A stretch of 64,000 nt of DNA from an uncultured Alistipes sp. (GTDB lineage: Bacteria; Bacteroidota; Bacteroidia; Bacteroidales; Rikenellaceae). The DNA lies in contig CALUNL010000004.1 of assembly GCA_944322005.1 (NCBI GenBank), positions 1-64,000 of the forward strand. Reading direction: 5' to 3'. The translations under genes and the position numbers were made by a program. Position 1 is the first letter of the stretch, and each line of letters starts with the position of its first letter. A model generated the notes under the pieces. That model did not search any database, had not been told where the DNA came from, and worked only from the letters and a program-made list of their open reading frames with translations. Below are positions 1-64,000 of this stretch, one piece after another.

Positions 1-84
1 ACAGCGCCAGGAGATTCAATTCCTGTATACACTGAAGTGGCCAGTAAAATTAATATTCAGGTTCAAGTTCCGAATACTATTTAA
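1..84 (+). CDS. C-terminal end of an unidentified protein (partial)
   Basis: Frame 1 is open from the window edge to a TAA at 82-84, giving 27 residues that end in VQVPNTI. The piece is too short to assign to a family. It is followed within 40 bases by the first copy of a dispersed repeat, so it is the last gene before the accessory patch. It could itself be a remnant, because nothing upstream is visible. Confidence 0.5.
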   Translation, partial: TAPGDSIPVYTEVASKINIQVQVPNTI

Positions 85-123
85 CTATTGTACGAGACTG
101 TAAACTAAAGTGTGTCAAGTAAA

Positions 124-356
124 GGGAAGAAAAGAGATGGCTGCGCCATGAAAATGGTCTCAGCCATTTTTTCTTTTGGCTGCAAATCTTATAAGCAATC
201 CGGTTGTAAAGGTCAGTCCCAAACGGCCACTCCGATCAAGCACAAAATACCTCACTTGGAACTCGAAAATATCCGCGAATCCGGCCTCGATTTTACAGCC
301 CATTTTGGCGAAATAAACCCCGACATGCTCTATCTTTGCAGACGGAGTCCGTCGGG
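124..356 (+). repeat. Dispersed repeat, copy A (terminator hairpin plus promoter-like block)
   Basis: Two blocks recur downstream at 3173-3403. Block 1 (124-183) is identical over 60 bases to 3173-3232 and contains a terminator-like hairpin. Block 2 (264-356) matches 3311-3403 at about 86 of 93 positions by eye and contains TTTG (304-307) and TATCTTTG (331-338), the elements of a Bacteroidetes promoter, although the 23-base spacing is a little long. The open frame across it (112-411) shares residues such as FGEINPDM with the one at 3225-3530, but the identity of non-coding block 1 and the drift elsewhere suggest a nucleic-acid repeat rather than a real gene. Confidence 0.7.
137..177 (+). terminator. 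Terminator-like hairpin inside repeat copy A
   Basis: The outer stem ATGGCTG / CAGCCAT encloses an inner CCAT-GAAA-ATGG hairpin and is followed by TTTTTTCTTTT. It would stop transcription coming from the left, and the same hairpin is present at 3186-3226. Confidence 0.6.
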
Positions 357-458
357 CTCAAAAGAGTTATTTTTGCATCTCTCTATTAGGAGAGTGATAA
401 TGGAAGAATAGGTAACTTCTTGAAGTTCCTGTAGGAAAAGAAGCCACGTTCTGGTTCA

Positions 459-1079
459 ATGGAGAATTTGCACATGAAAAACTGGAATAAAGATTCAAGA
501 GCGATGGAAATACATAATCTGCTGGATGTCAAATCAAGAGTTGAGCTACGCGAATGGCTGATAAAGAACCATAGAACGGAAAAAGAATGCTGGGTGATCG
601 TCAAGCGTGGAAAGCCAACAGATGATACCTCTTTCTGGTATATTGATGCCGTAGAAGAAGCCCTATGCTTCGGCTGGATAGACAGTACCACAAAGAAAAT
701 AGCAGACGGAGTGACTGCCCAGAAACTTTGTCCCAGAAAACCACGAAGCAACTGGTCGGAACTGAACAAGGAAAGATGCCGCAGAATGGAACGCATGGGA
801 CTGATGACCGATGCCGGAAGAGCCGTTCTGCCGGATATGTCGCCTGATGGTTTCAACATTGATAAGGATATACTGCAAAGACTGCAGTCCGATCCGGTAG
901 TGTGGAACAATTTCTGTCAATTTCCCGATTTATATAAGAGGATCAGAATTTATACGATTCAGATCAAACGGAATGATCCAGACCTTTACGAGAGTCGGTT
1001 GGTCAAATTCATAGAGAATACGCGGAAAGGATTACTCTATGGAGAATGGAATGATAATGGAAGATTATTAAAATACTGA
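459..1079 (+). CDS. YdeI/OmpD-associated family protein
   Basis: A 206-residue soluble protein resembling the YdeI/OmdA (bacteriocin-protection) family: an early EWLIKNHRTEKECWV segment, then ALCFGWIDSTTKKI and the RKPRSNWSELN stretch typical of these proteins, and a C-terminal helical part. Family members are linked to resistance to cationic peptides and polymyxin, but the biochemistry is not settled. The start at 459 is uncertain; ATGs at 474 and 504 are in frame. The gene is visibly richer in A and T than the rest of the window and sits between repeat copy A and a MATE gene stump that begins at the base after its stop codon, so it is probably acquired DNA. Confidence 0.75.
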   Translation: MENLHMKNWNKDSRAMEIHNLLDVKSRVELREWLIKNHRTEKECWVIVKRGKPTDDTSFWYIDAVEEALCFGWIDSTTKKIADGVTAQKLCPRKPRSNWSELNKERCRRMERMGLMTDAGRAVLPDMSPDGFNIDKDILQRLQSDPVVWNNFCQFPDLYKRIRIYTIQIKRNDPDLYESRLVKFIENTRKGLLYGEWNDNGRLLKY

Positions 1080-1310
1080 ATGATATTAATACATCTCTAT
1101 TTTTTTTACTACTGTTGCACTACATACAGAAACATCTGGCTCATCAACTTCCCTGTCATGATGAGCATCCTTATCGAACAGCTCATAAATATAACCGATG
1201 CCATCTTCTTGGGTCATGTTGGTGAGATAGAATTGGGAGTATCGGCACTTGCCGGGATATGGAATCTTACGTTATTCTGTACCTTCATTTGTACCGACCT
1301 GAAAAAGTAG
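1080..1310 (+). pseudogene. Truncated MATE family efflux protein (N-terminal stump)
   Basis: The frame encodes the first transmembrane region of a MATE multidrug exporter: residues NIWLINFPVMMSILIEQL, then TDAIFLGHVGEIELG and SALAGIWNL. Family members are about 440-460 residues; here the homology stops after roughly 50 residues and six unrelated codons (CTDLKK) lead to a stop. A direct repeat that recurs after hipA begins about 14 bases later, so the gene seems to have been cut by the event that placed hipBA here. The first 15 or so residues before the homology may not be translated. No downstream MATE fragment is present in the window. Confidence 0.7.
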
Positions 1311-1323
1311 ACTTGTATTGGTG

Positions 1324-1400
1324 ACTTTACTTTATCCCCGTATTCATAATATACGTTAATAAAGTAAAGTCAAAATAGGGAAGAAATGAGATGGCTGCGC
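1324..1400 (+). repeat. Direct repeat, left flank of hipBA (copy B)
   Basis: About 77 bases starting ACTTTACTTTATCCCCG and ending ATGGCTGCGC match 3118-3195 with a few differences and small indels. The unit contains an imperfect inverted repeat, ACTTTACTTTAT against ATAAAGTAAAGT. Its right part (GGGAAGAAATGAGATGGCTGCGC) is the start of the dispersed repeat block seen at 124 and 3173, cut short here. Confidence 0.7.
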
Positions 1401-1442
1401 TTAATTATTCCACATAAAGCTTCATTTATGAACTTTTATTCT

Positions 1443-1472
1443 TATATTTGTTGCAACAAGTATCAAATTTGA
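1443..1472 (+). promoter_or_regulatory. hipBA promoter with two palindromic operator candidates
   Basis: TATATTTG at 1443-1450 fits the -7 consensus TAnnTTTG. It is overlapped by the perfect 12-base palindrome TTGTTGCAACAA (1448-1459), and a second perfect palindrome TCAAATTTGA (1463-1472) lies one base before the hipB start codon. HipB-type antitoxins usually repress their own operon by binding such sites. Confidence 0.5.
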
Positions 1473-1473
1473 G

Positions 1474-1824
1474 ATGTTGAATAATATATACATACTGACA
1501 GACACCGAGCTTTGCAGCAGGATTGCAGCCAAAATAAAAACGGTACGCCTGAAGCAGAACATGTCGCAGGCCGAGCTGGCAGACAAGAGCGATGTTTCCA
1601 TCTCCACCATAAAACGCATGGAGGACGGGGAGGTAAAGAACTTTGAGTCGCTGATCCGCGTCCTGCGCACCCTGGGCAAACTCGACATCTTCATCCCGCT
1701 TGTCGAGGAGGAGCAGTTGAGCCCGAACGAATACTACGAATTGGCCAACAAGGCAAACAAGCCCAAACGCAAGCGGGCATCCAAAGGTTACACAAAAGAG
1801 AATAAGGAGGAATCGGAATGGTAG
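1474..1824 (+). CDS. hipB: HipB-like antitoxin, XRE-family helix-turn-helix regulator
   Basis: A 116-residue protein with a Cro/C1-type helix-turn-helix around residues 16-70: KTVRLKQNMSQAELADKS, then the recognition segment VSISTIKRMEDG. The tail from about residue 92 is rich in lysine and arginine. It precedes hipA and overlaps it by 7 bases, the standard order and coupling of hipBA pairs. The expected role is to bind and neutralise HipA and to repress the operon; two palindromes lie directly upstream. Confidence 0.85.
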   Translation: MLNNIYILTDTELCSRIAAKIKTVRLKQNMSQAELADKSDVSISTIKRMEDGEVKNFESLIRVLRTLGKLDIFIPLVEEEQLSPNEYYELANKANKPKRKRASKGYTKENKEESEW

Positions 1825-3092
1825 ATGTAGCTCGTGTCAATCTATACGGCCAGCCCATAGGTTCGGTACGTTGGGACCAAAGATATGAGGTCGCACAGTT
1901 CGAGTACGATCCGGACTTTGTACGACAGGGCATAGAGCCTTCGCCGCTGATGATGCCCGTAAGGGAGGGGCGCGTGTACAGTTTCGGGGAACTCGACAAA
2001 ACGACCTTCAAAGGCCTGCCCGGAATGCTGGCGGACTCCCTGCCGGATACATACGGCCGTGTCCTTTTTGAGAAGTGGCTGGCCTTAACGGGACGGACCA
2101 GCGGCAATGCGATCGAGACGCTTTGCTTTTTGGGCAAACGCTGCATGGGTGCCCTTGAATTCGAGCCGGCCATCGATGCCGTAGATACGGATATCCGGAT
2201 AGAGGTCGATTCTCTGGTGGATGTAGCCAGAGAAGCCCTTGCCGACAAATCAAGTTTCAACGTGAACATCGGCTCCGACAAGAAGGCGGCCATTGCGGAG
2301 ATTCTGCGTCTCGGTACCTCAGCCGGCGGGCAACGCGCTAAGGCAATCATTGCCTACAACAAAGCCACCGGAGAGATCCGTTCGGGACAGGTCGAGGCTC
2401 CCGACGGGTTCGACTACTACATCATCAAGCTGGACGGCGTATCCGCCACGGCTGGATTCAGGGAGACGGAGAACTTCGGGCGTCTGGAATACTCCTTCTC
2501 TCGTCTTGTGAAGGAATGCGGCATCGACATGGCGGAATGCTCGCTGATCGAAGAGAACGGGAGGGCCCATTTCCTGACAAAGAGGTTCGACCGGATAAAC
2601 GGTGCAAAGGTGCACATGCAGACGCTCTGCGGCATCGCGCACTTCGATTACCGGCTCCTCAGGGCCTACTCCTATGAACAGGCGTTTGCCGTAATGCGCG
2701 GGCTGCGGCTTACCTACAAGGAGGCGCAGGAGATGTTCCGCAGAATGGTGTTCAATGTCGTGGTGCGCAACCAGGACGACCACACGAAGAACATCTCTTT
2801 CCTGATGGACAGAGGCGGGAAATGGCACCTTTCTCCGGCCTACGACATGGGCTACGCCTACAATCCCGACGGCCAGTGGACCTCGGCCCACCAGATGTCG
2901 ATAAACGGCAAATTCAGCGGTATCACCAAAGACGACTTGCTCGAATGCGCGGCCAAGAACAACATCAAGAATGCCGCACGGATTATCGACGAGGTTTGCC
3001 AGGCAGCATCCGGATGGCCGGAGATCGCCCGGGAGTGCGAAGTGCCGCAAAAGATGATCGAGGAGATCCGGCCGAATATGGTTTTCTTCTGA
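1818..3092 (+). CDS. hipA: HipA-family serine/threonine kinase toxin
   Basis: A 424-residue protein of normal HipA length. The N-terminal beta domain (residues 1 to about 110) includes LPGMLADSLPDTYGR. The kinase part has the serine/glycine loop GTSAGGQRAK near residue 160, the KRFDR motif, the catalytic loop RNQDDHTKN near residue 316 and the metal-binding segment SPAYDMGYAYN. All expected catalytic residues appear present, so the toxin should be active. In E. coli HipA phosphorylates glutamyl-tRNA synthetase; the target here is unknown. The pair is enclosed by direct repeats (1324-1400 and 3118-3195), suggesting a transferable cassette. Confidence 0.9.
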   Translation: MVDVARVNLYGQPIGSVRWDQRYEVAQFEYDPDFVRQGIEPSPLMMPVREGRVYSFGELDKTTFKGLPGMLADSLPDTYGRVLFEKWLALTGRTSGNAIETLCFLGKRCMGALEFEPAIDAVDTDIRIEVDSLVDVAREALADKSSFNVNIGSDKKAAIAEILRLGTSAGGQRAKAIIAYNKATGEIRSGQVEAPDGFDYYIIKLDGVSATAGFRETENFGRLEYSFSRLVKECGIDMAECSLIEENGRAHFLTKRFDRINGAKVHMQTLCGIAHFDYRLLRAYSYEQAFAVMRGLRLTYKEAQEMFRRMVFNVVVRNQDDHTKNISFLMDRGGKWHLSPAYDMGYAYNPDGQWTSAHQMSINGKFSGITKDDLLECAAKNNIKNAARIIDEVCQAASGWPEIARECEVPQKMIEEIRPNMVFF

Positions 3093-3117
3093 TTGGTACG
3101 GTCCGACGGGTTCCGCA

Positions 3118-3403
3118 ACTTTACTTTATCCCCGTATTCATATATACGTTCATTAAAGTAAAGTCAAAATAAGGGAAGAAAAGAGATGGCTGCGCCATGA
3201 AAATGGTCTCAGCCATTTTTTCTTTTGGCTGCGACACTTATTAAGCAACCCGAAGGCAAAGGCCAGACAAAACACCCCATCGGCCCACCCAAGATGACGG
3301 CCAACAGTCCCGAAAATATCCGTGAATCCGCCCTCGATTTTACAGCCCGTTTTGGCGAAATAAACCCCGACATGTCCTATCTTTGCAGACGGGGTCTGTC
3401 GGG
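3118..3403 (+). repeat. Dispersed repeat, copy C, right flank of hipBA
   Basis: This is the longest copy. 3118-3195 repeats the palindromic unit found at 1324-1400; 3173-3232 is identical to 124-183; 3311-3403 matches 264-356 at about 86 of 93 positions. It carries the terminator-like hairpin (3186-3226) and the box TATCTTTG (3378-3385) with TTTG at 3351-3354. From 3404 to the end of the PP2C gene at 3580 I see no gene. Confidence 0.7.
3186..3226 (+). terminator. Terminator-like hairpin downstream of hipA
   Basis: Stem ATGGCTG / CAGCCAT with an inner CCAT/ATGG hairpin, then TTTTTTCTTTT. It lies 90 bases after the hipA stop and probably ends the hipBA transcript. Confidence 0.6.
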
Positions 3404-3579
3404 GCCTGAAAGGGCTGTTTTTGCCTCTTTTCCCTCTGTTCGAAGGGAACCGATGAAAAAAATAGTTAAATCGACGATTTTTTGCGAAAAAACAAGTAAA
3501 TTTTTGAGGTTCCTATCTTTTAAGCCGTAAACTATTGATAATCAATGGTCATCTGATGCTGCATCGACAAATAGAGAAA

Positions 3580-4434
3580 CTAATTCACACCGCGTATGAC
3601 AATTGCGGATATGTTGTCCCATCCGCCGGCACGATTCGCGGATCGGACAAGTTCCCTTGCGATTGAATCGCCGTCCTTGTCAATATTCCGCTTTACAACT
3701 CTGCAGATGCGTCTTTCCGACAGTTCCTCGTATAACCCGTCGGAGCACATCAGGCAATAGATGTCATCTCTGACAGGGATTCCCTTGGTGCAGAAATTCA
3801 CATACAGCTCGTTGGACTTGCTCCCTACGGCATTGATTATCGCCATTCTGAGCGGATGCCGTCTGGCCTCCCGTTCGGTAATCTCCCCGTCGGCAAGCAG
3901 CATGTTGATGTACGAATCGTCCTCCGTCATCTGCTTCAATCCTGATGGTCCGCCGACATACAACCGGCAGTCGCCCGCATGACAATAATAGAGCGTATCG
4001 TTTCTGATCACAGACACCAGACAGGTGGTCGCCATCCCGTTGAGAAGAGAGTCGGAGGCGGCAACCGTCCTGACCTTCCGGTCGGCAAAGGCGAATGCGG
4101 CTGCAAGGCTCTCATGCATCCCGACAATTCCGGAACCGAGGCCATTGTCTTCAAAATACTCCTTCAACGCCATAAAGGCAGTACGCGATGCCGTGCTTCC
4201 CGCAGCCGCACCGCCTACACCGTCACACACGGCACAAACTACATCCCGGCCGACGGCAAACATACCGCACGTATCTTCGTTTACCGGATTTACCATACCC
4301 TTGTCTGTACATATGCCTATGTCATAAGTCCTGCCTCCTTCACGGATACCGGAGGCTATGCTCCTGCCGCAGTTGAATACAATGCCGATGGCGGCAAAAA
4401 CGATGAACAGGCTTGCAATCGTAAAATGTTTCAT
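3580..4434 (-). CDS. PP2C-family protein phosphatase with an N-terminal membrane segment
   Basis: A protein serine/threonine phosphatase of the metal-dependent PP2C (PPM) family, 284 residues from the chosen start. Visible motifs are DKGMVNPVNEDT, the metal-binding VCDGVGGA, HAGDCRLYV, CSDGLYEEL and GGWDNISAIV, so the catalytic set looks complete. A hydrophobic stretch at about residues 4-20 is followed by arginines, which could be a membrane anchor or an export signal. I chose the ATG at 4434 because a -7 box (TATCTTTG on this strand) lies 29 bases upstream and the 34 extra codons of the longer frame have no family match. No partner kinase is nearby. Confidence 0.85.
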   Translation of the reverse strand: MKHFTIASLFIVFAAIGIVFNCGRSIASGIREGGRTYDIGICTDKGMVNPVNEDTCGMFAVGRDVVCAVCDGVGGAAAGSTASRTAFMALKEYFEDNGLGSGIVGMHESLAAAFAFADRKVRTVAASDSLLNGMATTCLVSVIRNDTLYYCHAGDCRLYVGGPSGLKQMTEDDSYINMLLADGEITEREARRHPLRMAIINAVGSKSNELYVNFCTKGIPVRDDIYCLMCSDGLYEELSERRICRVVKRNIDKDGDSIARELVRSANRAGGWDNISAIVIRGVN

Positions 4435-4462
4435 TATTCGGACATTAGGATGATTTACATGA

Positions 4463-4470
4463 CAAAGATA
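4463..4470 (-). promoter_or_regulatory. -7 promoter box of the PP2C gene
   Basis: The minus strand reads TATCTTTG, a perfect TAnnTTTG box, about 30 bases before the ATG at 4434. It supports that start. No clear -33 element was seen. Confidence 0.45.
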
Positions 4471-4660
4471 ATCTTTTTCCATCTCACATGGAGACATTAC
4501 AGCAGGATTCTGATTCCGAATGCTGCTTGAGAGCACGTATCGGGTGTATTATGCAGACTGTCAGCAGAAACGGAACCGTCACACGGCTGAAGTCATCCGA
4601 AATGCGCCTTCGGTGGCAATAATATCTGATCCTGCAAGGCCAAACTTTAAGTAAATGCAT

Positions 4661-4668
4661 TATCTTTG
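4661..4668 (+). promoter_or_regulatory. -7 promoter box of purC
   Basis: TATCTTTG followed by GCAA lies 24 bases before the purC ATG. It matches the Bacteroidetes -7 consensus; the -33 element is not obvious. Confidence 0.5.
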
Positions 4669-4691
4669 CAATCGACAAACCCGTAAACACT

Positions 4692-5651
4692 ATGAACGCT
4701 ATCACTCAAACCGATTTCTCCTTTGAAGGGGAGAAAAGCAAGTATGTAGGAAAAGTCCGCGACGTCTACAACATCGATGACAAATACCTTGTCATGGTGG
4801 TTACGGACAGAATCTCCGCCTTCGACGTGGTACTGCCGGAAGGCATCCCGTACAAAGGTCAGGTGCTTAACCAGATTGCCGCAAAATTCCTCGATGCGAC
4901 CGCAGACATACTTCCGAACTGGAAGATTGCCGTCCCGGACCCGATGGTCACTGTGGGACGCAAATGCGAACCGTTCAAGGTCGAAATGGTTATACGCGGA
5001 TACCTCTCGGGGCACGCATGGAGGGAGTACAAGGCCGGAAAGAGAACCATCTGCGGAGTAGAGATGCCGGAAGGCATGGTCGAAAACCAGAAATTCCCGG
5101 AGCCGATCATAACCCCTACGTCGAAAGCGGCCGAAGGGCACGACGAGGATATTTCGAAAGAGGAGATCATATCTTCGGGACTTGTAAGCCGAGAGGATTA
5201 CGAGAAACTCGAAAAATACACCCGTGAGATTTTCAAACGGGGAAGCGAAATAGCGGCCAAAATGGGTCTGATACTCGTCGACACCAAGTATGAATTCGGA
5301 AAGCGGGACGGCGTCATATATCTCATGGATGAGATTCACACCCCAGATTCATCCCGATACTTCTATGCCGACGGTTACGAGGAGCGTCTTGCCAAGGGCG
5401 AGAGGCAGAAGCAGCTCTCGAAGGAGTTCGTCAGGGAGTGGCTTATGGCTAACGGATTCCAGGGCAATGAGGGACAGCAGGTTCCGGAGATGACCCCGGA
5501 AATTGTGGCCGGCATCACCGACAGATATGTGGAGCTCTACGAAAACATCACCGGAGAGAAGTTTGTCAAGGCCGATGGGACATCGGACACAGAGGCCATC
5601 CTTAAGCGGATTGAGAAGAATGTTTCCGAGTGCCTCAAGGGACTTGAATAG
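4692..5651 (+). CDS. purC: Phosphoribosylaminoimidazole-succinocarboxamide synthase
   Basis: SAICAR synthetase of purine biosynthesis, joining CAIR and aspartate with ATP hydrolysis in the cytoplasm. The 319-residue protein is the longer form of the family. Visible motifs are [14 protein letters not shown] near the N-terminus, [40 protein letters not shown] and [11 protein letters not shown] with the active-site aspartate. It is transcribed alone from its own promoter and ends at a strong terminator shared with the convergent hut operon. Confidence 0.97.
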
Positions 5652-5675
5652 CAGAGCGGCATACATATGGCAAAC

Positions 5676-5704
5676 AAAAAAGCGGCAGAAAATGCCGCTT
5701 TTTT
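5676..5704. terminator. Bidirectional terminator between purC and hutI
   Basis: Stem AAAAAGCGGCA / TGCCGCTTTTT with a 4-5 base loop and a T-run in both directions, placed between the stops of two convergent genes. Confidence 0.85.
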
Positions 5705-5723
5705 GATATTGATACTCCACGAA

Positions 5724-6965
5724 TCATATTGCAATCTCCTCGCCGCGCAGGAAAACGCGCTCTATCAACGGTGTCTGGTAGGCGTATATGAAGAATTCCA
5801 CCGACGGCATCTGGCGCGTCAGGAAAAAGTTGGCGACCTTCCCCACGGTAACCGAGCCGAAATCGCGGCTCAAGCCCATTGCACAGGCCCCGTTCAGCGT
5901 TGCCGCGCACAGTGCCTCGCGCGGAGTCATCCGCATCCTTATTGAGGCAAGTGCGGCCACCATGCGCATGTTTCCCGACGGTGACGAACCCGGATTGTAG
6001 TCCGATGCGAGCGCGACGCCCAGACCGGCGCGGATCATCTCCCTTGCCGGCGGATAGCTCATGCCGAGGAAAAACGCGGCACCGGGCAGCAGCGTCGGCG
6101 TCGTCTCCGTACCGCGCAAAGCCTCTATCTCGGCCTCTCCGCTGCGTTCGAGATGGTCGACCGAGAGCGCCCCGCAGCGTACACCGACCTGTACACCGCC
6201 CGACTCGGCCAGTTCGTTGGCATGAATCTTCGCCCGTAAGCCGAGTTCACGTCCCGCATTAATGATGCGCTCCGTCTCCTCAACCGTAAAGAATCCCTCA
6301 TCGCAGAAGACATCCACGAAATCGGCCAGCCCCTCACGGGCCACGGCCGGAAGCATTTCGCGGCATACCAGATCGACATATTCGGCCTGACGGCCGCGGT
6401 ATGCACGCGATACGGCATGTGCGCCGAGGAACGTCGCGCGCACCTCCAACGGCACCGTTTCGCGGATGCGGCGGATGACGCGCAGCATCTTCAGTTCATC
6501 CTCTGTCGAGAGACCGTAACCGCTCTTTATCTCCACGCATCCCGTACCCATTGCGGCAATCTCCCGCACACGCTCCATGGCCGCATCGTAAAGCTCCTCC
6601 TCGGAGGCATCGTGCAGCCTGTCGGCCGAATTGAGTATGCCTCCGCCACGGCGGGCTATCTCCTCGTACGAGAGCCCGTTTATTTTATCCAGAAACTCCT
6701 GCTCGCGGCTGCCGGCATAGACCAGGTGCGTATGCGAGTCGCAGAACGACGGGAAGAGCATCCCCCCGCAGGCATCGACACGACGCTCCACACCCGTCGG
6801 AACTCCTTCCGAACGCCGGCCGAAGGCGGCGATGCGTCCATCCTCTACCAGCAGCCAGGCATCATCGAGCGTCTCCATGCGGTCCATCTCATCGCCGCAA
6901 AGGCGAAGACGGCCGTGGCGTTCGATACCGAAGATGCAACCTATGTTCTCTACAAGCGTTCTCAT
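5724..6965 (-). CDS. hutI: Imidazolonepropionase
   Basis: Third enzyme of histidine degradation, hydrolysing imidazolone-5-propionate to N-formimino-L-glutamate. The 413-residue amidohydrolase shows the metal-binding FCDSHTHLVYAG, EIKSGYGLS, AKIHANELAESGG and the late LASDYNPGSSPSGNM motif. It is the last gene of the operon ftcD-hutU-hutH-hutI; its ATG overlaps the hutH stop by 4 bases (ATGA), implying translational coupling, and a terminator follows. Confidence 0.97.
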   Translation of the reverse strand: MRTLVENIGCIFGIERHGRLRLCGDEMDRMETLDDAWLLVEDGRIAAFGRRSEGVPTGVERRVDACGGMLFPSFCDSHTHLVYAGSREQEFLDKINGLSYEEIARRGGGILNSADRLHDASEEELYDAAMERVREIAAMGTGCVEIKSGYGLSTEDELKMLRVIRRIRETVPLEVRATFLGAHAVSRAYRGRQAEYVDLVCREMLPAVAREGLADFVDVFCDEGFFTVEETERIINAGRELGLRAKIHANELAESGGVQVGVRCGALSVDHLERSGEAEIEALRGTETTPTLLPGAAFFLGMSYPPAREMIRAGLGVALASDYNPGSSPSGNMRMVAALASIRMRMTPREALCAATLNGACAMGLSRDFGSVTVGKVANFFLTRQMPSVEFFIYAYQTPLIERVFLRGEEIAI

Positions 6966-8446
6966 CTCTTTTCACGCAGAAACTGCACCGAAGATTCGAT
7001 ATGCGGATACATCACCGTGTCGTTGTCGATGAACGGCACCTTTTTGCGGAAGTCGGCGACCATACGCTCCAACTCCGGAGAGGTGTGCGCCGGACGGCGG
7101 AACTCGAGCGCCTGCGCGGCATTGAAGAGCTCTATGGCCAGCACACGTTCGGTATTGAGCACGACGCGGTAGAGTTTTGTAGCGGCATTGGAACCCATGC
7201 TGACATGGTCCTCCTGCCCCTGCGACGACGGTATGGAGTCGACCGACGCAGGCATACAGAGGCACTTCGTCTGACTGACGATGGAGGCTGCCGTATATTG
7301 CGGAATCATGAAGCCGCTGTTAAGGCCCGGATTCGCCACGAGGAAATTCGGAAGTCCACGCGAGCCGGATATGAGCTTGTATGTCCTGCGCTCGGAGATA
7401 TTGCCCAACTCGGCAAGGGCGATGGCCAGGAAGTCCATCGCAAGCGCAATCGGCTGTCCGTGGAAGTTTCCTGCCGACACGACCATATCCTCCTCCGGGA
7501 ATACCGTCGGGTTGTCCGTCGGAGAGTTGATTTCCGTCTCGAGGACGCTCTCCACATAGTCTATCGTATCCTTCGTGGCGCCGTGGACCTGCGGCATGCA
7601 GCGGAACGAATACGGGTCCTGCACATGCTTTTTCGGGCGGCGTATGAGTTCGCTGCCCTCCAGCAGACGGCGCACGGCACGAGCCGTAGCCAACTGTCCG
7701 CGATGGGCGCGGATTACGTGTACCTCGTCGCAAAACGGTTCGGCACGTCCGTCGAATGCATCGAGCGACAACGCCCCTATACGGTCGGCCCAGTCGCTCA
7801 AACGGCGGGCCTGGATGATCGACCATACGCCGTAGGCACTCATGAACTGGGTTCCGTTCAGCAGTGCCAGCCCCTCTTTAGACTGCAGTTCGAGCGGTTC
7901 CCATCCCAACTCCTCCAGGACCTCGGAAGCCGGGCGCCGACGGCCCTCGTATTCGACCTCTCCGAGACCGAGCAGCGGAAGGCTCAAGTGTGCAAGTGGC
8001 GCAAGGTCACCGGATGCGCCGAGCGAGCCCTGCTGGTAGACCACAGGCAGGATGTCGCGGTTGTAGAACTCGACGAGACGTTCAACGGTCTGGAGCTGCA
8101 CGCCAGAATATCCGTATGATAGCGACTGTATCTTGAGAAGCAGTATGAGACGCACTATCTGCGACGGCACCTTCTCGCCTGTGCCGCAGGCATGCGACAT
8201 GACGAGATTGCGCTGGAGCTGCGACAGTTCGTCGGCTCCCACCGATATGTTGCAGAGCGAGCCGAAACCGGTCGTAATGCCGTATATCGGCTGTTCGGAT
8301 TCCTTTATCTTGCGGTCGAGATACTCGCGGCAGCGCACTATCCGCCGTTTGGCATCGTCGCTCAGGGCGATTGGCATGCGGAGGTCGAGAATCTCCTGAA
8401 GGCGGGCGACAGTCAGCCGCTCCGCCGAAATATGATGATGGTCCAT
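6962..8446 (-). CDS. hutH: Histidine ammonia-lyase
   Basis: First enzyme of histidine degradation, converting L-histidine to trans-urocanate and ammonia. The 494-residue protein carries the tripeptide Ala144-Ser145-Gly146 in GSLGASGDLAPL, which cyclises to the MIO electrophile, plus YGITTGFG near residue 55, NGTQFM, and QDPYSFRCMPQVHGA. It lies third in the operon, 21 bases after hutU. Confidence 0.97.
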   Translation of the reverse strand: MDHHHISAERLTVARLQEILDLRMPIALSDDAKRRIVRCREYLDRKIKESEQPIYGITTGFGSLCNISVGADELSQLQRNLVMSHACGTGEKVPSQIVRLILLLKIQSLSYGYSGVQLQTVERLVEFYNRDILPVVYQQGSLGASGDLAPLAHLSLPLLGLGEVEYEGRRRPASEVLEELGWEPLELQSKEGLALLNGTQFMSAYGVWSIIQARRLSDWADRIGALSLDAFDGRAEPFCDEVHVIRAHRGQLATARAVRRLLEGSELIRRPKKHVQDPYSFRCMPQVHGATKDTIDYVESVLETEINSPTDNPTVFPEEDMVVSAGNFHGQPIALAMDFLAIALAELGNISERRTYKLISGSRGLPNFLVANPGLNSGFMIPQYTAASIVSQTKCLCMPASVDSIPSSQGQEDHVSMGSNAATKLYRVVLNTERVLAIELFNAAQALEFRRPAHTSPELERMVADFRKKVPFIDNDTVMYPHIESSVQFLREKR

Positions 8447-8467
8447 GGTCTTAAGGTTCTTTGTTCG

Positions 8468-10483
8468 TTATTCGTTCAGTGCCTTGCGTATGACTTCGTC
8501 GTCGGCGTAGTTAGGGAGCGTCACGCGAAGTTCCGGAGTCCGTTCCATTTCGCGGCGTATGGCCTCCACGGCCCCGTCGTTGCGTGCCCAGCTGCGGCGG
8601 GCGATTCCGTTGTTGACGTCCCAGAAGAGCATCTCGCGGATATGCCGTTCGGACTCTGCCGAGCCGTCTATCACCATGCCGAAGCCGCCGTTTATCACCT
8701 CGCCCCAGCCGACACCTCCGCCGTTGTGGAGCGAAACCCACGTAGCGCCGCGGAACGAGTCGCCTATGACATTCTGCACAGCCATGTCGGCCGTAAGGTT
8801 CGAGCCGTCGTATATGTTCGACGTCTCGCGATACGGAGAATCCGTACCCGACACGTCGTGGTGGTCGCGGCCGAGCACCACCGGCGCCGAAAGGCGTCCG
8901 TCGGCAATGGCGCGGTTGAAGGCAAGGGCTATCTTCGTGCGTCCCTCGCAGTCGGCATAGAGGATTCGTGCCTGCGAGCCCACCACGAGGTGGTTGCGTC
9001 CAGCCTCGCGGATCCAGTGGATGTTGTCCTCCAGCTGACCGCGTATGGAATCCGGAGCCTCGCGGCGAATCTCCTCGAGCGCCTCGGCAGCAAGGCGGTC
9101 GGTCATCTCGAGATCCTCGGGCTTTCCGGAGGTGCAGACCCAGCGGAACGGGCCGAAGCCGTAGTCGAAGAACATCGGGCCCATTATGTCCTGCACATAC
9201 GAAGGATAGCGGAAACCTCCGCCTTCGCCCGTCACGGCCGCTCCGGCACGCGACGCCTCCAGCAGGAAGGCATTGCCGTAGTCGAAGAAGTACATTCCGT
9301 CGGCCGTAAGGCGGTTTATGGCATCGACCTGGCGGCGCAGCGACTCCTGCACGCACTCGCGGAAACGCGCAGGCTCCTCCGCCATCATCCGGTTCGACTC
9401 CTCGTAGCTCAACCCGACCGGATAGTAGCCACCGGCCCACGGGTTGTGGAGCGAGGTCTGGTCCGAACCGAGGTCTACCCTAATCCGTTCGTCGGCAAGC
9501 CGCTCCCAAAGGTCGACTATGTTGCCGACATATGCCAGCGAGACCACCTCGCGGTCGGCAACGGCCTTGCGGATGCGCGGGACGAGCTCATCGAGCGACT
9601 CGTGCAATTCGTCCACCCAACCCTGCTCGTAACGTTTGCGTGCCGCCTTCGGATTGATTTCGGCAATTACCGAGACCACGCCCGAGATGTTGCCGGCCTT
9701 GGCCTGGGCTCCCGACATGCCGCCGAGACCCGACGAGACGAAGAGCATCCCGCGCGGCGACGTACGCTCCGCCGTGAAGCGCTTGCGAGCGGCATTCAGT
9801 ACCGTAATGGTCGTACCGTGCACGATACCCTGCGGGCCTATGTACATGTATGAGCCGGCGGTCATCTGACCGTATTGCGATACGCCGAGAGCGTTCATGC
9901 GCTCCCAGTCGTCCTGTTTCGAATAGTTCGGTATCACCATTCCGTTCGTCACCACCACGCGCGGAGCGTCCGGGTGCGACGGGAAGAGGCCCAGCGGATG
10001 GCCCGAATACATCACCAGCGTCTGGCGGTCGGTCATCTCCGAGAGGTACTTCATCGCCAGACGGTACTGTGCCCAGTTCTGGAACACGGCGCCGTTGCCT
10101 CCGTAGGTGATAAGTTCATGAGGGTGCTGCGCCACCGCCTTGTCAAGGTTGTTCTGAATCATCAGCATGATGGCCGCAGCCTGACGGCACCTGGCCGGAT
10201 ACTCGTCTATCGGACGTGCATGCATCTCGTAGTCGGGACGCAGGCGGTACATGTATATGCGTCCGTATCTGCGCAGCTCCTCGGCGAACTCGCGCGCAAG
10301 CAGCGCGTGGTGCTTCGCCGGGAAATACCGCAGGGCGTTGCGCAGGGCCAGCTCCTTCTCGGCCGGAGTGAGTATATCCTTGCGCTTCGGCGCATGGTTG
10401 ATGGAGGTGTCGTAGGGTTTCGCCTCGGGCAATACATCCGGAATGCCCGCGCGGATGTCGGCTTGGAATTCGGCTAAAGTCAT
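8468..10483 (-). CDS. hutU: Urocanate hydratase (long form)
   Basis: Converts urocanate to imidazolone-5-propionate using tightly bound NAD+. At 671 residues it is about 110 longer than the usual proteobacterial enzyme (near 560) and close to the animal enzyme in length. Visible motifs include ITYGGNGAVFQNW, the nucleotide-binding SSGLGGMSGAQAKAG, HNPWAGGYYPVGL and the late HNGGGVGWGEVINGG. It is second in the operon, 13 bases after ftcD. Confidence 0.96.
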   Translation of the reverse strand: MTLAEFQADIRAGIPDVLPEAKPYDTSINHAPKRKDILTPAEKELALRNALRYFPAKHHALLAREFAEELRRYGRIYMYRLRPDYEMHARPIDEYPARCRQAAAIMLMIQNNLDKAVAQHPHELITYGGNGAVFQNWAQYRLAMKYLSEMTDRQTLVMYSGHPLGLFPSHPDAPRVVVTNGMVIPNYSKQDDWERMNALGVSQYGQMTAGSYMYIGPQGIVHGTTITVLNAARKRFTAERTSPRGMLFVSSGLGGMSGAQAKAGNISGVVSVIAEINPKAARKRYEQGWVDELHESLDELVPRIRKAVADREVVSLAYVGNIVDLWERLADERIRVDLGSDQTSLHNPWAGGYYPVGLSYEESNRMMAEEPARFRECVQESLRRQVDAINRLTADGMYFFDYGNAFLLEASRAGAAVTGEGGGFRYPSYVQDIMGPMFFDYGFGPFRWVCTSGKPEDLEMTDRLAAEALEEIRREAPDSIRGQLEDNIHWIREAGRNHLVVGSQARILYADCEGRTKIALAFNRAIADGRLSAPVVLGRDHHDVSGTDSPYRETSNIYDGSNLTADMAVQNVIGDSFRGATWVSLHNGGGVGWGEVINGGFGMVIDGSAESERHIREMLFWDVNNGIARRSWARNDGAVEAIRREMERTPELRVTLPNYADDEVIRKALNE

Positions 10484-10496
10484 AGGTATGCGGTTT

Positions 10497-12200
10497 TTAC
10501 TTCTTTATCTTCTGCTCGACGATGCGGAGCACATCCGCCTCAAGGCGCACGGCCTCGGCGGCCAAAGCCTCGGCCTCGGCAACCAGCGCATCGGCCGCCG
10601 CACGGTCCTTGAGCCCGGCGGCATTTATCTTCACGTTCAGGCAGGCCCCGAGCACGGCGCTGCGTGCCGCAAGCGCGCCCACGCCAGCATCAGAAACCGA
10701 GTTGGGATTACCCTCCTCCGCCATGGCCTGCACAATCGGGAACACCTTCACGGCAGCCTTCATCGTCCGCAGCGGCACCTGCGTGGCATAGAGCGTAGCC
10801 TCCTGCAGCGCCGCGCTGCGGGCCGCCTTCTCCTCGTCGGTGCCCTTCGGCATTGCGAAAACGGCCATTATGCGGTTGAAGGCCTCGGTATCCTCGTCCA
10901 CAAGGTGCAGCAGCTCGCGCAACAGAACCTGTCCGCGGTCGGCCCAGTCCGAAAACTCCTCCCAGCGGTCGTCCCAGCCCGCCTTGTGCGACGAGAGGTT
11001 TGCGACCATCGTCCCGAGAGCGGCGCCGAGAGCACCCATGTAGGCCGAAATAGAGCCTCCGCCAGGAGCCGGGGATTCGCTCGCCGTCTCCTCGGCAAAG
11101 CCCTTGCAGGTCATATCTATGAGGCGTTTTTTATTGTTGTCGGCATCGAGCAGGTACTCTATGACCTTCTCCTCCGGCCGGAACGGCTTCAGGTCGTCGA
11201 GCCCCATCGACTTCACGGCCAGACGCACGATCTCCTCCTCGGCGATGCCCGTCGAGCGGTGCTGCTTGCGCAGGAAATAACGCCCCGCATCGAGCAGCGC
11301 ACGTTTCGGCACAAGTCCCACTATTTCGGTACCCGTGACACGCACTCCCCTCGCATCGGCCTTGCGGCACACCTCGTCGAAGGCGACATGCAGCGGCGTG
11401 CGGGATATGTCGGTGATGTTCATCGAGACCTGCGCTATGCCGTACTCCTCGATATACCAGCCTATGGCCTTCGTGGCCGGAAGCGTTCCCGGGCGCATGA
11501 CCGGATTCCCGTCGGCATCCTTCACCACAGGGCCCGTAATCGGATTGCCCTCGCGGACGGGGCGCCCCTTCTCGCGCACGTCGAACGCGATGGCATTGGC
11601 GCGGCGCGTGGAGGTCGTATTGAGGTTGAAATTGACTGCAATGAGGAAATCACGCGCTCCGACCGCCGTGGCACCCGTGCGGGATATGGCATCGTCATAA
11701 GGGCGGGCACCGAAATCGGGTGCCGACTCCCCGTGTGCGAGCTTGTCGGGCAGCGCCTCATACTCGCCGGCCCGGCAGACGGCCAGGTTCCGGCGTTCCG
11801 GACGGAAGGCCGCGGATTCGTAGCAGTATGTCGGAATGTGCAGCTCGTCGGCAATCCGGCGTGCCAGATCCCGCGCCAGCGGCACGCACTCCTCGAGCGT
11901 AATACCCGAGACCGGCACCAAAGGCAGTACGTCGGTCGCTCCCATACGCGGATGCGCACCCTTGTGGCGGCGCATGTCAATAAGTTCCGCAGCTCGCTTC
12001 ACGCCCGCAAAGGCCGCCTCGACGACCGCTTCCGGTTCACCGACAAAGGTCACGACCGTGCGGTTGGTCGCCTCGCCCGGGTCCACATCGAGGACCTTCA
12101 CTCCGCCGGATGCCTCGATGGCTCCGACAATCTGACGTATCACCTCCTTGTCACGTCCCTCGCTGAAGTTGGGGACGCACTCCACAATCCGTTTTTCCAT
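10497..12200 (-). CDS. ftcD: Bifunctional glutamate formimidoyltransferase / formimidoyl-THF cyclodeaminase
   Basis: Transfers the formimino group of formiminoglutamate to tetrahydrofolate (residues 1 to about 325) and then deaminates it to 5,10-methenyl-THF (residues about 360-567). The first domain opens with KRIVECVPNFSEGRD and includes GAHPRMGATDVLPLVP; the second has SESPAPGGGSISAYMGALG. The fused arrangement is that of the animal enzyme. I use the ATG at 12200, because the family begins with this VPNFSEG segment and a -7 box lies upstream at 12297; the longer frame adds 31 codons without a family match. First gene of the hut operon; no hutG is present, so this is the route to glutamate. 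Confidence 0.95.
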   Translation of the reverse strand: MEKRIVECVPNFSEGRDKEVIRQIVGAIEASGGVKVLDVDPGEATNRTVVTFVGEPEAVVEAAFAGVKRAAELIDMRRHKGAHPRMGATDVLPLVPVSGITLEECVPLARDLARRIADELHIPTYCYESAAFRPERRNLAVCRAGEYEALPDKLAHGESAPDFGARPYDDAISRTGATAVGARDFLIAVNFNLNTTSTRRANAIAFDVREKGRPVREGNPITGPVVKDADGNPVMRPGTLPATKAIGWYIEEYGIAQVSMNITDISRTPLHVAFDEVCRKADARGVRVTGTEIVGLVPKRALLDAGRYFLRKQHRSTGIAEEEIVRLAVKSMGLDDLKPFRPEEKVIEYLLDADNNKKRLIDMTCKGFAEETASESPAPGGGSISAYMGALGAALGTMVANLSSHKAGWDDRWEEFSDWADRGQVLLRELLHLVDEDTEAFNRIMAVFAMPKGTDEEKAARSAALQEATLYATQVPLRTMKAAVKVFPIVQAMAEEGNPNSVSDAGVGALAARSAVLGACLNVKINAAGLKDRAAADALVAEAEALAAEAVRLEADVLRIVEQKIKK

Positions 12201-12296
12201 CTGGTATAAGTTTTCGGGGTTCCTGCTTAAATACATGGCGGAGGGCAAGTACTTCGAATACATGAAGGCAACATGCGCACCGTCTTCCGCCATTTA

Positions 12297-12304
12297 CAAA
12301 TATA
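12297..12304 (-). promoter_or_regulatory. -7 promoter box of the hut operon
   Basis: The minus strand reads TATATTTG (TAnnTTTG), about 95 bases before the ftcD start. No convincing -33 box or repressor operator was seen. The region 12201-12532 holds only this and the sdaA terminator. Confidence 0.4.
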
Positions 12305-12416
12305 GCCAAAATTCAACACAAAAGCTACAATCCTCAACGGAAAAATCGGTCACGGTGAAAGACAGAAAGTTATGGATGCGTCTCCCATACGCAACAGCCA
12401 CATGCACAATAGCCGC

Positions 12417-12465
12417 AAAAAACCATGCCTCCGGTGCGCATTCATGGAATACACACCGGAGGCAT
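12417..12465 (-). terminator. Terminator of sdaA
   Basis: A perfect 12-base stem, ATGCCTCCGGTG (12425-12436) with CACCGGAGGCAT (12454-12465), followed on the minus strand by GGTTTTTT. It separates sdaA from the hut operon. Confidence 0.8.
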
Positions 12466-12532
12466 CCGTTCTGCCGCCCTCACAAGCAAAATGTGACCGC
12501 TGCGGCCTACATATATTTATTCATGTATAAGG

Positions 12533-13735
12533 CTACATCCGCTTGTAATTACGTGCCAAGCCGCCAAGAGCAGTCTCGCGGTAGAGACTCGGAAGGTCAT
12601 GTCCAGTCTCGGCCATCACAGCCACCACCTTGTCGAACGATACGAGATGTGCGCCGTCGGAGAGCGTGGCGTAGATATTGGCATCGAGTGCACGGGCCGC
12701 AGCAATTGCATTCCGCTCGATGCACGGCACCTGGACGAGCCCGCATACAGGGTCGCACGTCAGTCCCAGGTGGTGTTCGAGACCCATCTCTGCCGCATAC
12801 TCGATCTGCGACGGCGTTCCGCCGAAAAGCTGGCACGAAGCGGCCGCAGCCATGGCACACGCCACACCGACCTCGCCCTGGCAGCCAACCTCGGCGCCCG
12901 AGATCGAAGAGTTGGTCTTGACAACATTACCGAAGAGCCCGGCCGTGGCCAGCGCTCGCAATATACGGATGCGCAGGAAATCACGCGATGTGGCCAGATG
13001 GTAGAGTACGGCCGGAACGACACCGCTCGAACCGCAGGTAGGCGCCGTAACTACAACACCGCCCGAAGCATTCTCCTCCGAAGTGGCAAGTGCATATGCA
13101 TATATCTTGGCGCGTGAGCTCAACGAACCAGAATAGCTCTTCGACTTCACAAAATATGTTGCCGCCTTTCGGGCCACCTTCATGCCGCCCGGCAAAACAC
13201 CGTCATTGTTGAGCCCGCGCTGTATGGTCTCGCACATCACGGTCCATATATGGTCGAGATAGTCCCATATCTCCGGTCCCTCGCAGTCGTTGACATACTC
13301 CCAGAAGGTCTTTCCCTCGCGGTAGCACCACTCCTTGATCTCCGAGATGGAGTTCATGTCGTATACGTTCTGCGAATGCACCTCGCTCATGGTCTCATTG
13401 GCCAAAGCACCTCCCCCGACGCTGAATATCGTCCACGAGTCAACGGCCTCGCCGCCCTTCAATCCCTCGAACAGCATTCCGTTCGGATGGAACGGCAGGA
13501 AGACGTTCGGTTTCCATACGATCTCCGTCGGTGCAATCGGCTGGAGCACCGAACATATCGCCACATCTGTCATGTGTCCCTTTCCGGTAGCCGCAAGCGA
13601 ACCGTAAAGCGTCACACGGTAGGCGTCAACATCGTGACAGCGCGCCGCAAACTGCTCGGCCGCACGCTTCGGCCCCATCGTATGGCTGCTCGACGGACCG
13701 TTGCCAACCTTATATAGTTCCCTGAGTGATTCCAT
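12533..13735 (-). CDS. sdaA: L-serine ammonia-lyase, iron-sulfur type
   Basis: Deaminates L-serine to pyruvate and ammonia with a [4Fe-4S] cluster. The 400-residue chain has the beta part first (KVGNGPSSSHTMGPKRAAE) and then the alpha part with conserved cysteines in VTAPTCGSSGVVPA and TCDPVCGLVQVPCIERNA. It is a single-chain enzyme. It lies upstream of the hut operon on the same strand but has its own promoter box and terminator, so it is a separate unit in an amino-acid catabolic block. Confidence 0.95.
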   Translation of the reverse strand: MESLRELYKVGNGPSSSHTMGPKRAAEQFAARCHDVDAYRVTLYGSLAATGKGHMTDVAICSVLQPIAPTEIVWKPNVFLPFHPNGMLFEGLKGGEAVDSWTIFSVGGGALANETMSEVHSQNVYDMNSISEIKEWCYREGKTFWEYVNDCEGPEIWDYLDHIWTVMCETIQRGLNNDGVLPGGMKVARKAATYFVKSKSYSGSLSSRAKIYAYALATSEENASGGVVVTAPTCGSSGVVPAVLYHLATSRDFLRIRILRALATAGLFGNVVKTNSSISGAEVGCQGEVGVACAMAAAASCQLFGGTPSQIEYAAEMGLEHHLGLTCDPVCGLVQVPCIERNAIAAARALDANIYATLSDGAHLVSFDKVVAVMAETGHDLPSLYRETALGGLARNYKRM

Positions 13736-14156
13736 GGCTATGTTTTATTCGCGCACAAATATATGCAAAAAACCGGACGGGTGAATGTCCCGCGTGGAAG
13801 TAAGTTAAAAAATAAAGGTCTTGCGCATGAAATTTTCATATCCATGCGCAAATCACAATCTACAATCATGAAAAAGTCCTTAAAATCATCGGACGGCAAG
13901 CAGCGGCACCGCCAATGATGCCGTATTCCGCACCATGACGGATTAGCGTCACCACGGCCGCAGCGGTACATGCCAGAAAATCCTCCTACGGCGTATTTTC
14001 GGGCATGTATCATACAATTCTGTGTACCGACATCGGCATACGGTCACCGTTCACAACAAAAAGGCCAAAACAGACAACCTTTTCAGGCGAAGGATTGCAC
14101 CGGAATCGGCGCTTTATCGCTACCTTTATGTTCGTAAAACCCATAACTGCAAGCCT
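13736..14156. other. Intergenic region between sdaA and the GH106-like gene
   Basis: No gene is supported in these 421 bases. On the minus strand TATATTTG (13756-13763) is a probable -7 box for sdaA. A perfect 9-base inverted repeat TTGCGCATG (13821-13829) / CATGCGCAA (13843-13851) with a 13-base AT-rich loop may be an operator. TACCTTTA at 14121-14128 is a possible -7 box for the glycosidase gene, with TTGC 22 bases upstream. Open frames here are short and have no protein-like pattern. Confidence 0.5.
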
Positions 14157-17021
14157 ATGTTCAAAAAAGTGCTACTTACCTTGACTTTGGCGGCCATTTC
14201 CGCGTCGATGACCGCTGCAATTGCCGCATCCGACAAGTCCGACATGTCGGGTGACGCCTTCCTGAAACAGGTTCCGGCAAACCGCCTCTACGAGAAGTTC
14301 CGCAACCCCGACAAATCATCGCGGCTCTTTGCCCGCTGGTGGTGGAACGGAACACGCGTATGCGAGGACGAGATCCTGCGGGAGCTCGACTCGATGAAAC
14401 GCGCCGGATTCGGCGGCGTGGAGATAAACTCCATCGCATTCCCCGGCGAATACAAGGATACTCTCGGCTTTGCGCAGGTGCCATGGCTCTCGGAGCGCTG
14501 GCTCGACCTGGTGAAGTTCACCGTCGACGAAGCGCACAAGCGCGATATGTACAGCGATCTGATTGTAGGTTCCGGATGGCCGTTCGGCGGGGAGTTCCTC
14601 ACGCGCGACCAGCAGATAAAGATGATGGCGCTCGGCACGCTCGAATACGAGGGTCCGTGCCGCGTGACGGTACGCACCAAGGACCTCATAAAAAGCGCCA
14701 CGCCGAAACTGCTGTCGGCGAACAGGGACAAGCTCTCGGAGGTTGTCGAGATAAGGCTCTTTCCGGCCCATATCAAGGAGTTGACCGAAGGTACGCGCGT
14801 CGCATTCGACAAGGGTGCCGAAGAGGTGACGTTCGATGTTCCGGCAGGAAAGCACTTCGCATACGTAGTCGTAAAACATACGGGCTACATGGCCGTGATT
14901 CACGGTGCGCTCGGCGCACGCGGCCCGGTGCTCGACCACTTCAACACCGAAGCGGTACAGCTCTACCTCAACCACATGTCCGATGCACTGAAGCCTGTTC
15001 TCGGCTCCCTCGGCAACAACATAAGGTCGTTCTTTACGGACAGCTTCGAGCTCGAAGGCTCCAACTGGTGCAGCGACATCCGCGAGGAGTTCCAGCGCAG
15101 GCGAGGCTACGATCTCTACACATACTATCCGCTTGTCCTAAAGAAGGTGGGGCCTTACGGAAATGAGATCAAGACGCCGTACGGGGCGAAAATCGACCCG
15201 GAGGTGATGGAGCACATCTACCGCATACGCTACGACTATGAGCTCACGCTCTCGGAGCTCTTCCAGGAGCGCTTCCTCGACCAGCTCACGGCATGGTGCC
15301 GCCAGTGCGGCGTGAAGTCGCGCATACAGGCCTACGGCAAGGGCTGCACGCCGGTAGAGTCGCTGCTCGACATAGACATTCCGGAGTGCGAGACATGGTA
15401 CCACAAGGACAACGGCGAGATATTCCCGGACAACTCCATGGCCGGACACGGCTACAAGATGGTGAACAAGTTCGTGGCTTCGGCCGCACATCTTGCGGGA
15501 AAGAACGTCGTAAGCTGCGAGGAGATTACCAACACGCGCTTCGTATTCAACGAGACACTCGAGCGAATAAAGATTACGGGCGACCTGAGCAACCTTTCCG
15601 GCGTGACACACTCCGTACTGCATGGCTACAACTACTCACCGGCCAACGCCCCGTTCCCGGGATGGGTGCGCTACGGCACATTCTACAACGAGCGCAACCC
15701 GCTGTGGCCGTACTTCCCGGCATGGATCGAGTACAAGGCACGTCTGTCGACCGTACTGCGCAACTCCGAGATGCAGACCGACATAGCACTGATGCAGCCA
15801 CTCGTGGACATGTGGACATACCTTGCGCCGCAGTTCGAACCGTCGCCGAGGACATGGCGCCCGTTCTATGTCAACACGATATGGGAAGCCATCCACCAGA
15901 ACGGAGGAGGATGCGACTACCTCACCGAGCGGATACTCCGCGAATCGACATTTGCCGACGGCAGGATAAACTACGGACCGCGGAGCTACAAGGCGCTGCT
16001 GCTGTTGGAGGTGGAGACAATAAGCCCGGAGACGCTCGAGGCGATAGGACGCTATGCCGCAACCGGCGGAAAGGTATTCTTCATCGGAAGCAAGCCGTCG
16101 AAGGCTCCGGGAATGGCCGGCCTCAACGGAGGCGACGCAAAGGTACAGAGCCTTACCGAAACCCTGTTGCAGCAGTACCCGGACAACATACACCTCGTCG
16201 AGGCGCCGGAAAAGGGACACCTTCTCGAATGGTACCGTTCGCTGCAGGAGAAATACAGTCTCACGCCGGACGTGAAGATTGCGGAACCGAAGCAGTTCGT
16301 CAGCCAGAACCACTACAAGGCCGGAAAACTCGACATATTCTTCTTCTCGAACTTCAGCCTCACGGAGGCGTATACGCTCGATACGGAGTTCAACATCGAC
16401 CTCAACGGCCGCCGCATGTGGATATGGGACCCGAAGACCGGCGACCGCACTCTGCTGCCGGATACGGGCAAACGGTTGAAACTGCACCTGGAGCCGACGG
16501 AATCCCGTCTGATCGTATTCGACAAACCGGTAAAGGGTGTAGAGCCTGCCGCCGCGGAGCCGATTTTCGACACTCCTGACAGCCGCATGGAGCCTGACTG
16601 GGACATAGCATTCACCCACTATGACGGAACGAAGAGCGCACTGTCCGGAGTAAAGCCGTTCGATCTGGGCAAGGATGAGCGCTATAACTCGTTTGCCGGA
16701 CGCATCGTCTACACGACGACGCTCGAAGTATCGCCGGAGAGCTGCACGCACATGGAGTTCGGCATCGAGAACTGCGTATCGGAACTCTACGTGAACGGGG
16801 TCAAGGCAGGCACCATCTGGCACGGCCGCCACATCTACGACGTATCGAAACTTCTGCACGAGGGCAGAAACGAGATAAAGCTCGTGCTTACGACCGTTCT
16901 GGGCAACTACATGCTGTCGCTGAAGGACAACCCTACGATGGTCAAGTGGAGCAAGCACAAGTACATCCAAAAGATAAACCCTTCGGGACTTGTATGGGGC
17001 CCTGCCATATACAGGAAGTAG
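14157..17021 (+). CDS. GH106-like glycoside hydrolase (alpha-L-rhamnosidase family), exported
   Basis: A 954-residue exported enzyme. The signal peptide begins MFKKVLLTLTLAAIS; the ATG at 14157 is chosen because this signal starts there. After it come FARWWWNGTRV and GGVEINSIAFP, typical of the GH106 (alpha-L-rhamnosidase) core, then NNIRSFFTDSFELEGSNW and a second acidic segment DIDIPECETWY, which probably hold the catalytic glutamates. The C-terminal part has a galactose-binding-like beta domain (NCVSELYVNGVKAGTIW). Substrate is unproven; rhamnose-containing pectic or bacterial glycans would fit. It stands alone, with no SusCD pair nearby. Confidence 0.8.
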   Translation: MFKKVLLTLTLAAISASMTAAIAASDKSDMSGDAFLKQVPANRLYEKFRNPDKSSRLFARWWWNGTRVCEDEILRELDSMKRAGFGGVEINSIAFPGEYKDTLGFAQVPWLSERWLDLVKFTVDEAHKRDMYSDLIVGSGWPFGGEFLTRDQQIKMMALGTLEYEGPCRVTVRTKDLIKSATPKLLSANRDKLSEVVEIRLFPAHIKELTEGTRVAFDKGAEEVTFDVPAGKHFAYVVVKHTGYMAVIHGALGARGPVLDHFNTEAVQLYLNHMSDALKPVLGSLGNNIRSFFTDSFELEGSNWCSDIREEFQRRRGYDLYTYYPLVLKKVGPYGNEIKTPYGAKIDPEVMEHIYRIRYDYELTLSELFQERFLDQLTAWCRQCGVKSRIQAYGKGCTPVESLLDIDIPECETWYHKDNGEIFPDNSMAGHGYKMVNKFVASAAHLAGKNVVSCEEITNTRFVFNETLERIKITGDLSNLSGVTHSVLHGYNYSPANAPFPGWVRYGTFYNERNPLWPYFPAWIEYKARLSTVLRNSEMQTDIALMQPLVDMWTYLAPQFEPSPRTWRPFYVNTIWEAIHQNGGGCDYLTERILRESTFADGRINYGPRSYKALLLLEVETISPETLEAIGRYAATGGKVFFIGSKPSKAPGMAGLNGGDAKVQSLTETLLQQYPDNIHLVEAPEKGHLLEWYRSLQEKYSLTPDVKIAEPKQFVSQNHYKAGKLDIFFFSNFSLTEAYTLDTEFNIDLNGRRMWIWDPKTGDRTLLPDTGKRLKLHLEPTESRLIVFDKPVKGVEPAAAEPIFDTPDSRMEPDWDIAFTHYDGTKSALSGVKPFDLGKDERYNSFAGRIVYTTTLEVSPESCTHMEFGIENCVSELYVNGVKAGTIWHGRHIYDVSKLLHEGRNEIKLVLTTVLGNYMLSLKDNPTMVKWSKHKYIQKINPSGLVWGPAIYRK

Positions 17022-17044
17022 CCCGGCCATCCCGATTCTGCAAA

Positions 17045-17074
17045 ACGCCCCGGAGCGACATCGCTCCGGGGCGT
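17045..17074. terminator. Terminator hairpin after the GH106-like gene
   Basis: Perfect 14-base stem ACGCCCCGGAGCGA / TCGCTCCGGGGCGT with a 2-base loop, lying between convergent genes. The T-run is weak (CGGTTT). Confidence 0.65.
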
Positions 17075-17114
17075 CGGTTTATCTCCGTCCGAGGCTCCGG
17101 ACGGCCTTACGGCA

Positions 17115-17783
17115 TCATGTCGACAGTACGATTGCCCTTACGCGGTCGAAACGCCGAGCCGCAAGGTCCTGCGGCGAAATAAGGAAATCAAGCACGCCGC
17201 AATCCATGAAGTTGAGCATGAAACCCTCTCCGTCGAAGGAGTCCACCTGCAGCAGTATCTCCCAATCCTCATACGGGTGTTCCCAACTCTCCCATTCGCG
17301 GTGCGAAGGTCCGGCAAAGAGGGCATGTTCCTCCACATGCCCTTCGACGGGAGCGCACGAGAAGCGCATCCCCAATTCCGAAGGGTTGACCCGTCCGCCG
17401 TCTCCGTCCACGAGAACCACCCTCTCAAAGCCCGGGTTATCTCCAGGCATCCCCGCTTCGGGGAAGAACAGCACGCGCACATCGTCCGTGTCGCTGACAT
17501 AACCGGAAATCATCTCCGGGTCATCGAAATCGCCGAGATAGTGGCCGATCTTCGCAAAGAAAGAGAGCAGGCCGCGATGCGGCAGGCGGTTTTCGGGATC
17601 GTAAGGTGCAAGTTCGCAGAGATTGATCTGACAGACGAACCTGTATTCGCACGGGTCGCCGTCAACGTCCGTGTATGTCGGGTATCCATACCCGACAGGC
17701 AAATCGGGATCACCCCAGAAACGGCTGCTGCACAAGGGTGTCCGTTCCGGAGATTCCGACAGTATGATATTCACTGGCTTCAT
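17115..17783 (-). CDS. DUF1963 (YwqG-like) family protein
   Basis: About 222 residues, resembling the YwqG/DUF1963 family of cytoplasmic proteins of unknown function. Visible features are the early FWGDPDLPVGYGYP segment, a middle RFVCQINLCELAPY strand with RGLLSFFAKIG, and an acidic composition throughout. I prefer the start at 17783 (MKPVNI); an in-frame ATG at 17807 would also fit and lies only 4 bases after the preceding stop. It is the last gene of the operon headed by the NPCBM-like protein. Confidence 0.65.
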   Translation of the reverse strand: MKPVNIILSESPERTPLCSSRFWGDPDLPVGYGYPTYTDVDGDPCEYRFVCQINLCELAPYDPENRLPHRGLLSFFAKIGHYLGDFDDPEMISGYVSDTDDVRVLFFPEAGMPGDNPGFERVVLVDGDGGRVNPSELGMRFSCAPVEGHVEEHALFAGPSHREWESWEHPYEDWEILLQVDSFDGEGFMLNFMDCGVLDFLISPQDLAARRFDRVRAIVLST

Positions 17784-17811
17784 TGCGCTGAACAGCCGAC
17801 GCCGCATCCGC

Positions 17812-18507
17812 TCAATCGAAAAGTACGCCTGGATTCATGGCCGAAGGGCTCCGCCACTCGATTCCGTAATCCTCGCGGAGCACGCGCGCCTTGGCGCTCC
17901 AGTATGCATGGCAGAAACCCATGCCGCGAGGATGCTCCTCCAGCATCCCGTATATTTTGGCATCGGCCTCATCGATGACACGCTCGTATTCGGCGCTCCA
18001 CTCCACCGGATCGGTCTGCATTATGCCCGTCTGCTCGATAAGGCCGAACTCCCCGTTGTCGGCATGGCCTATGTTGCGGCGATATAGCGTAATCTCCTTC
18101 ATGACCGGCTCCGCAAGGTTCGATTCGTGTTCAAGTCCCGCCTCGAGACGGTGAATCAGCATCAGTTCCATATCCAGCAGCCGCAGTTTGAGCCTCGGGT
18201 GGTCATGTATGGCATCCGCCATCCTCGAAACGGCCCAATAGAGGTTGTCCAGCATGTGGTCGTAACCCTCCAGGTATCGGGCAATGTCGAGCAGCTCCCC
18301 GGCAAGAGACGAATTTTCCCACTCCCTGTCCTGATTGCGCAGGTTCTCCTCCGCCAGCAGCACATCGCCGCAGCAGACCTCCCAGTAGGCGTCGACAGTA
18401 TCCGCCCTGCCGTCGCGCTCAAGGCCGGCAACGGCCTTGCGGGCCGCATCGAGCTCCGCCCTGTAATCGATATTCTTACCCATAACTTGCATATGTTCGG
18501 TTATCAT
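17812..18507 (-). CDS. Hypothetical helical protein
   Basis: A 231-residue acidic protein, predicted mostly helical, without signal peptide or membrane segment; I do not recognise a family. Its start codon overlaps the stop of the upstream gene as ATGA (18504-18507), which supports both the start choice and co-translation. ATGs at residues 6 and 9 are alternatives. Because it is coupled to a large exported protein while itself looking cytoplasmic, it may serve a regulatory or assembly role; this is a guess from position. Confidence 0.6.
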   Translation of the reverse strand: MITEHMQVMGKNIDYRAELDAARKAVAGLERDGRADTVDAYWEVCCGDVLLAEENLRNQDREWENSSLAGELLDIARYLEGYDHMLDNLYWAVSRMADAIHDHPRLKLRLLDMELMLIHRLEAGLEHESNLAEPVMKEITLYRRNIGHADNGEFGLIEQTGIMQTDPVEWSAEYERVIDEADAKIYGMLEEHPRGMGFCHAYWSAKARVLREDYGIEWRSPSAMNPGVLFD

Positions 18508-21350
18508 TCCACAACAAAGTACCTTACCGGCTGGAGGTTGTCCGCCGGAGGCGTCTCCCCGGCAGGCAATGCGGAGAGTACCGTCTGCTCGGTACTCCGC
18601 TTGCCGTCGATTTCAGGAATCTCATTGTCGAGCACCGACTTCAGGAACCCGACCTCCGCGCGCACCTCCTCACACATGCGGTCTGCCATCTCCATGCACT
18701 CGTCGAGAGCCTCGCAGCCCTGTCTGAACAGTTTTTCAAAGTCTCCGGCACCATCCCCGAGCGACTTCAATGCCGCCGCGGCATCCTCACGCATGCCGGA
18801 AACCTCCTTAAGTCTCTTTACAAGCTCCTCAAGGCTTCCGAGAACGGACGTGCGCTGCGAGGTCTCGTAAGGGATACGCAGGAATGTTCTCCCGAGGTCG
18901 GACTTCATTTTCACCGCCTTGCACGGCGTCCCGGCATCGGTATCCAGATAATATGTACGTATCTCGTACTTCGGCTTCATGCTCTCCGCATACTTCCCCG
19001 TCCGCTCGCAGAGTATCGAGACATTTGTGAAGAACCCGTCAAGGCTCTTGTTGCCTGACGACAGCGAAGGGCGCACCCATTCGTTCGCCATGGCCTTGTC
19101 GCTCCACGCCGGACGCGTCACGACAGCCTCCGACAACCGGGCCGGTTTCGGAATGTCGAGCGGCAGCCGCTCCTTCGTCAGGGTGATGTCGTAAAAGATG
19201 TACTGGCCCGACCAGTTGTCCGTATTCGCAAGCCAGAACATGAGCTGGCGGCAGCCGTCTATCGGCACCGTAACCCTCTGCGGCTCCATGGTCTCGTACA
19301 GGGCAATCTTCGCCGCCACCTTGTGGTCCGCGCCTATGAGAAGCGTCTCGGTATAGTCTTTGGCACGGATATGCGGACGGCAGCAGACCACGGTAAACGT
19401 TACGGCGTTGTACTCGCCATAGGTATTGAAGGCGGCACACGAATTTTCCACGGCCTCGCCTCCCGCGGCAAGCATGAGCAGCGACGCCGCACCGATAAGG
19501 GTGCTCCCGACGACCGCACCGCCGACAGCAACGCTCCCGGCAACGACGGCCGAGCCCACGGCCGCACCGCCGATGACGCCGGCACCGAGGCCGTCCGTAC
19601 CGGAGAGCACGCCATGGTCGAGCGAGAAGTGCACGCTGGTCTGCAACATGAAGCCCTTGTATATGCGTTTGCCGTTGAGGTCGAAATACCGGCGCTGTGT
19701 GGAGCCATCATAGAAAATCTCGTCCTTGCGGTCGGACATCGGGCTGACATAGTGTATATACGGGGCCCCGAGGTCTATGAGGTCGACCGTGTAAGGGCAC
19801 TCCGGCTTCGGATGCACGAAGAGGTCGTTTTCAACCGGCCTGCCGCGATATACCACAAGGTCGGCGACCCCGTATGCGGCGACATCGAGCGTCGGGGAAC
19901 CCTGATTCTCGAAACGCAGCCTGCGGCAGCGGTTTATCGGGAGCGTATACTCCCTGTTCGGGTATGTGGCCACAAGCGGTATCTCCGCCACGAGCCTGTC
20001 ATCGGCATATACGCGCAGCAGGTCGTTGTTCATGGCTCCGCTCTTGCCGATGTAACCGGCCGTAAAGCCGACATGGTCGAACTCGTTGCCCAGGTCGAAG
20101 ACGGCATACGACGACGTATTGTCGCTCAGGAATCCCGCCTTTTCATAAAGTATGATTCCCTCGCTGAACCTTACTCCGCCCATGGAGAAGGTTATGTGGT
20201 CGGACGAGCCGTCGTATATCTGCTTCCGAGTCTGCGCCCCGGCCGCATACGGCGGGATATTGGAGATGAGCCGGCAAACGTCCGGCAGCTCCTTCAGACG
20301 CGGGTCAGCAGGAATCACCGTATCGGCCTTCCCGCCCTTTCCGCCCGCTACGCCGGCATCACGCGGGCCTTCGCCCTCGGGATAGACCATTATTTGCGAG
20401 ATGACGCCGGCAAGTGAACCCGTACTCTGCTCGGAGTGGAACGAGAGCCTCTCGCAGCCCCCGATATCCAGCGTAACCATACGCGCGATGTCGTCGGACT
20501 TCATCTCAAGTTCGTATATTATCTTTCCGTCGGCCTCCACGGAAATCCATCCCGACCCGTACTTGCCGTCCGTGTTGTCGGCAGGCCCGACGACGAAACG
20601 GAGGAGCGAATATTGTCTCCGGAGGTTGAAATACGCCCAACCCGTATTGTGGCCTATAAGCGCCATGTTCATGTTTGCCGACAGGCCGCAGTCGTACCTT
20701 CTGCCGTTCATCATCATCGGAGCGCTCCTGTCCGAGGGCGATACGCACGAAATAATGTTGTTCCGGAAATAGGGCCGCAACTCCTTCACGAGTTCCATCG
20801 CCTTCGGCTTCCCATCGATTATGTTTCCGGTCTCCACAGGCTTCTGTCCGGCAGTCCAGAGCGTGGCTTCGGCTATGCCGACAGGGCCGCCTCCGCTGAC
20901 CAGTACGAACTTCAGCTCGTCCACCCCGGCAAGGTCCATCTCCATGCGCTTCGGAATGCCGTAGGGATATACCAGTTCGTCGACAACCTTGCGGCCGTCG
21001 ACATAGACGGTGAATATACGTGCTTCGGTATCTATTCCCGTGCCGCCTGCACCGGTATTCGTGTTCGCATGCCCGAGCACGAACATCAGCTTGTCGTACC
21101 GGCCGCCGAGGCGGAAGGTGGCATATCCGGGATCTTCGGAGCCCATCACCTGTTTCAGCGTGAACCCGCCGCACCAGTCGAGTCCGCCGCTCATGGCAAT
21201 GCGCTTGGATGAGGAACCGGTATACTTGTATGCCGTATAGCAATGCGAATCGACGGGCGTATGCGTATTGACAAGATATCTCGTCTGTGCGGAGAGGCTC
21301 TGCAGCCCCGCCATCACCGTCAAAAGTACGATTGTACAGATTTTTCCCAT
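18504..21350 (-). CDS. Exported protein with four NPCBM-like domains and a glycine-rich insert
   Basis: A 948-residue protein with a signal peptide (MGKICTIVLLTVMAGLQSLSA). Four segments follow a carbohydrate-binding-like pattern resembling NPCBM: a ligand-facing start (GGFTLKQVMG; GLSANMNMALIG; FSEGIILYEKAG; YKGFMLQTSVHF), a strand such as YATFRLGGRYDKLMFVLG, and a DGRKV/DDRLV turn. The fourth domain is interrupted by about 45 residues made almost only of G, A, V, S and L, like a glycine zipper. The C-terminal 150 residues are charged and likely coiled coil. The start at 21350 is chosen for the signal peptide. First gene of a three-gene operon. Function unknown; surface glycan binding is an inference. 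Confidence 0.7.
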   Translation of the reverse strand: MGKICTIVLLTVMAGLQSLSAQTRYLVNTHTPVDSHCYTAYKYTGSSSKRIAMSGGLDWCGGFTLKQVMGSEDPGYATFRLGGRYDKLMFVLGHANTNTGAGGTGIDTEARIFTVYVDGRKVVDELVYPYGIPKRMEMDLAGVDELKFVLVSGGGPVGIAEATLWTAGQKPVETGNIIDGKPKAMELVKELRPYFRNNIISCVSPSDRSAPMMMNGRRYDCGLSANMNMALIGHNTGWAYFNLRRQYSLLRFVVGPADNTDGKYGSGWISVEADGKIIYELEMKSDDIARMVTLDIGGCERLSFHSEQSTGSLAGVISQIMVYPEGEGPRDAGVAGGKGGKADTVIPADPRLKELPDVCRLISNIPPYAAGAQTRKQIYDGSSDHITFSMGGVRFSEGIILYEKAGFLSDNTSSYAVFDLGNEFDHVGFTAGYIGKSGAMNNDLLRVYADDRLVAEIPLVATYPNREYTLPINRCRRLRFENQGSPTLDVAAYGVADLVVYRGRPVENDLFVHPKPECPYTVDLIDLGAPYIHYVSPMSDRKDEIFYDGSTQRRYFDLNGKRIYKGFMLQTSVHFSLDHGVLSGTDGLGAGVIGGAAVGSAVVAGSVAVGGAVVGSTLIGAASLLMLAAGGEAVENSCAAFNTYGEYNAVTFTVVCCRPHIRAKDYTETLLIGADHKVAAKIALYETMEPQRVTVPIDGCRQLMFWLANTDNWSGQYIFYDITLTKERLPLDIPKPARLSEAVVTRPAWSDKAMANEWVRPSLSSGNKSLDGFFTNVSILCERTGKYAESMKPKYEIRTYYLDTDAGTPCKAVKMKSDLGRTFLRIPYETSQRTSVLGSLEELVKRLKEVSGMREDAAAALKSLGDGAGDFEKLFRQGCEALDECMEMADRMCEEVRAEVGFLKSVLDNEIPEIDGKRSTEQTVLSALPAGETPPADNLQPVRYFVVE

Positions 21351-21478
21351 AAAACTCTTTTTAACAATTTGCCGATGGCAATGGATCGCACCTGACACCC
21401 TTCGCCATCCGGCCATTACTCACTCATATCTCATGCATATGATGCCGGCTATATCCCGCATCCTGTTCCGCGCTCCTG

Positions 21479-21793
21479 TCATTCGCGCAGTATCTCGAAC
21501 TCATAGCGCCAATAGTGACGGCCGTCACAGGTATATGACGACGTACGGTAAACGCTCCCGGCGGTGACATTGAAGCGGTCTCCGCCTGCAGAGGCCACAA
21601 TCGCTCCAGACGGCACGGCATCCGCGAGCCGCAGTGCGCCATGCATCCACTCCGAACTGCTGTCCGGAAACAGCCTGCAACCGACACTGCGAGGATCGAG
21701 TCCTATTGAGGACTCCTCGCAATATTCCGAGCGGACACCGGTCACCTCGCAGTCATTCGCGGATATATGTTTCGTCTTCAGGCGTGCTGTCAC
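21479..21793 (-). CDS. Small hypothetical protein (GTG start)
   Basis: A 104-residue frame starting with GTG; the next in-frame codon upstream that matters is a stop, so this is its full extent. The C-terminal half (FNVTAGSVYRTSSYTCDG, then HYWRYEFEILRE) looks like a beta-strand-rich protein, but no family is recognised. It ends 128 bases before the NPCBM-like gene on the same strand. It may be a real small gene or the remnant of a longer one. The 128 bases between them hold no other feature that I see. Confidence 0.35.
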   Translation of the reverse strand: MTARLKTKHISANDCEVTGVRSEYCEESSIGLDPRSVGCRLFPDSSSEWMHGALRLADAVPSGAIVASAGGDRFNVTAGSVYRTSSYTCDGRHYWRYEFEILRE

Positions 21794-21993
21794 TGTTCCG
21801 AATATTCACTATCAAATCAGGTGCATTGCATGAGATATCGTCAACCGATATTATTCGCAGTGGACGAATTTACGAAATAATTTCCATTTAACACAACATT
21901 CCCCCTAAATTACAGCACTTTCCGCAGTTCACGCACAGTGTATGATATCCCAAAAACGGCTCTCCGGCAACGCAAGGCAACGATATGAGGCAA

Positions 21994-22037
21994 ATAAAAA
22001 AGATGCACATGCCGTTCCTGCTGCCGGCATATGCACC
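21994..22037 (-). terminator. Terminator of the fimbrillin-type gene
   Basis: Near-perfect stem TGCATATGCCG / CGGCATGTGCA (one mismatch) followed on the minus strand by CTTTTTTATTTG. Confidence 0.75.
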
Positions 22038-22059
22038 TTGCAAACCGTGATTGATTCGG

Positions 22060-23052
22060 CTAATGAGGATAGAGCGGATTTCCCGTTTCATCCACCGTTG
22101 TCCAGTCGGTAACCTCCACTGACGGGAATGTTACGGCATCGGCATCGATAATGGCTTTGAAGAGGTAGGAGCTGCCGGCCTGAAGCGCCCCGTCCGGTAC
22201 CGGCACCTCAACCGAGTACTCATGAGGGGTGGGGTCGTAATTGAGGTTCAGCGACAATGTCAACACCATGGGTGAAGTCGTCTGCAGCGGCAGCATCGTA
22301 TACTGCGCCGTCAATCCGTTGATTCCCATCGAAGCCGGGACGGTACCGTACTCCGTTGCCGGAGCAATAACGCCCGTAGTCAGATCCATTGTGGCCCCGG
22401 TCTGCGGCGGCGTTATGGTTGCGGATACGATCTGTTGCAACGCAACGCCGGTTCCGGCCTCGAGTTCGAATACGACCTGCGTCGCAGAGTGGTTGAAGAC
22501 AATCGGGACGGTAACCTGCGACCCGCTTACCTCATAGTCGGCACATCTCCACCACAGATAGTCCACACCGTTCTGCAAAGCTCCCGACACTCCGTTGGAG
22601 AAGGTCGGCATCTTCGCGGAAGAGTTGGTGGAAACGGCATAGAAGTCGAAAAGGCCGTTGCTCAGATACATCTTGTAATTGGATACGCCGGTAAGCATCC
22701 CTGCCTGCTGGGCTATATAGTCGCCCCTGGCCATGGGTGCCGTGCTCGTCGCATTGTCGGTGGCACCGTGATATGCGAATATCGTCACAAGCGTATTTGC
22801 CGAGATCGGAGACATCGACCTGGTCATGTTCATGCTCTCGAGCGTGGCATGGAAACCGACAAGATTGGTTCCGTCACCGTCGAGGTTGTCGTTACCGGTA
22901 TCGCTGCCGCTTTCGCCGCCGTTTCCGGACGAGCCGTTCACCATTCCGTTGCTCTCGATCGTAATGTAGTTCTTGGTGCAGCCGCCCGACAGGAGGGCCA
23001 TAGCGGAGATGACTGCAACAAACAGGATAGCGGAGTAAAGAGTTGATTTCAT
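22060..23052 (-). CDS. Fimbrillin-family lipoprotein
   Basis: A 330-residue lipoprotein with lipobox ALLSGGC (Cys25), then a glycine/serine/aspartate-rich linker, and a two-domain beta sandwich resembling the fimbrillin (FimA/Mfa-like, BF2992-type) superfamily of Bacteroidales pilins. Typical pieces are VGFHATLESMNMTRS after the linker, VPIVFNHSATQVVFELEAG in the middle and YLFKAIIDADAV near the end, leading to the EVTDWTTVDE strand. These proteins are lipidated, cleaved and polymerised by donor strand exchange. No other pilus gene is adjacent, so it may be a stand-alone surface protein. Confidence 0.8.
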   Translation of the reverse strand: MKSTLYSAILFVAVISAMALLSGGCTKNYITIESNGMVNGSSGNGGESGSDTGNDNLDGDGTNLVGFHATLESMNMTRSMSPISANTLVTIFAYHGATDNATSTAPMARGDYIAQQAGMLTGVSNYKMYLSNGLFDFYAVSTNSSAKMPTFSNGVSGALQNGVDYLWWRCADYEVSGSQVTVPIVFNHSATQVVFELEAGTGVALQQIVSATITPPQTGATMDLTTGVIAPATEYGTVPASMGINGLTAQYTMLPLQTTSPMVLTLSLNLNYDPTPHEYSVEVPVPDGALQAGSSYLFKAIIDADAVTFPSVEVTDWTTVDETGNPLYPH

Positions 23053-23156
23053 AGAGTTCAGATTTGTGATGTCAAATGAGTTTCAATCCGAAGAGTGCAG
23101 GCGCAAATCCTGTGCCGCAACTGAAATGTTCCGGAAAGTGCTGCCGCCCCACCACC

Positions 23157-23195
23157 AAAAAAACAGCGGACGCCCGACATCCGCCGGGCATCCGC
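23157..23195 (-). terminator. Terminator of the blaIR-like operon
   Basis: Stem GCGGATGCCCG / CGGGCGTCCGC (one mismatch) followed on the minus strand by TGTTTTTTT. Confidence 0.75.
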
Positions 23196-23270
23196 CTCCT
23201 CTCATGTTTTTGACTTTATGCTTTGTGGTTTTTCTCTATTGCATACTGCGCCCGCAGCCGTCCCGGCCAC

Positions 23271-25229
23271 CTATTTGCCGGTGGAGACATCACCGCCGCC
23301 ACCGCTTCTCGTCGTTATCTCGATTGCGCCATTCGCCGCCTTGTCGCCATATTTCGAAACGGCAGCCTCGCCCTTCAACACGTTCACGGATGCAATATCC
23401 GGAAGATTAACATTTCCAAATTCCCGCACATCGATCTCCTTGCCGTCGACAACCAGCAGCATGCCGCTGTCCATGAGACAGATGTTGTCATTCCATGCGA
23501 CCATCCCGTCCGTTTTCCCTCCGGAGGTGGACACCACCGATATGCTTTTACTGTTTACGGTCATCTTTCCGGATTTGCCGTCTCCGCTCTCCGCGGATTC
23601 CGTCTTCCCGACACTGTTCCACAACATTATGTTGGAACCTTTATCGGAGGTGTTTTTCATGTCGACGTTGAGCTTGGAAAGGCTCTTCCGCAGTAACTCC
23701 ACCTGCGCGGCAATATCTCCGTCCAAGCCGGCCAGACGCTCGCGCAGCTCCTTGCCGTTCACAACTATCTCGGCACCGGTCATGTATTTCGAATTCTTCA
23801 GGATATAGCGGGCGCGGTCGACACTTCGCTCTATGCTCTTTATGTCATCGGCCGACAACTTGTCGAACGACCAGTCAGCCAGTTTTTTCGCACGGAACTC
23901 TATGTCCGGCATCGCAGCAGCGGCGTCGGAAACCTTATTGCCGTCGACGATATACGTCATATTGATGCCATTCACCGAGACCGGTTTCCCGTTCAGTGCG
24001 TCTAAAAGTTCCTTGTCAACTACAACCACATTATCGGCCGCGTCTCCAGCGGTCACGACAGACGCGGAAATGCTCTCCTTGTTCCCATCGCCATTCATTT
24101 CCACAATCACCACACCGCGGGCAATCTCCTCGTCGGTAAGGTTCAGGTTCTTGAGTTCCTCCGCATCAGGTGTCTTGAATACGGCTATGCTCTTGATACT
24201 GTCAACATTGATTTTATCGAGAAAGTCTCGGTCGACGCGTACGGAACCGCGAAGTATGTATATCGGCTCCTCCTTGTCGGCGAGGCTGTCGGCAGCTGCC
24301 GCCGCAACGGCTTCGGAAGACGTGGTCTCCGTGCCTTGCAAATTCGTGTTCACATAACGCACCTCCGCTGCCCTGGCCGTGAACGAAAAGGCCGCGAGCA
24401 GACCGGCCATGACCGGAATTATGGCTGCCATGCGCAGCAGGGCATACCTGCCGCCTGTCTTCGTTGTCATCATTTTCAATCTTTTTTTGGTTAACGAATC
24501 ACGCAATCCGTTGGCTATTTCCGGACTATAGCCGAACAGATGCTTCAATAGTGTATTCACATATTTCGACGAGTCGAACCCGCTTGCGATTACATCGCTG
24601 TCGGCCTCATACTCCTGTACCTCGACAAGACGCCGCTCCGCTATCCATACGAACGGATTCCACCACATTGCCGCCTTCAACAGCCCCATTGCAACACGCT
24701 CCACCGAATGGCGGTGCGCGATATGGCTCGCCTCATGCGCGATTATCGTCTCCATATCGGCGGCCGGAGTATCGGCCGACACGTATATCGTACGGAAAAA
24801 CGAGAACGATGCTATGTTGACGGGGGTCTTTACGATGTCGAAGCGTCCGACCCGCATGCGCTCGCCTTCCCGGCACAGCCTGTACATCCGCACGAACTGC
24901 ACCGCCATCAGCAGGAGCACCGACACGCAGCCGACAGCATAGAATGCCATTGTGAATGTCATCCAGTCGAAACCGGCCGGTTCTTCGACAACGGCTCCCG
25001 ACACCACTACATCGCCGGCGGTCACGAGCGACGTATCGACATACACCACCCCACCGCTCCAAACGGGGATTTTGAGCATCGGTATCACCGCCGCCGCCAG
25101 CATCGCCAGCGGCAGGTAGGCCCGGCAGACCGAGAAGCGCACCCTGCGGTCGAGCAGTATGCCGTAGGCCACGAGCAGCACCCCGCTGCAGGCCAGTGTT
25201 TCGAGCAGATATGCCAACAGTTCCTTCAT
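23271..25229 (-). CDS. BlaR1-like M56 membrane metallopeptidase with plug-like C-terminal repeats
   Basis: A 652-residue membrane sensor-protease. Four hydrophobic segments lie in the first 300 residues, with the zinc peptidase motif HEASH at residues 165-169 and the downstream WWNPFVWIAERRLVEVQEYEAD segment. After the last membrane helix (around residue 280) comes a roughly 350-residue exported part. It ends in a stretch close to the SusC plug, IASVNVLKGEAAVSKYGDKA followed by ANGAIEITTRSGG, and earlier pieces (VDSIKSIAVFK, LSADDIKSIERS) look like weaker repeats of it. It follows blaI by 15 bases. The role should be to sense an envelope signal and cause cleavage of the BlaI-type repressor. 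No beta-lactamase gene is near. Confidence 0.85.
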   Translation of the reverse strand: MKELLAYLLETLACSGVLLVAYGILLDRRVRFSVCRAYLPLAMLAAAVIPMLKIPVWSGGVVYVDTSLVTAGDVVVSGAVVEEPAGFDWMTFTMAFYAVGCVSVLLLMAVQFVRMYRLCREGERMRVGRFDIVKTPVNIASFSFFRTIYVSADTPAADMETIIAHEASHIAHRHSVERVAMGLLKAAMWWNPFVWIAERRLVEVQEYEADSDVIASGFDSSKYVNTLLKHLFGYSPEIANGLRDSLTKKRLKMMTTKTGGRYALLRMAAIIPVMAGLLAAFSFTARAAEVRYVNTNLQGTETTSSEAVAAAAADSLADKEEPIYILRGSVRVDRDFLDKINVDSIKSIAVFKTPDAEELKNLNLTDEEIARGVVIVEMNGDGNKESISASVVTAGDAADNVVVVDKELLDALNGKPVSVNGINMTYIVDGNKVSDAAAAMPDIEFRAKKLADWSFDKLSADDIKSIERSVDRARYILKNSKYMTGAEIVVNGKELRERLAGLDGDIAAQVELLRKSLSKLNVDMKNTSDKGSNIMLWNSVGKTESAESGDGKSGKMTVNSKSISVVSTSGGKTDGMVAWNDNICLMDSGMLLVVDGKEIDVREFGNVNLPDIASVNVLKGEAAVSKYGDKAANGAIEITTRSGGGGDVSTGK

Positions 25230-25244
25230 GGTGCAACCCTCCGT

Positions 25245-25622
25245 TTAGCGGTTCTTTATCTTTTCGACGATTTCGAGAATCTCGTCCATCTCCTTGACCG
25301 AGATGTTCTCCTTCTGCGAGAAGAACGACACCATCTGCGACAGCGAGCCGTCGAAATAGCTCGAAAGCATCGACTTCATAACGCTTCCGGCATATTCGTC
25401 CTTCGTCACGAGCGGAAAGTAACGGTGGCTCTTCCCGACGGCCTCGTGCCCAACGAAGCCCTTGTTTTCAAGTATCTTTATGAAGGTGGCGACGGTCGTA
25501 TATTTCGGCTTCGGTTCCTCCATACGTGCTATTATGTCATTTACGAATCCCGATTCGATGCTCCAGAGGATGCGCATCACCTCCTCTTCGCCGCGTGTGA
25601 GTTCGAGTTGTCTTGCTGTCAT
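25245..25622 (-). CDS. BlaI/MecI-family transcriptional repressor
   Basis: A 125-residue winged-helix repressor of the BlaI/MecI/CopY type: LTRGEEEVMRILWSIE at the start, then the recognition region KPKYTTVATFIKILENKG, the wing, and a C-terminal dimerisation helix. The start at 25622 (MTARQLEL) is chosen because the family begins there and the promoter lies just upstream. It probably represses its own operon through the two operators at 25740-25755 and 25771-25782, and is inactivated by the adjacent M56 protease. Confidence 0.9.
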   Translation of the reverse strand: MTARQLELTRGEEEVMRILWSIESGFVNDIIARMEEPKPKYTTVATFIKILENKGFVGHEAVGKSHRYFPLVTKDEYAGSVMKSMLSSYFDGSLSQMVSFFSQKENISVKEMDEILEIVEKIKNR

Positions 25623-25730
25623 GGCTGAATATTTTTTTATGCCTGTTTTCACTCTCTGTCGGCCGGTCCGCAACGCATTGTCGGTGCAACCCTCCGACCC
25701 GATCCTGCGTATTCCCGCCGGTTTACGGAA

Positions 25731-25782
25731 CAAATGTATATCTAAAAATTTAGATGACCAAATATTTCTACTAAAATTTTAG
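25731..25782 (-). promoter_or_regulatory. blaI promoter with two BlaI-type operators
   Basis: On the minus strand TTTG (25759-25762), 20 bases, then TACATTTG (25731-25738): a textbook Bacteroidetes promoter. The near-palindrome ATCTAAAAATTTAGAT (25740-25755) fills the spacer, and the perfect palindrome CTAAAATTTTAG (25771-25782) lies just upstream, 29 bases centre to centre. Confidence 0.7.
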
Positions 25783-25815
25783 ATAAATGGTAGAAAAATT
25801 TTTACAGCCATAAAT

Positions 25816-25848
25816 AAAGCGGCACCAAACAATGTTTGGTGCCGCTTT
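25816..25848. terminator. Perfect 15-base hairpin between 25867 gene and blaI
   Basis: AAAGCGGCACCAAAC and GTTTGGTGCCGCTTT pair perfectly around AAT. It lies downstream of the minus-strand gene ending at 25867, and the T-run there is short and broken (CTTTATTTATGG). Confidence 0.65.
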
Positions 25849-25866
25849 CGAATCGGTCCGACAGAT

Positions 25867-26376
25867 TCAGCGCAACTCAATACTGTGTGCTACAGGGATT
25901 ACGCCGCAAAAGTCCGTCGTCTGCGGGAGAACAACCGGCTTCCCGGCTTTGGCCTTCTTGCAAAACATGTTCAGAACGACATCCTCCTTGTTTGTGGAAT
26001 AGTATACCTCCGCACCCGGAATCTCCTTCCAACCGTACAGGTCCTCTTCCGTGCGGCTGTTCTTTCGGGCAACGATATAAAGCATACCATCGGCCTCCGG
26101 CGTTACGACACAACGCGACGAAAGCTCGCCGCTTTTGACATTGCGGACAAGCATGTCAAATCCTGAAAATGCACCAGGCAATACGCTTATCGGGTATCGC
26201 CGGTTAAGGAACAACTCCTCACCCTCTCTGAATTTCCGCAATTCGTAACCGTCACCCTCCGCCTTTATCCCGATAGCGGAAATCTCCTGACGGACAATAG
26301 GCGGCATATTCGTTCCGTCGGTACGGAACGGAGATGCTGCGCGGAACGGTCCGCAAATTGCATCGGCAACACACAT
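25867..26376 (-). CDS. Hypothetical protein, divergent from a TonB-dependent receptor
   Basis: A 169-residue protein without signal peptide or membrane segment; no family recognised. The pattern is beta-rich: YELRKFREGEELFLNRRYP, DGMLYIVARKN, then LYGWKEIPGAEVYYSTN and two cysteines. The shape recalls the small sandwich domains at the ends of secreted glycosidases, but I cannot place it. The ATG at 26376 leaves only 16 bases to the divergent gene; an internal ATG at 26307 would leave room for promoters and may be the true start. Confidence 0.5.
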   Translation of the reverse strand: MCVADAICGPFRAASPFRTDGTNMPPIVRQEISAIGIKAEGDGYELRKFREGEELFLNRRYPISVLPGAFSGFDMLVRNVKSGELSSRCVVTPEADGMLYIVARKNSRTEEDLYGWKEIPGAEVYYSTNKEDVVLNMFCKKAKAGKPVVLPQTTDFCGVIPVAHSIELR

Positions 26377-26392
26377 AATTCAATGATTGCCG

Positions 26393-28774
26393 ATGCACAG
26401 ACTATTATTCAACATCGCAGCTGCGGTTCTGCCTGCAACTCCCTTCGCAGAGGCCCGTGCCGACGGCTTTTCAATTCGAGGAAAGGTCATAGACAGGCTC
26501 ACGCGCCAGGGTATACCCTATGCCGCCGTGGTAATCTACGGCCAGGAGGAGAAGGGCGTCGCCACAGACTCCCTCGGCGTATTCCGAATCGACGACGTTC
26601 AGCCGGGAATATGCCGTCTTCAGGCCTCCAGTCTCGGATACAGGGAGGCGATAACGCCGGAATACGCCGTGTCGGCATCCACTCCGTTCGTCGAAATCGA
26701 ATTGGATGAGGACTCCTCGCAGTTGGACGCCATAACCGTAACACCGTCGCCTTTGAGGCGCACCCCGGAGAGTCCCGTAAGCATGCAGGTCATCAGCCTG
26801 CGCGACATCGAGAAGAGTCCGGGGGCCAACCGCGACATATCGCGCATTGTCCGTTCGTATCCGGGCGTGGCCTTTTCGCCTGTCGGGTACCGCAACGATC
26901 TGATAGTCCGCGGCGGAGGGCCGTCGGAAAACGTATTCTTCATGGACGGTATAGAGATCCCGAACATAAACCACTTTGCGACGCAGGGGGCATCCGGCGG
27001 CCCGGTAAGCATAGTCAATTCCGACCTCGTACGTGAAATAAACTTCTACACAGGGGCATTTCCGGCAGACCGCGCCGGAGCGTTGAGTTCCGTCCTCGAT
27101 TTCCGGCTGAAGGACGGAAATGCCGAGAGACAGACATTCAAGGCAACGCTCGGCGCATCCGAAGCGGCATTCAGCGGAAGCGGACACATCGGCAAACGGA
27201 CGACATATCTGTTCTCACTGAGACAATCGTACCTGCAACTGTTGTTCAAGTTGCTCGGACTGCCGTTCCTGCCCAACTACATCGACGGACAGATAAAGGT
27301 ACGGACACGCATCGGCGAACGTGACGAACTGGTGATACTCGGCCTCACCGGAATCGACAACATGCGTCTGAACGAGAAGGCCGACAGCGAGTCCAACGAA
27401 TACATTCTGGGCTACCTACCGCGGCTGTGGCAGGAGACCTTCACACTCGGGGCGACATACCGTCATTTCAAGGGGCGCAGCGTACAGTCCGTATCATTGA
27501 GCTACAGCTACATAAACAACCGCAACCAGAAATACCGCAACAACGATACGTCGTCGGAGGAGAATCTGATATTGAAATTGAGAGCCATAGAGGGCAAAGC
27601 GACGCTCCGCGCCGACAACAGGACATACCTCGGGCTGTGGACCGTCAGGGCGGGAGCCGAAGTGACCTTCATGCACTACCGCAACACTACCCTGCACCGC
27701 ATCTATCAGTCAGGCAGCAAGATCTCAAGCTACATGACGAGTCTCGGCATCGCAGGCTGGGGCGGATTCGTCAGCGCCGACTACAAGTCGGCCAACGAGC
27801 GCATGACGGCGTCGATGGGCATACGTTTCGACGGCAGCAGCTACTCCCCATCCACCAGCCGCTTCTGGCGGCAGACCTCACCGCGCATATCGTTCTCCTA
27901 CACGTTCGACGACCACTGGTCGGCAGGAGCAAACGGCGGAATATACTACCGTCTGCCACCGTTCACGGCACTCGGGTTCAAGGAGGAGGGCGTACTCGTC
28001 AACCGAGGTCTCGACTACATGAGGGTCATATCCGCCTCGGCCGGAGCCAACTGGCACAACAGGGAGCGCATATCGGCATCGCTGGAGCTCTTCTACAAGC
28101 ACTATTCAAACATACCGTTGTCGGTCGCGGACGGTATTCCGCTCACGTGCAAAGGCAACGACTACGGAACGGTCGGGGACGAGAGGCTCGTATCGTCGGC
28201 CGTAGGGCGCTCGTACGGTGTCGAGATGATGGCGCGCTGGCAAATCCCCGGACGGCTGAACGTCGTAGGCTCGGCCACCGTCTACAGCAGCGAATACCGC
28301 AGCGGCCGCAAAAGGAAACTCATAGATTCGGCATGGGACAACCGGTTCGTAATAAATGTCAGCGGCACATATGATTTCAAGCGGGGATGGAGCGTCGGGG
28401 CAAAGGTCAGCGCGATAGGCGGAGCGCCGTACACGCCGTACGACGTGGCGCTGTCGTCACTTGTCGAGGCGTGGGATGCAACCGGACGGCCATATTACGA
28501 CTACACGCGCTACAACAGCGAGCGTCTCGGTGCATTCGCACAGCTCGACATTCGCGCCGACAAGGTTTTCTACTTCAAGAGGTGGATGCTGGGCATATAT
28601 GTCGATCTTCAGAACGTCACCTTCAGCAAGATAAAACTTCCCGACGTGCTCGTAAGCACCGGAGTCATCGAAAACCCCACCGCCCCTCCGGCCGAACAGC
28701 GATACGTGATGAAGAGCATCAAGCAGGAGAGCGGCACCATCATCCCCACCATAGGCATTACGGCGGAGTTCTGA
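26393..28774 (+). CDS. TonB-dependent outer membrane receptor with an N-terminal CarboxypepD-like domain
   Basis: A 793-residue outer membrane receptor. The signal peptide (HRLLFNIAAAVLPATPF) is followed by a carboxypeptidase-regulatory-like domain (about residues 26-105, with GIPYAAVVIYGQEEKGVATD), a plug (ISRIVRSYPGV, LIVRGGGPSENVFFMDGIEI) and a 22-strand barrel ending in TIGITAEF, with a terminal phenylalanine. It lacks a SusD partner, so it resembles single receptors for metals or cofactors; no ligand can be deduced. The ATG at 26393 is preferred over a TTG two codons earlier. Confidence 0.9.
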   Translation: MHRLLFNIAAAVLPATPFAEARADGFSIRGKVIDRLTRQGIPYAAVVIYGQEEKGVATDSLGVFRIDDVQPGICRLQASSLGYREAITPEYAVSASTPFVEIELDEDSSQLDAITVTPSPLRRTPESPVSMQVISLRDIEKSPGANRDISRIVRSYPGVAFSPVGYRNDLIVRGGGPSENVFFMDGIEIPNINHFATQGASGGPVSIVNSDLVREINFYTGAFPADRAGALSSVLDFRLKDGNAERQTFKATLGASEAAFSGSGHIGKRTTYLFSLRQSYLQLLFKLLGLPFLPNYIDGQIKVRTRIGERDELVILGLTGIDNMRLNEKADSESNEYILGYLPRLWQETFTLGATYRHFKGRSVQSVSLSYSYINNRNQKYRNNDTSSEENLILKLRAIEGKATLRADNRTYLGLWTVRAGAEVTFMHYRNTTLHRIYQSGSKISSYMTSLGIAGWGGFVSADYKSANERMTASMGIRFDGSSYSPSTSRFWRQTSPRISFSYTFDDHWSAGANGGIYYRLPPFTALGFKEEGVLVNRGLDYMRVISASAGANWHNRERISASLELFYKHYSNIPLSVADGIPLTCKGNDYGTVGDERLVSSAVGRSYGVEMMARWQIPGRLNVVGSATVYSSEYRSGRKRKLIDSAWDNRFVINVSGTYDFKRGWSVGAKVSAIGGAPYTPYDVALSSLVEAWDATGRPYYDYTRYNSERLGAFAQLDIRADKVFYFKRWMLGIYVDLQNVTFSKIKLPDVLVSTGVIENPTAPPAEQRYVMKSIKQESGTIIPTIGITAEF

Positions 28775-28803
28775 AACCGCATACCGATGCCGTCCTTTCA
28801 AAA

Positions 28804-28835
28804 AGAAGGCGGACGGGAGAATCTCCCGCCCGCCT
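28804..28835 (-). terminator. Terminator of the TlpA-DUF6029-Omp28 operon
   Basis: Stem around GGCGG-CGGGAG / CTCCCG-CCGCC with one mismatch and loop AAT, followed on the minus strand by TTCTTTTT. It lies between convergent genes. Confidence 0.65.
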
Positions 28836-28879
28836 ATCGGTCATTCCGTCATGCATGAAGCAAACGGCGAACGAACGTC

Positions 28880-30361
28880 CTATTCGTACTCCATTGCCAG
28901 GGAAGAGGTCAGCGACTCGGTCTCAGCGGAGTTGGTCACATAGTAAGAGCCCTTCTCGTTCTGAACCGAAACGAACAGCAGCAGGTTGCAGTTGTCCTTG
29001 TTCCACGAGGAGTCGAGGTTTATCGTGAACAGATAGTCTGCGGAGTCACCGGCATTCAAGAGGCCGATGTTGTGTCCGAGATAGCTGTTCGAGCCCTCAA
29101 CCTTGCTGTCCGCACGGCGCAGCACATGGTTGTGGGTATTGAACTCTCCCTCCATTCCGTAGTTGGTCTGTTTTCCGGTAAGTCCGTCCTCGAGCACCCA
29201 TGCGCCGACACGGTATTTGCCGGTCTCGCCTGCCTTCACAACCATACGCACGATAAGCGTATTGCCGTCAAGTGCCGTACGCGCGGCAATACCGGCCTTG
29301 GCCGGATTTGCCATCATATCCTCGATACCCTCCTGCAGATATTTCAGGTTGGTGGCATAGTTGTACGATCCACCGAGAACGGTATAATACATATCGTAAA
29401 GAACATACGGAGCACCTGTTATACCGAACGAACCGGCCACATCGTCAGACGGACCGAACGGGTCGCCCGGATAGGAGTGGATTGCGGCCAGAGTGAACCT
29501 CGGCGCATAGTTCTCATCAGCCAGCATGGCATCGAGCGGAGCTATCACGAACGGGCAGTATCCGCATCCGAGGCCGGTGAACTGCGATATCATCACACGG
29601 TGCCTGAACGAAAGGTTGTCAGGCTGCGGGTCTACCGGGCGCACCGGTATGGCAGTATTGACGCATGTGACGGTCAACGGATTGGCAATTGTATTGGAAG
29701 TCTTGTAGGAGATCCAGAAGGAACGCGTCTCCGCAACCGACGAGGAGTAATAAGGCAGCGTGTATTCGATGCCTGTCTCCGATGTGACGGCAGTGGTAGG
29801 CAACGTCACCTTTCTGTTGGTGTCGTTGTCGTATATGTCATAATCACCCGCATTGAGTACCTGGCCGTCGAAACGGACAACAAATACGGCACGGTCGACA
29901 TCGGCCTGCACAACCGTGGTCGAAAGGGCCGACGTAAGGCCCGTCTGGTCGTTAGGCTCCACATTTATCGTCTCGTTAACGGCGGAAACCAACAGCACAT
30001 CGGACTTGTACTCGGCCTCCTCACCCTCCTCCGGAGCCGGATTGACGTAGGTCACATAAAAGCGATAGTCGCCCGGTTCGGTAGTCGTAAACCGCATGTC
30101 CGGCATCTCTACAACGGAGTTGTCATCGGCATTGTAGAACACGACGTCGGCCGAAGTAAGAGGATTGCCCTTGAAACGGACATCGAAAACGGCGGCATCC
30201 TTACCGTCGGCGGCAATGGCCGATGGTGCTACCGTCACACTGAAAATGGAGCCCTGGCCGCCGCTGTTGTCATCATCGGCTCCCGCTCCCTTGAGGCATG
30301 AAACAGTCGAGAATCCGACTGCGGCAAGCAGAAGCGCTTTGCCGAACATTCTTGCTATCAT
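28880..30361 (-). CDS. Omp28-related outer membrane lipoprotein with a CxxC thioredoxin-like site
   Basis: A 493-residue lipoprotein (lipobox FSTVSC, Cys22). Residues about 40-240 form two Ig-like beta domains (for example IAADGKDAAVFDVRFKG and VVQADVDRAVFVVRFDGQVL). The Omp28 part begins around residue 255 with SQFTGLGCGYCPFVIAPL, a thioredoxin-like CGYC site, followed by HSYPGDPFGPSDDV and the cis-proline-like ITGAPYVLYD. It lies 12 bases after DUF6029 and closes an operon begun by TlpA, suggesting an envelope thiol-redox function. Confidence 0.85.
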   Translation of the reverse strand: MIARMFGKALLLAAVGFSTVSCLKGAGADDDNSGGQGSIFSVTVAPSAIAADGKDAAVFDVRFKGNPLTSADVVFYNADDNSVVEMPDMRFTTTEPGDYRFYVTYVNPAPEEGEEAEYKSDVLLVSAVNETINVEPNDQTGLTSALSTTVVQADVDRAVFVVRFDGQVLNAGDYDIYDNDTNRKVTLPTTAVTSETGIEYTLPYYSSSVAETRSFWISYKTSNTIANPLTVTCVNTAIPVRPVDPQPDNLSFRHRVMISQFTGLGCGYCPFVIAPLDAMLADENYAPRFTLAAIHSYPGDPFGPSDDVAGSFGITGAPYVLYDMYYTVLGGSYNYATNLKYLQEGIEDMMANPAKAGIAARTALDGNTLIVRMVVKAGETGKYRVGAWVLEDGLTGKQTNYGMEGEFNTHNHVLRRADSKVEGSNSYLGHNIGLLNAGDSADYLFTINLDSSWNKDNCNLLLFVSVQNEKGSYYVTNSAETESLTSSLAMEYE

Positions 30362-30373
30362 ACTCTTGTTTTT

Positions 30374-31963
30374 TTAGAATGAAGATGTTATTGCAATATT
30401 GAATCCCGTATATGCAGGAGAGTAGCGGCACACTCCGCCCGAGCAAATGTAGCCGGCACGGTTGCGGCCGTAGCTCAACTGTATGCGGGTACGATTTTTC
30501 GTATAGCTGAATCCTCCGTTGTAATAGTTCTTCTTCGTGGTGCCGAGATTGTACATGTCGCTGACGAAGAAACTCCAGCGCGGAGCGAGTCCGAACTCAA
30601 CGAGTCCAGCCACCCAGTCGCCCTCGTATTCGCCCGAAAGCAGGTACTGCACCTCGGCGCGGAGCGACTTCTTACGGTCGAACTTGTACGAAACGTCCGC
30701 AACGAAGATATTGGAGATATATGTCCGGTGCGTGAATCCATGATTCGGATTCCACTCCTGCATCGAGAACAGCAGCGACGTCTTCAGTTTCTTGTTCCAC
30801 TGCCTCTCGACATCGACATTTATGTCGCGCCACAGCAGTTCACGGTTTCCGGATTCCGACTGCGAAGCACGCAACGTATAGAACGTGGAGAAGTTGGCGT
30901 GGAAGTTCCAGTAGCGGTAACGGTCCGACTTGCTGCGGTACGAATAGTACACATCGACCTGTCCGCCGATCTCGCCCTCTACGTTCACCTGATAAGGGTT
31001 CAGGTTGGCCAGCATGTATGTGTACTGACGCGTCAGAGCCGGCAGGTAGTTCAGGGCATTGCCCGTACCCGTTCCGTAAAGCGAAATGAGCGTTCCCATA
31101 TTGTCGAGCATACGGAATGTTCCGGAGATGCTGAAGCCTTTGTAGTGGTATCCGACCTCACCAAGGGCGGCCATACCCTCAACGGCACGGTCGACCGTAA
31201 GATTCGGCAAGTCCTTGCTCTTGTGGACATATTCGCCGCGGAAAGTAAGACCCTTCCAGTCGAAATTCAGGCGTCCCGAAAACATGTCAAGGTTCGGGGT
31301 AGTCAATCCGAACATTTCCGCGAAATTAATCTCCGAGTCCTTGTCCAGCGCCTCGTAACGGTTGAGATAGCTTCCCTCAAGGAATAACTGGGCGTTCTTC
31401 ATGCCGAAGATATCAGCCAGCGATACGCTCAGATCAAGACCACGGGCCCATGAGCCTGCATATTTGGTATAAAGTCTCGGACGGCCGTAAACGCCCTTCA
31501 GCGTTACGTATTTTCCGAAACGATAGATACCCCTGACACCCTCCAGCGACGTGTTTATTCCGAGTTGGCGGTCTTCGTAGCTGCGGAATATGAGACCGTT
31601 TCCGAACTGGTCGAACACATTGCCGACAAGCACCTCGAAATTCTTGTCCTGCCACTGGATATACTTTGACGAGAGGCAGAAACGGTAGGCACCGTCCTGC
31701 TCGCCGAGCTCGTATCCCAGGAGTGCCGGGAGGTATGCATCAACCTGTATGCCGGCCGAAAATCTCTTGTAGGTGTAATCGACCTTCAGATAGTTGTTGG
31801 AGCCGAAATGGTCATCATAGGCGGTACCGAGCCCCTTGTCGTCCACGTAGACTATCGTATTGGTCTCGAAACTACCGGTCAGCTGTCCGTCACCAAGCCT
31901 AATCTGGGCATCTGCGACAGCAACACAGCAGACACAGACTATCAACGATAAGATTCGTTTCAT
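30374..31963 (-). CDS. DUF6029-type outer membrane beta-barrel protein
   Basis: A 529-residue protein with signal peptide (KRILSLIVCVCCVAVADAQ) followed by alternating aromatic-rich beta strands through to the C-terminal phenylalanine, as expected for an outer membrane barrel. The length and the opening IRLGDGQLTGSFETNTIVY match the DUF6029 family of Bacteroidetes. Function is unknown. Its start overlaps the TlpA stop by 4 bases (ATGA) and it is followed closely by the Omp28 gene, so the three proteins are made together. Confidence 0.75.
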   Translation of the reverse strand: MKRILSLIVCVCCVAVADAQIRLGDGQLTGSFETNTIVYVDDKGLGTAYDDHFGSNNYLKVDYTYKRFSAGIQVDAYLPALLGYELGEQDGAYRFCLSSKYIQWQDKNFEVLVGNVFDQFGNGLIFRSYEDRQLGINTSLEGVRGIYRFGKYVTLKGVYGRPRLYTKYAGSWARGLDLSVSLADIFGMKNAQLFLEGSYLNRYEALDKDSEINFAEMFGLTTPNLDMFSGRLNFDWKGLTFRGEYVHKSKDLPNLTVDRAVEGMAALGEVGYHYKGFSISGTFRMLDNMGTLISLYGTGTGNALNYLPALTRQYTYMLANLNPYQVNVEGEIGGQVDVYYSYRSKSDRYRYWNFHANFSTFYTLRASQSESGNRELLWRDINVDVERQWNKKLKTSLLFSMQEWNPNHGFTHRTYISNIFVADVSYKFDRKKSLRAEVQYLLSGEYEGDWVAGLVEFGLAPRWSFFVSDMYNLGTTKKNYYNGGFSYTKNRTRIQLSYGRNRAGYICSGGVCRYSPAYTGFNIAITSSF

Positions 31964-32454
31964 TGCTTCTTCTCCTTACTGATTTCGATTACCTTGTCCA
32001 GAAGCAGCTGCTCGCTGCCGGGAGTGTAGCCCGAATGCGAATAGACAATGTTGCCTTCGGCGTCGACGACATAGCTCTGCGGCGTAAGCGACACATTCAT
32101 GGCACGCTTCAACGTCTGGTTGACATCAAACAGGCAGATGAATTCCCACCCGAGCGACGCCACTTTGGCCTTGGCTGTCGCCTTGAGCCGCACGTCGTCG
32201 ATCGATACGGCGACGACATCAAAGTCGGCCTCCTTGCGCCAGTCCTCCAACTGGTCATTTATAGCATTTAGTTCCTGTATGCAAGGCTTGCATGCGATCG
32301 ACCAATAGGCGATTATCAACGGTTTGCGGCCTGCCAGCGAAGCGGTCGATACAATCTCTCCGTCGACATTCTCTATTTTGACGTCCGGAAGCGACTGTGC
32401 CGAGACCGCGGAAAATGCCGCCACAGAACACAAAAGAAAAAACAATTTCTTCAT
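31960..32454 (-). CDS. TlpA-family thiol-disulfide oxidoreductase
   Basis: A 164-residue exported thioredoxin-fold protein. The signal peptide (KKLFFLLCSVAAFSAVSA) is followed by the fold with active site WSIACKPC near residues 52-59, VVAVSIDDVR and the cis-proline region VSLTPQSYVVD. Having CKPC rather than CGHC, it is probably a reductant or specific exchange partner in the periplasm. First gene of the operon with DUF6029 and Omp28, whose CGYC site is a plausible partner. Confidence 0.9.
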   Translation of the reverse strand: MKKLFFLLCSVAAFSAVSAQSLPDVKIENVDGEIVSTASLAGRKPLIIAYWSIACKPCIQELNAINDQLEDWRKEADFDVVAVSIDDVRLKATAKAKVASLGWEFICLFDVNQTLKRAMNVSLTPQSYVVDAEGNIVYSHSGYTPGSEQLLLDKVIEISKEKKQ

Positions 32455-32501
32455 ATATCCATCAAATTTAATCGGTTATGAAAGTTCAAAACTTCAAAGC
32501 C

Positions 32502-32552
32502 GATAAAACCGCACAGAAACTCCCCTTTCGGAGAGTTTCTGCCCGGTTTATC
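32502..32552. terminator. Hairpin after the large lipoprotein gene
   Basis: Long interrupted stem: GATAAAACCG, CAGAAACTC, loop CCCTTTCG, then GAGTTTCTG and CGGTTTATC. It lies between the 876-residue lipoprotein gene and the TlpA gene on the same strand. Confidence 0.65.
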
Positions 32553-32564
32553 AGTATCGGTAAG

Positions 32565-35195
32565 CTAACGTTTGCCGTACCTCTTCTCGGCCAGCGACTT
32601 GACATTGGCCTTGAGTTCTTCTGCAGTTAACAGACGAGCCTTTACCTGCTTGTGTGCGACAGGCGCCTTCGTCGGCATGATCGTCCTGCTCTTGGCCTTG
32701 GTTACAGGGGTAACCTTGTAGAGCGACATCAGGCTTGCAGGATCGGCAATTCTGAGGGCATTTGCAAATGCGGCCGCAGCCTGCTCACTGCTATCATCTC
32801 CCGTCCAGCCTCTGGTCAGAGTAAGCGGTGTAACAATCCTTGACGAGAACTGGTACACGTTATAGTAGAAACGTCCAGGATTGAGATAGTATGTCACATC
32901 GTTGTAAACAAGAGGGTTGATGGTTATTGTATTGCCATCGGACGAAACCTCTGCAGGGAAGTATCCCGTCTCCGCCTTGTTGTTCTCGACAATGTACGGC
33001 AGAGAAGCCTCGCTGCTTGCACCTACAAGATGGTACTCATATTTATTCCAATATGTCAGCGGAGTGAACTTGTTTACATTGAACGGAACTGATACGGAAC
33101 CGTCGGCTGCAATCTGGAGGTACCACTTCGGACCGAAGTCAAATACAGGAGACTCGCTGTCGAATCCGTTATAATCCTCAGAGATGAACAGGTCGTACGG
33201 CGATGCATACTCAAGATAGTCGCTGTAGGTTACAACCTCCATCGACAGGCCCTGGCAGAGCAGGCGGTTCTGGTTGCGGGTCTTCTGGTTGAACAGATCT
33301 ACCGATGCCTTGAACACTTCATACACAGCATCAACCTCCTCCTTGGTCTTGTAAGGAGTATTCTCGTAGTAGCGCTGATATACCTCCTCCGGAAGCGTAG
33401 CCTCATAACCTACATCTCCTATGACAACCTTGCAGGTCTTCGTCTCGGTTACATCCTCATAACCCTCTACGACACCGATGTATCTCTTGTAGGATATCGT
33501 TGCGGAAGCGGTCCACTCGCCCAGCAGCGATGTGAAGAGCTCGGAGGTTACCGGAGTAGCCGCAGGCTCCTGTATGGTCCTGTTCTTTGCCCAAGACGGT
33601 TCGCTTGCAGTGCCCTCGTAATTGTAAACCATTACGCCGAGGTAAGTCTCTGAATCCTCGCGGGACGAGAACGGTATGTTCAGACCCTCGTCGGAATTGA
33701 TTGCAGCGATCTCCTCACTGGTGAGGCTGTATCCGCGCTCGATAAGGTCGGACTCGGTGTAACCTCCGGAGATACTGCTCTCCCATTCACGCTTGTAGTT
33801 GCAAGCATACATGCCGGAGTACGCATCCTTCGTAGGGCTCTTGACATTGAACCACACCTCGTAAGGCGATTCCTCGCCGGACGGGTTTGCGATGGCGGTA
33901 ACTTCAACGGTCGGAGCAGGCTCGGTAGGATCCGGCATCTGGAACGCCTCGGAGTAGTAGAGCTGCGTCGTACCCTCGTCATTACCCATTGCCGTTACGA
34001 ACAGGTAATATGTAGCCTCCTTGTCGATGTAGAAATTATCCTCGAGGACGATGTCCACCGGCTCTCTCGAAGAGTTGACATAAAGGGTGTACATCGCGCC
34101 AGGAGTTGTCATATACCACTGCAGGTTGGCAGGGTCGTTGTCCAGCATCGTAAGGACATAGTTGTATGTATTCTCGTCAAGAATTACATAGCAGAATACA
34201 GCCACATTGTCATCCGGGGCAATGGATACGACACCTCCGTTCGGACGGAGATTCATGGTAATGCCGAGATCGGCCTCCAATGTCTCCGGCGCCTTGGCAG
34301 TCACAACAGTCGACTGGTAAAAACCGCTCCAGTATTTGGACTGGTCACTGACATCAATACCGGAATACATGTCGCTCCAATATGACTCCTGATCAAACAA
34401 CGGGCTGTAATAGCCCTGTCCGAAGCCCCATGGATGCTCACCTTCGGCAAACTCTCCGAACATCACCTTGTACTTTCCGCCCGGAACGATCGGGTCATAG
34501 TAATAAAGATATCCGCCCTGAATATCATCCTCTACAGGATTACCGCTTTCATCACGGACAAGTGAGTTGTCGTAATCAAAATTGAAAGTGGTCGTCTCGG
34601 TGATGTAGTTATGATAAACCTCGTCGCTGAGGTTCATCATGTCAGCATCGGAATACATCATGGAGTTGGATACATAGTTTACAATATCCGTAAGTCCCCA
34701 TTTAACGACGTTTCCGTTCTCGGCAATGCTCTCAGGCAGCTTCAGGCGCAGTTTGAAACTGTCGTAGTCGATATCGAAAACGGACAGGTCCTCCGAGAAA
34801 TCGACAGTTGCAACAGCCACCGAAGCAACCTCCGAATAATAGTCTTCGGAATCGGTTATACCTGCGAAATAAACCACATAATCGCTGAGAGGATCGAGTC
34901 CCTTTACGGTTACGGCGTTATCACCGTCCTTACAAGCGATACCTCTGGTACCGGTAGCGAAGACAACCGCCGGTTCCGGCTCTGCCTCACCGGCCTTGTA
35001 TGCCACATAGGCAGCCTCCACGATTTTGGTCGTGGTAAGCGTTATGTCGGCAGTCGTGGAAGAGGCCGAAACCAACTCGGCCGAAAGCTCAGGGACAGTC
35101 ACGCTCCCGCCATCATCCTTCACACATCCCGTCATTGCATATCCCATAACAATGGCAATGGCAACGACATTCAAATAACGTAAAATACCTTTCAT
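32565..35195 (-). CDS. Large surface or periplasmic lipoprotein with Fn3-like repeats
   Basis: An 876-residue lipoprotein (lipobox GYAMTGC, Cys24). The first 120 residues form an Fn3-like domain with the strand KGLDPLSDYVVYFAG; more beta domains follow, including ones with YYLFVTAMGN and TATISYKRYIG. The last 60 residues are unusual: VTKAKSRTIMPTKAPVAHK, then a basic helix ending RYGKR. The same KGLDPL motif and a basic tail occur in the lipoprotein at 47073-48494. No enzyme motif is seen; a role in ligand binding is a guess. It forms its own transcription unit. Confidence 0.7.
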   Translation of the reverse strand: MKGILRYLNVVAIAIVMGYAMTGCVKDDGGSVTVPELSAELVSASSTTADITLTTTKIVEAAYVAYKAGEAEPEPAVVFATGTRGIACKDGDNAVTVKGLDPLSDYVVYFAGITDSEDYYSEVASVAVATVDFSEDLSVFDIDYDSFKLRLKLPESIAENGNVVKWGLTDIVNYVSNSMMYSDADMMNLSDEVYHNYITETTTFNFDYDNSLVRDESGNPVEDDIQGGYLYYYDPIVPGGKYKVMFGEFAEGEHPWGFGQGYYSPLFDQESYWSDMYSGIDVSDQSKYWSGFYQSTVVTAKAPETLEADLGITMNLRPNGGVVSIAPDDNVAVFCYVILDENTYNYVLTMLDNDPANLQWYMTTPGAMYTLYVNSSREPVDIVLEDNFYIDKEATYYLFVTAMGNDEGTTQLYYSEAFQMPDPTEPAPTVEVTAIANPSGEESPYEVWFNVKSPTKDAYSGMYACNYKREWESSISGGYTESDLIERGYSLTSEEIAAINSDEGLNIPFSSREDSETYLGVMVYNYEGTASEPSWAKNRTIQEPAATPVTSELFTSLLGEWTASATISYKRYIGVVEGYEDVTETKTCKVVIGDVGYEATLPEEVYQRYYENTPYKTKEEVDAVYEVFKASVDLFNQKTRNQNRLLCQGLSMEVVTYSDYLEYASPYDLFISEDYNGFDSESPVFDFGPKWYLQIAADGSVSVPFNVNKFTPLTYWNKYEYHLVGASSEASLPYIVENNKAETGYFPAEVSSDGNTITINPLVYNDVTYYLNPGRFYYNVYQFSSRIVTPLTLTRGWTGDDSSEQAAAAFANALRIADPASLMSLYKVTPVTKAKSRTIMPTKAPVAHKQVKARLLTAEELKANVKSLAEKRYGKR

Positions 35196-35500
35196 AAGAT
35201 TTGATTTAATAGTTTGGAGTTTTTAAATGTTCGGGTACAAAATACATCATTTTCTACGCCCAAAAATACAAAAAAAATTTTTTTAATAATTGTATGAAAA
35301 CACAAAATATTAACATTTTTTTAACCGCATCTCCCTTTCCGCGCGTGCGCGACTATATTGCAAAATACTTGTAATCAAATATATACAAGCACATTTACAG
35401 CTTCTGTATGCTTCTCCTGTTTTCAGTCGTTTTTCTACAAACAGGCGGTTGAAAAACAAGCCATTTTTTTGATTATTTTTGAGACGCGAAAAATTACGCA
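35196..35500. other. AT-rich intergenic region with divergent starts
   Basis: No gene supported. The stretch is very rich in A and T near 35260-35320 and must carry the promoter of the lipoprotein gene (minus strand) and that of the exonuclease gene (plus strand). On the minus strand GTATTTTG near 35239 resembles a -7 box with one base missing from the spacer. I see nothing else in it. Confidence 0.4.
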
Positions 35501-35995
35501 ATGGACAACTTTGCAGCGATAGATTTCGAGACAGCCAACCGAGAACCATGCAGCATATGCAGCATTGGGGTCGTCGTAGTGCGCAACGGCATCATATCCG
35601 AAAAGATATACAGGCTGGTACGGCCAAAGCCGTGTTTCTACAGCCGCTTCAACACATCCGTGCACGGACTCACACATATGGATACGGCCGACGCCCCTGA
35701 ATTTCCCGAGGTATGGAAGGAGATTGCGCCGGCGATAGGCTCGCTGACACTTGTGGCCCACAACAGCCGCTTCGACGAAATGTGCCTGCGTTCCGCATTC
35801 GCATCATACGGAATGACATATCCGGAATATCCGTTCAAATGCACCTGCACAGCCTCGCGCCGCACATTCGGGCGGGCACTGCCCAACCACCGGCTGCCGA
35901 CCGTAGCCGCCGCATGCGGCTATGACCTGACCAGGCATCACAACGCCATGGCCGACGCAGAAGCATGCGCAATCATTGCAATGAAAATATTGTGA
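35501..35995 (+). CDS. DEDDh 3'-5' exonuclease (DnaQ-like)
   Basis: A 164-residue exonuclease of the DnaQ/epsilon superfamily. Exo I is AAIDFETAN (Asp8, Glu10), Exo II is LVAHNSRFDEMCL, and Exo III is HHNAMADAEACA with the His and Asp of the DEDDh class, so catalysis should be intact. It degrades DNA or RNA 3' to 5'; stand-alone members act in repair or turnover. It is a single gene between unrelated units. Confidence 0.9.
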   Translation: MDNFAAIDFETANREPCSICSIGVVVVRNGIISEKIYRLVRPKPCFYSRFNTSVHGLTHMDTADAPEFPEVWKEIAPAIGSLTLVAHNSRFDEMCLRSAFASYGMTYPEYPFKCTCTASRRTFGRALPNHRLPTVAAACGYDLTRHHNAMADAEACAIIAMKIL

Positions 35996-36082
35996 GGGAC
36001 AATCACTTGTGCTGCATCAGTCATTGTCGGCCAAGTACTTTCCCGGTATTTACGGCGTCCTTACGAACAAAGATATTTGCCA

Positions 36083-36090
36083 TAATTTTG
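36083..36090 (+). promoter_or_regulatory. -7 promoter box of the sigma factor gene
   Basis: TAATTTTG fits TAnnTTTG and lies about 60 bases before the ATG at 36150. No clear -33 element. Confidence 0.35.
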
Positions 36091-36149
36091 CAATATAAAA
36101 TTAAAATTTAATAATTTTACATTCACGATTCTTGACGCATAAGGCAGAT

Positions 36150-36728
36150 ATGAATACCGACTACGAAAAGATACTGACAGAAAAGATATCAATGGGCGAG
36201 GAGGGCGCGTTCAGAGCCCTGTTCAACATATATTATCCGAAAGTACTGACGTTCATAACATGCATAGTCAAGGAACAGAGCGACGCCGAAGATATCGCAC
36301 AAGACATCTTTGTCAAGATATGGGAACGGAGGGAGATGCTTCCCGACCACGTTACTTCTCTCACCGGCTACATATACAGGATGTCACGTAATGCGGCATT
36401 GAACAAGTTGCGCAGGAGCGCCAATCTGCAGTACGTGTCGGAATTGGACCAGCACGTCTCTGACTATTCCGAATCGGCCTCCGGGACAGAGATCGAGAAC
36501 GAATACTATGCCCGGGAAAAGGCGCTGTTCATCCGCCTCGTGGTAAACCGCATGCCGAAACAGAGACGGCTCATATTCGAGATGAGCAGATATCACGGTC
36601 TCGACAACCAGTCAATAGCCGACATACTGCACATATCCAAGAAGACCGTGGAGAACCATCTTTCGCTGGCGCTTAAGGAGTTGAGGGAAGCGTTGGCCAT
36701 CTTCGCCATGTTCTTCTTCATGCAATAG
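36150..36728 (+). CDS. ECF RNA polymerase sigma factor
   Basis: A 192-residue extracytoplasmic-function sigma factor of the Bacteroidetes FecI-like group. Region 2 runs from GAFRALFNIYYPKVLTF through DAEDIAQDIFVKIWERRE; region 4 has MPKQRRLIFEMSRYHG and the helix-turn-helix HISKKTVENHLSLALKEL. The ATG at 36150 is preferred to a TTG six codons earlier. It is followed by FecR and an STN-type SusC, forming the trans-envelope signalling set that controls the Sus-like locus. Confidence 0.93.
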   Translation: MNTDYEKILTEKISMGEEGAFRALFNIYYPKVLTFITCIVKEQSDAEDIAQDIFVKIWERREMLPDHVTSLTGYIYRMSRNAALNKLRRSANLQYVSELDQHVSDYSESASGTEIENEYYAREKALFIRLVVNRMPKQRRLIFEMSRYHGLDNQSIADILHISKKTVENHLSLALKELREALAIFAMFFFMQ

Positions 36729-36852
36729 CGGTCTTTTATTGTACGGGCATTGCTCCCGCGCTGTTTTTTTCATAAAAATTTGCTGTTCCGATTGGGTGTA
36801 AATCGGGTTTCATGTGTCTTAATATTAGAACGCACACGAAAAACGAACCCGC

Positions 36853-37863
36853 ATGTCGAGAATAAGGCAGATCATAGACCGCTATCTTGGCGAGAACCAA
36901 CCCGAAGACATTAAAAAAGACTTCTTCGAATGGTTCGATGCCACGACCGACCGCAAAGAGAAAGACGAAGCGCTGGAAGAGTATTGGGACTCTCTTCGCC
37001 CGCATCTGTCGCTCGACGGTAGCGACAAGGCGTACTCCGACACGAAGGAGAAAATACGCAGAAGAAACTTTTCCAAATCGACCCGCCATGCCGCATGGCA
37101 AAGGATATTGCGTGTCGCCGCAATATTTGCACTTCCTGTTGCAGCCGGCGCACTCACATATGCCGTCATGTCCGCCAACACAAAAGAGACCGTGTGGCTC
37201 GAGGCTTCGGCCGCATACGGACAGACACGCAGCGTAGAACTGGCTGACGGTTCACAAATCACAATCAACTCAGGCAGCAGGCTGATATATCCGGCCGAAT
37301 TTTCAGGCGACGAGCGCCGCATATTCCTGTACGGAGAGGCATATGCAGACATAGCCAGCGATGCGGAACGCGAGTTCGTACTCTCGGCCAACGACATCGA
37401 CATACTCGTGCACGGCACGTCGTTCAACGTCCGGTCATATGCAGACGACAGCGAGGTGGAGGTGGCGTTGCTCGACGGTTCAATCGACCTGCGCACGAAA
37501 AACCTCGAGAACAACTGCAGTGTCAGGGTCATGCCAGGCGAACTCGTCAAGCTCGACAAGCGCTCCGGGCAACTTTCAACAGTCAGATTCCCGAAAGGTA
37601 CATTCACCCCAGGTCTGGAGGGAAACAACCTTACGTTCATAAACTCGAGGCTGTTCGACATAGCTTCACAACTCGAGCGCACATTCGACGTGCACATAGT
37701 AATAGATGATTCCGAGCTCGGCAACGAGCGCTACTACTCCGCATTCGTAAACAACGAGTCTCTCGAGCAGATACTGTCGGCATTGCAACTGAACGGAAAC
37801 CTATATTATAAGAGAAGCGGCGATACCATACATTTTTACAAGAACAAAAAAGGTCGGACGTAA
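36853..37863 (+). CDS. FecR-family anti-sigma factor
   Basis: A 336-residue inner membrane regulator. The cytoplasmic N-terminal part (residues 1 to about 80) binds the sigma factor; one membrane helix follows (VAAIFALPVAAGALTYAVM, about 88-106); then the FecR domain with VELADGSQITINSGSRLIYP and GTSFNVRSYADDSEVEV; and a C-terminal DUF4974/STN-like domain (about 255-336) ending in LQLNGNLYYKRSGDTIHFY. It should release the sigma factor when the SusC partner binds ligand. Confidence 0.93.
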   Translation: MSRIRQIIDRYLGENQPEDIKKDFFEWFDATTDRKEKDEALEEYWDSLRPHLSLDGSDKAYSDTKEKIRRRNFSKSTRHAAWQRILRVAAIFALPVAAGALTYAVMSANTKETVWLEASAAYGQTRSVELADGSQITINSGSRLIYPAEFSGDERRIFLYGEAYADIASDAEREFVLSANDIDILVHGTSFNVRSYADDSEVEVALLDGSIDLRTKNLENNCSVRVMPGELVKLDKRSGQLSTVRFPKGTFTPGLEGNNLTFINSRLFDIASQLERTFDVHIVIDDSELGNERYYSAFVNNESLEQILSALQLNGNLYYKRSGDTIHFYKNKKGRT

Positions 37864-37955
37864 TCCCTCCCCACCACAAAACACGATTGAAAACATATGA
37901 CGCCCGTCGGGAACCGGCGTCCCCAATAACCTAAATCTACAAAAACCTAAACTAC

Positions 37956-40900
37956 ATGAAAATCAAACTTCTACTCTTCACGCGAATGCGGCTGATCGCG
38001 GCAATCGCGGTGTTGTGTGCCATGTCGGCGATTCCGATAACGGCGCATGCACAGAAAGTAAGCCTGAAGTTGCAGAACACAACGGTTCAGCAGGCGATAC
38101 TCGCACTGCGGCAACAGGGCTATTCGATTTCAGTAAAGGCCAACGATGTAGACATGTCGGCATCCGTGTCCATCAACGCGGAGAATGCTGATCTGCAGAG
38201 TGTGGTCGATGAAATCTTCAAGGGCCAGAACGTACAGTGTACGGTCAACGGCAAGAGCATCCTTGTATCAAAAAAGGTTGCCAAGAACACTGAAAAACAG
38301 AGCCAGGTACACATTCAGGGCCGGGTTAACGACGCATCTGGCAAACCTCTCATGGGAGTCACGGTATGGATTGAAGGTACAACCATCGGAACGACTACCG
38401 ACAGCGAGGGAGTATATCGCATAGATGCCCGTCCGGGTGACATGCTCGTATTCTCGTATATAGGATACGACGAGATCAAGGAGCCGGTGGGACAGCGCAG
38501 CAACATCGACATCAGCATGAAGGAGACGCCGCTGTTCATGGACGAGGTAGTCGTTGTCGGTTACGGTACGCAGTCTAGAAGAACGCTTACCACGGCAATC
38601 TCCAAGATCGACGGCTCGGAGATATCCAATGCACCGGTTACCTCCATCGGAGATGCCTTGAAAGGAAAGGTTTCGGGCATGCGCGTCGCATCGAACAACA
38701 CCATAGCCGGAGAGTCGCCGCGATTCCTCATCCGAGGCGGTTCGTCCATCACCCTCTCCAACGACCCGATAGTCATCGTCGACGGAATCACCCGTGACAT
38801 GGCCGACATCAACCCGAACGACATCGAGTCCATAGAGGTGCTCAAGGACGCTGCATCGGCCGGTATCTACGGAGCCCGTGCATCCAACGGTGTAATCCTG
38901 ATTACCACCAAGAAGGGTTCCGCACATCAGGGTCCGGAGATCGTATTCGAGGGACAGGTCGGATGGGAATCCCCTTCGCGCAAATGGAACCTGATGAACT
39001 CGCGCGAGTTCATATCGTTCGTACGTCCGGCAATCGCCGAGGGTCCGAATGCACTTACCGTGCTGTCGGGAGCCAATGCAGCCGGTACCGGCAACATCTC
39101 GCCGGGTTCTACCTTTACCACCCGCTACCTGAATCCGGGTGAGGAGGTTCCGGCAGGATACCAGTGGATGAACGACCCTCTGGACCCGAGCAAGGTCATA
39201 ATATTCACCGACCGCAACTACCAGAACGACTGGTTCGGCAATGCACTCTGGCACAAGGAGTACGTAGGCGTCAACGGCGGTAACGACAAGCTCCGCTATG
39301 CAGCTTCCGCAAGTTACATGAGCGACGGAGGAATGGTTGCAATGAGCGACTACAGCGTCTTCACGATGCACGGAAACACCTCGTTCAAGATCACCAAGAA
39401 TCTCGAGGCATCCACCACATTCGACCTTTCCCGTTCGAAGAAGCATCCGCTCATAAACAACTACTTCAACGCAATAGGCCGAGGCATCATGATGGCTCCT
39501 ACGCATCGCGACTACGACGACCAGGGCAACATGGTAACCGGAGGAACCAACGTCAACCAGCAGACGGCAGCCTACTACGAGAAGTATTTCGACCGTGAAA
39601 TGGCATACAGCCGCATGACCGGAAACTTCAACCTCAAGTGGACCATCATCGACGGTCTTACCGCAACGGCACAATACGCGATAAACGACGTGAACTACCG
39701 AGGAAGCTACTATGCATATGCAAGCTACATATCCTCCACCCGTTCGACGACAGAGACCAGAACCGAGACCCTGAGGGACAACTTCACGGCATATCTCAAC
39801 TACAACAAGACCTTCAAGGACATGCACCATGTAGACATCACGGCCGGCTACGACTACATGATGCAGCACTACTGGTACCTGACCGCAAACTCGACCGGTT
39901 CGTCGTCCGACAAGGTGCCTATCCTCGACTCCGGCGTCAACTTCACCGCATCCAACAAGGACACCCGCGAATGCCTCATATCCTACTTCGGACGTGCAAG
40001 CTATGACTACGGAGGCCGCTACATATTCTCGGCTACCGTACGTGCCGACGGTTCGTCGAAATTCGCCAAGGGCAACCAGTGGGGATACTTCCCTGCAGGT
40101 TCGGCTGCATGGGTAATCTCCGAAGAGCCGTTCTGGAACGTATCCTCGAGCAAGATCAACACCCTGAAGCTCCGCGTATCGTACGGACAAACAGGTAACA
40201 ACGGAATCGGCCTCTACGACGCATACGGAGCATTCGACACCGGAAACATCTACAACGGACAGTCCACCATCCTGCCGTCGGCCATGCAGAACAAGGATCT
40301 CAAATGGGAGACCACAACGCAGCTGGACGTAGGTCTGGACTTCGGAATGTTCAACGACAGACTCCGTCTGGTTGTTGACTACTACAACAAGCGTACGGAC
40401 AACATGCTCATGTCCATCACACTGCCTGACACCGGCTCGCTCGGTTCGATGAAGGCCAATGTCGGAAGCGTGCGTTTCTACGGATTCGAGGTTGAGCTCT
40501 CGTCGGTCAACATCCAGAAGAAGAACTTCACCTGGACAACCGACATCACATACTCCTACAACCGCAACCGCGTGCTCTCGCTGCCTGACGAGTACAAGTA
40601 CACCGACATCAACGGCAAGGATGCATGGCGTATCGGCGGATACACGATGAGCGAAAGCGGATACCGCTTCGGCGGAACCGCAGTCGGCGAGGAGCTCGGC
40701 CGCATCTACGGATACAAGATTTCCCATATCATCCAGTCGCAGGCCGAGGCTGACGCAGCCCTCTACGACACCCAGTCGCACGGATACCGCCGCAGCGACG
40801 GACAGTCGATCGCCGGACGCAAGGACATCGGTGACTATGAGTGGTGCAACCGCCAGGGTTCGGCCCTTACGGCAGACGGCAAGGAGCAGATCGATGCAGA

Positions 40901-41480
40901 GGATATGTTCCTGCTCGGAAACGTGATGCCTCATTCGGTCGGAGGAATCCTGAACACCTTCCGCTACAAGAGACTGACGCTTTCCGTATACTTCGACTTC
41001 GCTCTCGGACACTCCGTATACAACTACATGAAGTCGCGTTTCTTCCAGAACACGCTCGGAAACTGCAACTCCAACCTTGACAAGATGGTTTACGACTGCT
41101 GGCGCTATCCGGGTGACACCAACGCGAAGTACGCACGTTTCTTCCCGAACGACCCGGACTACGGTAACCGTAACTTCTCGCGTATATCCGACTTCAACGT
41201 TGAGCGCGGCGACTACCTCTGTCTGCGTGACGTATCGATCTTCTACGACCTGCCTGAAAAGTGGGTGCGCAAGCTCGGCATGAAGAAACTGACCGTGGGT
41301 ATTACCGGAAACACCCTCTTCTACTGGACTGCAGTCAGCGGATCTATAAGCCCGGAGACGGGAATGGGTACCGGTGCAGACGACAGCATGTACTCCGTTG
41401 TATCGACCGGTGCTTCGGCCAACTCAAGCATCGCGCCGGCTACACGCAAGGTGCTGTTCAACCTCAAGATAACATTCTGA
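37956..41480 (+). CDS. SusC/RagA-family TonB-linked receptor with STN signalling domain
   Basis: An 1174-residue outer membrane transporter. After the signal peptide come the STN domain (about 33-108, KVSLKLQNTTVQQAILAL), a CarboxypepD-like domain (about 118-200, GVTVWIEGTTIGTTTDSEG), the SusC box EVVVVGYGTQ, a plug with DPIVIVDGITRDMADINPND and YGARASNGVILITTKKG, then the barrel ending in VLFNLKITF. The STN domain touches the periplasmic part of FecR, so the transporter also reports its ligand. It forms a complex with the SusD protein encoded 37 bases downstream. Confidence 0.97.
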   Translation: MKIKLLLFTRMRLIAAIAVLCAMSAIPITAHAQKVSLKLQNTTVQQAILALRQQGYSISVKANDVDMSASVSINAENADLQSVVDEIFKGQNVQCTVNGKSILVSKKVAKNTEKQSQVHIQGRVNDASGKPLMGVTVWIEGTTIGTTTDSEGVYRIDARPGDMLVFSYIGYDEIKEPVGQRSNIDISMKETPLFMDEVVVVGYGTQSRRTLTTAISKIDGSEISNAPVTSIGDALKGKVSGMRVASNNTIAGESPRFLIRGGSSITLSNDPIVIVDGITRDMADINPNDIESIEVLKDAASAGIYGARASNGVILITTKKGSAHQGPEIVFEGQVGWESPSRKWNLMNSREFISFVRPAIAEGPNALTVLSGANAAGTGNISPGSTFTTRYLNPGEEVPAGYQWMNDPLDPSKVIIFTDRNYQNDWFGNALWHKEYVGVNGGNDKLRYAASASYMSDGGMVAMSDYSVFTMHGNTSFKITKNLEASTTFDLSRSKKHPLINNYFNAIGRGIMMAPTHRDYDDQGNMVTGGTNVNQQTAAYYEKYFDREMAYSRMTGNFNLKWTIIDGLTATAQYAINDVNYRGSYYAYASYISSTRSTTETRTETLRDNFTAYLNYNKTFKDMHHVDITAGYDYMMQHYWYLTANSTGSSSDKVPILDSGVNFTASNKDTRECLISYFGRASYDYGGRYIFSATVRADGSSKFAKGNQWGYFPAGSAAWVISEEPFWNVSSSKINTLKLRVSYGQTGNNGIGLYDAYGAFDTGNIYNGQSTILPSAMQNKDLKWETTTQLDVGLDFGMFNDRLRLVVDYYNKRTDNMLMSITLPDTGSLGSMKANVGSVRFYGFEVELSSVNIQKKNFTWTTDITYSYNRNRVLSLPDEYKYTDINGKDAWRIGGYTMSESGYRFGGTAVGEELGRIYGYKISHIIQSQAEADAALYDTQSHGYRRSDGQSIAGRKDIGDYEWCNRQGSALTADGKEQIDAEDMFLLGNVMPHSVGGILNTFRYKRLTLSVYFDFALGHSVYNYMKSRFFQNTLGNCNSNLDKMVYDCWRYPGDTNAKYARFFPNDPDYGNRNFSRISDFNVERGDYLCLRDVSIFYDLPEKWVRKLGMKKLTVGITGNTLFYWTAVSGSISPETGMGTGADDSMYSVVSTGASANSSIAPATRKVLFNLKITF

Positions 41481-41517
41481 TGCAGGCAACACTGATATAT
41501 AAAAGACAAAGAAGAAT

Positions 41518-42999
41518 ATGAAACACAGAATCATAAAATTCGCACTTATCGGAGTTGCCGGTCTGGCGATGACCGCCTGCCACGGCGACCTCGACATAAT
41601 GCAGGACAACCAGCTCTCGGCAAGCAACATGTGGAAGGATGCCAGTGACGTAACGTTGTCCACATATGGAATCTACTACCGAATCCGCGAGAACTTCATA
41701 CAGGACGAAATAAACATGTTCTACTGGGGAGAGGCACGTGTCGGTGACTACATGTGGGGGCCGAGCCTTATCTCGCGCGTACAGAACGGAAACATGATAG
41801 ACGTGCGCAGCAGCACAATGAGTGCAGCGACGACCTCTACCAACTGGTCCAAACTCTATACGGCAATCGACCAGGCGAACGCCGTTCTGAAATATGCGCC
41901 GGTTGTCCCGATGAAGGACGACGAACGTGGATTCGCAATAGGACAGGCTTCATTCGCCCGTGCATACTGCTACTTCTGGGCAGCAAGGCTCTGGGGTGAC
42001 GTACCTCTCAACCTGCAGCCGATAGAGTCCATCAGCCAGCCGGAGACCTATCCTACCAGAACGCCGAAGGCGGAGGTATACGCACAGATAGGCCGCGACA
42101 TACAGACCGCTCTCGACAACAAACAGTATCTCGGCACGGACAAGTATTTCGCAACGGCCGACGCTGTCAACATGCTCAAGGCTGAATACGCCCTGTGGAT
42201 GTACACGCAGCAGAACGGCGGCGACACATACCTCGACATGGCAGAGGAGGCGCTCAACGAGATAGGCATAACGCCGACCAGGCTGTTGAGCAACTATGCA
42301 GACGTCTTCTCTCGCGACAAAAAGCGCAACACCGAGGTGATATTCGCACTCGAGAACGACCAGAACGAAGGTCTGACCGGCGGATACTACATCTACTACT
42401 GCTACCCGAGCAACCTCATCGCTTCGTCGTACCGTCAGAACCCTGTTCCGATCATCGCCACGCAATGGTGGAGCTACTCGCAGAACTTCGTTGACCTGCT
42501 GCGCGCCAGCAAGAACATCAACGGCGACATGCGCGTGGATTGCAACATGGGTGACGGCGACTACGGCGCCGAAGGCGAAAACATCACATGGCCGAACAAG
42601 TTCCTCGGCGACATGTCGGGTGACGTGATGGTACGCGACTGCGACCTGCTCTACTACCGCTACGCACTCGCGGTGATGATGGATGCCGAGCTCAAGTACT
42701 ACCAGAAGAACTACTCCGGAGCACTCGCATCGCTGAACATAATAGCCAAGCGTGCATACGGAAAGGAGAACTTCTATACCGACACGTCGGCCGAAGCCGT
42801 ACGCCAGGCCCTGGCAGACGAGTATCTGTTGGAGTTCCCTTGCGAAGGAGTGATATGGTGGGCCCTCATACGTCTCGACAAGATCTGGGACTACAACCCG
42901 GGACTTGACAAAAACCGTGTGAACATCCTGCTGTGGCCGATCTCCGCATCCGCCCGCAACAAGAACAACAAACTCGAACAGACCGAGGGATGGAGTTAA
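41518..42999 (+). CDS. SusD/RagB-family surface lipoprotein
   Basis: A 493-residue lipoprotein (lipobox LAMTAC, Cys21) that caps the SusC transporter and captures ligand. The helical TPR-like core is visible in DQANAVLKYAPVVP, GQASFARAYCYFWAARLWGD and the VPLNLQPIES segment; the C-terminal part has DEYLLEFPCEGVIWWALIRL. The ligand cannot be read from the sequence. It is followed after 27 bases by the FISUMP lipoprotein. Confidence 0.95.
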   Translation: MKHRIIKFALIGVAGLAMTACHGDLDIMQDNQLSASNMWKDASDVTLSTYGIYYRIRENFIQDEINMFYWGEARVGDYMWGPSLISRVQNGNMIDVRSSTMSAATTSTNWSKLYTAIDQANAVLKYAPVVPMKDDERGFAIGQASFARAYCYFWAARLWGDVPLNLQPIESISQPETYPTRTPKAEVYAQIGRDIQTALDNKQYLGTDKYFATADAVNMLKAEYALWMYTQQNGGDTYLDMAEEALNEIGITPTRLLSNYADVFSRDKKRNTEVIFALENDQNEGLTGGYYIYYCYPSNLIASSYRQNPVPIIATQWWSYSQNFVDLLRASKNINGDMRVDCNMGDGDYGAEGENITWPNKFLGDMSGDVMVRDCDLLYYRYALAVMMDAELKYYQKNYSGALASLNIIAKRAYGKENFYTDTSAEAVRQALADEYLLEFPCEGVIWWALIRLDKIWDYNPGLDKNRVNILLWPISASARNKNNKLEQTEGWS

Positions 43000-43026
43000 T
43001 GTGAAACAACCTAAAACAACAATGAA

Positions 43027-45084
43027 ATGAATACCAGATATTTCAAATTCACCAAATGCGCAGTACTCGCGCTGGCGCTTCTGGCCGTATCCTGCATGAA
43101 GGATGATACGGACGGAATGGATACCGCCACACGCGTTTCGCTTTCGCCCGCACCGGTTACGTTTACGGCCGAGGGTCTGACGGAGTCCGGCGCCGAAAGC
43201 TATGTCGGCGTAGTGGTCGTCGCACAAGGTTCGAAGCTCGTCGATTTAGGCTGGGAGGCCTCCGTCGAGGGTGACAAGAGTTGGGTAGAGGTCAATCCTA
43301 CGACCGTAACGTCCGACTTCTCCGACACATGGGACGGCAGCATAACCACCGTATCCGAAGCAGGAATCGAGATCCGCGTAAAGCCGAATACCGAATACCG
43401 CCGCTGGTTCAACCTGCTCATACACGTAGGGGACGGCAGCGTGATTCCGTTCGAATTCATGCAGCTCGGCGAGAAGGCCGATGCGGCAGTATCGTCCGAG
43501 ACGAAGAACGTCGAGTTCGTTGCTGCAGGCGGAGAGCAGACCATTCTCTACACCACCAACATGGGTGAGGTATACGACTTCGAGGCCACCTACGACGACA
43601 TAAGCTCCGACTGGCTCACCTGGGAGGCAGACCACTCGGGCGAGGTCAAGCTGAAGGCCAAGGAGTGGACCGACCGTGAAAACATACGTACGGCCGTATT
43701 CTCCATAATCGTAGGAACCGACGAGACGAGCAAGGCAAGACTCGACATACCTGTCACGCAGCTCTCGATGGACGACTACTACTACATGTACGGACCGTCG
43801 TGCGATGAGATTCCGATCGAGAACGCCATACAGCTCACCAAGCGTGAGAAGGGCATATACTTCGGAGACGCATACTTCATGAACAGCACGGACGGCACCA
43901 ACACCGTCATGATCAACCACAACTCCAGGACGCTCACCTATCCATGCTATGCACTGGGCGCCGACGGCAGCATCGTGGAGATAGCCAACGAGCAGGCCAG
44001 CGCTCCTGCCGGACCGGAGATCGACATCGACGGACGCCGTCTGATAACCCTCAACTTCAACGACATGACATGGACGTGGAGCCGCATTACGACGGCCAAC
44101 TGCATGCCTGACAGCGAGGTTGCGAACTACAAGACCAAGTCCTACATCGCCCGCGACGGTTCGATGAAGACATGGATGGTAGAGTTCGTGCGCTGGGACG
44201 GCGGCGACATCTATCCGAAGCTCGGTTCAGCGATGATTCCTTCGGCAACGGGTGTAGGAGCCGCAGGAACCGGAGGATATGCTGCAGCCAACTTCCCGAC
44301 GTCGTGGAACGACCCTAACATGAACATGAACTACGAGTCTGCCGAGATTGGAGGCGCACTCTCCGGAGCCAGCGAACACGGCCGAATCTACACATTCGAG
44401 GAGATGGTCGTAGGTACGCCGCGATTCGGAATCGGATACTCGAGATATGAGACACTGCCTGCAGGCTGGACCGAGGGCTGCGAGGTTGTGGATGCGCTGG
44501 GCGACCGCTTTACGGTAGAGTACATAAAGCACACCGACAAGTCCACCTTCACCGGCGACAATGACGTCGACGAGGCCAACCACCCTACGCTCACATGGCA
44601 GATTCAGGGTATATGCCCTTACGGCTGGCACATCGCCAACGCGGCTGACTGGATTGACATAGCATATGCCGCAAGCCAGGCCTCCCCGGGACACACCTAC
44701 CCTATGCGCGAGGACCAGGTTACGTACAAGCAGCTCACCTCCACATCGGGTTCGACGTCATCGGGAGACACTCCGGTATCGGCGCGCGGAATAGGCAACT
44801 TCGCAGCATGGCTGAGAAACTCCAACTGGACCGGCGGAGCGATATCCGACGGAGCCGAAGAGTTCGGATTCAACTACTATCCTCTCGGATGGCGCTATAT
44901 GACGCAGGGATACCAGTGCTACGGCACCCGCTGCCAGACTTGGGTTCCGCTGATATACTCCGATGCCGCGGCATTCCGAATCAACGTGATGATAAACAAC
45001 TCCGTCACCTCGATAGAGATGGCGAACCTCGACAACGGACAGGCCATCGTGGCATTCCGTTGCGTGAAGAACTACAGGAAGTAA
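43027..45084 (+). CDS. Lipoprotein with BACON-like domains and a C-terminal FISUMP domain
   Basis: A 685-residue lipoprotein (lipobox LLAVSC, Cys23) at the position where SusE/SusF-type surface binding proteins are usually encoded. The first 230 residues form two BACON-like Ig domains (for example KNVEFVAAGGEQTILYTTN and SDWLTWEADHSGEV). The last 200 residues resemble the Fibrobacter succinogenes major domain, with the hallmark GICPYGWHIANAADW and final AIVAFRCVKNYRK. These domains are thought to bind ligands at the surface; specificity is unknown. Confidence 0.8.
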   Translation: MNTRYFKFTKCAVLALALLAVSCMKDDTDGMDTATRVSLSPAPVTFTAEGLTESGAESYVGVVVVAQGSKLVDLGWEASVEGDKSWVEVNPTTVTSDFSDTWDGSITTVSEAGIEIRVKPNTEYRRWFNLLIHVGDGSVIPFEFMQLGEKADAAVSSETKNVEFVAAGGEQTILYTTNMGEVYDFEATYDDISSDWLTWEADHSGEVKLKAKEWTDRENIRTAVFSIIVGTDETSKARLDIPVTQLSMDDYYYMYGPSCDEIPIENAIQLTKREKGIYFGDAYFMNSTDGTNTVMINHNSRTLTYPCYALGADGSIVEIANEQASAPAGPEIDIDGRRLITLNFNDMTWTWSRITTANCMPDSEVANYKTKSYIARDGSMKTWMVEFVRWDGGDIYPKLGSAMIPSATGVGAAGTGGYAAANFPTSWNDPNMNMNYESAEIGGALSGASEHGRIYTFEEMVVGTPRFGIGYSRYETLPAGWTEGCEVVDALGDRFTVEYIKHTDKSTFTGDNDVDEANHPTLTWQIQGICPYGWHIANAADWIDIAYAASQASPGHTYPMREDQVTYKQLTSTSGSTSSGDTPVSARGIGNFAAWLRNSNWTGGAISDGAEEFGFNYYPLGWRYMTQGYQCYGTRCQTWVPLIYSDAAAFRINVMINNSVTSIEMANLDNGQAIVAFRCVKNYRK

Positions 45085-45099
45085 TTTCCTCCACGGCCA

Positions 45100-45126
45100 A
45101 CGGGGCCCGGCATTTCCGGGCCCCGT
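45100..45126 (+). terminator. GC-rich hairpin between the Sus-like genes and the GDPD gene
   Basis: Perfect 11-base stem ACGGGGCCCGG / CCGGGCCCCGT with loop CATTT, 16 bases after the FISUMP stop. There is no T-run, so it may be a partial terminator or an mRNA-stabilising end. TAACTTTA near 45226 could be a -7 box for the next gene. Confidence 0.5.
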
Positions 45127-45259
45127 AACCGTTATATGACACGCCGATGGAGCCGGATAAATGATCAACATTCATCATAAGGATGAAATCATGGAAAATT
45201 TACGACGACATTAGACAAAAAACGATTAACTTTACAACATAATACAAACAACAGATTCC

Positions 45260-46165
45260 ATGAAACCATTGAGAACACTATCACTCCTCCTGATGACAGC
45301 CGCAACACTGGCATTTGCCGGTTGTAGCAAAGAGGACCCACAGGGACAGCCTTCGTGGGGAGGCGGTGGCGGAGGCACGGATACGCCGAAACAACCGGGT
45401 CCATGCAGCAACATGATCGTAGCACACCGGGGAGGTTCGACTGAGGCCGGCACGACAGCTGCTCCGGACAACTCCATCTCATCACTGCAATATGCGATGA
45501 CACTCGGCTGCTATGCATCCGAATGCGATATCTATTGGACAGCCGACAATGATGTCATCGTGGCACATGCCGACAGCCAGTGCAAGATAAACGGCCTGCA
45601 CCCATGGGAGGCGACCGTAGAGGAGATACGCGCGGCCGGTTCGCTGCCAAACGGAGAGAGGATTCCGACACTCGCCGAGTACATCGACGCAGTCATGGCA
45701 CCGGGAAGCTGCACGAAACTGTGGCTCGACATAAAGAACATAACCTCACCGTCATCGCTGCCTCAATATCCGATAGAGGCATGCCGCCGGGCCTGTGAGA
45801 TAATCAAGGAGAAAGGGGCACAGAACTTCGTGGAGTTCATATGCACCGGCAATTCGACAGTCATGGCGTCATCGTTCGGACTGGCAACGGCCGAGAACAT
45901 CCCTATCGGATGGATGTCCAACTCATCGGCACAAACCTATAACTCCAAAGGTTACACGTGGGCCAATCTCTCCATCGAATACATCAGCAAAAGCGGTAAT
46001 GAAAGCGGCAAACGGACGATAGACGAGTTCTACAACCTCGGAATACAGTTGAGCGTCTTCAACGTGGACACGGATGCAGACATACAGTACTACACATCCC
46101 AGAAGGGCAAGTTGAAGGCAATCTGCACCAACTACCCTCGCAAGCTCATCAATGCGATGAAATAG
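45260..46165 (+). CDS. Glycerophosphodiester phosphodiesterase family lipoprotein
   Basis: A 301-residue lipoprotein (lipobox LAFAGC, Cys22) with a glycine-rich linker and a GDPD TIM barrel: MIVAHRGGSTE, APDNSISSLQYAM, ASECDIYWTADNDVIVAHAD (His, Glu and Asp of the metal site), LWLDIKN and the late LSVFNVDTDADIQYY. Known members release sn-glycerol-3-phosphate from glycerophosphodiesters. Its lipid anchor and position behind a SusCD locus suggest it works at the cell surface or periplasm on the imported compound. A GC-rich hairpin separates it from the Sus-like genes. Confidence 0.85.
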   Translation: MKPLRTLSLLLMTAATLAFAGCSKEDPQGQPSWGGGGGGTDTPKQPGPCSNMIVAHRGGSTEAGTTAAPDNSISSLQYAMTLGCYASECDIYWTADNDVIVAHADSQCKINGLHPWEATVEEIRAAGSLPNGERIPTLAEYIDAVMAPGSCTKLWLDIKNITSPSSLPQYPIEACRRACEIIKEKGAQNFVEFICTGNSTVMASSFGLATAENIPIGWMSNSSAQTYNSKGYTWANLSIEYISKSGNESGKRTIDEFYNLGIQLSVFNVDTDADIQYYTSQKGKLKAICTNYPRKLINAMK

Positions 46166-46192
46166 CTCCGCCGCAAGTATATAATCGGCAAG

Positions 46193-46233
46193 CGATGCCG
46201 GCAGAACTCCAAGATTCTGCCGGCATCGTTTTG
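46193..46233 (+). terminator. Terminator of the GDPD gene
   Basis: Perfect 14-base stem CGATGCCGGCAGAA / TTCTGCCGGCATCG, loop of 8, then TTTTGTT. Confidence 0.85.
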
Positions 46234-46249
46234 TTCGGAAGATGACGTA

Positions 46250-46346
46250 TTGTCACCGCAAGCGACACTTTGTCCGCCACGTCAGTGACAAACAGTGACA
46301 ACATAAGACAACATTTCACACTCCTGGCCTTGGCACGCAGTTTGTC
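46250..46346 (+). promoter_or_regulatory. Sigma-54-like promoter with upstream inverted repeats before hsp20
   Basis: TTGGCACG (46330-46337), four bases, then TTGT (46342-46345) matches the sigma-54 -24/-12 consensus TTGGCACGnnnnTTGC except the last base. Upstream lie TTGTCAC (46250-46256) and two direct GTGACAA copies (46285-46291 and 46295-46301), the inverse of the first: possible sites for an enhancer-binding activator. Confidence 0.45.
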
Positions 46347-46426
46347 CGTAATACGGTCGGAAGCCGGAAATGATCCGGATTCCGGGAATTATAAAGACTA
46401 ACAAAAAAACATAGGAGGACAAAATT

Positions 46427-46876
46427 ATGATGCCAGTAATGAAAAATCAGAATTGGTTACCGAGTCTGTTCAACGATTTCTTCGGTGACGAGTGGGTTGT
46501 AAACAGGGCCAACAGGCTCTCTTCACCGGCCGTGAACATTATCGAGAACGAGAAGGATTTCCGCATTGAAATCGCTGCTCCGGGTATGACCAAGGAGGAT
46601 TTCAACGTTCATGTAAACGCACACGACGAGTTGGTAATCTCTTTGGAAAAGCACACCGAAAACGAGCAGAAAGGGGACGACAAGCACGCCAAGAAGGGCA
46701 CATACCTTCGCCGCGAGTTCTCGTACAGTTCGTTCCGCCAGAGTTTCGCACTCCCGGAGAATGTCGACAAGGACAAAATCGAAGCCTGCATCAAGCACGG
46801 CGTCCTTACCATCGACCTTCCGAAGAAGGTGGAGGCAAAAGAGGTTCCGGCAGAGCGCAGGATCGAAATCAAATAA
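46427..46876 (+). CDS. Hsp20/alpha-crystallin small heat shock protein
   Basis: A 149-residue ATP-independent chaperone that holds unfolding proteins in the cytoplasm. The alpha-crystallin domain runs from about residue 38: PAVNIIENEKDFRIEIAAPG, EDFNVHVNAHDELVISL, SYSSFRQSFALPENVD, and the closing KHGVLTIDLPKK with the GVL motif; the C-terminal tail is short. AGGAGG lies 12 bases before the start, an unusually strong Shine-Dalgarno for this phylum. The upstream region carries a sigma-54-like promoter. Confidence 0.95.
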   Translation: MMPVMKNQNWLPSLFNDFFGDEWVVNRANRLSSPAVNIIENEKDFRIEIAAPGMTKEDFNVHVNAHDELVISLEKHTENEQKGDDKHAKKGTYLRREFSYSSFRQSFALPENVDKDKIEACIKHGVLTIDLPKKVEAKEVPAERRIEIK

Positions 46877-46896
46877 AGTATCCGGGCCAATTGCTC

Positions 46897-46933
46897 AAAA
46901 GGGTTTCCGCTATGAAGCGGAAACCCTTTTTTA
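46897..46933 (+). terminator. Terminator of hsp20
   Basis: AAAAGGGTTTCCGCT and AGCGGAAACCCTTTT pair perfectly around ATGA and a run of six T follows. Confidence 0.9.
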
Positions 46934-47072
46934 TTAATGCATATTTCAGACATAAATGCAATAAAACAACATAAAATATGCATAAAAACAGCAATAAGAT
47001 GCGACATTTCGACCATTTTAGACGCTTTGTTTTACATCAAAACTCATTGTCTAACACTTCATTCAAACTCAA

Positions 47073-48494
47073 ATGGCTATGAACTTTACCAAATCATTTG
47101 CAAAAGTATTCTCCCATGGTTTTCTGATGCTTGCCGCAGCGGGAATGCTATCTTCATGCGAAAAGGCCGAGGCCCCGGAAGGAGGCAGCTTCGGTCCTGA
47201 TCCGGATGCTCCGTTCACATGTGAAGCGCCTACGGTATCGGCCTCCATGGCTACGCTAATCATCACGCCCGAAAGCGATTACTCCGGATACTACTATTTC
47301 GACATCATGGAGAAAGATGTATTCATAGCCGACTTCGACAACGATCGCGAAGGGATGATAGAAAGGCTCGAGATGCAGATTTAGGCAATCGGACAGCAGA
47401 ACATCGAGCTCGGAAATGTCGCCTCCATGGAGGAATTCGTACAGAACTATGTCGTCAGCGAAGGTTCCGAATCGTATGTATACAAAGGACTCGACCCGCT
47501 CACGGAGTACTGCGTATGGGCCTGCGGAATGGACCTCCAGGGAAAGGCCACCACACAGGTGTTCGTAATAGGCGAGTTCGAGACTATCGATGTCGAACAC
47601 TCAAACATGACGTTCGACATAGCATATGACCCGGCAACATACACGCTTACGGTAACTCCATCGGCAAACGAGGCTTACGTCTGGGCACATCTCTCCGCAG
47701 ATGACTATCAGACATACTTCAACTCTTCGGCCGATGAAGCTGTCAAGGATCTGATCACCAGCTACATCGAGGACGATGCCCTCGAGAGCAACCTCGTGAC
47801 CGGACCTGCATCCAAGAGCATGATCCTCAACGCCGCCGTGGGCGAGAATGTGGTGATTGCAGCCGGATACAACGACGGCATCACCACCGACATAGCAGAG
47901 TACAAGTTCAATTTCGAAGGAAATCCTTCGTCGACAATCGAGGGCGACGTGGATACGACACTCGGTTTCTCAACTTCGGCATTCTACTCCAACTGGGGAG
48001 AGCTGAAGGAGGGTCTCGACCAGGTTACGATGGTACTCAGCGACTACGAGTCTCTCGAACAGGTTTACATCGATCTCTGGATGCCTCACGGAGAGGCAAT
48101 CGCCGGAGAATACACCATCAACAACACGAACGAAGCCCGTACTGTGATAGCAGGCCGCATAACGGAATCGCTCAACCCTTCGTTCTTCGGCAAACTCGAT
48201 GAGGAGTCATGGGAGATCAAGCAGTATGCATTGCTCGAATCCGGAACGATGTCCGTATCCGGTGACGACATGACAATGATGTACACGGTGAACATCGACG
48301 CAACCTCCGGCGACATCTCCGTCAAGGTCAACTTCACGGGAATGATGTTCTCGGCCTCTTCGGCCTCGGCAAGCGTACAGCCTCGCAACCTGAGCACCGC
48401 CATCAAACTGTCGGAGAAGTCGAAGAGCTCCGCATTCGGCAAAAAATCAAAGGTTTGTGACAAGGTTTTGAAGCTGTCGTCCGCCAAGCGATAG
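47073..48494 (+). pseudogene. Lipoprotein gene interrupted by an in-frame amber codon
   Basis: One reading frame spans 47073-48494 (474 codons) but has TAG at 47382-47384. The first part encodes a signal peptide and lipobox GMLSSC (Cys29) and about 103 residues; the frame continues unchanged after the TAG and remains protein-like throughout. Downstream it has the Fn3-like strand YKGLDPLTEYCVWACG and several beta domains, ending in a lysine-rich tail. The gene resembles the lipoprotein at 32565-35195 in the KGLDPL motif and basic tail. It is most simply a recent nonsense mutant; sequencing error or readthrough are alternatives. The second part alone would lack a signal. Confidence 0.7.
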
Positions 48495-48561
48495 CCAGCC
48501 GGGCATACCACTTTGACATAAGAACATATCTTCAACCGGATACCGGTCTGTAAGCATGAAA

Positions 48562-48590
48562 CGGTCCCTGCAGGAATACTGCAGGGACCG
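48562..48590 (+). terminator. Hairpin after the interrupted lipoprotein gene
   Basis: Perfect 12-base stem CGGTCCCTGCAG / CTGCAGGGACCG with a 5-base loop, followed by TTCGTTT. Confidence 0.65.
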
Positions 48591-48743
48591 TTCGTTTGCG
48601 CCCACACCGGCAACGACAAACGTATAAGACATAATACCATTGTATTCTGTGGCACGATATTGGGATATGAAAACCGGACTGACATGTGCCGTTACGAACG
48701 TTTATTACGCCAAAACGGACAAACAGACCCGCTCCATGTTTTG

Positions 48744-48751
48744 TAATTTTG
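48744..48751 (+). promoter_or_regulatory. -7 promoter box of the thioesterase gene
   Basis: TAATTTTG matches TAnnTTTG, 13 bases before the ATG at 48765, which implies a very short leader. Confidence 0.35.
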
Positions 48752-48764
48752 TTTCCGTTCTAAA

Positions 48765-49571
48765 ATGTCATTCATGAACCGGTTTTCGAGAAAATACGTT
48801 GTTACGGCAGCCGATATAGACACAGACTATCGGATAACCATACATTCGGTCCTGTGCTATTTCCAGGACTGTTTCGCGCTCTATCTTGCCAAGCATCACC
48901 TTGCAGCCTTCGACCTGGCCGACCGCGACATAATGTGGGTCATCTCCGACTTCAATGTCGAACTGTCGGGAGACAAGCCTCTGTGGTCGGAGCACATAGA
49001 GGTAGAGGTATGGATTAGCGAAGTTACGACGTTGAGACTGTATGTCGATTTCAGGCTGCGGAACAACCACGGACGCATATTCGCTTCGGGCAACAGTTGC
49101 TGGAACACCGTTGTGCACTCCACCAAGCGCATCACGGCATGCGACGCCTTCGCCTCGCAACTCTCCGTGTGCGATGAACTTGCGCTCGGGGCACACCGCA
49201 GGCAGGATTTTCCCCAACCTACGGAACTTGTATCCCAGGTCACGCACAAGATAAACATCTCCGACCTCGATTTCAACGGTCATGTCGGCAACCGCAGTTA
49301 TCTGGCAATAGCGGCACAGACGGCTCCACAACAGTATGTCGCTTCACACACATTGAGATTCGTCGGTGTAAAGTTCATGCGGGAATCATTCCTGCACGAC
49401 GAAATAGTGTGCGAACTGCACCGCTGCGGCAATGAAACCGACAAATACATCCATATAATAAAACGAAGCGACGGGAATATCGCTTGCCGCATATATTCGG
49501 AATGGGGCGCAAATACCGATCAGCGTAAAATAAGCGAATGCCTGGAGCGCAACGACACGGCAACCGTATAA
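48765..49571 (+). CDS. Acyl-ACP thioesterase
   Basis: A 268-residue double hot-dog thioesterase of the plant FatA/FatB-like family, releasing fatty acids from acyl carrier protein in the cytoplasm. The first hot-dog has DTDYRITIHSVLCYFQD, WVISDFNVELSGDKPLW and EVWISEVTTLRLYVDF; the second begins near residue 160 with HKINISDLDFNGHVGNRSYL, which contains the conserved Asp, Asn and His. Length is normal. It is a single gene. Confidence 0.9.
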   Translation: MSFMNRFSRKYVVTAADIDTDYRITIHSVLCYFQDCFALYLAKHHLAAFDLADRDIMWVISDFNVELSGDKPLWSEHIEVEVWISEVTTLRLYVDFRLRNNHGRIFASGNSCWNTVVHSTKRITACDAFASQLSVCDELALGAHRRQDFPQPTELVSQVTHKINISDLDFNGHVGNRSYLAIAAQTAPQQYVASHTLRFVGVKFMRESFLHDEIVCELHRCGNETDKYIHIIKRSDGNIACRIYSEWGANTDQRKISECLERNDTATV

Positions 49572-49600
49572 GTGTTTCGCTACTCCACGCAATAAAAAGA

Positions 49601-49631
49601 CGGCCGCCGGCATCCTGTATGCCGGCGGCCG
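49601..49631. terminator. Terminator between the thioesterase and tspO-sod genes
   Basis: Perfect 13-base stem CGGCCGCCGGCAT / ATGCCGGCGGCCG. On the minus strand it is followed by TCTTTTTATT, so it mainly serves the tspO-sod gene. Confidence 0.85.
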
Positions 49632-49652
49632 CAAACATTGGTCAAGGCCGGA

Positions 49653-50750
49653 CTATCCGAGACGTGAATCGACCTTGTCCCAATCAACGATATTCCAATA
49701 CGACTTCACGAAGTCTGCACGGCGGTTGCGATAGTCGATATAGTATGCGTGCTCCCACACGTCTACCGTAAGCAGCGGACGCAGTCCGGCGCGGAGCGGA
49801 TTTCCGGCATTCGGTTCCGCCACAATGGAGAGTTTGCCACCTTCGTCGGCCACGAGCCACACCCAACCGGAACCGAACAGTCCGACAGCTTTCTCCGAAA
49901 ATTTGGCGATAAACTCATCGACGGATCCGAAATCACGTTTCAGCAACTCCTCGAGACGGGCCGGAATCGGTTTCTGCGACGGAGTGAGAGTATCGAAGAA
50001 GAAGATGTGATTCCATGTCTGTGCGGCATTGTTGTAGACGGCACCGTCCGCCTCGCAGATTATCTTTTCGATCTCCATATCCTTGTACGGAGTGCCTTCG
50101 ATCAGTCTGTTCAGATTGTCTACATAGGTGCGGAGATGTTTGCCATAATGGTATTCGAGCGTCTCCCGGCTCATTGCGGGCGACAGCGCATCCATTTCAT
50201 ATGGAAGCGCAGGTACTGTGTAAGTCATATCAATATTATTTTTAAGGTTGTCTGACAGTGTTGCGGCTACGGCGCACCTTTCACGGCCGCCGTCTCCGTT
50301 ATGGACGAGAATGTATCCGTTGAGATAGGTTGCGAACATCAGCCACAACATATACGGCACGAATAGCCACGCCGCAATACGGCTGCGGCCGTAGGCATAT
50401 ACGATATATGCGCATACGAGCACATCGAGCAGTAGTATGTCGAGCAGGCCCAGCATCGGGTTACGGAATGCGAAAAAGAGAACGCACCACATGAAATTGA
50501 CAAACAGCTGCAGCATCCACAACGCTACTAGCGACCTGTCGCCGCGGGACAGCAGATATCCGAGCGACAGCCCGACAAGCAGGTATATGACGCTCCAGGC
50601 TATCGGAAAAACAATGTTCGGCGGCGTAAGCGGCGAGCGTTCAAGTGTAGGATACCACTCCTGTATTGACCCCGACTGTATGTACGAGGCAAGCCCGCCT
50701 ACGGCAAGGCAAACCACGACAGGGACAAAATACGACAAAAACTTCTTCAT
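49653..50750 (-). CDS. TspO/MBR membrane protein fused in frame to iron-type superoxide dismutase
   Basis: A single 365-codon frame. Residues 1 to about 151 are a complete TspO/MBR protein with five membrane helices: TPPNIVFPIAWSVIYLL, LQLFVNFMWCVLFFAF and LLDILLLDVLV, closing with FATYLNGYILVHN. A linker of about 23 residues leads to residues 175-365, a complete Fe/Mn superoxide dismutase: HYGKHLRTYVDNLN, NNAAQTWNHIFFFD (the Gln is typical of iron enzymes), GSGWVWLV and DVWEHAYYIDY with the metal ligands. The SOD Met (codon 50226-50228) is preceded by an AT-rich stretch that could serve as an independent start, giving 191 residues. TspO binds porphyrins and responds to oxidative stress; SOD removes superoxide. 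I see no stop codon between the parts. Confidence 0.85.
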   Translation of the reverse strand: MKKFLSYFVPVVVCLAVGGLASYIQSGSIQEWYPTLERSPLTPPNIVFPIAWSVIYLLVGLSLGYLLSRGDRSLVALWMLQLFVNFMWCVLFFAFRNPMLGLLDILLLDVLVCAYIVYAYGRSRIAAWLFVPYMLWLMFATYLNGYILVHNGDGGRERCAVAATLSDNLKNNIDMTYTVPALPYEMDALSPAMSRETLEYHYGKHLRTYVDNLNRLIEGTPYKDMEIEKIICEADGAVYNNAAQTWNHIFFFDTLTPSQKPIPARLEELLKRDFGSVDEFIAKFSEKAVGLFGSGWVWLVADEGGKLSIVAEPNAGNPLRAGLRPLLTVDVWEHAYYIDYRNRRADFVKSYWNIVDWDKVDSRLG

Positions 50751-50913
50751 ATCTTTTGCAGTGTCATTGAAACAGCATTACAGTCCCACAACGTTACAAA
50801 ACCGATGCTTAACGGTATTAAAGATATAAAAAATATCACAATAAATATATAACTTTCGGAAAGTTCCGTCATTGCGGAATAATATACGCGACCATAAAAG
50901 GACAATAAAAGCC

Positions 50914-51933
50914 ATGAAAAACAATCTGTTAAGCGAAAAACTCGTGTTCAACGGCGATTCGGTCGCACCGACACGCCTGCGTCTGTGCAGCTACGATGCC
51001 AATGAAATGTCTCTGTGGGAAGGGTGTTCGGCCGACGAGCTCGAGACGCAACTTGTCCAAAAACGCATAAACTGGCTACAGGTATGCGGCTTCTCCGACA
51101 CGGAGACCATCCGCAGGATATGCACCTTCTTCGGCATAGATTTCCTCGTAATGCAGGACATACTCAACACCGAGCACCTGAGCAAGGTGGAGGAGCACGA
51201 CACCTACAACCTTATAATAGCTAAACAGATAACCGCCGACGACGTTCTGCACATCGGAATAGTACAGGGAGAAACATTCGTACTTACGTTTCAGGAGCGT
51301 TCCAACGGCTTCTTCGACGACGTGATACAGGCCATACGCAGCAATGCCCTCAAGTTCCGCTCCCGCCAGTCCGACTATCTTCTGACAGTGCTCATGAACA
51401 GCATAGCGGCCAACTACATGTCAGTGGCGCGAAACATCGGGGACGATCTCGATGACCTTGAGTCCGAACTGCTCTCCTCGACCGTCGACCGCGACATCGG
51501 CATACAGATACAGACACTGCGGCGCCGCTACATGGTTCTCAAACGCACTGCAATTCCGCTGAGGGAGCAGTACCAGAGGATGATCCGCGGAGACTCGCCT
51601 CTCATTCACAAAGCCAACCGCGTATTCCTCAACGACGTGAACGACCATCTGGCCAACGTTGCGCAGAGCGTGGACATATGCCGCGAGACGCTCTCCTCGC
51701 TCATGGACCTCTACATCTCCAACAACGACCTTCGGATGAACGACATCATGAAGCGCCTGACGATCGTATCGACGATATTCATCCCCCTGACATTCCTTGC
51801 GGGCGTATGGGGCATGAACTTCAAGTACATGCCGGAACTCGAATGGCGCTACGGATATCCGGTGGCATGGGCCGTGATGATTGTAATCGGAGTGGTGGTG
51901 TATCTGTTCTTCCAGACCCGGAAATGGAAATAG
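50914..51933 (+). CDS. corA: CorA-type magnesium/divalent cation transporter
   Basis: A 339-residue pentameric channel subunit. The large cytoplasmic N-terminal domain has WLQVCGFSDTETIRRI and the long helices around DDLDDLESELL; two C-terminal membrane helices carry the signature GVWGMNFKYMPE (GMN) between them. The ATG at 50914 is preferred to a TTG 14 codons earlier, which lacks family match. It is divergent from tspO-sod. Confidence 0.95.
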   Translation: MKNNLLSEKLVFNGDSVAPTRLRLCSYDANEMSLWEGCSADELETQLVQKRINWLQVCGFSDTETIRRICTFFGIDFLVMQDILNTEHLSKVEEHDTYNLIIAKQITADDVLHIGIVQGETFVLTFQERSNGFFDDVIQAIRSNALKFRSRQSDYLLTVLMNSIAANYMSVARNIGDDLDDLESELLSSTVDRDIGIQIQTLRRRYMVLKRTAIPLREQYQRMIRGDSPLIHKANRVFLNDVNDHLANVAQSVDICRETLSSLMDLYISNNDLRMNDIMKRLTIVSTIFIPLTFLAGVWGMNFKYMPELEWRYGYPVAWAVMIVIGVVVYLFFQTRKWK

Positions 51934-51935
51934 AC

Positions 51936-51966
51936 AAAACGGGAGAGGCTGCACCTCTCCCGTTTT
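51936..51966. terminator. Bidirectional terminator between corA and the OPA transporter gene
   Basis: AAAACGGGAGAGG and CCTCTCCCGTTTT pair perfectly around a 5-base loop, with T-runs both ways. Confidence 0.9.
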
Positions 51967-52014
51967 ATCCATACTCTATGCGGCGCCGCTGAAACGCACC
52001 GCTCCATACCGTCA

Positions 52015-53472
52015 TCAGGCGGCCTTCTCCTCCTCGTAGCCGTCGGCCTTGGCATTCCACATGGTCAGCAGTGTGAGCATTCCAAGGAAAGCCATCACCA
52101 GAATGGTGACATATGCGCCATGCCAGCCGTAATGCTGTGCGACGTATCCGAAACCGACTCCGGAAACCAGCGTGCTCGCATAACCGAATATGCCGAGGAT
52201 TCCGTTGGCCGTTGCCGAGGCACGGTTCGTGGCCTGATTGGCTGCGGCCACTCCCAGAAGCGCCTGCGGGCCATAGATGAAGAATCCGATGAACATGAAC
52301 GGAATCATCATCACCCACCACGGCGAACCGGCAGGAACCGCCCAGAACAGCAGGAACGAACATATGGTTCCTATCATGCAGAAGACGCATGTGCGGTGGG
52401 CCCTGTTCTTGAATACGTGGTCCGTAACCCATCCGGCGACAACCATTCCGATGTTTCCACCTATGAATTCGAATACGATACAGAGCGTCGTCGCCATGGC
52501 AAGCGACAGTCCCTTCGACTCCGTAAGCAGCGTCGGGCCCCAGTCAAGAGCCGCAAAACGCACCACGTAAACGAAGAAGTTGGTTGCGGCAAGCGTCCAG
52601 ATAAGCCTGTTGCCGAAGACCTTGCGGCGGATGAACGCCTTGTACTCGGCGCTCTCCTCCGGCGTACGGACGATTACCTTCTTTTTGCCGACCACCTCCG
52701 GCAGACCGACATCCGACGGAGAGTCCTTCAATGTCAGGAACAGACCTATCGAGCCGATTAAGGCAATGACGGCCGGGATTATGAAGCACCAGCGCCATGC
52801 CATATAGTGGCTTGCAAACGATATCACCTTCGGATCGGACACCTCAAGTCCGAGGTTGGAGGCTATGGAGGCCACCACCTCCGGATTGCCGCTCATGTCG
52901 ATTCCGAGGTGCGGCATGATATACCAGCCGCAAAGTCCGAACACCAGGCCGGCGCCTATCGAGTGCGACATGTTCCATATGGACATCTTGGTGGCCAGCT
53001 CCTTCGGAGGGATCCACTGCGTAAGCGTCTTCGTACACGGAGGCACTCCCATTCCCTGCAGGAAGCCGTTAATCACCCAGGCTATACCCATGAAATATAC
53101 CAGTACACCCGTAAATGTGAGCTCGGCTCCGAAACGCGAGGCCATCGCGACAATCCATCCGGCCACCATGTCACTGCAGCCGAACAGGATGTTCACCACG
53201 GCGCACAGGAACAGTCCGAGCGACATCACGATACGCGCACTGTTACGGTCGGAAATGATACCGTTGACAAAGCGCGACAGTCCGTATATCACGCCATTGA
53301 GCGTGAGGAAGAGTCCGAGCTGAACCTTCGATATTCCGAAGTCGGCCGTCAGGCCCGGCATTGCTATCGAGAAGTTCTTGCGGACAAAGTAATAGAGCGC
53401 ATACCCCACCATCGTCACGATGATGGTGCGCACCTGCCAGTACTTGAATGATTTCAGTGTCTTTTCAACCAT
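52015..53472 (-). CDS. Organophosphate:phosphate antiporter (GlpT/UhpT-like MFS)
   Basis: A 485-residue, 12-helix transporter of the OPA branch of the major facilitator superfamily. The early YYFVRKNFSIAMPGL (with the family arginine and lysine), LTLNGVIYGLSRFVNG and VINGFLQGMGVPPCTKTL are typical; a second conserved arginine lies in VYVVRFAALDWGP. Members exchange glycerol-3-phosphate, hexose phosphates or phosphoglycerates for phosphate. It follows the glycerol-1-phosphate dehydrogenase gene by 12 bases, so a glycerol phosphate is the likely substrate, although this cannot be read from the sequence. Confidence 0.88.
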   Translation of the reverse strand: MVEKTLKSFKYWQVRTIIVTMVGYALYYFVRKNFSIAMPGLTADFGISKVQLGLFLTLNGVIYGLSRFVNGIISDRNSARIVMSLGLFLCAVVNILFGCSDMVAGWIVAMASRFGAELTFTGVLVYFMGIAWVINGFLQGMGVPPCTKTLTQWIPPKELATKMSIWNMSHSIGAGLVFGLCGWYIMPHLGIDMSGNPEVVASIASNLGLEVSDPKVISFASHYMAWRWCFIIPAVIALIGSIGLFLTLKDSPSDVGLPEVVGKKKVIVRTPEESAEYKAFIRRKVFGNRLIWTLAATNFFVYVVRFAALDWGPTLLTESKGLSLAMATTLCIVFEFIGGNIGMVVAGWVTDHVFKNRAHRTCVFCMIGTICSFLLFWAVPAGSPWWVMMIPFMFIGFFIYGPQALLGVAAANQATNRASATANGILGIFGYASTLVSGVGFGYVAQHYGWHGAYVTILVMAFLGMLTLLTMWNAKADGYEEEKAA

Positions 53473-53484
53473 AAGGCGTCCCGA

Positions 53485-54828
53485 TTACTTTACCTCCCAG
53501 ACGCCGCCCTTGCCGAACAGACGGTCGACAAGCTCATCCATGTATCCGCAGCGGTACACTATATCTATATTCGCAAAGCGGCTTCTCATGTAAGGGATAT
53601 AGGTGAATGTCTTACGGAAACGCTCGCGGGTGACGCCGATGTGTTCCGGCTCGTACGGAGCACCGACCAGGCGCAGATTCTCGCGCACCTGCTCGAACGG
53701 TATTATCTGATTGCGTATCTGCTCCTTCAGGGTCGGCCATGCAGCCTTGAGAGCCTCGAGCTGACGGCGCAGCTCACCCTTCTCCACATACTTTTCACGC
53801 GTCTCCTTCAATGCACGTGCAAGGTGTCCTGGCTTGCCTTCGAATATTTCACGCACCTCACGCTCCTGCTCGTCCCAGCTCTTCCATGCCGCAACGCACT
53901 TGTCGACATCGAGCGATGCGATATCCTTCTCGAGAAGGAACTCGATGGATGCCGTGGAGGCCAGCGTTCCGATACCCACCTTGAAGCCGTGCGACACATG
54001 CTTGCCCTCGAAGCAGAGGTTCTCCATGTCCCAGCAGTGGGAGAACTGGTGCTCGGTTCCCGATGCCGGACGGCTCGACTGAAGCGCCTGCATTGCGAAA
54101 CCGCTCATAAGCAGACCCTCCGACAGGCGCTCGGTCATCTCGACATCGCCTGCATGTACGGCAGCCGGTGCAGCCAGGGACTCACGCAGGCCATCCTGCA
54201 CGAGGTCCCACGAGAAACGGTCTATCTTCTCGTTGCCCGTTACGTCAGCAAACATCCAGTCGGCACCCGCAGGAATCTTTGCGATGAGATCGGCGTATCC
54301 CGATGCGGCAAGCTCCTTCGGAGCGGCTGCAGCGATGACCGGATCCATTACGAAGCCATAAGGGGCAGGACAATTGAAGGTCTGCTTGTTGCCATCCTTG
54401 GTTATGGATGCTCCGTAAGCCGTGTATCCGTCCATCGAAGCGGCCGTGCCGACGCACATGTACTTGCGGCCGACAAGGTGCGACACATATTTCGTAAGGT
54501 CGTTTATAACACCCGATCCTACGGCAATTGCGCAGGCGTCCGTAGCATCCATATGTGCCTTGAGCTGCTCTACGTATTTCCACTCGGCATAGAGTTCCGG
54601 GTCTGTGAATATGAACGGCTCGTCATGAGGGACATTTGCCGATTCGAGCGATGCCGCAACGGCCTTTCCCGCAACCTCCCATGTATTGAGGTCGGCAACG
54701 ATTATCGCCTTTTTCCCCGGGAACAATTTAAGGAACATCTCGGCGGTACGCGCTACGGTTCCCTCGCCGATAATCAAATCTTTGGTGTCGGTAGTGCGCT
54801 TAAGCGCATTTTCAACTTTATTGCTCAT
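53485..54828 (-). CDS. araM: sn-glycerol-1-phosphate dehydrogenase (AraM/EgsA family)
   Basis: A 447-residue cytoplasmic NAD(P)-dependent enzyme interconverting sn-glycerol-1-phosphate and dihydroxyacetone phosphate. Motifs include the nucleotide-binding AIAVGSGVINDLTKYVS, CVGTAASMDGYTAYGAS, an Asp/His metal site in ASGYADLIAKIP and EHQFSHCWDMENL, and the later GKHVSHGFKVGIGTL. It is longer than B. subtilis AraM (about 394) by a C-terminal extension. It lies between araD and an organophosphate transporter in one operon; in other Bacteroidetes araM goes with arabinose genes, so arabinose regulation is an alternative context. Confidence 0.9.
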   Translation of the reverse strand: MSNKVENALKRTTDTKDLIIGEGTVARTAEMFLKLFPGKKAIIVADLNTWEVAGKAVAASLESANVPHDEPFIFTDPELYAEWKYVEQLKAHMDATDACAIAVGSGVINDLTKYVSHLVGRKYMCVGTAASMDGYTAYGASITKDGNKQTFNCPAPYGFVMDPVIAAAAPKELAASGYADLIAKIPAGADWMFADVTGNEKIDRFSWDLVQDGLRESLAAPAAVHAGDVEMTERLSEGLLMSGFAMQALQSSRPASGTEHQFSHCWDMENLCFEGKHVSHGFKVGIGTLASTASIEFLLEKDIASLDVDKCVAAWKSWDEQEREVREIFEGKPGHLARALKETREKYVEKGELRRQLEALKAAWPTLKEQIRNQIIPFEQVRENLRLVGAPYEPEHIGVTRERFRKTFTYIPYMRSRFANIDIVYRCGYMDELVDRLFGKGGVWEVK

Positions 54829-54860
54829 AAGGCTTTTGTTTTAATATAAATTATGTTGTT

Positions 54861-55562
54861 CTATTCCTTCTCTGTCTTTACCTGTCCGTAATAGGCGTTC
54901 TTGCCATGCTTGCGCTCGTAATGCTTCATCACGATGTTGCGGTTCATGGATATTGACGGATTTATCGAGAGCGACAGTGCCGCCATGCGTGCCACCTCTT
55001 CGAGTACCACGGCATTGTGAAGCGCATCCGCAGCGGAAGTTCCCCAGGCGAACGGTCCATGGTGCTTGACGAGCACGGCCGGCGTATGCATCGGGTCTAT
55101 CTCCCGGAAACAGTCGGCGATGACATCGCCCGTGGAGGCCTCGTAGGAGTCCCTGATCTGCTCGGCGCTCATCTCCTCCGTACACGGAATATCGCAGTAG
55201 AAGTGGTCGGAATGGGTCGTTCCTATGTTGGGGATCGGAATACCCGCCTGCGCCCATGCAGTGGCATATGTGGAATGGGTATGCACTATACCGCCGACTT
55301 CGGGGAAATGACGGTATATCGACACGTGGGTCGGCGTGTCCGACGACGGGCGCAAGTGTCCCTCGACGACCTTCCCGTCGAGATCAACGACAACCATGTC
55401 GTCTGCGCACATCTCATCATACGAGACTCCGCTCGGCTTGATTACCACAAAGCCGCTCTTACGGTCTATTGCCGAGACATTGCCCCACGTAAGAATAACA
55501 AGGTTGTGCCTGACCAAATCGAGGTTTGCCTCAAGCACCTTCTTCTTCAAATCTTCCAGCAT
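54861..55562 (-). CDS. araD: L-ribulose-5-phosphate 4-epimerase
   Basis: A 233-residue class II aldolase-fold epimerase converting L-ribulose-5-phosphate to D-xylulose-5-phosphate. Motifs: [11 protein letters not shown], the phosphate-binding [27 protein letters not shown], the zinc site [14 protein letters not shown], and KHHGPFAWG with the third histidine. It is the first gene of the operon with araM and the OPA transporter. No araA or araB is in the window. Confidence 0.95.
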
Positions 55563-55651
55563 ATCTGTTCTTATTATTAATTTATCCTCTTGACGCGCCC
55601 CATGCGCAACTTCTCAACCGGAATATGGCATGAAAAGGCATTCGCAACTCA

Positions 55652-55659
55652 CAAAAATA
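55652..55659 (-). promoter_or_regulatory. -7 promoter box of the araD operon
   Basis: The minus strand reads TATTTTTG (TAnnTTTG), about 90 bases before araD. The surrounding 55563-55766 is AT-rich and holds no gene. Confidence 0.35.
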
Positions 55660-55766
55660 GCAATAAAAAATTAAAAACAAGAAAATAGAACAACAAAAGA
55701 AAAGCATTATGACATGTTGTTGCTATTTTTTCGTATTATATTACACAAATTCATAACCGTTCACAA

Positions 55767-55794
55767 AAGAAAAGCCGGATGCAAGACATCCGGC
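55767..55794 (-). terminator. Terminator of the second GDPD gene
   Basis: Perfect 8-base stem GCCGGATG / CATCCGGC with a 5-base loop, followed on the minus strand by TTTTCTTTTG. It separates the gene from the araD operon. Confidence 0.8.
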
Positions 55795-55812
55795 CTCCGT
55801 ATCCAAAATCCG

Positions 55813-56595
55813 TCATTTCTTCGCCGACACGGACTCAAGATAAGCCTTCATGCGATCCGGGAAATCAGTGGATATATATGTCACCCCATGCTTTATGGCC
55901 CAGTCGGTGACCTCCTCGTTCTCGACCATCCACAACGTTGTGGCAATGCCGAGTTCGTTGGCCTGCGACACTATCTCCGGACGGTTCATCATCACGTTGA
56001 GATTGTACGACAGTCCGCCGAATCCCTCCTTCTTCGCCACCTCGGCATCGACACTCGTCCAGAGGTTGCTCGACACGTATGTTATGCAGTTTTCCGGAGC
56101 CAGACGCACGAATTCGCGACATGCGTGACGGCTGAACGAGATGAACTCCATCTGCTCCATCACGCCGATCTCCTTGCAGAGAGCCACCACCTTTTCAGCC
56201 GCTTCGGTCTCGAGCTGCGGCGTTGCATGCTTCTTGAGTTCGAGAATCAGTTTCGTCTTCGGGTCCTTCTTGCCCTGCTCGAGCCACTGGCGCAGGGTCG
56301 GTATCTTGTGGCCGTTCTTAAGTATGACCTGCGATATCTCGGCCCAAGAATTTTTCTGGGCGTCGAGTTCCGAATTAATTTTCGGTCCATGGAATACTAT
56401 CAACTCACCGTCGGATGTCATGTTTACATCGAACTCAACACCGTAAACGCCGAGGCGCTGGGCATTGGCAAGGCTGGAGATGGTGTTCTCTTCCGAACCC
56501 GGAGTCTTGTAGAATCCTCTGTGTGCAACGATTTTAGGTTGTGCGGCTGCCGACACGGCAATGGCCGACAAAAGTACTATAAGAATCTTTTTCAT
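55813..56595 (-). CDS. Glycerophosphodiester phosphodiesterase, exported
   Basis: A 260-residue GDPD with a signal peptide (KKILIVLLSAIAVSAAA). The TIM barrel shows KIVAHRGFYKTPGSEENTI, GVEFDVNMTSDGELIVFHG (the Glu, Asp and His of the metal site), LILELKKH and the late ATTLWMVENEEV and YISTDFPDR. It cleaves deacylated phospholipids to glycerol phosphate and an alcohol in the periplasm. ATG 56595 is preferred over an upstream TTG. It has its own terminator but neighbours the araM/OPA operon on the same strand. Confidence 0.93.
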   Translation of the reverse strand: MKKILIVLLSAIAVSAAAQPKIVAHRGFYKTPGSEENTISSLANAQRLGVYGVEFDVNMTSDGELIVFHGPKINSELDAQKNSWAEISQVILKNGHKIPTLRQWLEQGKKDPKTKLILELKKHATPQLETEAAEKVVALCKEIGVMEQMEFISFSRHACREFVRLAPENCITYVSSNLWTSVDAEVAKKEGFGGLSYNLNVMMNRPEIVSQANELGIATTLWMVENEEVTDWAIKHGVTYISTDFPDRMKAYLESVSAKK

Positions 56596-56629
56596 AAACA
56601 AGGTTTCAAGTTTTCGGTTTCATGTCTGC

Positions 56630-56637
56630 CAAAGTTA
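56630..56637 (-). promoter_or_regulatory. -7 promoter box of the second GDPD gene
   Basis: The minus strand reads TAACTTTG (TAnnTTTG), about 35 bases before the start at 56595. Confidence 0.4.
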
Positions 56638-56699
56638 CTAAAAAATCCCATACGTTGACACGGCACGGCATGCCGCATCAAAAAAAATAGTCCGATAAA

Positions 56700-56731
56700 T
56701 TTGGACGGAACCGAAAAGTGTATTACCTTTG
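56700..56731 (+). promoter_or_regulatory. Promoter of tRNA-His
   Basis: TTTG (56700-56703), exactly 20 bases, then TACCTTTG (56724-56731): a full match to the Bacteroidetes -33/-7 promoter, 28 bases before the tRNA. Confidence 0.7.
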
Positions 56732-56759
56732 CTACCCGATTCGGGAACGGATCTTCATG

Positions 56760-56833
56760 GTGGATGTAGCTCAGCTGGTTAGAGTGACGGATTGTGGTTC
56801 CGAAGGTCGTGGGTTCGAATCCCATCTTCCACC
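56760..56833 (+). tRNA. tRNA-His, anticodon GTG
   Basis: The cloverleaf folds by hand over 74 bases: acceptor GTGGATG / CTTCCAC, D arm GCTC / GAGT, anticodon loop TTGTGGT, T arm GTGGG / CCCAT with loop TTCGAAT, and C73. The genomic G at 56759 can serve as the extra G-1 that marks tRNA-His. Two mismatches appear: T6-T67 in the acceptor and A27-A43 at the base of the anticodon stem. It has its own promoter and terminator. Confidence 0.95.
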
Positions 56834-56843
56834 CTTAAAGAGA

Positions 56844-56878
56844 AAAAGCCTGTTGCGTTGAACGCAGCAGGCTTTTTT
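56844..56878 (+). terminator. Terminator of tRNA-His
   Basis: AAAAAGCCTG-TGCG and CGCA-CAGGCTTTTT form a near-perfect stem ending in a T-run. Confidence 0.85.
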
Positions 56879-56906
56879 CATCTCTTCTCCGCCTCTCCGC
56901 CGGACA

Positions 56907-58724
56907 TCAATTCTTCACCGGCACGAGTTCCACCGCCAACGTCGACGCCTTGACGGCACCAGCCTTCATCGTAAAACCAATCCTGCATGTCCCAGGATTC
57001 GGGGCATCGTAGTCGTGCGAAGGTTCGTTCGACATCACGAAAGCCCTTACATTGCGTCCGGAACAGGCCCTTACCAGAAGTCTCCTGCCGCCGGATACGA
57101 GTTCTATGGTACGGTCATCGATTATGCGAGGCTCGGCGGTGGTGTTCATCGTCCAGCGTACCGTGCGCCGGCTTCCGTCCGTCAGCACCGTATCCTCCGT
57201 CCGCACCGTACCGGCAGCATCCACGGTTATCCTGCGGGTGGCCTTATCGACGCCGGAAAGCAGCGTCGAAAGGTCGAACTCGGCGCCATGCAGGCTGTCC
57301 GTATCTATTAAGGCTGTCATCTCGGCCCGGCCGTCGCGTAGGAACGGCCCGTCGTCGACCGTAATCGTATTGTGAGCACCTGCCGTCAAACGGAAGACCG
57401 ACCATCGCGGACCGTCCTGACGGCTGTCGAAGAGTTTTATGCCCCGCTTCTCAAGAGAGTAGTAGTTCTGCATGCCGAGGTCGACAGCCCAGCGGATACC
57501 GCCCTGCTCGTACACGAACGAGCCGCCGTCCATATGGGCGTGCGAATGTGACGGCGAACCGCCCTTTGCGGCAAGGTACACATCCTCCGGCCCCCAGCCG
57601 CTGCGGTATATGAACAGAGGCATCGCACCACGTCCGCACCAAAAATTGCGCTCCGGCGGCTGCACCCCGTCCAGATCGCACCTCGAGGCGAAGAGTATGG
57701 CAAACGGAAGCATCCGCCGCTCCATGAACCGCAGTCTGACGTCATTTCTGAGCCTCTCGCACTCCTGCCATACGAGACCCGTATCCCCGCTCTCGGCGGC
57801 AAACCAGAACAGCAGACCGTTTATGTCCGCACGGGGGCCGGCATCCGAAAAGTTGAAGCAGCCTTGCGACGGTGTGACCATGAAGTTCATGAACTCCGCC
57901 GAGCGCATGAAACCCGCCATATCCTCCAGGCCGGCATCGAGGCCGAGCGCAGAGCGCAGGGACTCTATGAGCAGCACCTCATACCATGTTCCGTACGACC
58001 AGTATCCGAAGCCTTCAGGATATATCCCGTCCGGTGCATAGCTGCGCATCGAGCGGGGATTTGTCTTCAGTGCCTTAACGATTACTGAACGGCACAGCTC
58101 GGGTTCGAGATCGCATACCGCCAGTGCGCCCATGACAAGACCGGCATTGCAGACCTGATTCCAGTTGTTCGTCGCACGGTAGAACCACATTTGCCGGTCC
58201 TCGTCGGCACCGAGGAGTCCCTTGTATATTATTGCGCGCGCAATGCGGTCTCGGCTCGACTGCGGCAGTGCATCGTAGAGCCAGTCGTAGCCTATGGCCA
58301 GTGCTGCCGTCATCTCCCCCACATCGAGGAAGTGCGACGGGTTCCAGTCATCGAACTCCGCCGCCGCGAGCATCTCCTCCTCCGCCCGGCGCATGTATGC
58401 ATCATCGCCCGTAAGGCGATAGACGTAGGAGCAGTACAACACCCTCTCAAGCACCTTGCGCGACACCTGAAGCAGGCGTTTCCCCTGCTTTCGGCGTTCA
58501 CACACAGGCTCGAGAAGCATCTCCGATGCCCGTTCGACGACATATCCGTTCATGCGCGCAAGCACACCGTCGTTCCGCAGGCGTTCGCGCAACGCCGGCA
58601 TGGAGTCGCCGGCAATGAGACGCGGATGAGGAGCCGGACTCAGCCGGTCGGGCAGCTGCCCGCAGGCGTTTCCGTGCATGAACAGCATGGCTGATGCAAG
58701 CACAATGAAGATTCTGGTTACCAT
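56907..58724 (-). CDS. Heparinase II/III-like exported protein
   Basis: A 605-residue exported protein resembling the heparinase II/III (PL12/PL21-like) families. A signal peptide ([21 protein letters not shown]) is followed by an alpha/alpha toroid (residues about 40-330, with [18 protein letters not shown] and [18 protein letters not shown]) and a beta-sandwich part with the hallmark [18 protein letters not shown] and [12 protein letters not shown]. It should cleave uronic-acid-containing glycans by beta-elimination; substrate unknown. The ATG at 58724 is chosen for the signal peptide. It stands alone, divergent from groES. Confidence 0.85.
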
Positions 58725-58736
58725 GGTGGCCGTGAT

Positions 58737-58792
58737 GTCAGTTGTATTGACAAATTTAAGGAATCTGTGCCAATTTGTCAACCGCGACTGAC
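58737..58792. promoter_or_regulatory. Interrupted palindrome between the heparinase-like gene and groES
   Basis: TTGACAAATT (58747-58756) and AATTTGTCAA (58772-58781) are perfect inverted repeats 15 bases apart, flanked by GTCAG (58737-58741) and CTGAC (58788-58792). On the minus strand one arm includes TAAATTTG (58751-58758), a -7 box for the heparinase-like gene, with TTGA at 19 bases as a possible -33. Confidence 0.5.
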
Positions 58793-58925
58793 AGCCGCAA
58801 CGGTTTTTTGGCAGAAAAAGCCTCCCGCAGGGGCTTTGGCATATCAATTGATGGAATCACGGTCGCAAACGGAAAGTTCAAGGATTTTAACAGGAATTCT
58901 AACAACAACTAAAAAGATAACGACT

Positions 58926-59198
58926 ATGAACGTAAAACCACTTTCAGACCGAGTATTGATACTCCCCAATCCTGCCGAGGAGAAGACGGCGGGAGGTCTC
59001 ATCATTCCGGACACCGCAAAAGAGAAGCCGCTTGCAGGCAAGGTAATAGCTGTCGGCCCGGGCACCTCCGACATCAAGATGGAGGTAAAGGCAGGCGACC
59101 AGGTCCTCTACGGCAAGTATGCAGGCACCGAAATCAATGTCGAGGGAACCGACTACCTCATAATGAAACAGTCGGACATTCTGGCCGTCATAGGCTAA
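58926..59198 (+). CDS. groES: Co-chaperonin GroES
   Basis: A 90-residue lid of the GroEL chaperonin. It begins [19 protein letters not shown], has the mobile loop [16 protein letters not shown], and ends [11 protein letters not shown]. The ATG at 58926 is chosen because the longer frame adds 53 codons unrelated to GroES. It is followed 39 bases later by groEL; no CIRCE element was found upstream. Confidence 0.97.
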
Positions 59199-60866
<1,668 letters not shown>

Positions 60867-60883
60867 AAAGAGCACATCCCATG

Positions 60884-60920
60884 AAAAAAAGGGTATCGGA
60901 AATTCCGATACCCTTTTTTT
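60884..60920. terminator. Bidirectional terminator between groEL and adk
   Basis: AAAAAAAGGGTATCGGAA and TTCCGATACCCTTTTTTT form a perfect stem with T-runs both ways. Confidence 0.92.
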
Positions 60921-60937
60921 GTTGCGCTGGCGACAGA

Positions 60938-61513
60938 CTACCTGCGGCTGTCTATAACCTTGCAGATGCGGTCGAAGACCTCCTCGATGGTTCCGAGGCT
61001 CGGCACCTTCTCGTACTTGCCCTGCGCCTTGTAGTAGTCGGCAACGACGGCGGTCTGGGCGTTGTAGACCTTGATGCGGTTGCGGATCACATCCTCCGAG
61101 GCATCGTCGGCACGGCCCGAAACCTTTCCGCGAAGAAGGATACGCTTCACAAGCTCCTCCTCCGGAACATCCATATAGACCATCAGTCCGACTTCGAGTC
61201 CGCGGGCGGAAAGCATGCGGTCGAAGGCCTCGGCCTGGGCCGTCGTACGCGGGAAACCGTCGAAAATGGTACCTGCTACATCGGCGTGGGCGTCGAGATA
61301 GTTCTCAATCATGCCGACAACGAGTTCGTCCGGCGCAAGTTCGCCGCGCTCTATGTATCCGTGCATGCGCTCGCCGAGCGGAGTCTTGGCGGCAATCTCG
61401 CCGCGTATTATGTCGCCCGTGGAGACGTGGGCAAGGCCGTAATGCTTCTCCAACAGCTCCGACTGCGTACCCTTGCCGCAGCCCGGCGCACCGAAAAGTA
61501 CAATGTTAAACAT
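60938..61513 (-). CDS. adk: Adenylate kinase
   Basis: A 191-residue short-type adenylate kinase converting AMP and ATP to two ADP. P-loop FGAPGCGKGTQSELL, AMP-binding HVSTGDIIRGEIA, FDGFPRTTAQAEAF and VSGRADDASEDVIRNR are visible; the lid is the short form without zinc cysteines. A -7 box (TATATTTG on the minus strand, 61546-61553) lies upstream. Confidence 0.97.
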   Translation of the reverse strand: MFNIVLFGAPGCGKGTQSELLEKHYGLAHVSTGDIIRGEIAAKTPLGERMHGYIERGELAPDELVVGMIENYLDAHADVAGTIFDGFPRTTAQAEAFDRMLSARGLEVGLMVYMDVPEEELVKRILLRGKVSGRADDASEDVIRNRIKVYNAQTAVVADYYKAQGKYEKVPSLGTIEEVFDRICKVIDSRR

Positions 61514-61545
61514 GGTTCAGATGCTTTGTTATAAAATTAACAGTG

Positions 61546-61553
61546 CAAATATA
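61546..61553 (-). promoter_or_regulatory. -7 promoter box of adk
   Basis: TATATTTG on the minus strand, about 35 bases before the start codon. Confidence 0.4.
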
Positions 61554-61638
61554 GGCCATTTTTTCGGGATTGTCACACATACGGCAAAAATATCGGAAAA
61601 AAGAGCGCCTGCGAAGCGGATATGTGGCGCCAATTAGG

Positions 61639-61646
61639 TATCTTTG
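61639..61646 (+). promoter_or_regulatory. -7 promoter box of thiL
   Basis: TATCTTTG followed by CATG, 28 bases before the ATG at 61675. It supports that start. Confidence 0.5.
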
Positions 61647-61674
61647 CATGTTAAGGAATAGAAAACAGAACCGT

Positions 61675-62706
61675 ATGAAGGGACGCACCGAAATATCGGA
61701 ACTCGGCGAGTTCGGGCTTATCGACGAACTCACGAAGGGATTCAGGCCGTCGAATGCGACGACGCTGGAGGGTATAGGCGACGATGCCGCCGTAATCGAG
61801 GCCTCGGGCGACGAGGCGATACTCGTGTCGAGCGACCAGATGCTCGAGGGTATCGACTTCGACCTCACCTATTTCCCGCCGAAACACCTCGGCTACAAGG
61901 CCGTCACGAAGGGAATAAGCGACATAGTGGCGATGAACGCCACGCCGCAGCAGATCACCGTGTCGCTGGGCATATCGTCCAAGATTTCGGTCGAGTTCCT
62001 GCGCGAATTCTATTCGGGAGTCGAGTTCGCCTGCCGGGAGGCGGAGGTAGATCTCGTCGGCGGAGACACGTCGGCGTCGCTCACGGGCCTCGTCATAAAC
62101 GTCACCGCCATGGGCCGCGCCCGCAAGGAGAAGATAGCCTATCGCCGCGGGGCGAAGCTGCACGACCTCATATGCATAACGGGCAACCTCGGCGCATCGT
62201 ACATGGGCCTTCAGCTGCTCGAACGCGAGAAGCGTGTCCTCGAAGGGGTGAACGACCCGAAACCGAAGTTCGACGGATACGAATATCTGCTCGAGCGCTA
62301 CCTCAAGCCGCGCGCAAGGTACGATTTCGTGAAGACGCTCGACGAGGAGAACATGGTACCGACCTCGATGATAGACCTTACGGACGGCCTTGCGTCGGAC
62401 ATGATGCAGATATGCAAGGCGTCGAAATGCGGAGCGAGAATCTACCTCGAGCGCATGCCGCTGGCCCGCCAGACAACGTCGCTGGCCGAGGAGATGCACA
62501 TAGACCCGGTCGTTGCCGCGCTCAACGGCGGCGAGGACTACGAGCTGCTCTTCACGGTGCCGCTTTCGGAGAAGGAGCGCATACTCGGCCTGGGCTGCAT
62601 CGACATCATCGGCCACATCACGTCAGAGGAGAGCGGCTGCCTGCTGGTCACCCCGGACGGAGGCGAGATACGCATGAAGGCGCAGGGATTCAAGGAGAAG
62701 GAGTAG
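61675..62706 (+). CDS. thiL: Thiamine-monophosphate kinase
   Basis: A 343-residue kinase making thiamine diphosphate from thiamine monophosphate. Motifs: LEGIGDDAAVIEASGDEAILVSSD, GYKAVTKGISDIVAMNA, EVDLVGGDTSA, ICITGNLGASYMGLQLL, MIDLTDGLASDM and AALNGGEDYELLF. The ATG at 61675 is chosen because the family starts at this point and a -7 box lies just upstream; 35 extra codons of the longer frame overlap the promoter. It is transcribed alone. Confidence 0.95.
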   Translation: MKGRTEISELGEFGLIDELTKGFRPSNATTLEGIGDDAAVIEASGDEAILVSSDQMLEGIDFDLTYFPPKHLGYKAVTKGISDIVAMNATPQQITVSLGISSKISVEFLREFYSGVEFACREAEVDLVGGDTSASLTGLVINVTAMGRARKEKIAYRRGAKLHDLICITGNLGASYMGLQLLEREKRVLEGVNDPKPKFDGYEYLLERYLKPRARYDFVKTLDEENMVPTSMIDLTDGLASDMMQICKASKCGARIYLERMPLARQTTSLAEEMHIDPVVAALNGGEDYELLFTVPLSEKERILGLGCIDIIGHITSEESGCLLVTPDGGEIRMKAQGFKEKE

Positions 62707-62737
62707 GGAAAGCCCTTGCGGAGCGTTCCGTGCGGCA

Positions 62738-63175
62738 TCATGCCACCCAATAATAGAGCAATGCCCATGTAATGAAGCGCGCGCACTTTCCGACTAACAT
62801 CCAGAATGCCATCGGGACGAACTTCACGCGATAGAATCCGAGGGCGACGGCAAAGACGTCGCCGATGAAGGGCACCCATGTGAGCAGTGCCACTATCGGG
62901 CCGAAACGGTCGATGAAGTGTTTCTGCTTTTCGAGGCTTTCGCGCTTGACGTGCAGCTTCTCGATCCACTCCCACTTGCCGATACGGCCTATGCCGTAGG
63001 AGGTGAGTCCGCCGAGCCAGTTTCCGACCGTCGCCACCGATATGGCCAGCGGAGCGTCGGCTCCGGCGGCAAGCATCCCCACCAGCAGCACGTCGGCACT
63101 GAAAGGCACCACTGTCGCGGCGAGAAACGACCCGATGAAGAGTCCGAAATACCCGAGTCCCAATAACCACTCCAT
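62738..63175 (-). CDS. YqaA-type (DedA-like, VTT) small membrane protein
   Basis: A 145-residue inner membrane protein of the YqaA/SNARE-associated (VTT) family related to DedA. It begins EWLLGLGYFGLFIGSFLAAT, contains VPFSADVLLVGML and the family signature TVGNWLGGLTSYGIGR, and later FGPIVALLTWVPFIGDVFAV. DedA-type proteins move lipid carriers or phospholipids across the membrane; the function of YqaA is not settled. The ATG at 63175 is chosen because the family starts here. Confidence 0.85.
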   Translation of the reverse strand: MEWLLGLGYFGLFIGSFLAATVVPFSADVLLVGMLAAGADAPLAISVATVGNWLGGLTSYGIGRIGKWEWIEKLHVKRESLEKQKHFIDRFGPIVALLTWVPFIGDVFAVALGFYRVKFVPMAFWMLVGKCARFITWALLYYWVA

Positions 63176-63277
63176 ATGCTGTACGTCCGGATGGCTCCCA
63201 TTGGGCAAATGCGCTGCCACGGGGCACGAAATCCGCGTCAAATATAGGGATAAATGCAAAAAAATCATCGCTTTTTG

Positions 63278-63307
63278 TTTGGTGAACGCAATTTTTGTAT
63301 ATCTTTG
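63278..63307 (+). promoter_or_regulatory. Promoter of the rpsF-rpsR-rplI operon
   Basis: TTTG (63278-63281), 18 bases, then TATCTTTG (63300-63307), followed by a 40-base leader. Confidence 0.6.
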
Positions 63308-63348
63308 CCACGCCAAATATCAGGCGAACGTTTAAACAACAAACAATT

Positions 63349-63696
63349 ATGAACAATTACGAAACCGTTTTCATTGTCACTCCGGTCCTTTCCGAGGCAC
63401 AGGTAAAGGAGGTTGCTGACAAATTCCAGGGTGTAATCACCGAGAACGGCGGTCAGATTGTGAATTTCGAGAACTGGGGTTTGAAAAAACTCGCATACCC
63501 GATTCAGAATAAGACCACCGGCTTCTACTTCCTGGCAGAGTTCACCGGCGAGGGTTCCATCGTGGAGAAGCTCGAGACCCAGTACCGCCGCGATGAGCGT
63601 ATCATCCGTTTCTTAACTTTCAAGCAGGACAAGTACGCTGTGGAGTATTCCGAGAAGCGTCGCGCCAAGCTTGCCAACAAAAACAAGGAGGAGTAA
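63349..63696 (+). CDS. rpsF: 30S ribosomal protein S6
   Basis: A 115-residue small-subunit protein: [18 protein letters not shown], then [20 protein letters not shown] and [16 protein letters not shown], with a lysine-rich tail. The ATG at 63349 matches the conserved S6 start; 18 extra codons upstream overlap the promoter. First gene of the S6-S18-L9 operon. Confidence 0.97.
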
Positions 63697-63699
63697 ACC

Positions 63700-63978
63700 A
63701 TGGCACAGGAGAACAATCAGGCAGGCGAACTGCGTTACCTCAACCCGGTATCGGTCGATGTAAAGAAGAAGAAGTATTGCCGTTTCAAGAAACTCGGCAT
63801 CAAGTATGTTGATTATAAGGATGGAGAATTCCTGAAGAAGTTCCTCAACGAGCAGGGCAAGATTCTGCCTCGCCGCCTTACGGGAACCTCGCAGAAGTTC
63901 CAGAAGAAGGTCGCACAGGCCGTAAAGCGTGCGCGTCACCTTGCAATTCTGCCATTCGTAACCGATTGTATGAAATAA
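63700..63978 (+). CDS. rpsR: 30S ribosomal protein S18
   Basis: A 92-residue small-subunit protein with the conserved [38 protein letters not shown] and [11 protein letters not shown]. It starts 3 bases after the rpsF stop and binds next to S6 on the ribosome. A GGAGG follows its stop and precedes rplI. Confidence 0.97.
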
Positions 63979-63990
63979 GGAGGGGCTGCT

Positions 63991-64000
63991 ATGGAGATAA
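63991..64000 (+). CDS. rplI: 50S ribosomal protein L9, first codons only
   Basis: ATG GAG ATA A at the window edge encodes Met-Glu-Ile, the usual start of L9, 12 bases after rpsR and behind GGAGG. The assignment rests on the conserved S6-S18-L9 gene order. Confidence 0.7.

Follow-up and report, generated by a model that had tools for sequence, protein, structure and literature searches.

An in-frame fusion of TspO to superoxide dismutase, shared within one bacterial genus and with a second family, and its predicted membrane-anchored and free enzyme forms

How might a tspO gene and a superoxide dismutase (SOD) gene have come to be read as one frame, and which enzyme forms would such a gene supply? 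The question is raised by the 64,000-nucleotide stretch of DNA analysed here (the window), whose minus strand carries an open reading frame that runs from an ATG at 50750 to a TAG ending at 49653, with zero internal stops in its 365 codons (Table 1). Three Pfam domains score above their cut-offs in this frame: TspO_MBR (PF03073) at residues 11-147 (134.4 bits, cut-off 24), Sod_Fe_N (PF00081) at residues 176-255 (90.8 bits, cut-off 27) and Sod_Fe_C (PF02777) at residues 265-363 (129.1 bits, cut-off 20.9). The folds of both halves are thus assigned by homology. A sequence-only reading of this DNA had described a single uninterrupted frame holding a full iron-type SOD, and the frame together with these domain matches bears this out; its linker of about 23 residues and its free SOD of 191 residues likewise agree with the domain limits and with an internal Met at residue 175. 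We consider it probable that this is an old, selected tspO-sod fusion that would give a membrane-anchored SOD and, likely, also a free SOD from the internal ATG.

Table 1. Positions of the fusion gene, its parts and its neighbours in the window
Feature	Position	Strand	Basis or remark
tspO-sod fusion gene	49653..50750	-	365 codons and TAG stop; open frame, Pfam
TspO/MBR part, residues 1-151	50298..50750	-	Pfam, alignments, hydropathy
Linker, residues 152-174 (about 23 residues)	50229..50297	-	domain limits
Candidate second start, internal ATG, residue 175	50226..50228	-	-24..-1 = GACAACCTTAAAAATAATATTGAT
Fe/Mn superoxide dismutase part, residues 175-365	49656..50228	-	Pfam, alignment
Strong terminator-like hairpin with 14 pairs and a T tail, directly 3' of the SOD stop	49600..49632	-	hairpin scan
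CorA-like Mg2+ transporter, divergent neighbour	50872..51933	+	Pfam
Acyl-ACP thioesterase, convergent neighbour	48765..49571	+	Pfam
MFS transporter, near neighbour	52015..53472	-	profile matches

Is the fusion confined to this genome? With the window protein as query, both domains were matched in one gene in 12 of 101 genomes of the same genus. A family search of 268 genomes, in which the number belonging to this genus (180) was taken from the numbering of the genome handles, placed the fusion in 19 of those 180 among the matches listed, ranked by E-value, and in none of the 88 genomes from 21 other genera among the matches listed, which reach far below the fusion scores. When a sample of the order (393 genomes) was queried with an alignment of the window protein and 18 same-genus fusions (A1, 19 rows), three further fusions appeared, all in one genus (g90) of another family (f69); of the seven genomes of that family, three are fused, one has both genes side by side and three are without a match. 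No fusion was added by a sample of the class (395 genomes; among the matches listed, to E 1e-60) or of the phylum (395 genomes). These samples overlap, and all lie within one phylum. The set considered below therefore consists of 22 fusions, 19 from the same genus and three from f69/g90. In A1, the 18 other same-genus proteins show 55-62% identity to the window protein; for the three from f69 the identity is 59-60%. Four loci come from records bearing the names Bacteroidales, Bacteroidaceae or Alloprevotella, and in these an SOD but no TspO was found; such SOD relatives suggest that the genomes with the fusion belong to the Bacteroidales. The comparison of relatives for fused or separate genes, which had been proposed with the sequence-only reading, has thus returned 21 other fusions and two unfused adjacent pairs.

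The linker itself is informative. From the TspO part to the SOD core it measures 21-33 residues, always in frame, and its sequence is poorly conserved; the changes in length have kept the frame, as would be expected if a fused protein is made. Over the 22 fusions, the 608 linker codons contain 0 stops in the coding frame; the remaining forward frames contain 29 and 30, and base composition would predict about 28. Because the 22 genes were picked by unbroken matches, open frames were favoured, and the zero count arises partly by selection. In the window, the linker is AT-rich ahead of the SOD Met and occupies the place of the gap between tspO and sod in the two unfused pairs, in keeping with its earlier interpretation as a former intergenic region. 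The same resemblance might be taken to favour an assembly or sequencing error, or the recent loss of a stop codon in a single strain. We give this reading practically no credence: the 21 other fused genes, which come from separate genomes and have a stop in none of their linkers, rule it out. A recently lost TspO stop, as had been suggested, does not fit an architecture common to 18 more genomes of the genus and three of another family at about 55-63% identity, and the restored TspO stop in the linkers of other strains that had been named as a refutation of the fusion was seen in none of the 22.

What did the locus look like before the fusion? In genome G101, of the same genus, a tspO gene is followed by a sod gene after a gap of 49 nt, and in G335, of family f69, after a gap of 29 nt; both pairs have the gene order and gene families of the fusion, but here tspO and sod are two genes that end at separate stops and are out of frame with each other. 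Besides the fusions, only these two genomes show neighbouring tspO and sod genes within the flanks examined. They look like the pre-fusion state, and they may also have arisen by the splitting of a fusion. The SOD tree (62 rows, built with a quick method) puts the G335 SOD with the f69 fusions (support 92) and the G101 SOD with separate SODs, so the G101 pair may have formed independently; the G101 TspO joins the f69 fusions in the tree of TspO sequences (51 rows). The basal branches of both trees are weak. A single SOD clade of all 22 fused rows was not rejected (p-AU 0.36). A clade of the fused TspO rows alone was rejected (p-AU 6e-22); a clade of these rows together with seven TspO-only genes was not (p-AU 0.198). 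One origin of the fusion, not being rejected, would be compatible with both trees. We envisage that a tspO gene and the sod gene following it became one frame in Bacteroidales-like bacteria, and that the fusion was inherited within one genus; it is present also in one genus of another family, and it may have been transferred between the two families.

The seven TspO-only genes point to a later event. Nine genomes of the genus had TspO as their sole match in the 101-genome search, and the genes of seven of them branch among the fusions: a group of 29 TspO rows (support 89) has these seven and 20 of the 22 fused rows among its members, and outside it lie the TspO-only genes of G044 and G048 and the fused loci L004 and L033. 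One of the seven, L067, falls inside a group with seven fusions (support 99) and has flanking genes in common with the fused loci L006, L009, L010, L013 and L037; four others (L064, L065, L066 and L068) have the same upstream gene as the fused loci L011 and L038. Thus, for five of the seven, at least one flanking gene is common to fused loci. A search with the window protein gave no SOD match in the seven genomes, and behind the TspO-only genes no convincing SOD remnant was found (L066, E 0.072 on the reverse strand; L069, E 0.18 over 14 residues); because these genomes are 73-92% complete, the absence of an SOD from elsewhere in them is uncertain. Since the fused-only clade is rejected, the TspO-only genes lie among the fusions and five have shared flanks, the SOD half has probably been lost in place from these seven genes.

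In the window's own genome (G000, 95.7% complete), no TspO and no Fe/Mn SOD was found besides the fusion, which rules out an extra copy there. Searches of G000 for Cu/Zn SOD, superoxide reductase (desulfoferrodoxin) and ferrochelatase gave no match. As ferrochelatase was not found, the cell is probably unable to finish haem by the usual route, and any ligand of TspO may be haem or porphyrin that the cell scavenges.

How complete is the TspO half? Five hydrophobic peaks lie within residues 1-150 (hydropathy, judged by eye), and like the solved bacterial TspO proteins (4ryi, 8e7x, 4uc1) this half belongs to the TspO/MBR family; residues 30-147 align with 4ryi (54.1 bits), with W52 and W136 falling on Trp. 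Taken with the TspO_MBR match, this upholds the earlier description of a full five-helix TspO. Both tryptophans are invariant across the 19 rows of A1, and we take them to be the Trp pair implicated in porphyrin breakdown in TspO. Porphyrin or haem binding by this half is putative; the two Trp positions are kept. The NCBIfam equivalog for TspO (NF047825) gave 82.8 bits against a cut-off of 180, which places the window half in the TspO family but outside that equivalog. In contrast to bacterial TspO, the fusion continues after the last helix with the linker and the enzyme, whereas the nine separate tspO genes examined stop at most about six residues past the last conserved Asn. The membrane tethering of the SOD is predicted from the TspO half. 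On which side would it lie? By the positive-inside count, the mean number of K+R is about 5.6 on the N-terminal side and, on the other side, 2.4 without the linker and 4.9 with it, so that the charges of the loops point to an outside C-terminus if the linker is left out and nearly balance if it is counted. In Rhodobacter and Pseudomonas, excerpts of two papers place the TspO C-terminus toward the cytoplasmic side, an orientation that is disputed for Pseudomonas (PMC4237140, PMC8243069); the latter excerpt also describes the mode of action of TspO as still unclear in many cases.

The SOD half, too, keeps the residues examined. H201, H248, D330 and H334, together with Q244, are invariant across the 19 rows of A1, and the three His and the Asp are presumably the metal ligands, by homology to E. 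coli SodB. Superoxide dismutase activity is a prediction from homology. The best-scoring of the SOD models, the NCBIfam equivalog superoxide dismutase [Fe] (NF007832), gave 229.9 bits against 348, so the window SOD lies outside that equivalog. The motif in the N-terminal domain is NNAAQ, and the XD-2 position is T328. In the excerpt of PMC10172142, the SodFM2-like rule for Fe preference is given as a Gln in the N-terminal domain and Thr or Val at XD-2, a combination that the window SOD has; the Gln in NNAAQ and the Thr at XD-2 therefore suggest that it prefers Fe. NNAAQ is found in all 22 fusions, and XD-2 is Thr in seven, Val in seven, Cys in seven and Ala in one. The fused loci with Cys at this metal-tuning position are L006, L007, L009, L010, L012, L013 and L037; the residues named for XD-2 in the same excerpt are G, A, T and V, Cys not being among them. 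The best solved relatives are 8avm (236.8 bits) and 8avl (233.5 bits), which align over residues 177-364 with the metal ligands in register. The structure search names both only as Superoxide dismutase [Fe]; we infer that they are the SodFM2 enzyme of Bacteroides fragilis, since the excerpt of PMC10172142 reports crystals of it and of a mutant. Compared with a B. fragilis-type SOD, the window SOD is fused to TspO and has Thr at XD-2, where the wild-type B. fragilis enzyme has Gly (PMC10172142, excerpt). In the alignment XD-2 is Gly in 8avl and Thr in 8avm, so 8avm is probably the mutant. In one fused locus (L038, genome G175), the SOD frame is shifted near the C-terminus, at about locus position 2514; this could reflect either a mistake in the assembly or an SOD half in decay.

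Would the gene also give a free SOD? In 19 of the 22 fusions, a Met precedes the SOD core, counted from the L of its LPY motif, by 7-12 residues; in L013, L035 and L036 there is none at -7 to -12, and the only Met is at -3. The 20 bases upstream of the linker Met have an A fraction of 0.458, compared with 0.195 for 167 Met codons within the two domains, 0.352 at 391 other linker codons (the linkers are A-rich throughout) and 0.383 at 27 standalone sod starts, at least two of which were apparently mis-chosen because the farthest ATG was used. The folding energy of the 40 surrounding bases is -2.0 kcal/mol at the linker Met, -7.3 at domain Met codons, -3.8 at other linker codons and -1.8 at standalone sod starts. 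The presence of A at -3 did not distinguish the linker Met from other linker codons (p 0.47), and, the rows being related, the p-values of this comparison overstate significance. In Bacteroidetes, initiation relies on upstream A and low structure, and the Shine-Dalgarno sequence is naturally absent (PMC6847099, excerpt). Because the Met is kept, its context is A-rich and weakly folded, and initiation in Bacteroidetes works in this manner, we think that both forms are made, with membrane-bound and free SOD together as the likeliest arrangement; the dual translation once raised as a possibility gains support from the same evidence.

Two other arrangements were weighed against this one. The full-length fusion alone might be made, with the linker Met a relic and all SOD bound to the membrane; the frame kept through the linker agrees with this, as do the three of 22 genes that have lost the usual Met and stay fused, but the retention of a Met with start-like context in the other 19, despite poorly conserved linkers of changing length, makes it unlikely in our judgement. 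Appreciably less probable still is that the fusion is cut in the linker, or merely couples the translation of two proteins that act separately. A linker variable in sequence and length would suit such a flexible joint; however, no conserved cleavage motif was seen by eye in the aligned linkers of A1, and for coupling an unfused pair such as that of G101 or G335 would suffice.

According to the arrangement that we favour, translation from the first ATG would give the 365-residue protein, in which the five-helix TspO part would anchor an Fe-preferring SOD at the membrane and so place it next to a porphyrin- or haem-binding protein. Ribosomes would likely start also at the internal ATG (50228), and one gene could thus supply membrane-bound and soluble SOD. 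The protein would probably serve to clear superoxide at the membrane, or close to it, whenever these bacteria, presumably anaerobes, are exposed to oxygen. More tentatively, and with rather more doubt than conviction, we entertain two SOD pools from alternative starts with a TspO half that is more than an anchor: it might set the sole SOD beside the porphyrin or haem site, where reactive oxygen would arise, or porphyrin sensing by it might control the SOD. If true, the fusion would mark a direct function of TspO in superoxide metabolism that is split between separate genes elsewhere. TspO has long been suspected of a part in the defence against oxidative stress. Its conserved fusion to the only SOD found in a genome provides direct evidence that TspO and superoxide dismutase are functionally linked, and a single protein allows TspO ligands and SOD activity to be measured jointly. 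It would also be a natural membrane-anchored SOD, as predicted, with a possible built-in soluble form.

The arrangement had been called new, and the fusion stands as unusual. What is new is that the two are joined, how old the fusion is and that it serves as the only SOD found in the genome; taken alone, each half is an ordinary member of a known family. Among the matches listed from the open-licence PMC literature, no publication on a TspO-SOD fusion was found by title or abstract start. In PMC10172142, the string 'tspo' most likely comes from the word 'hotspots'. In one passage of that paper, fusion domains, not named there, were left out of SOD constructs, so others may have noticed the architecture.

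The surroundings of the gene are less constant. The hairpin scan of the fusion locus gave five terminator-like hairpins against a mean of 1.4 in shuffles; one follows the SOD stop (Table 1), the other four lie inside the TspO part, and none is in the linker. Six other loci examined have a homologue of the MFS transporter gene in their flank. Of these, L003 alone resembles the window in having it upstream and on the strand of the fusion; in the remaining five it is downstream, in the opposite orientation. As its position differs in five of six relatives, the window locus is only loosely conserved. At 47073-48494 (+), a lipoprotein-like frame has one in-frame stop at 47382-47384, beyond which that frame stays open as far as 48494; the gene may be broken, there may be two genes, or the stop may be an error. 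The genes near the fusion at 52015-56601 (-) include a glycerol-3-phosphate-type MFS transporter, and those at 52015-56601 (-) and 45260-46165 (+) a glycerol-1-phosphate dehydrogenase-like protein, an AraD-like epimerase and two glycerophosphodiester phosphodiesterase-like proteins. These matches, all below the NCBI cut-offs except those to AraD, suggest a region for glycerophosphate use near the fusion.
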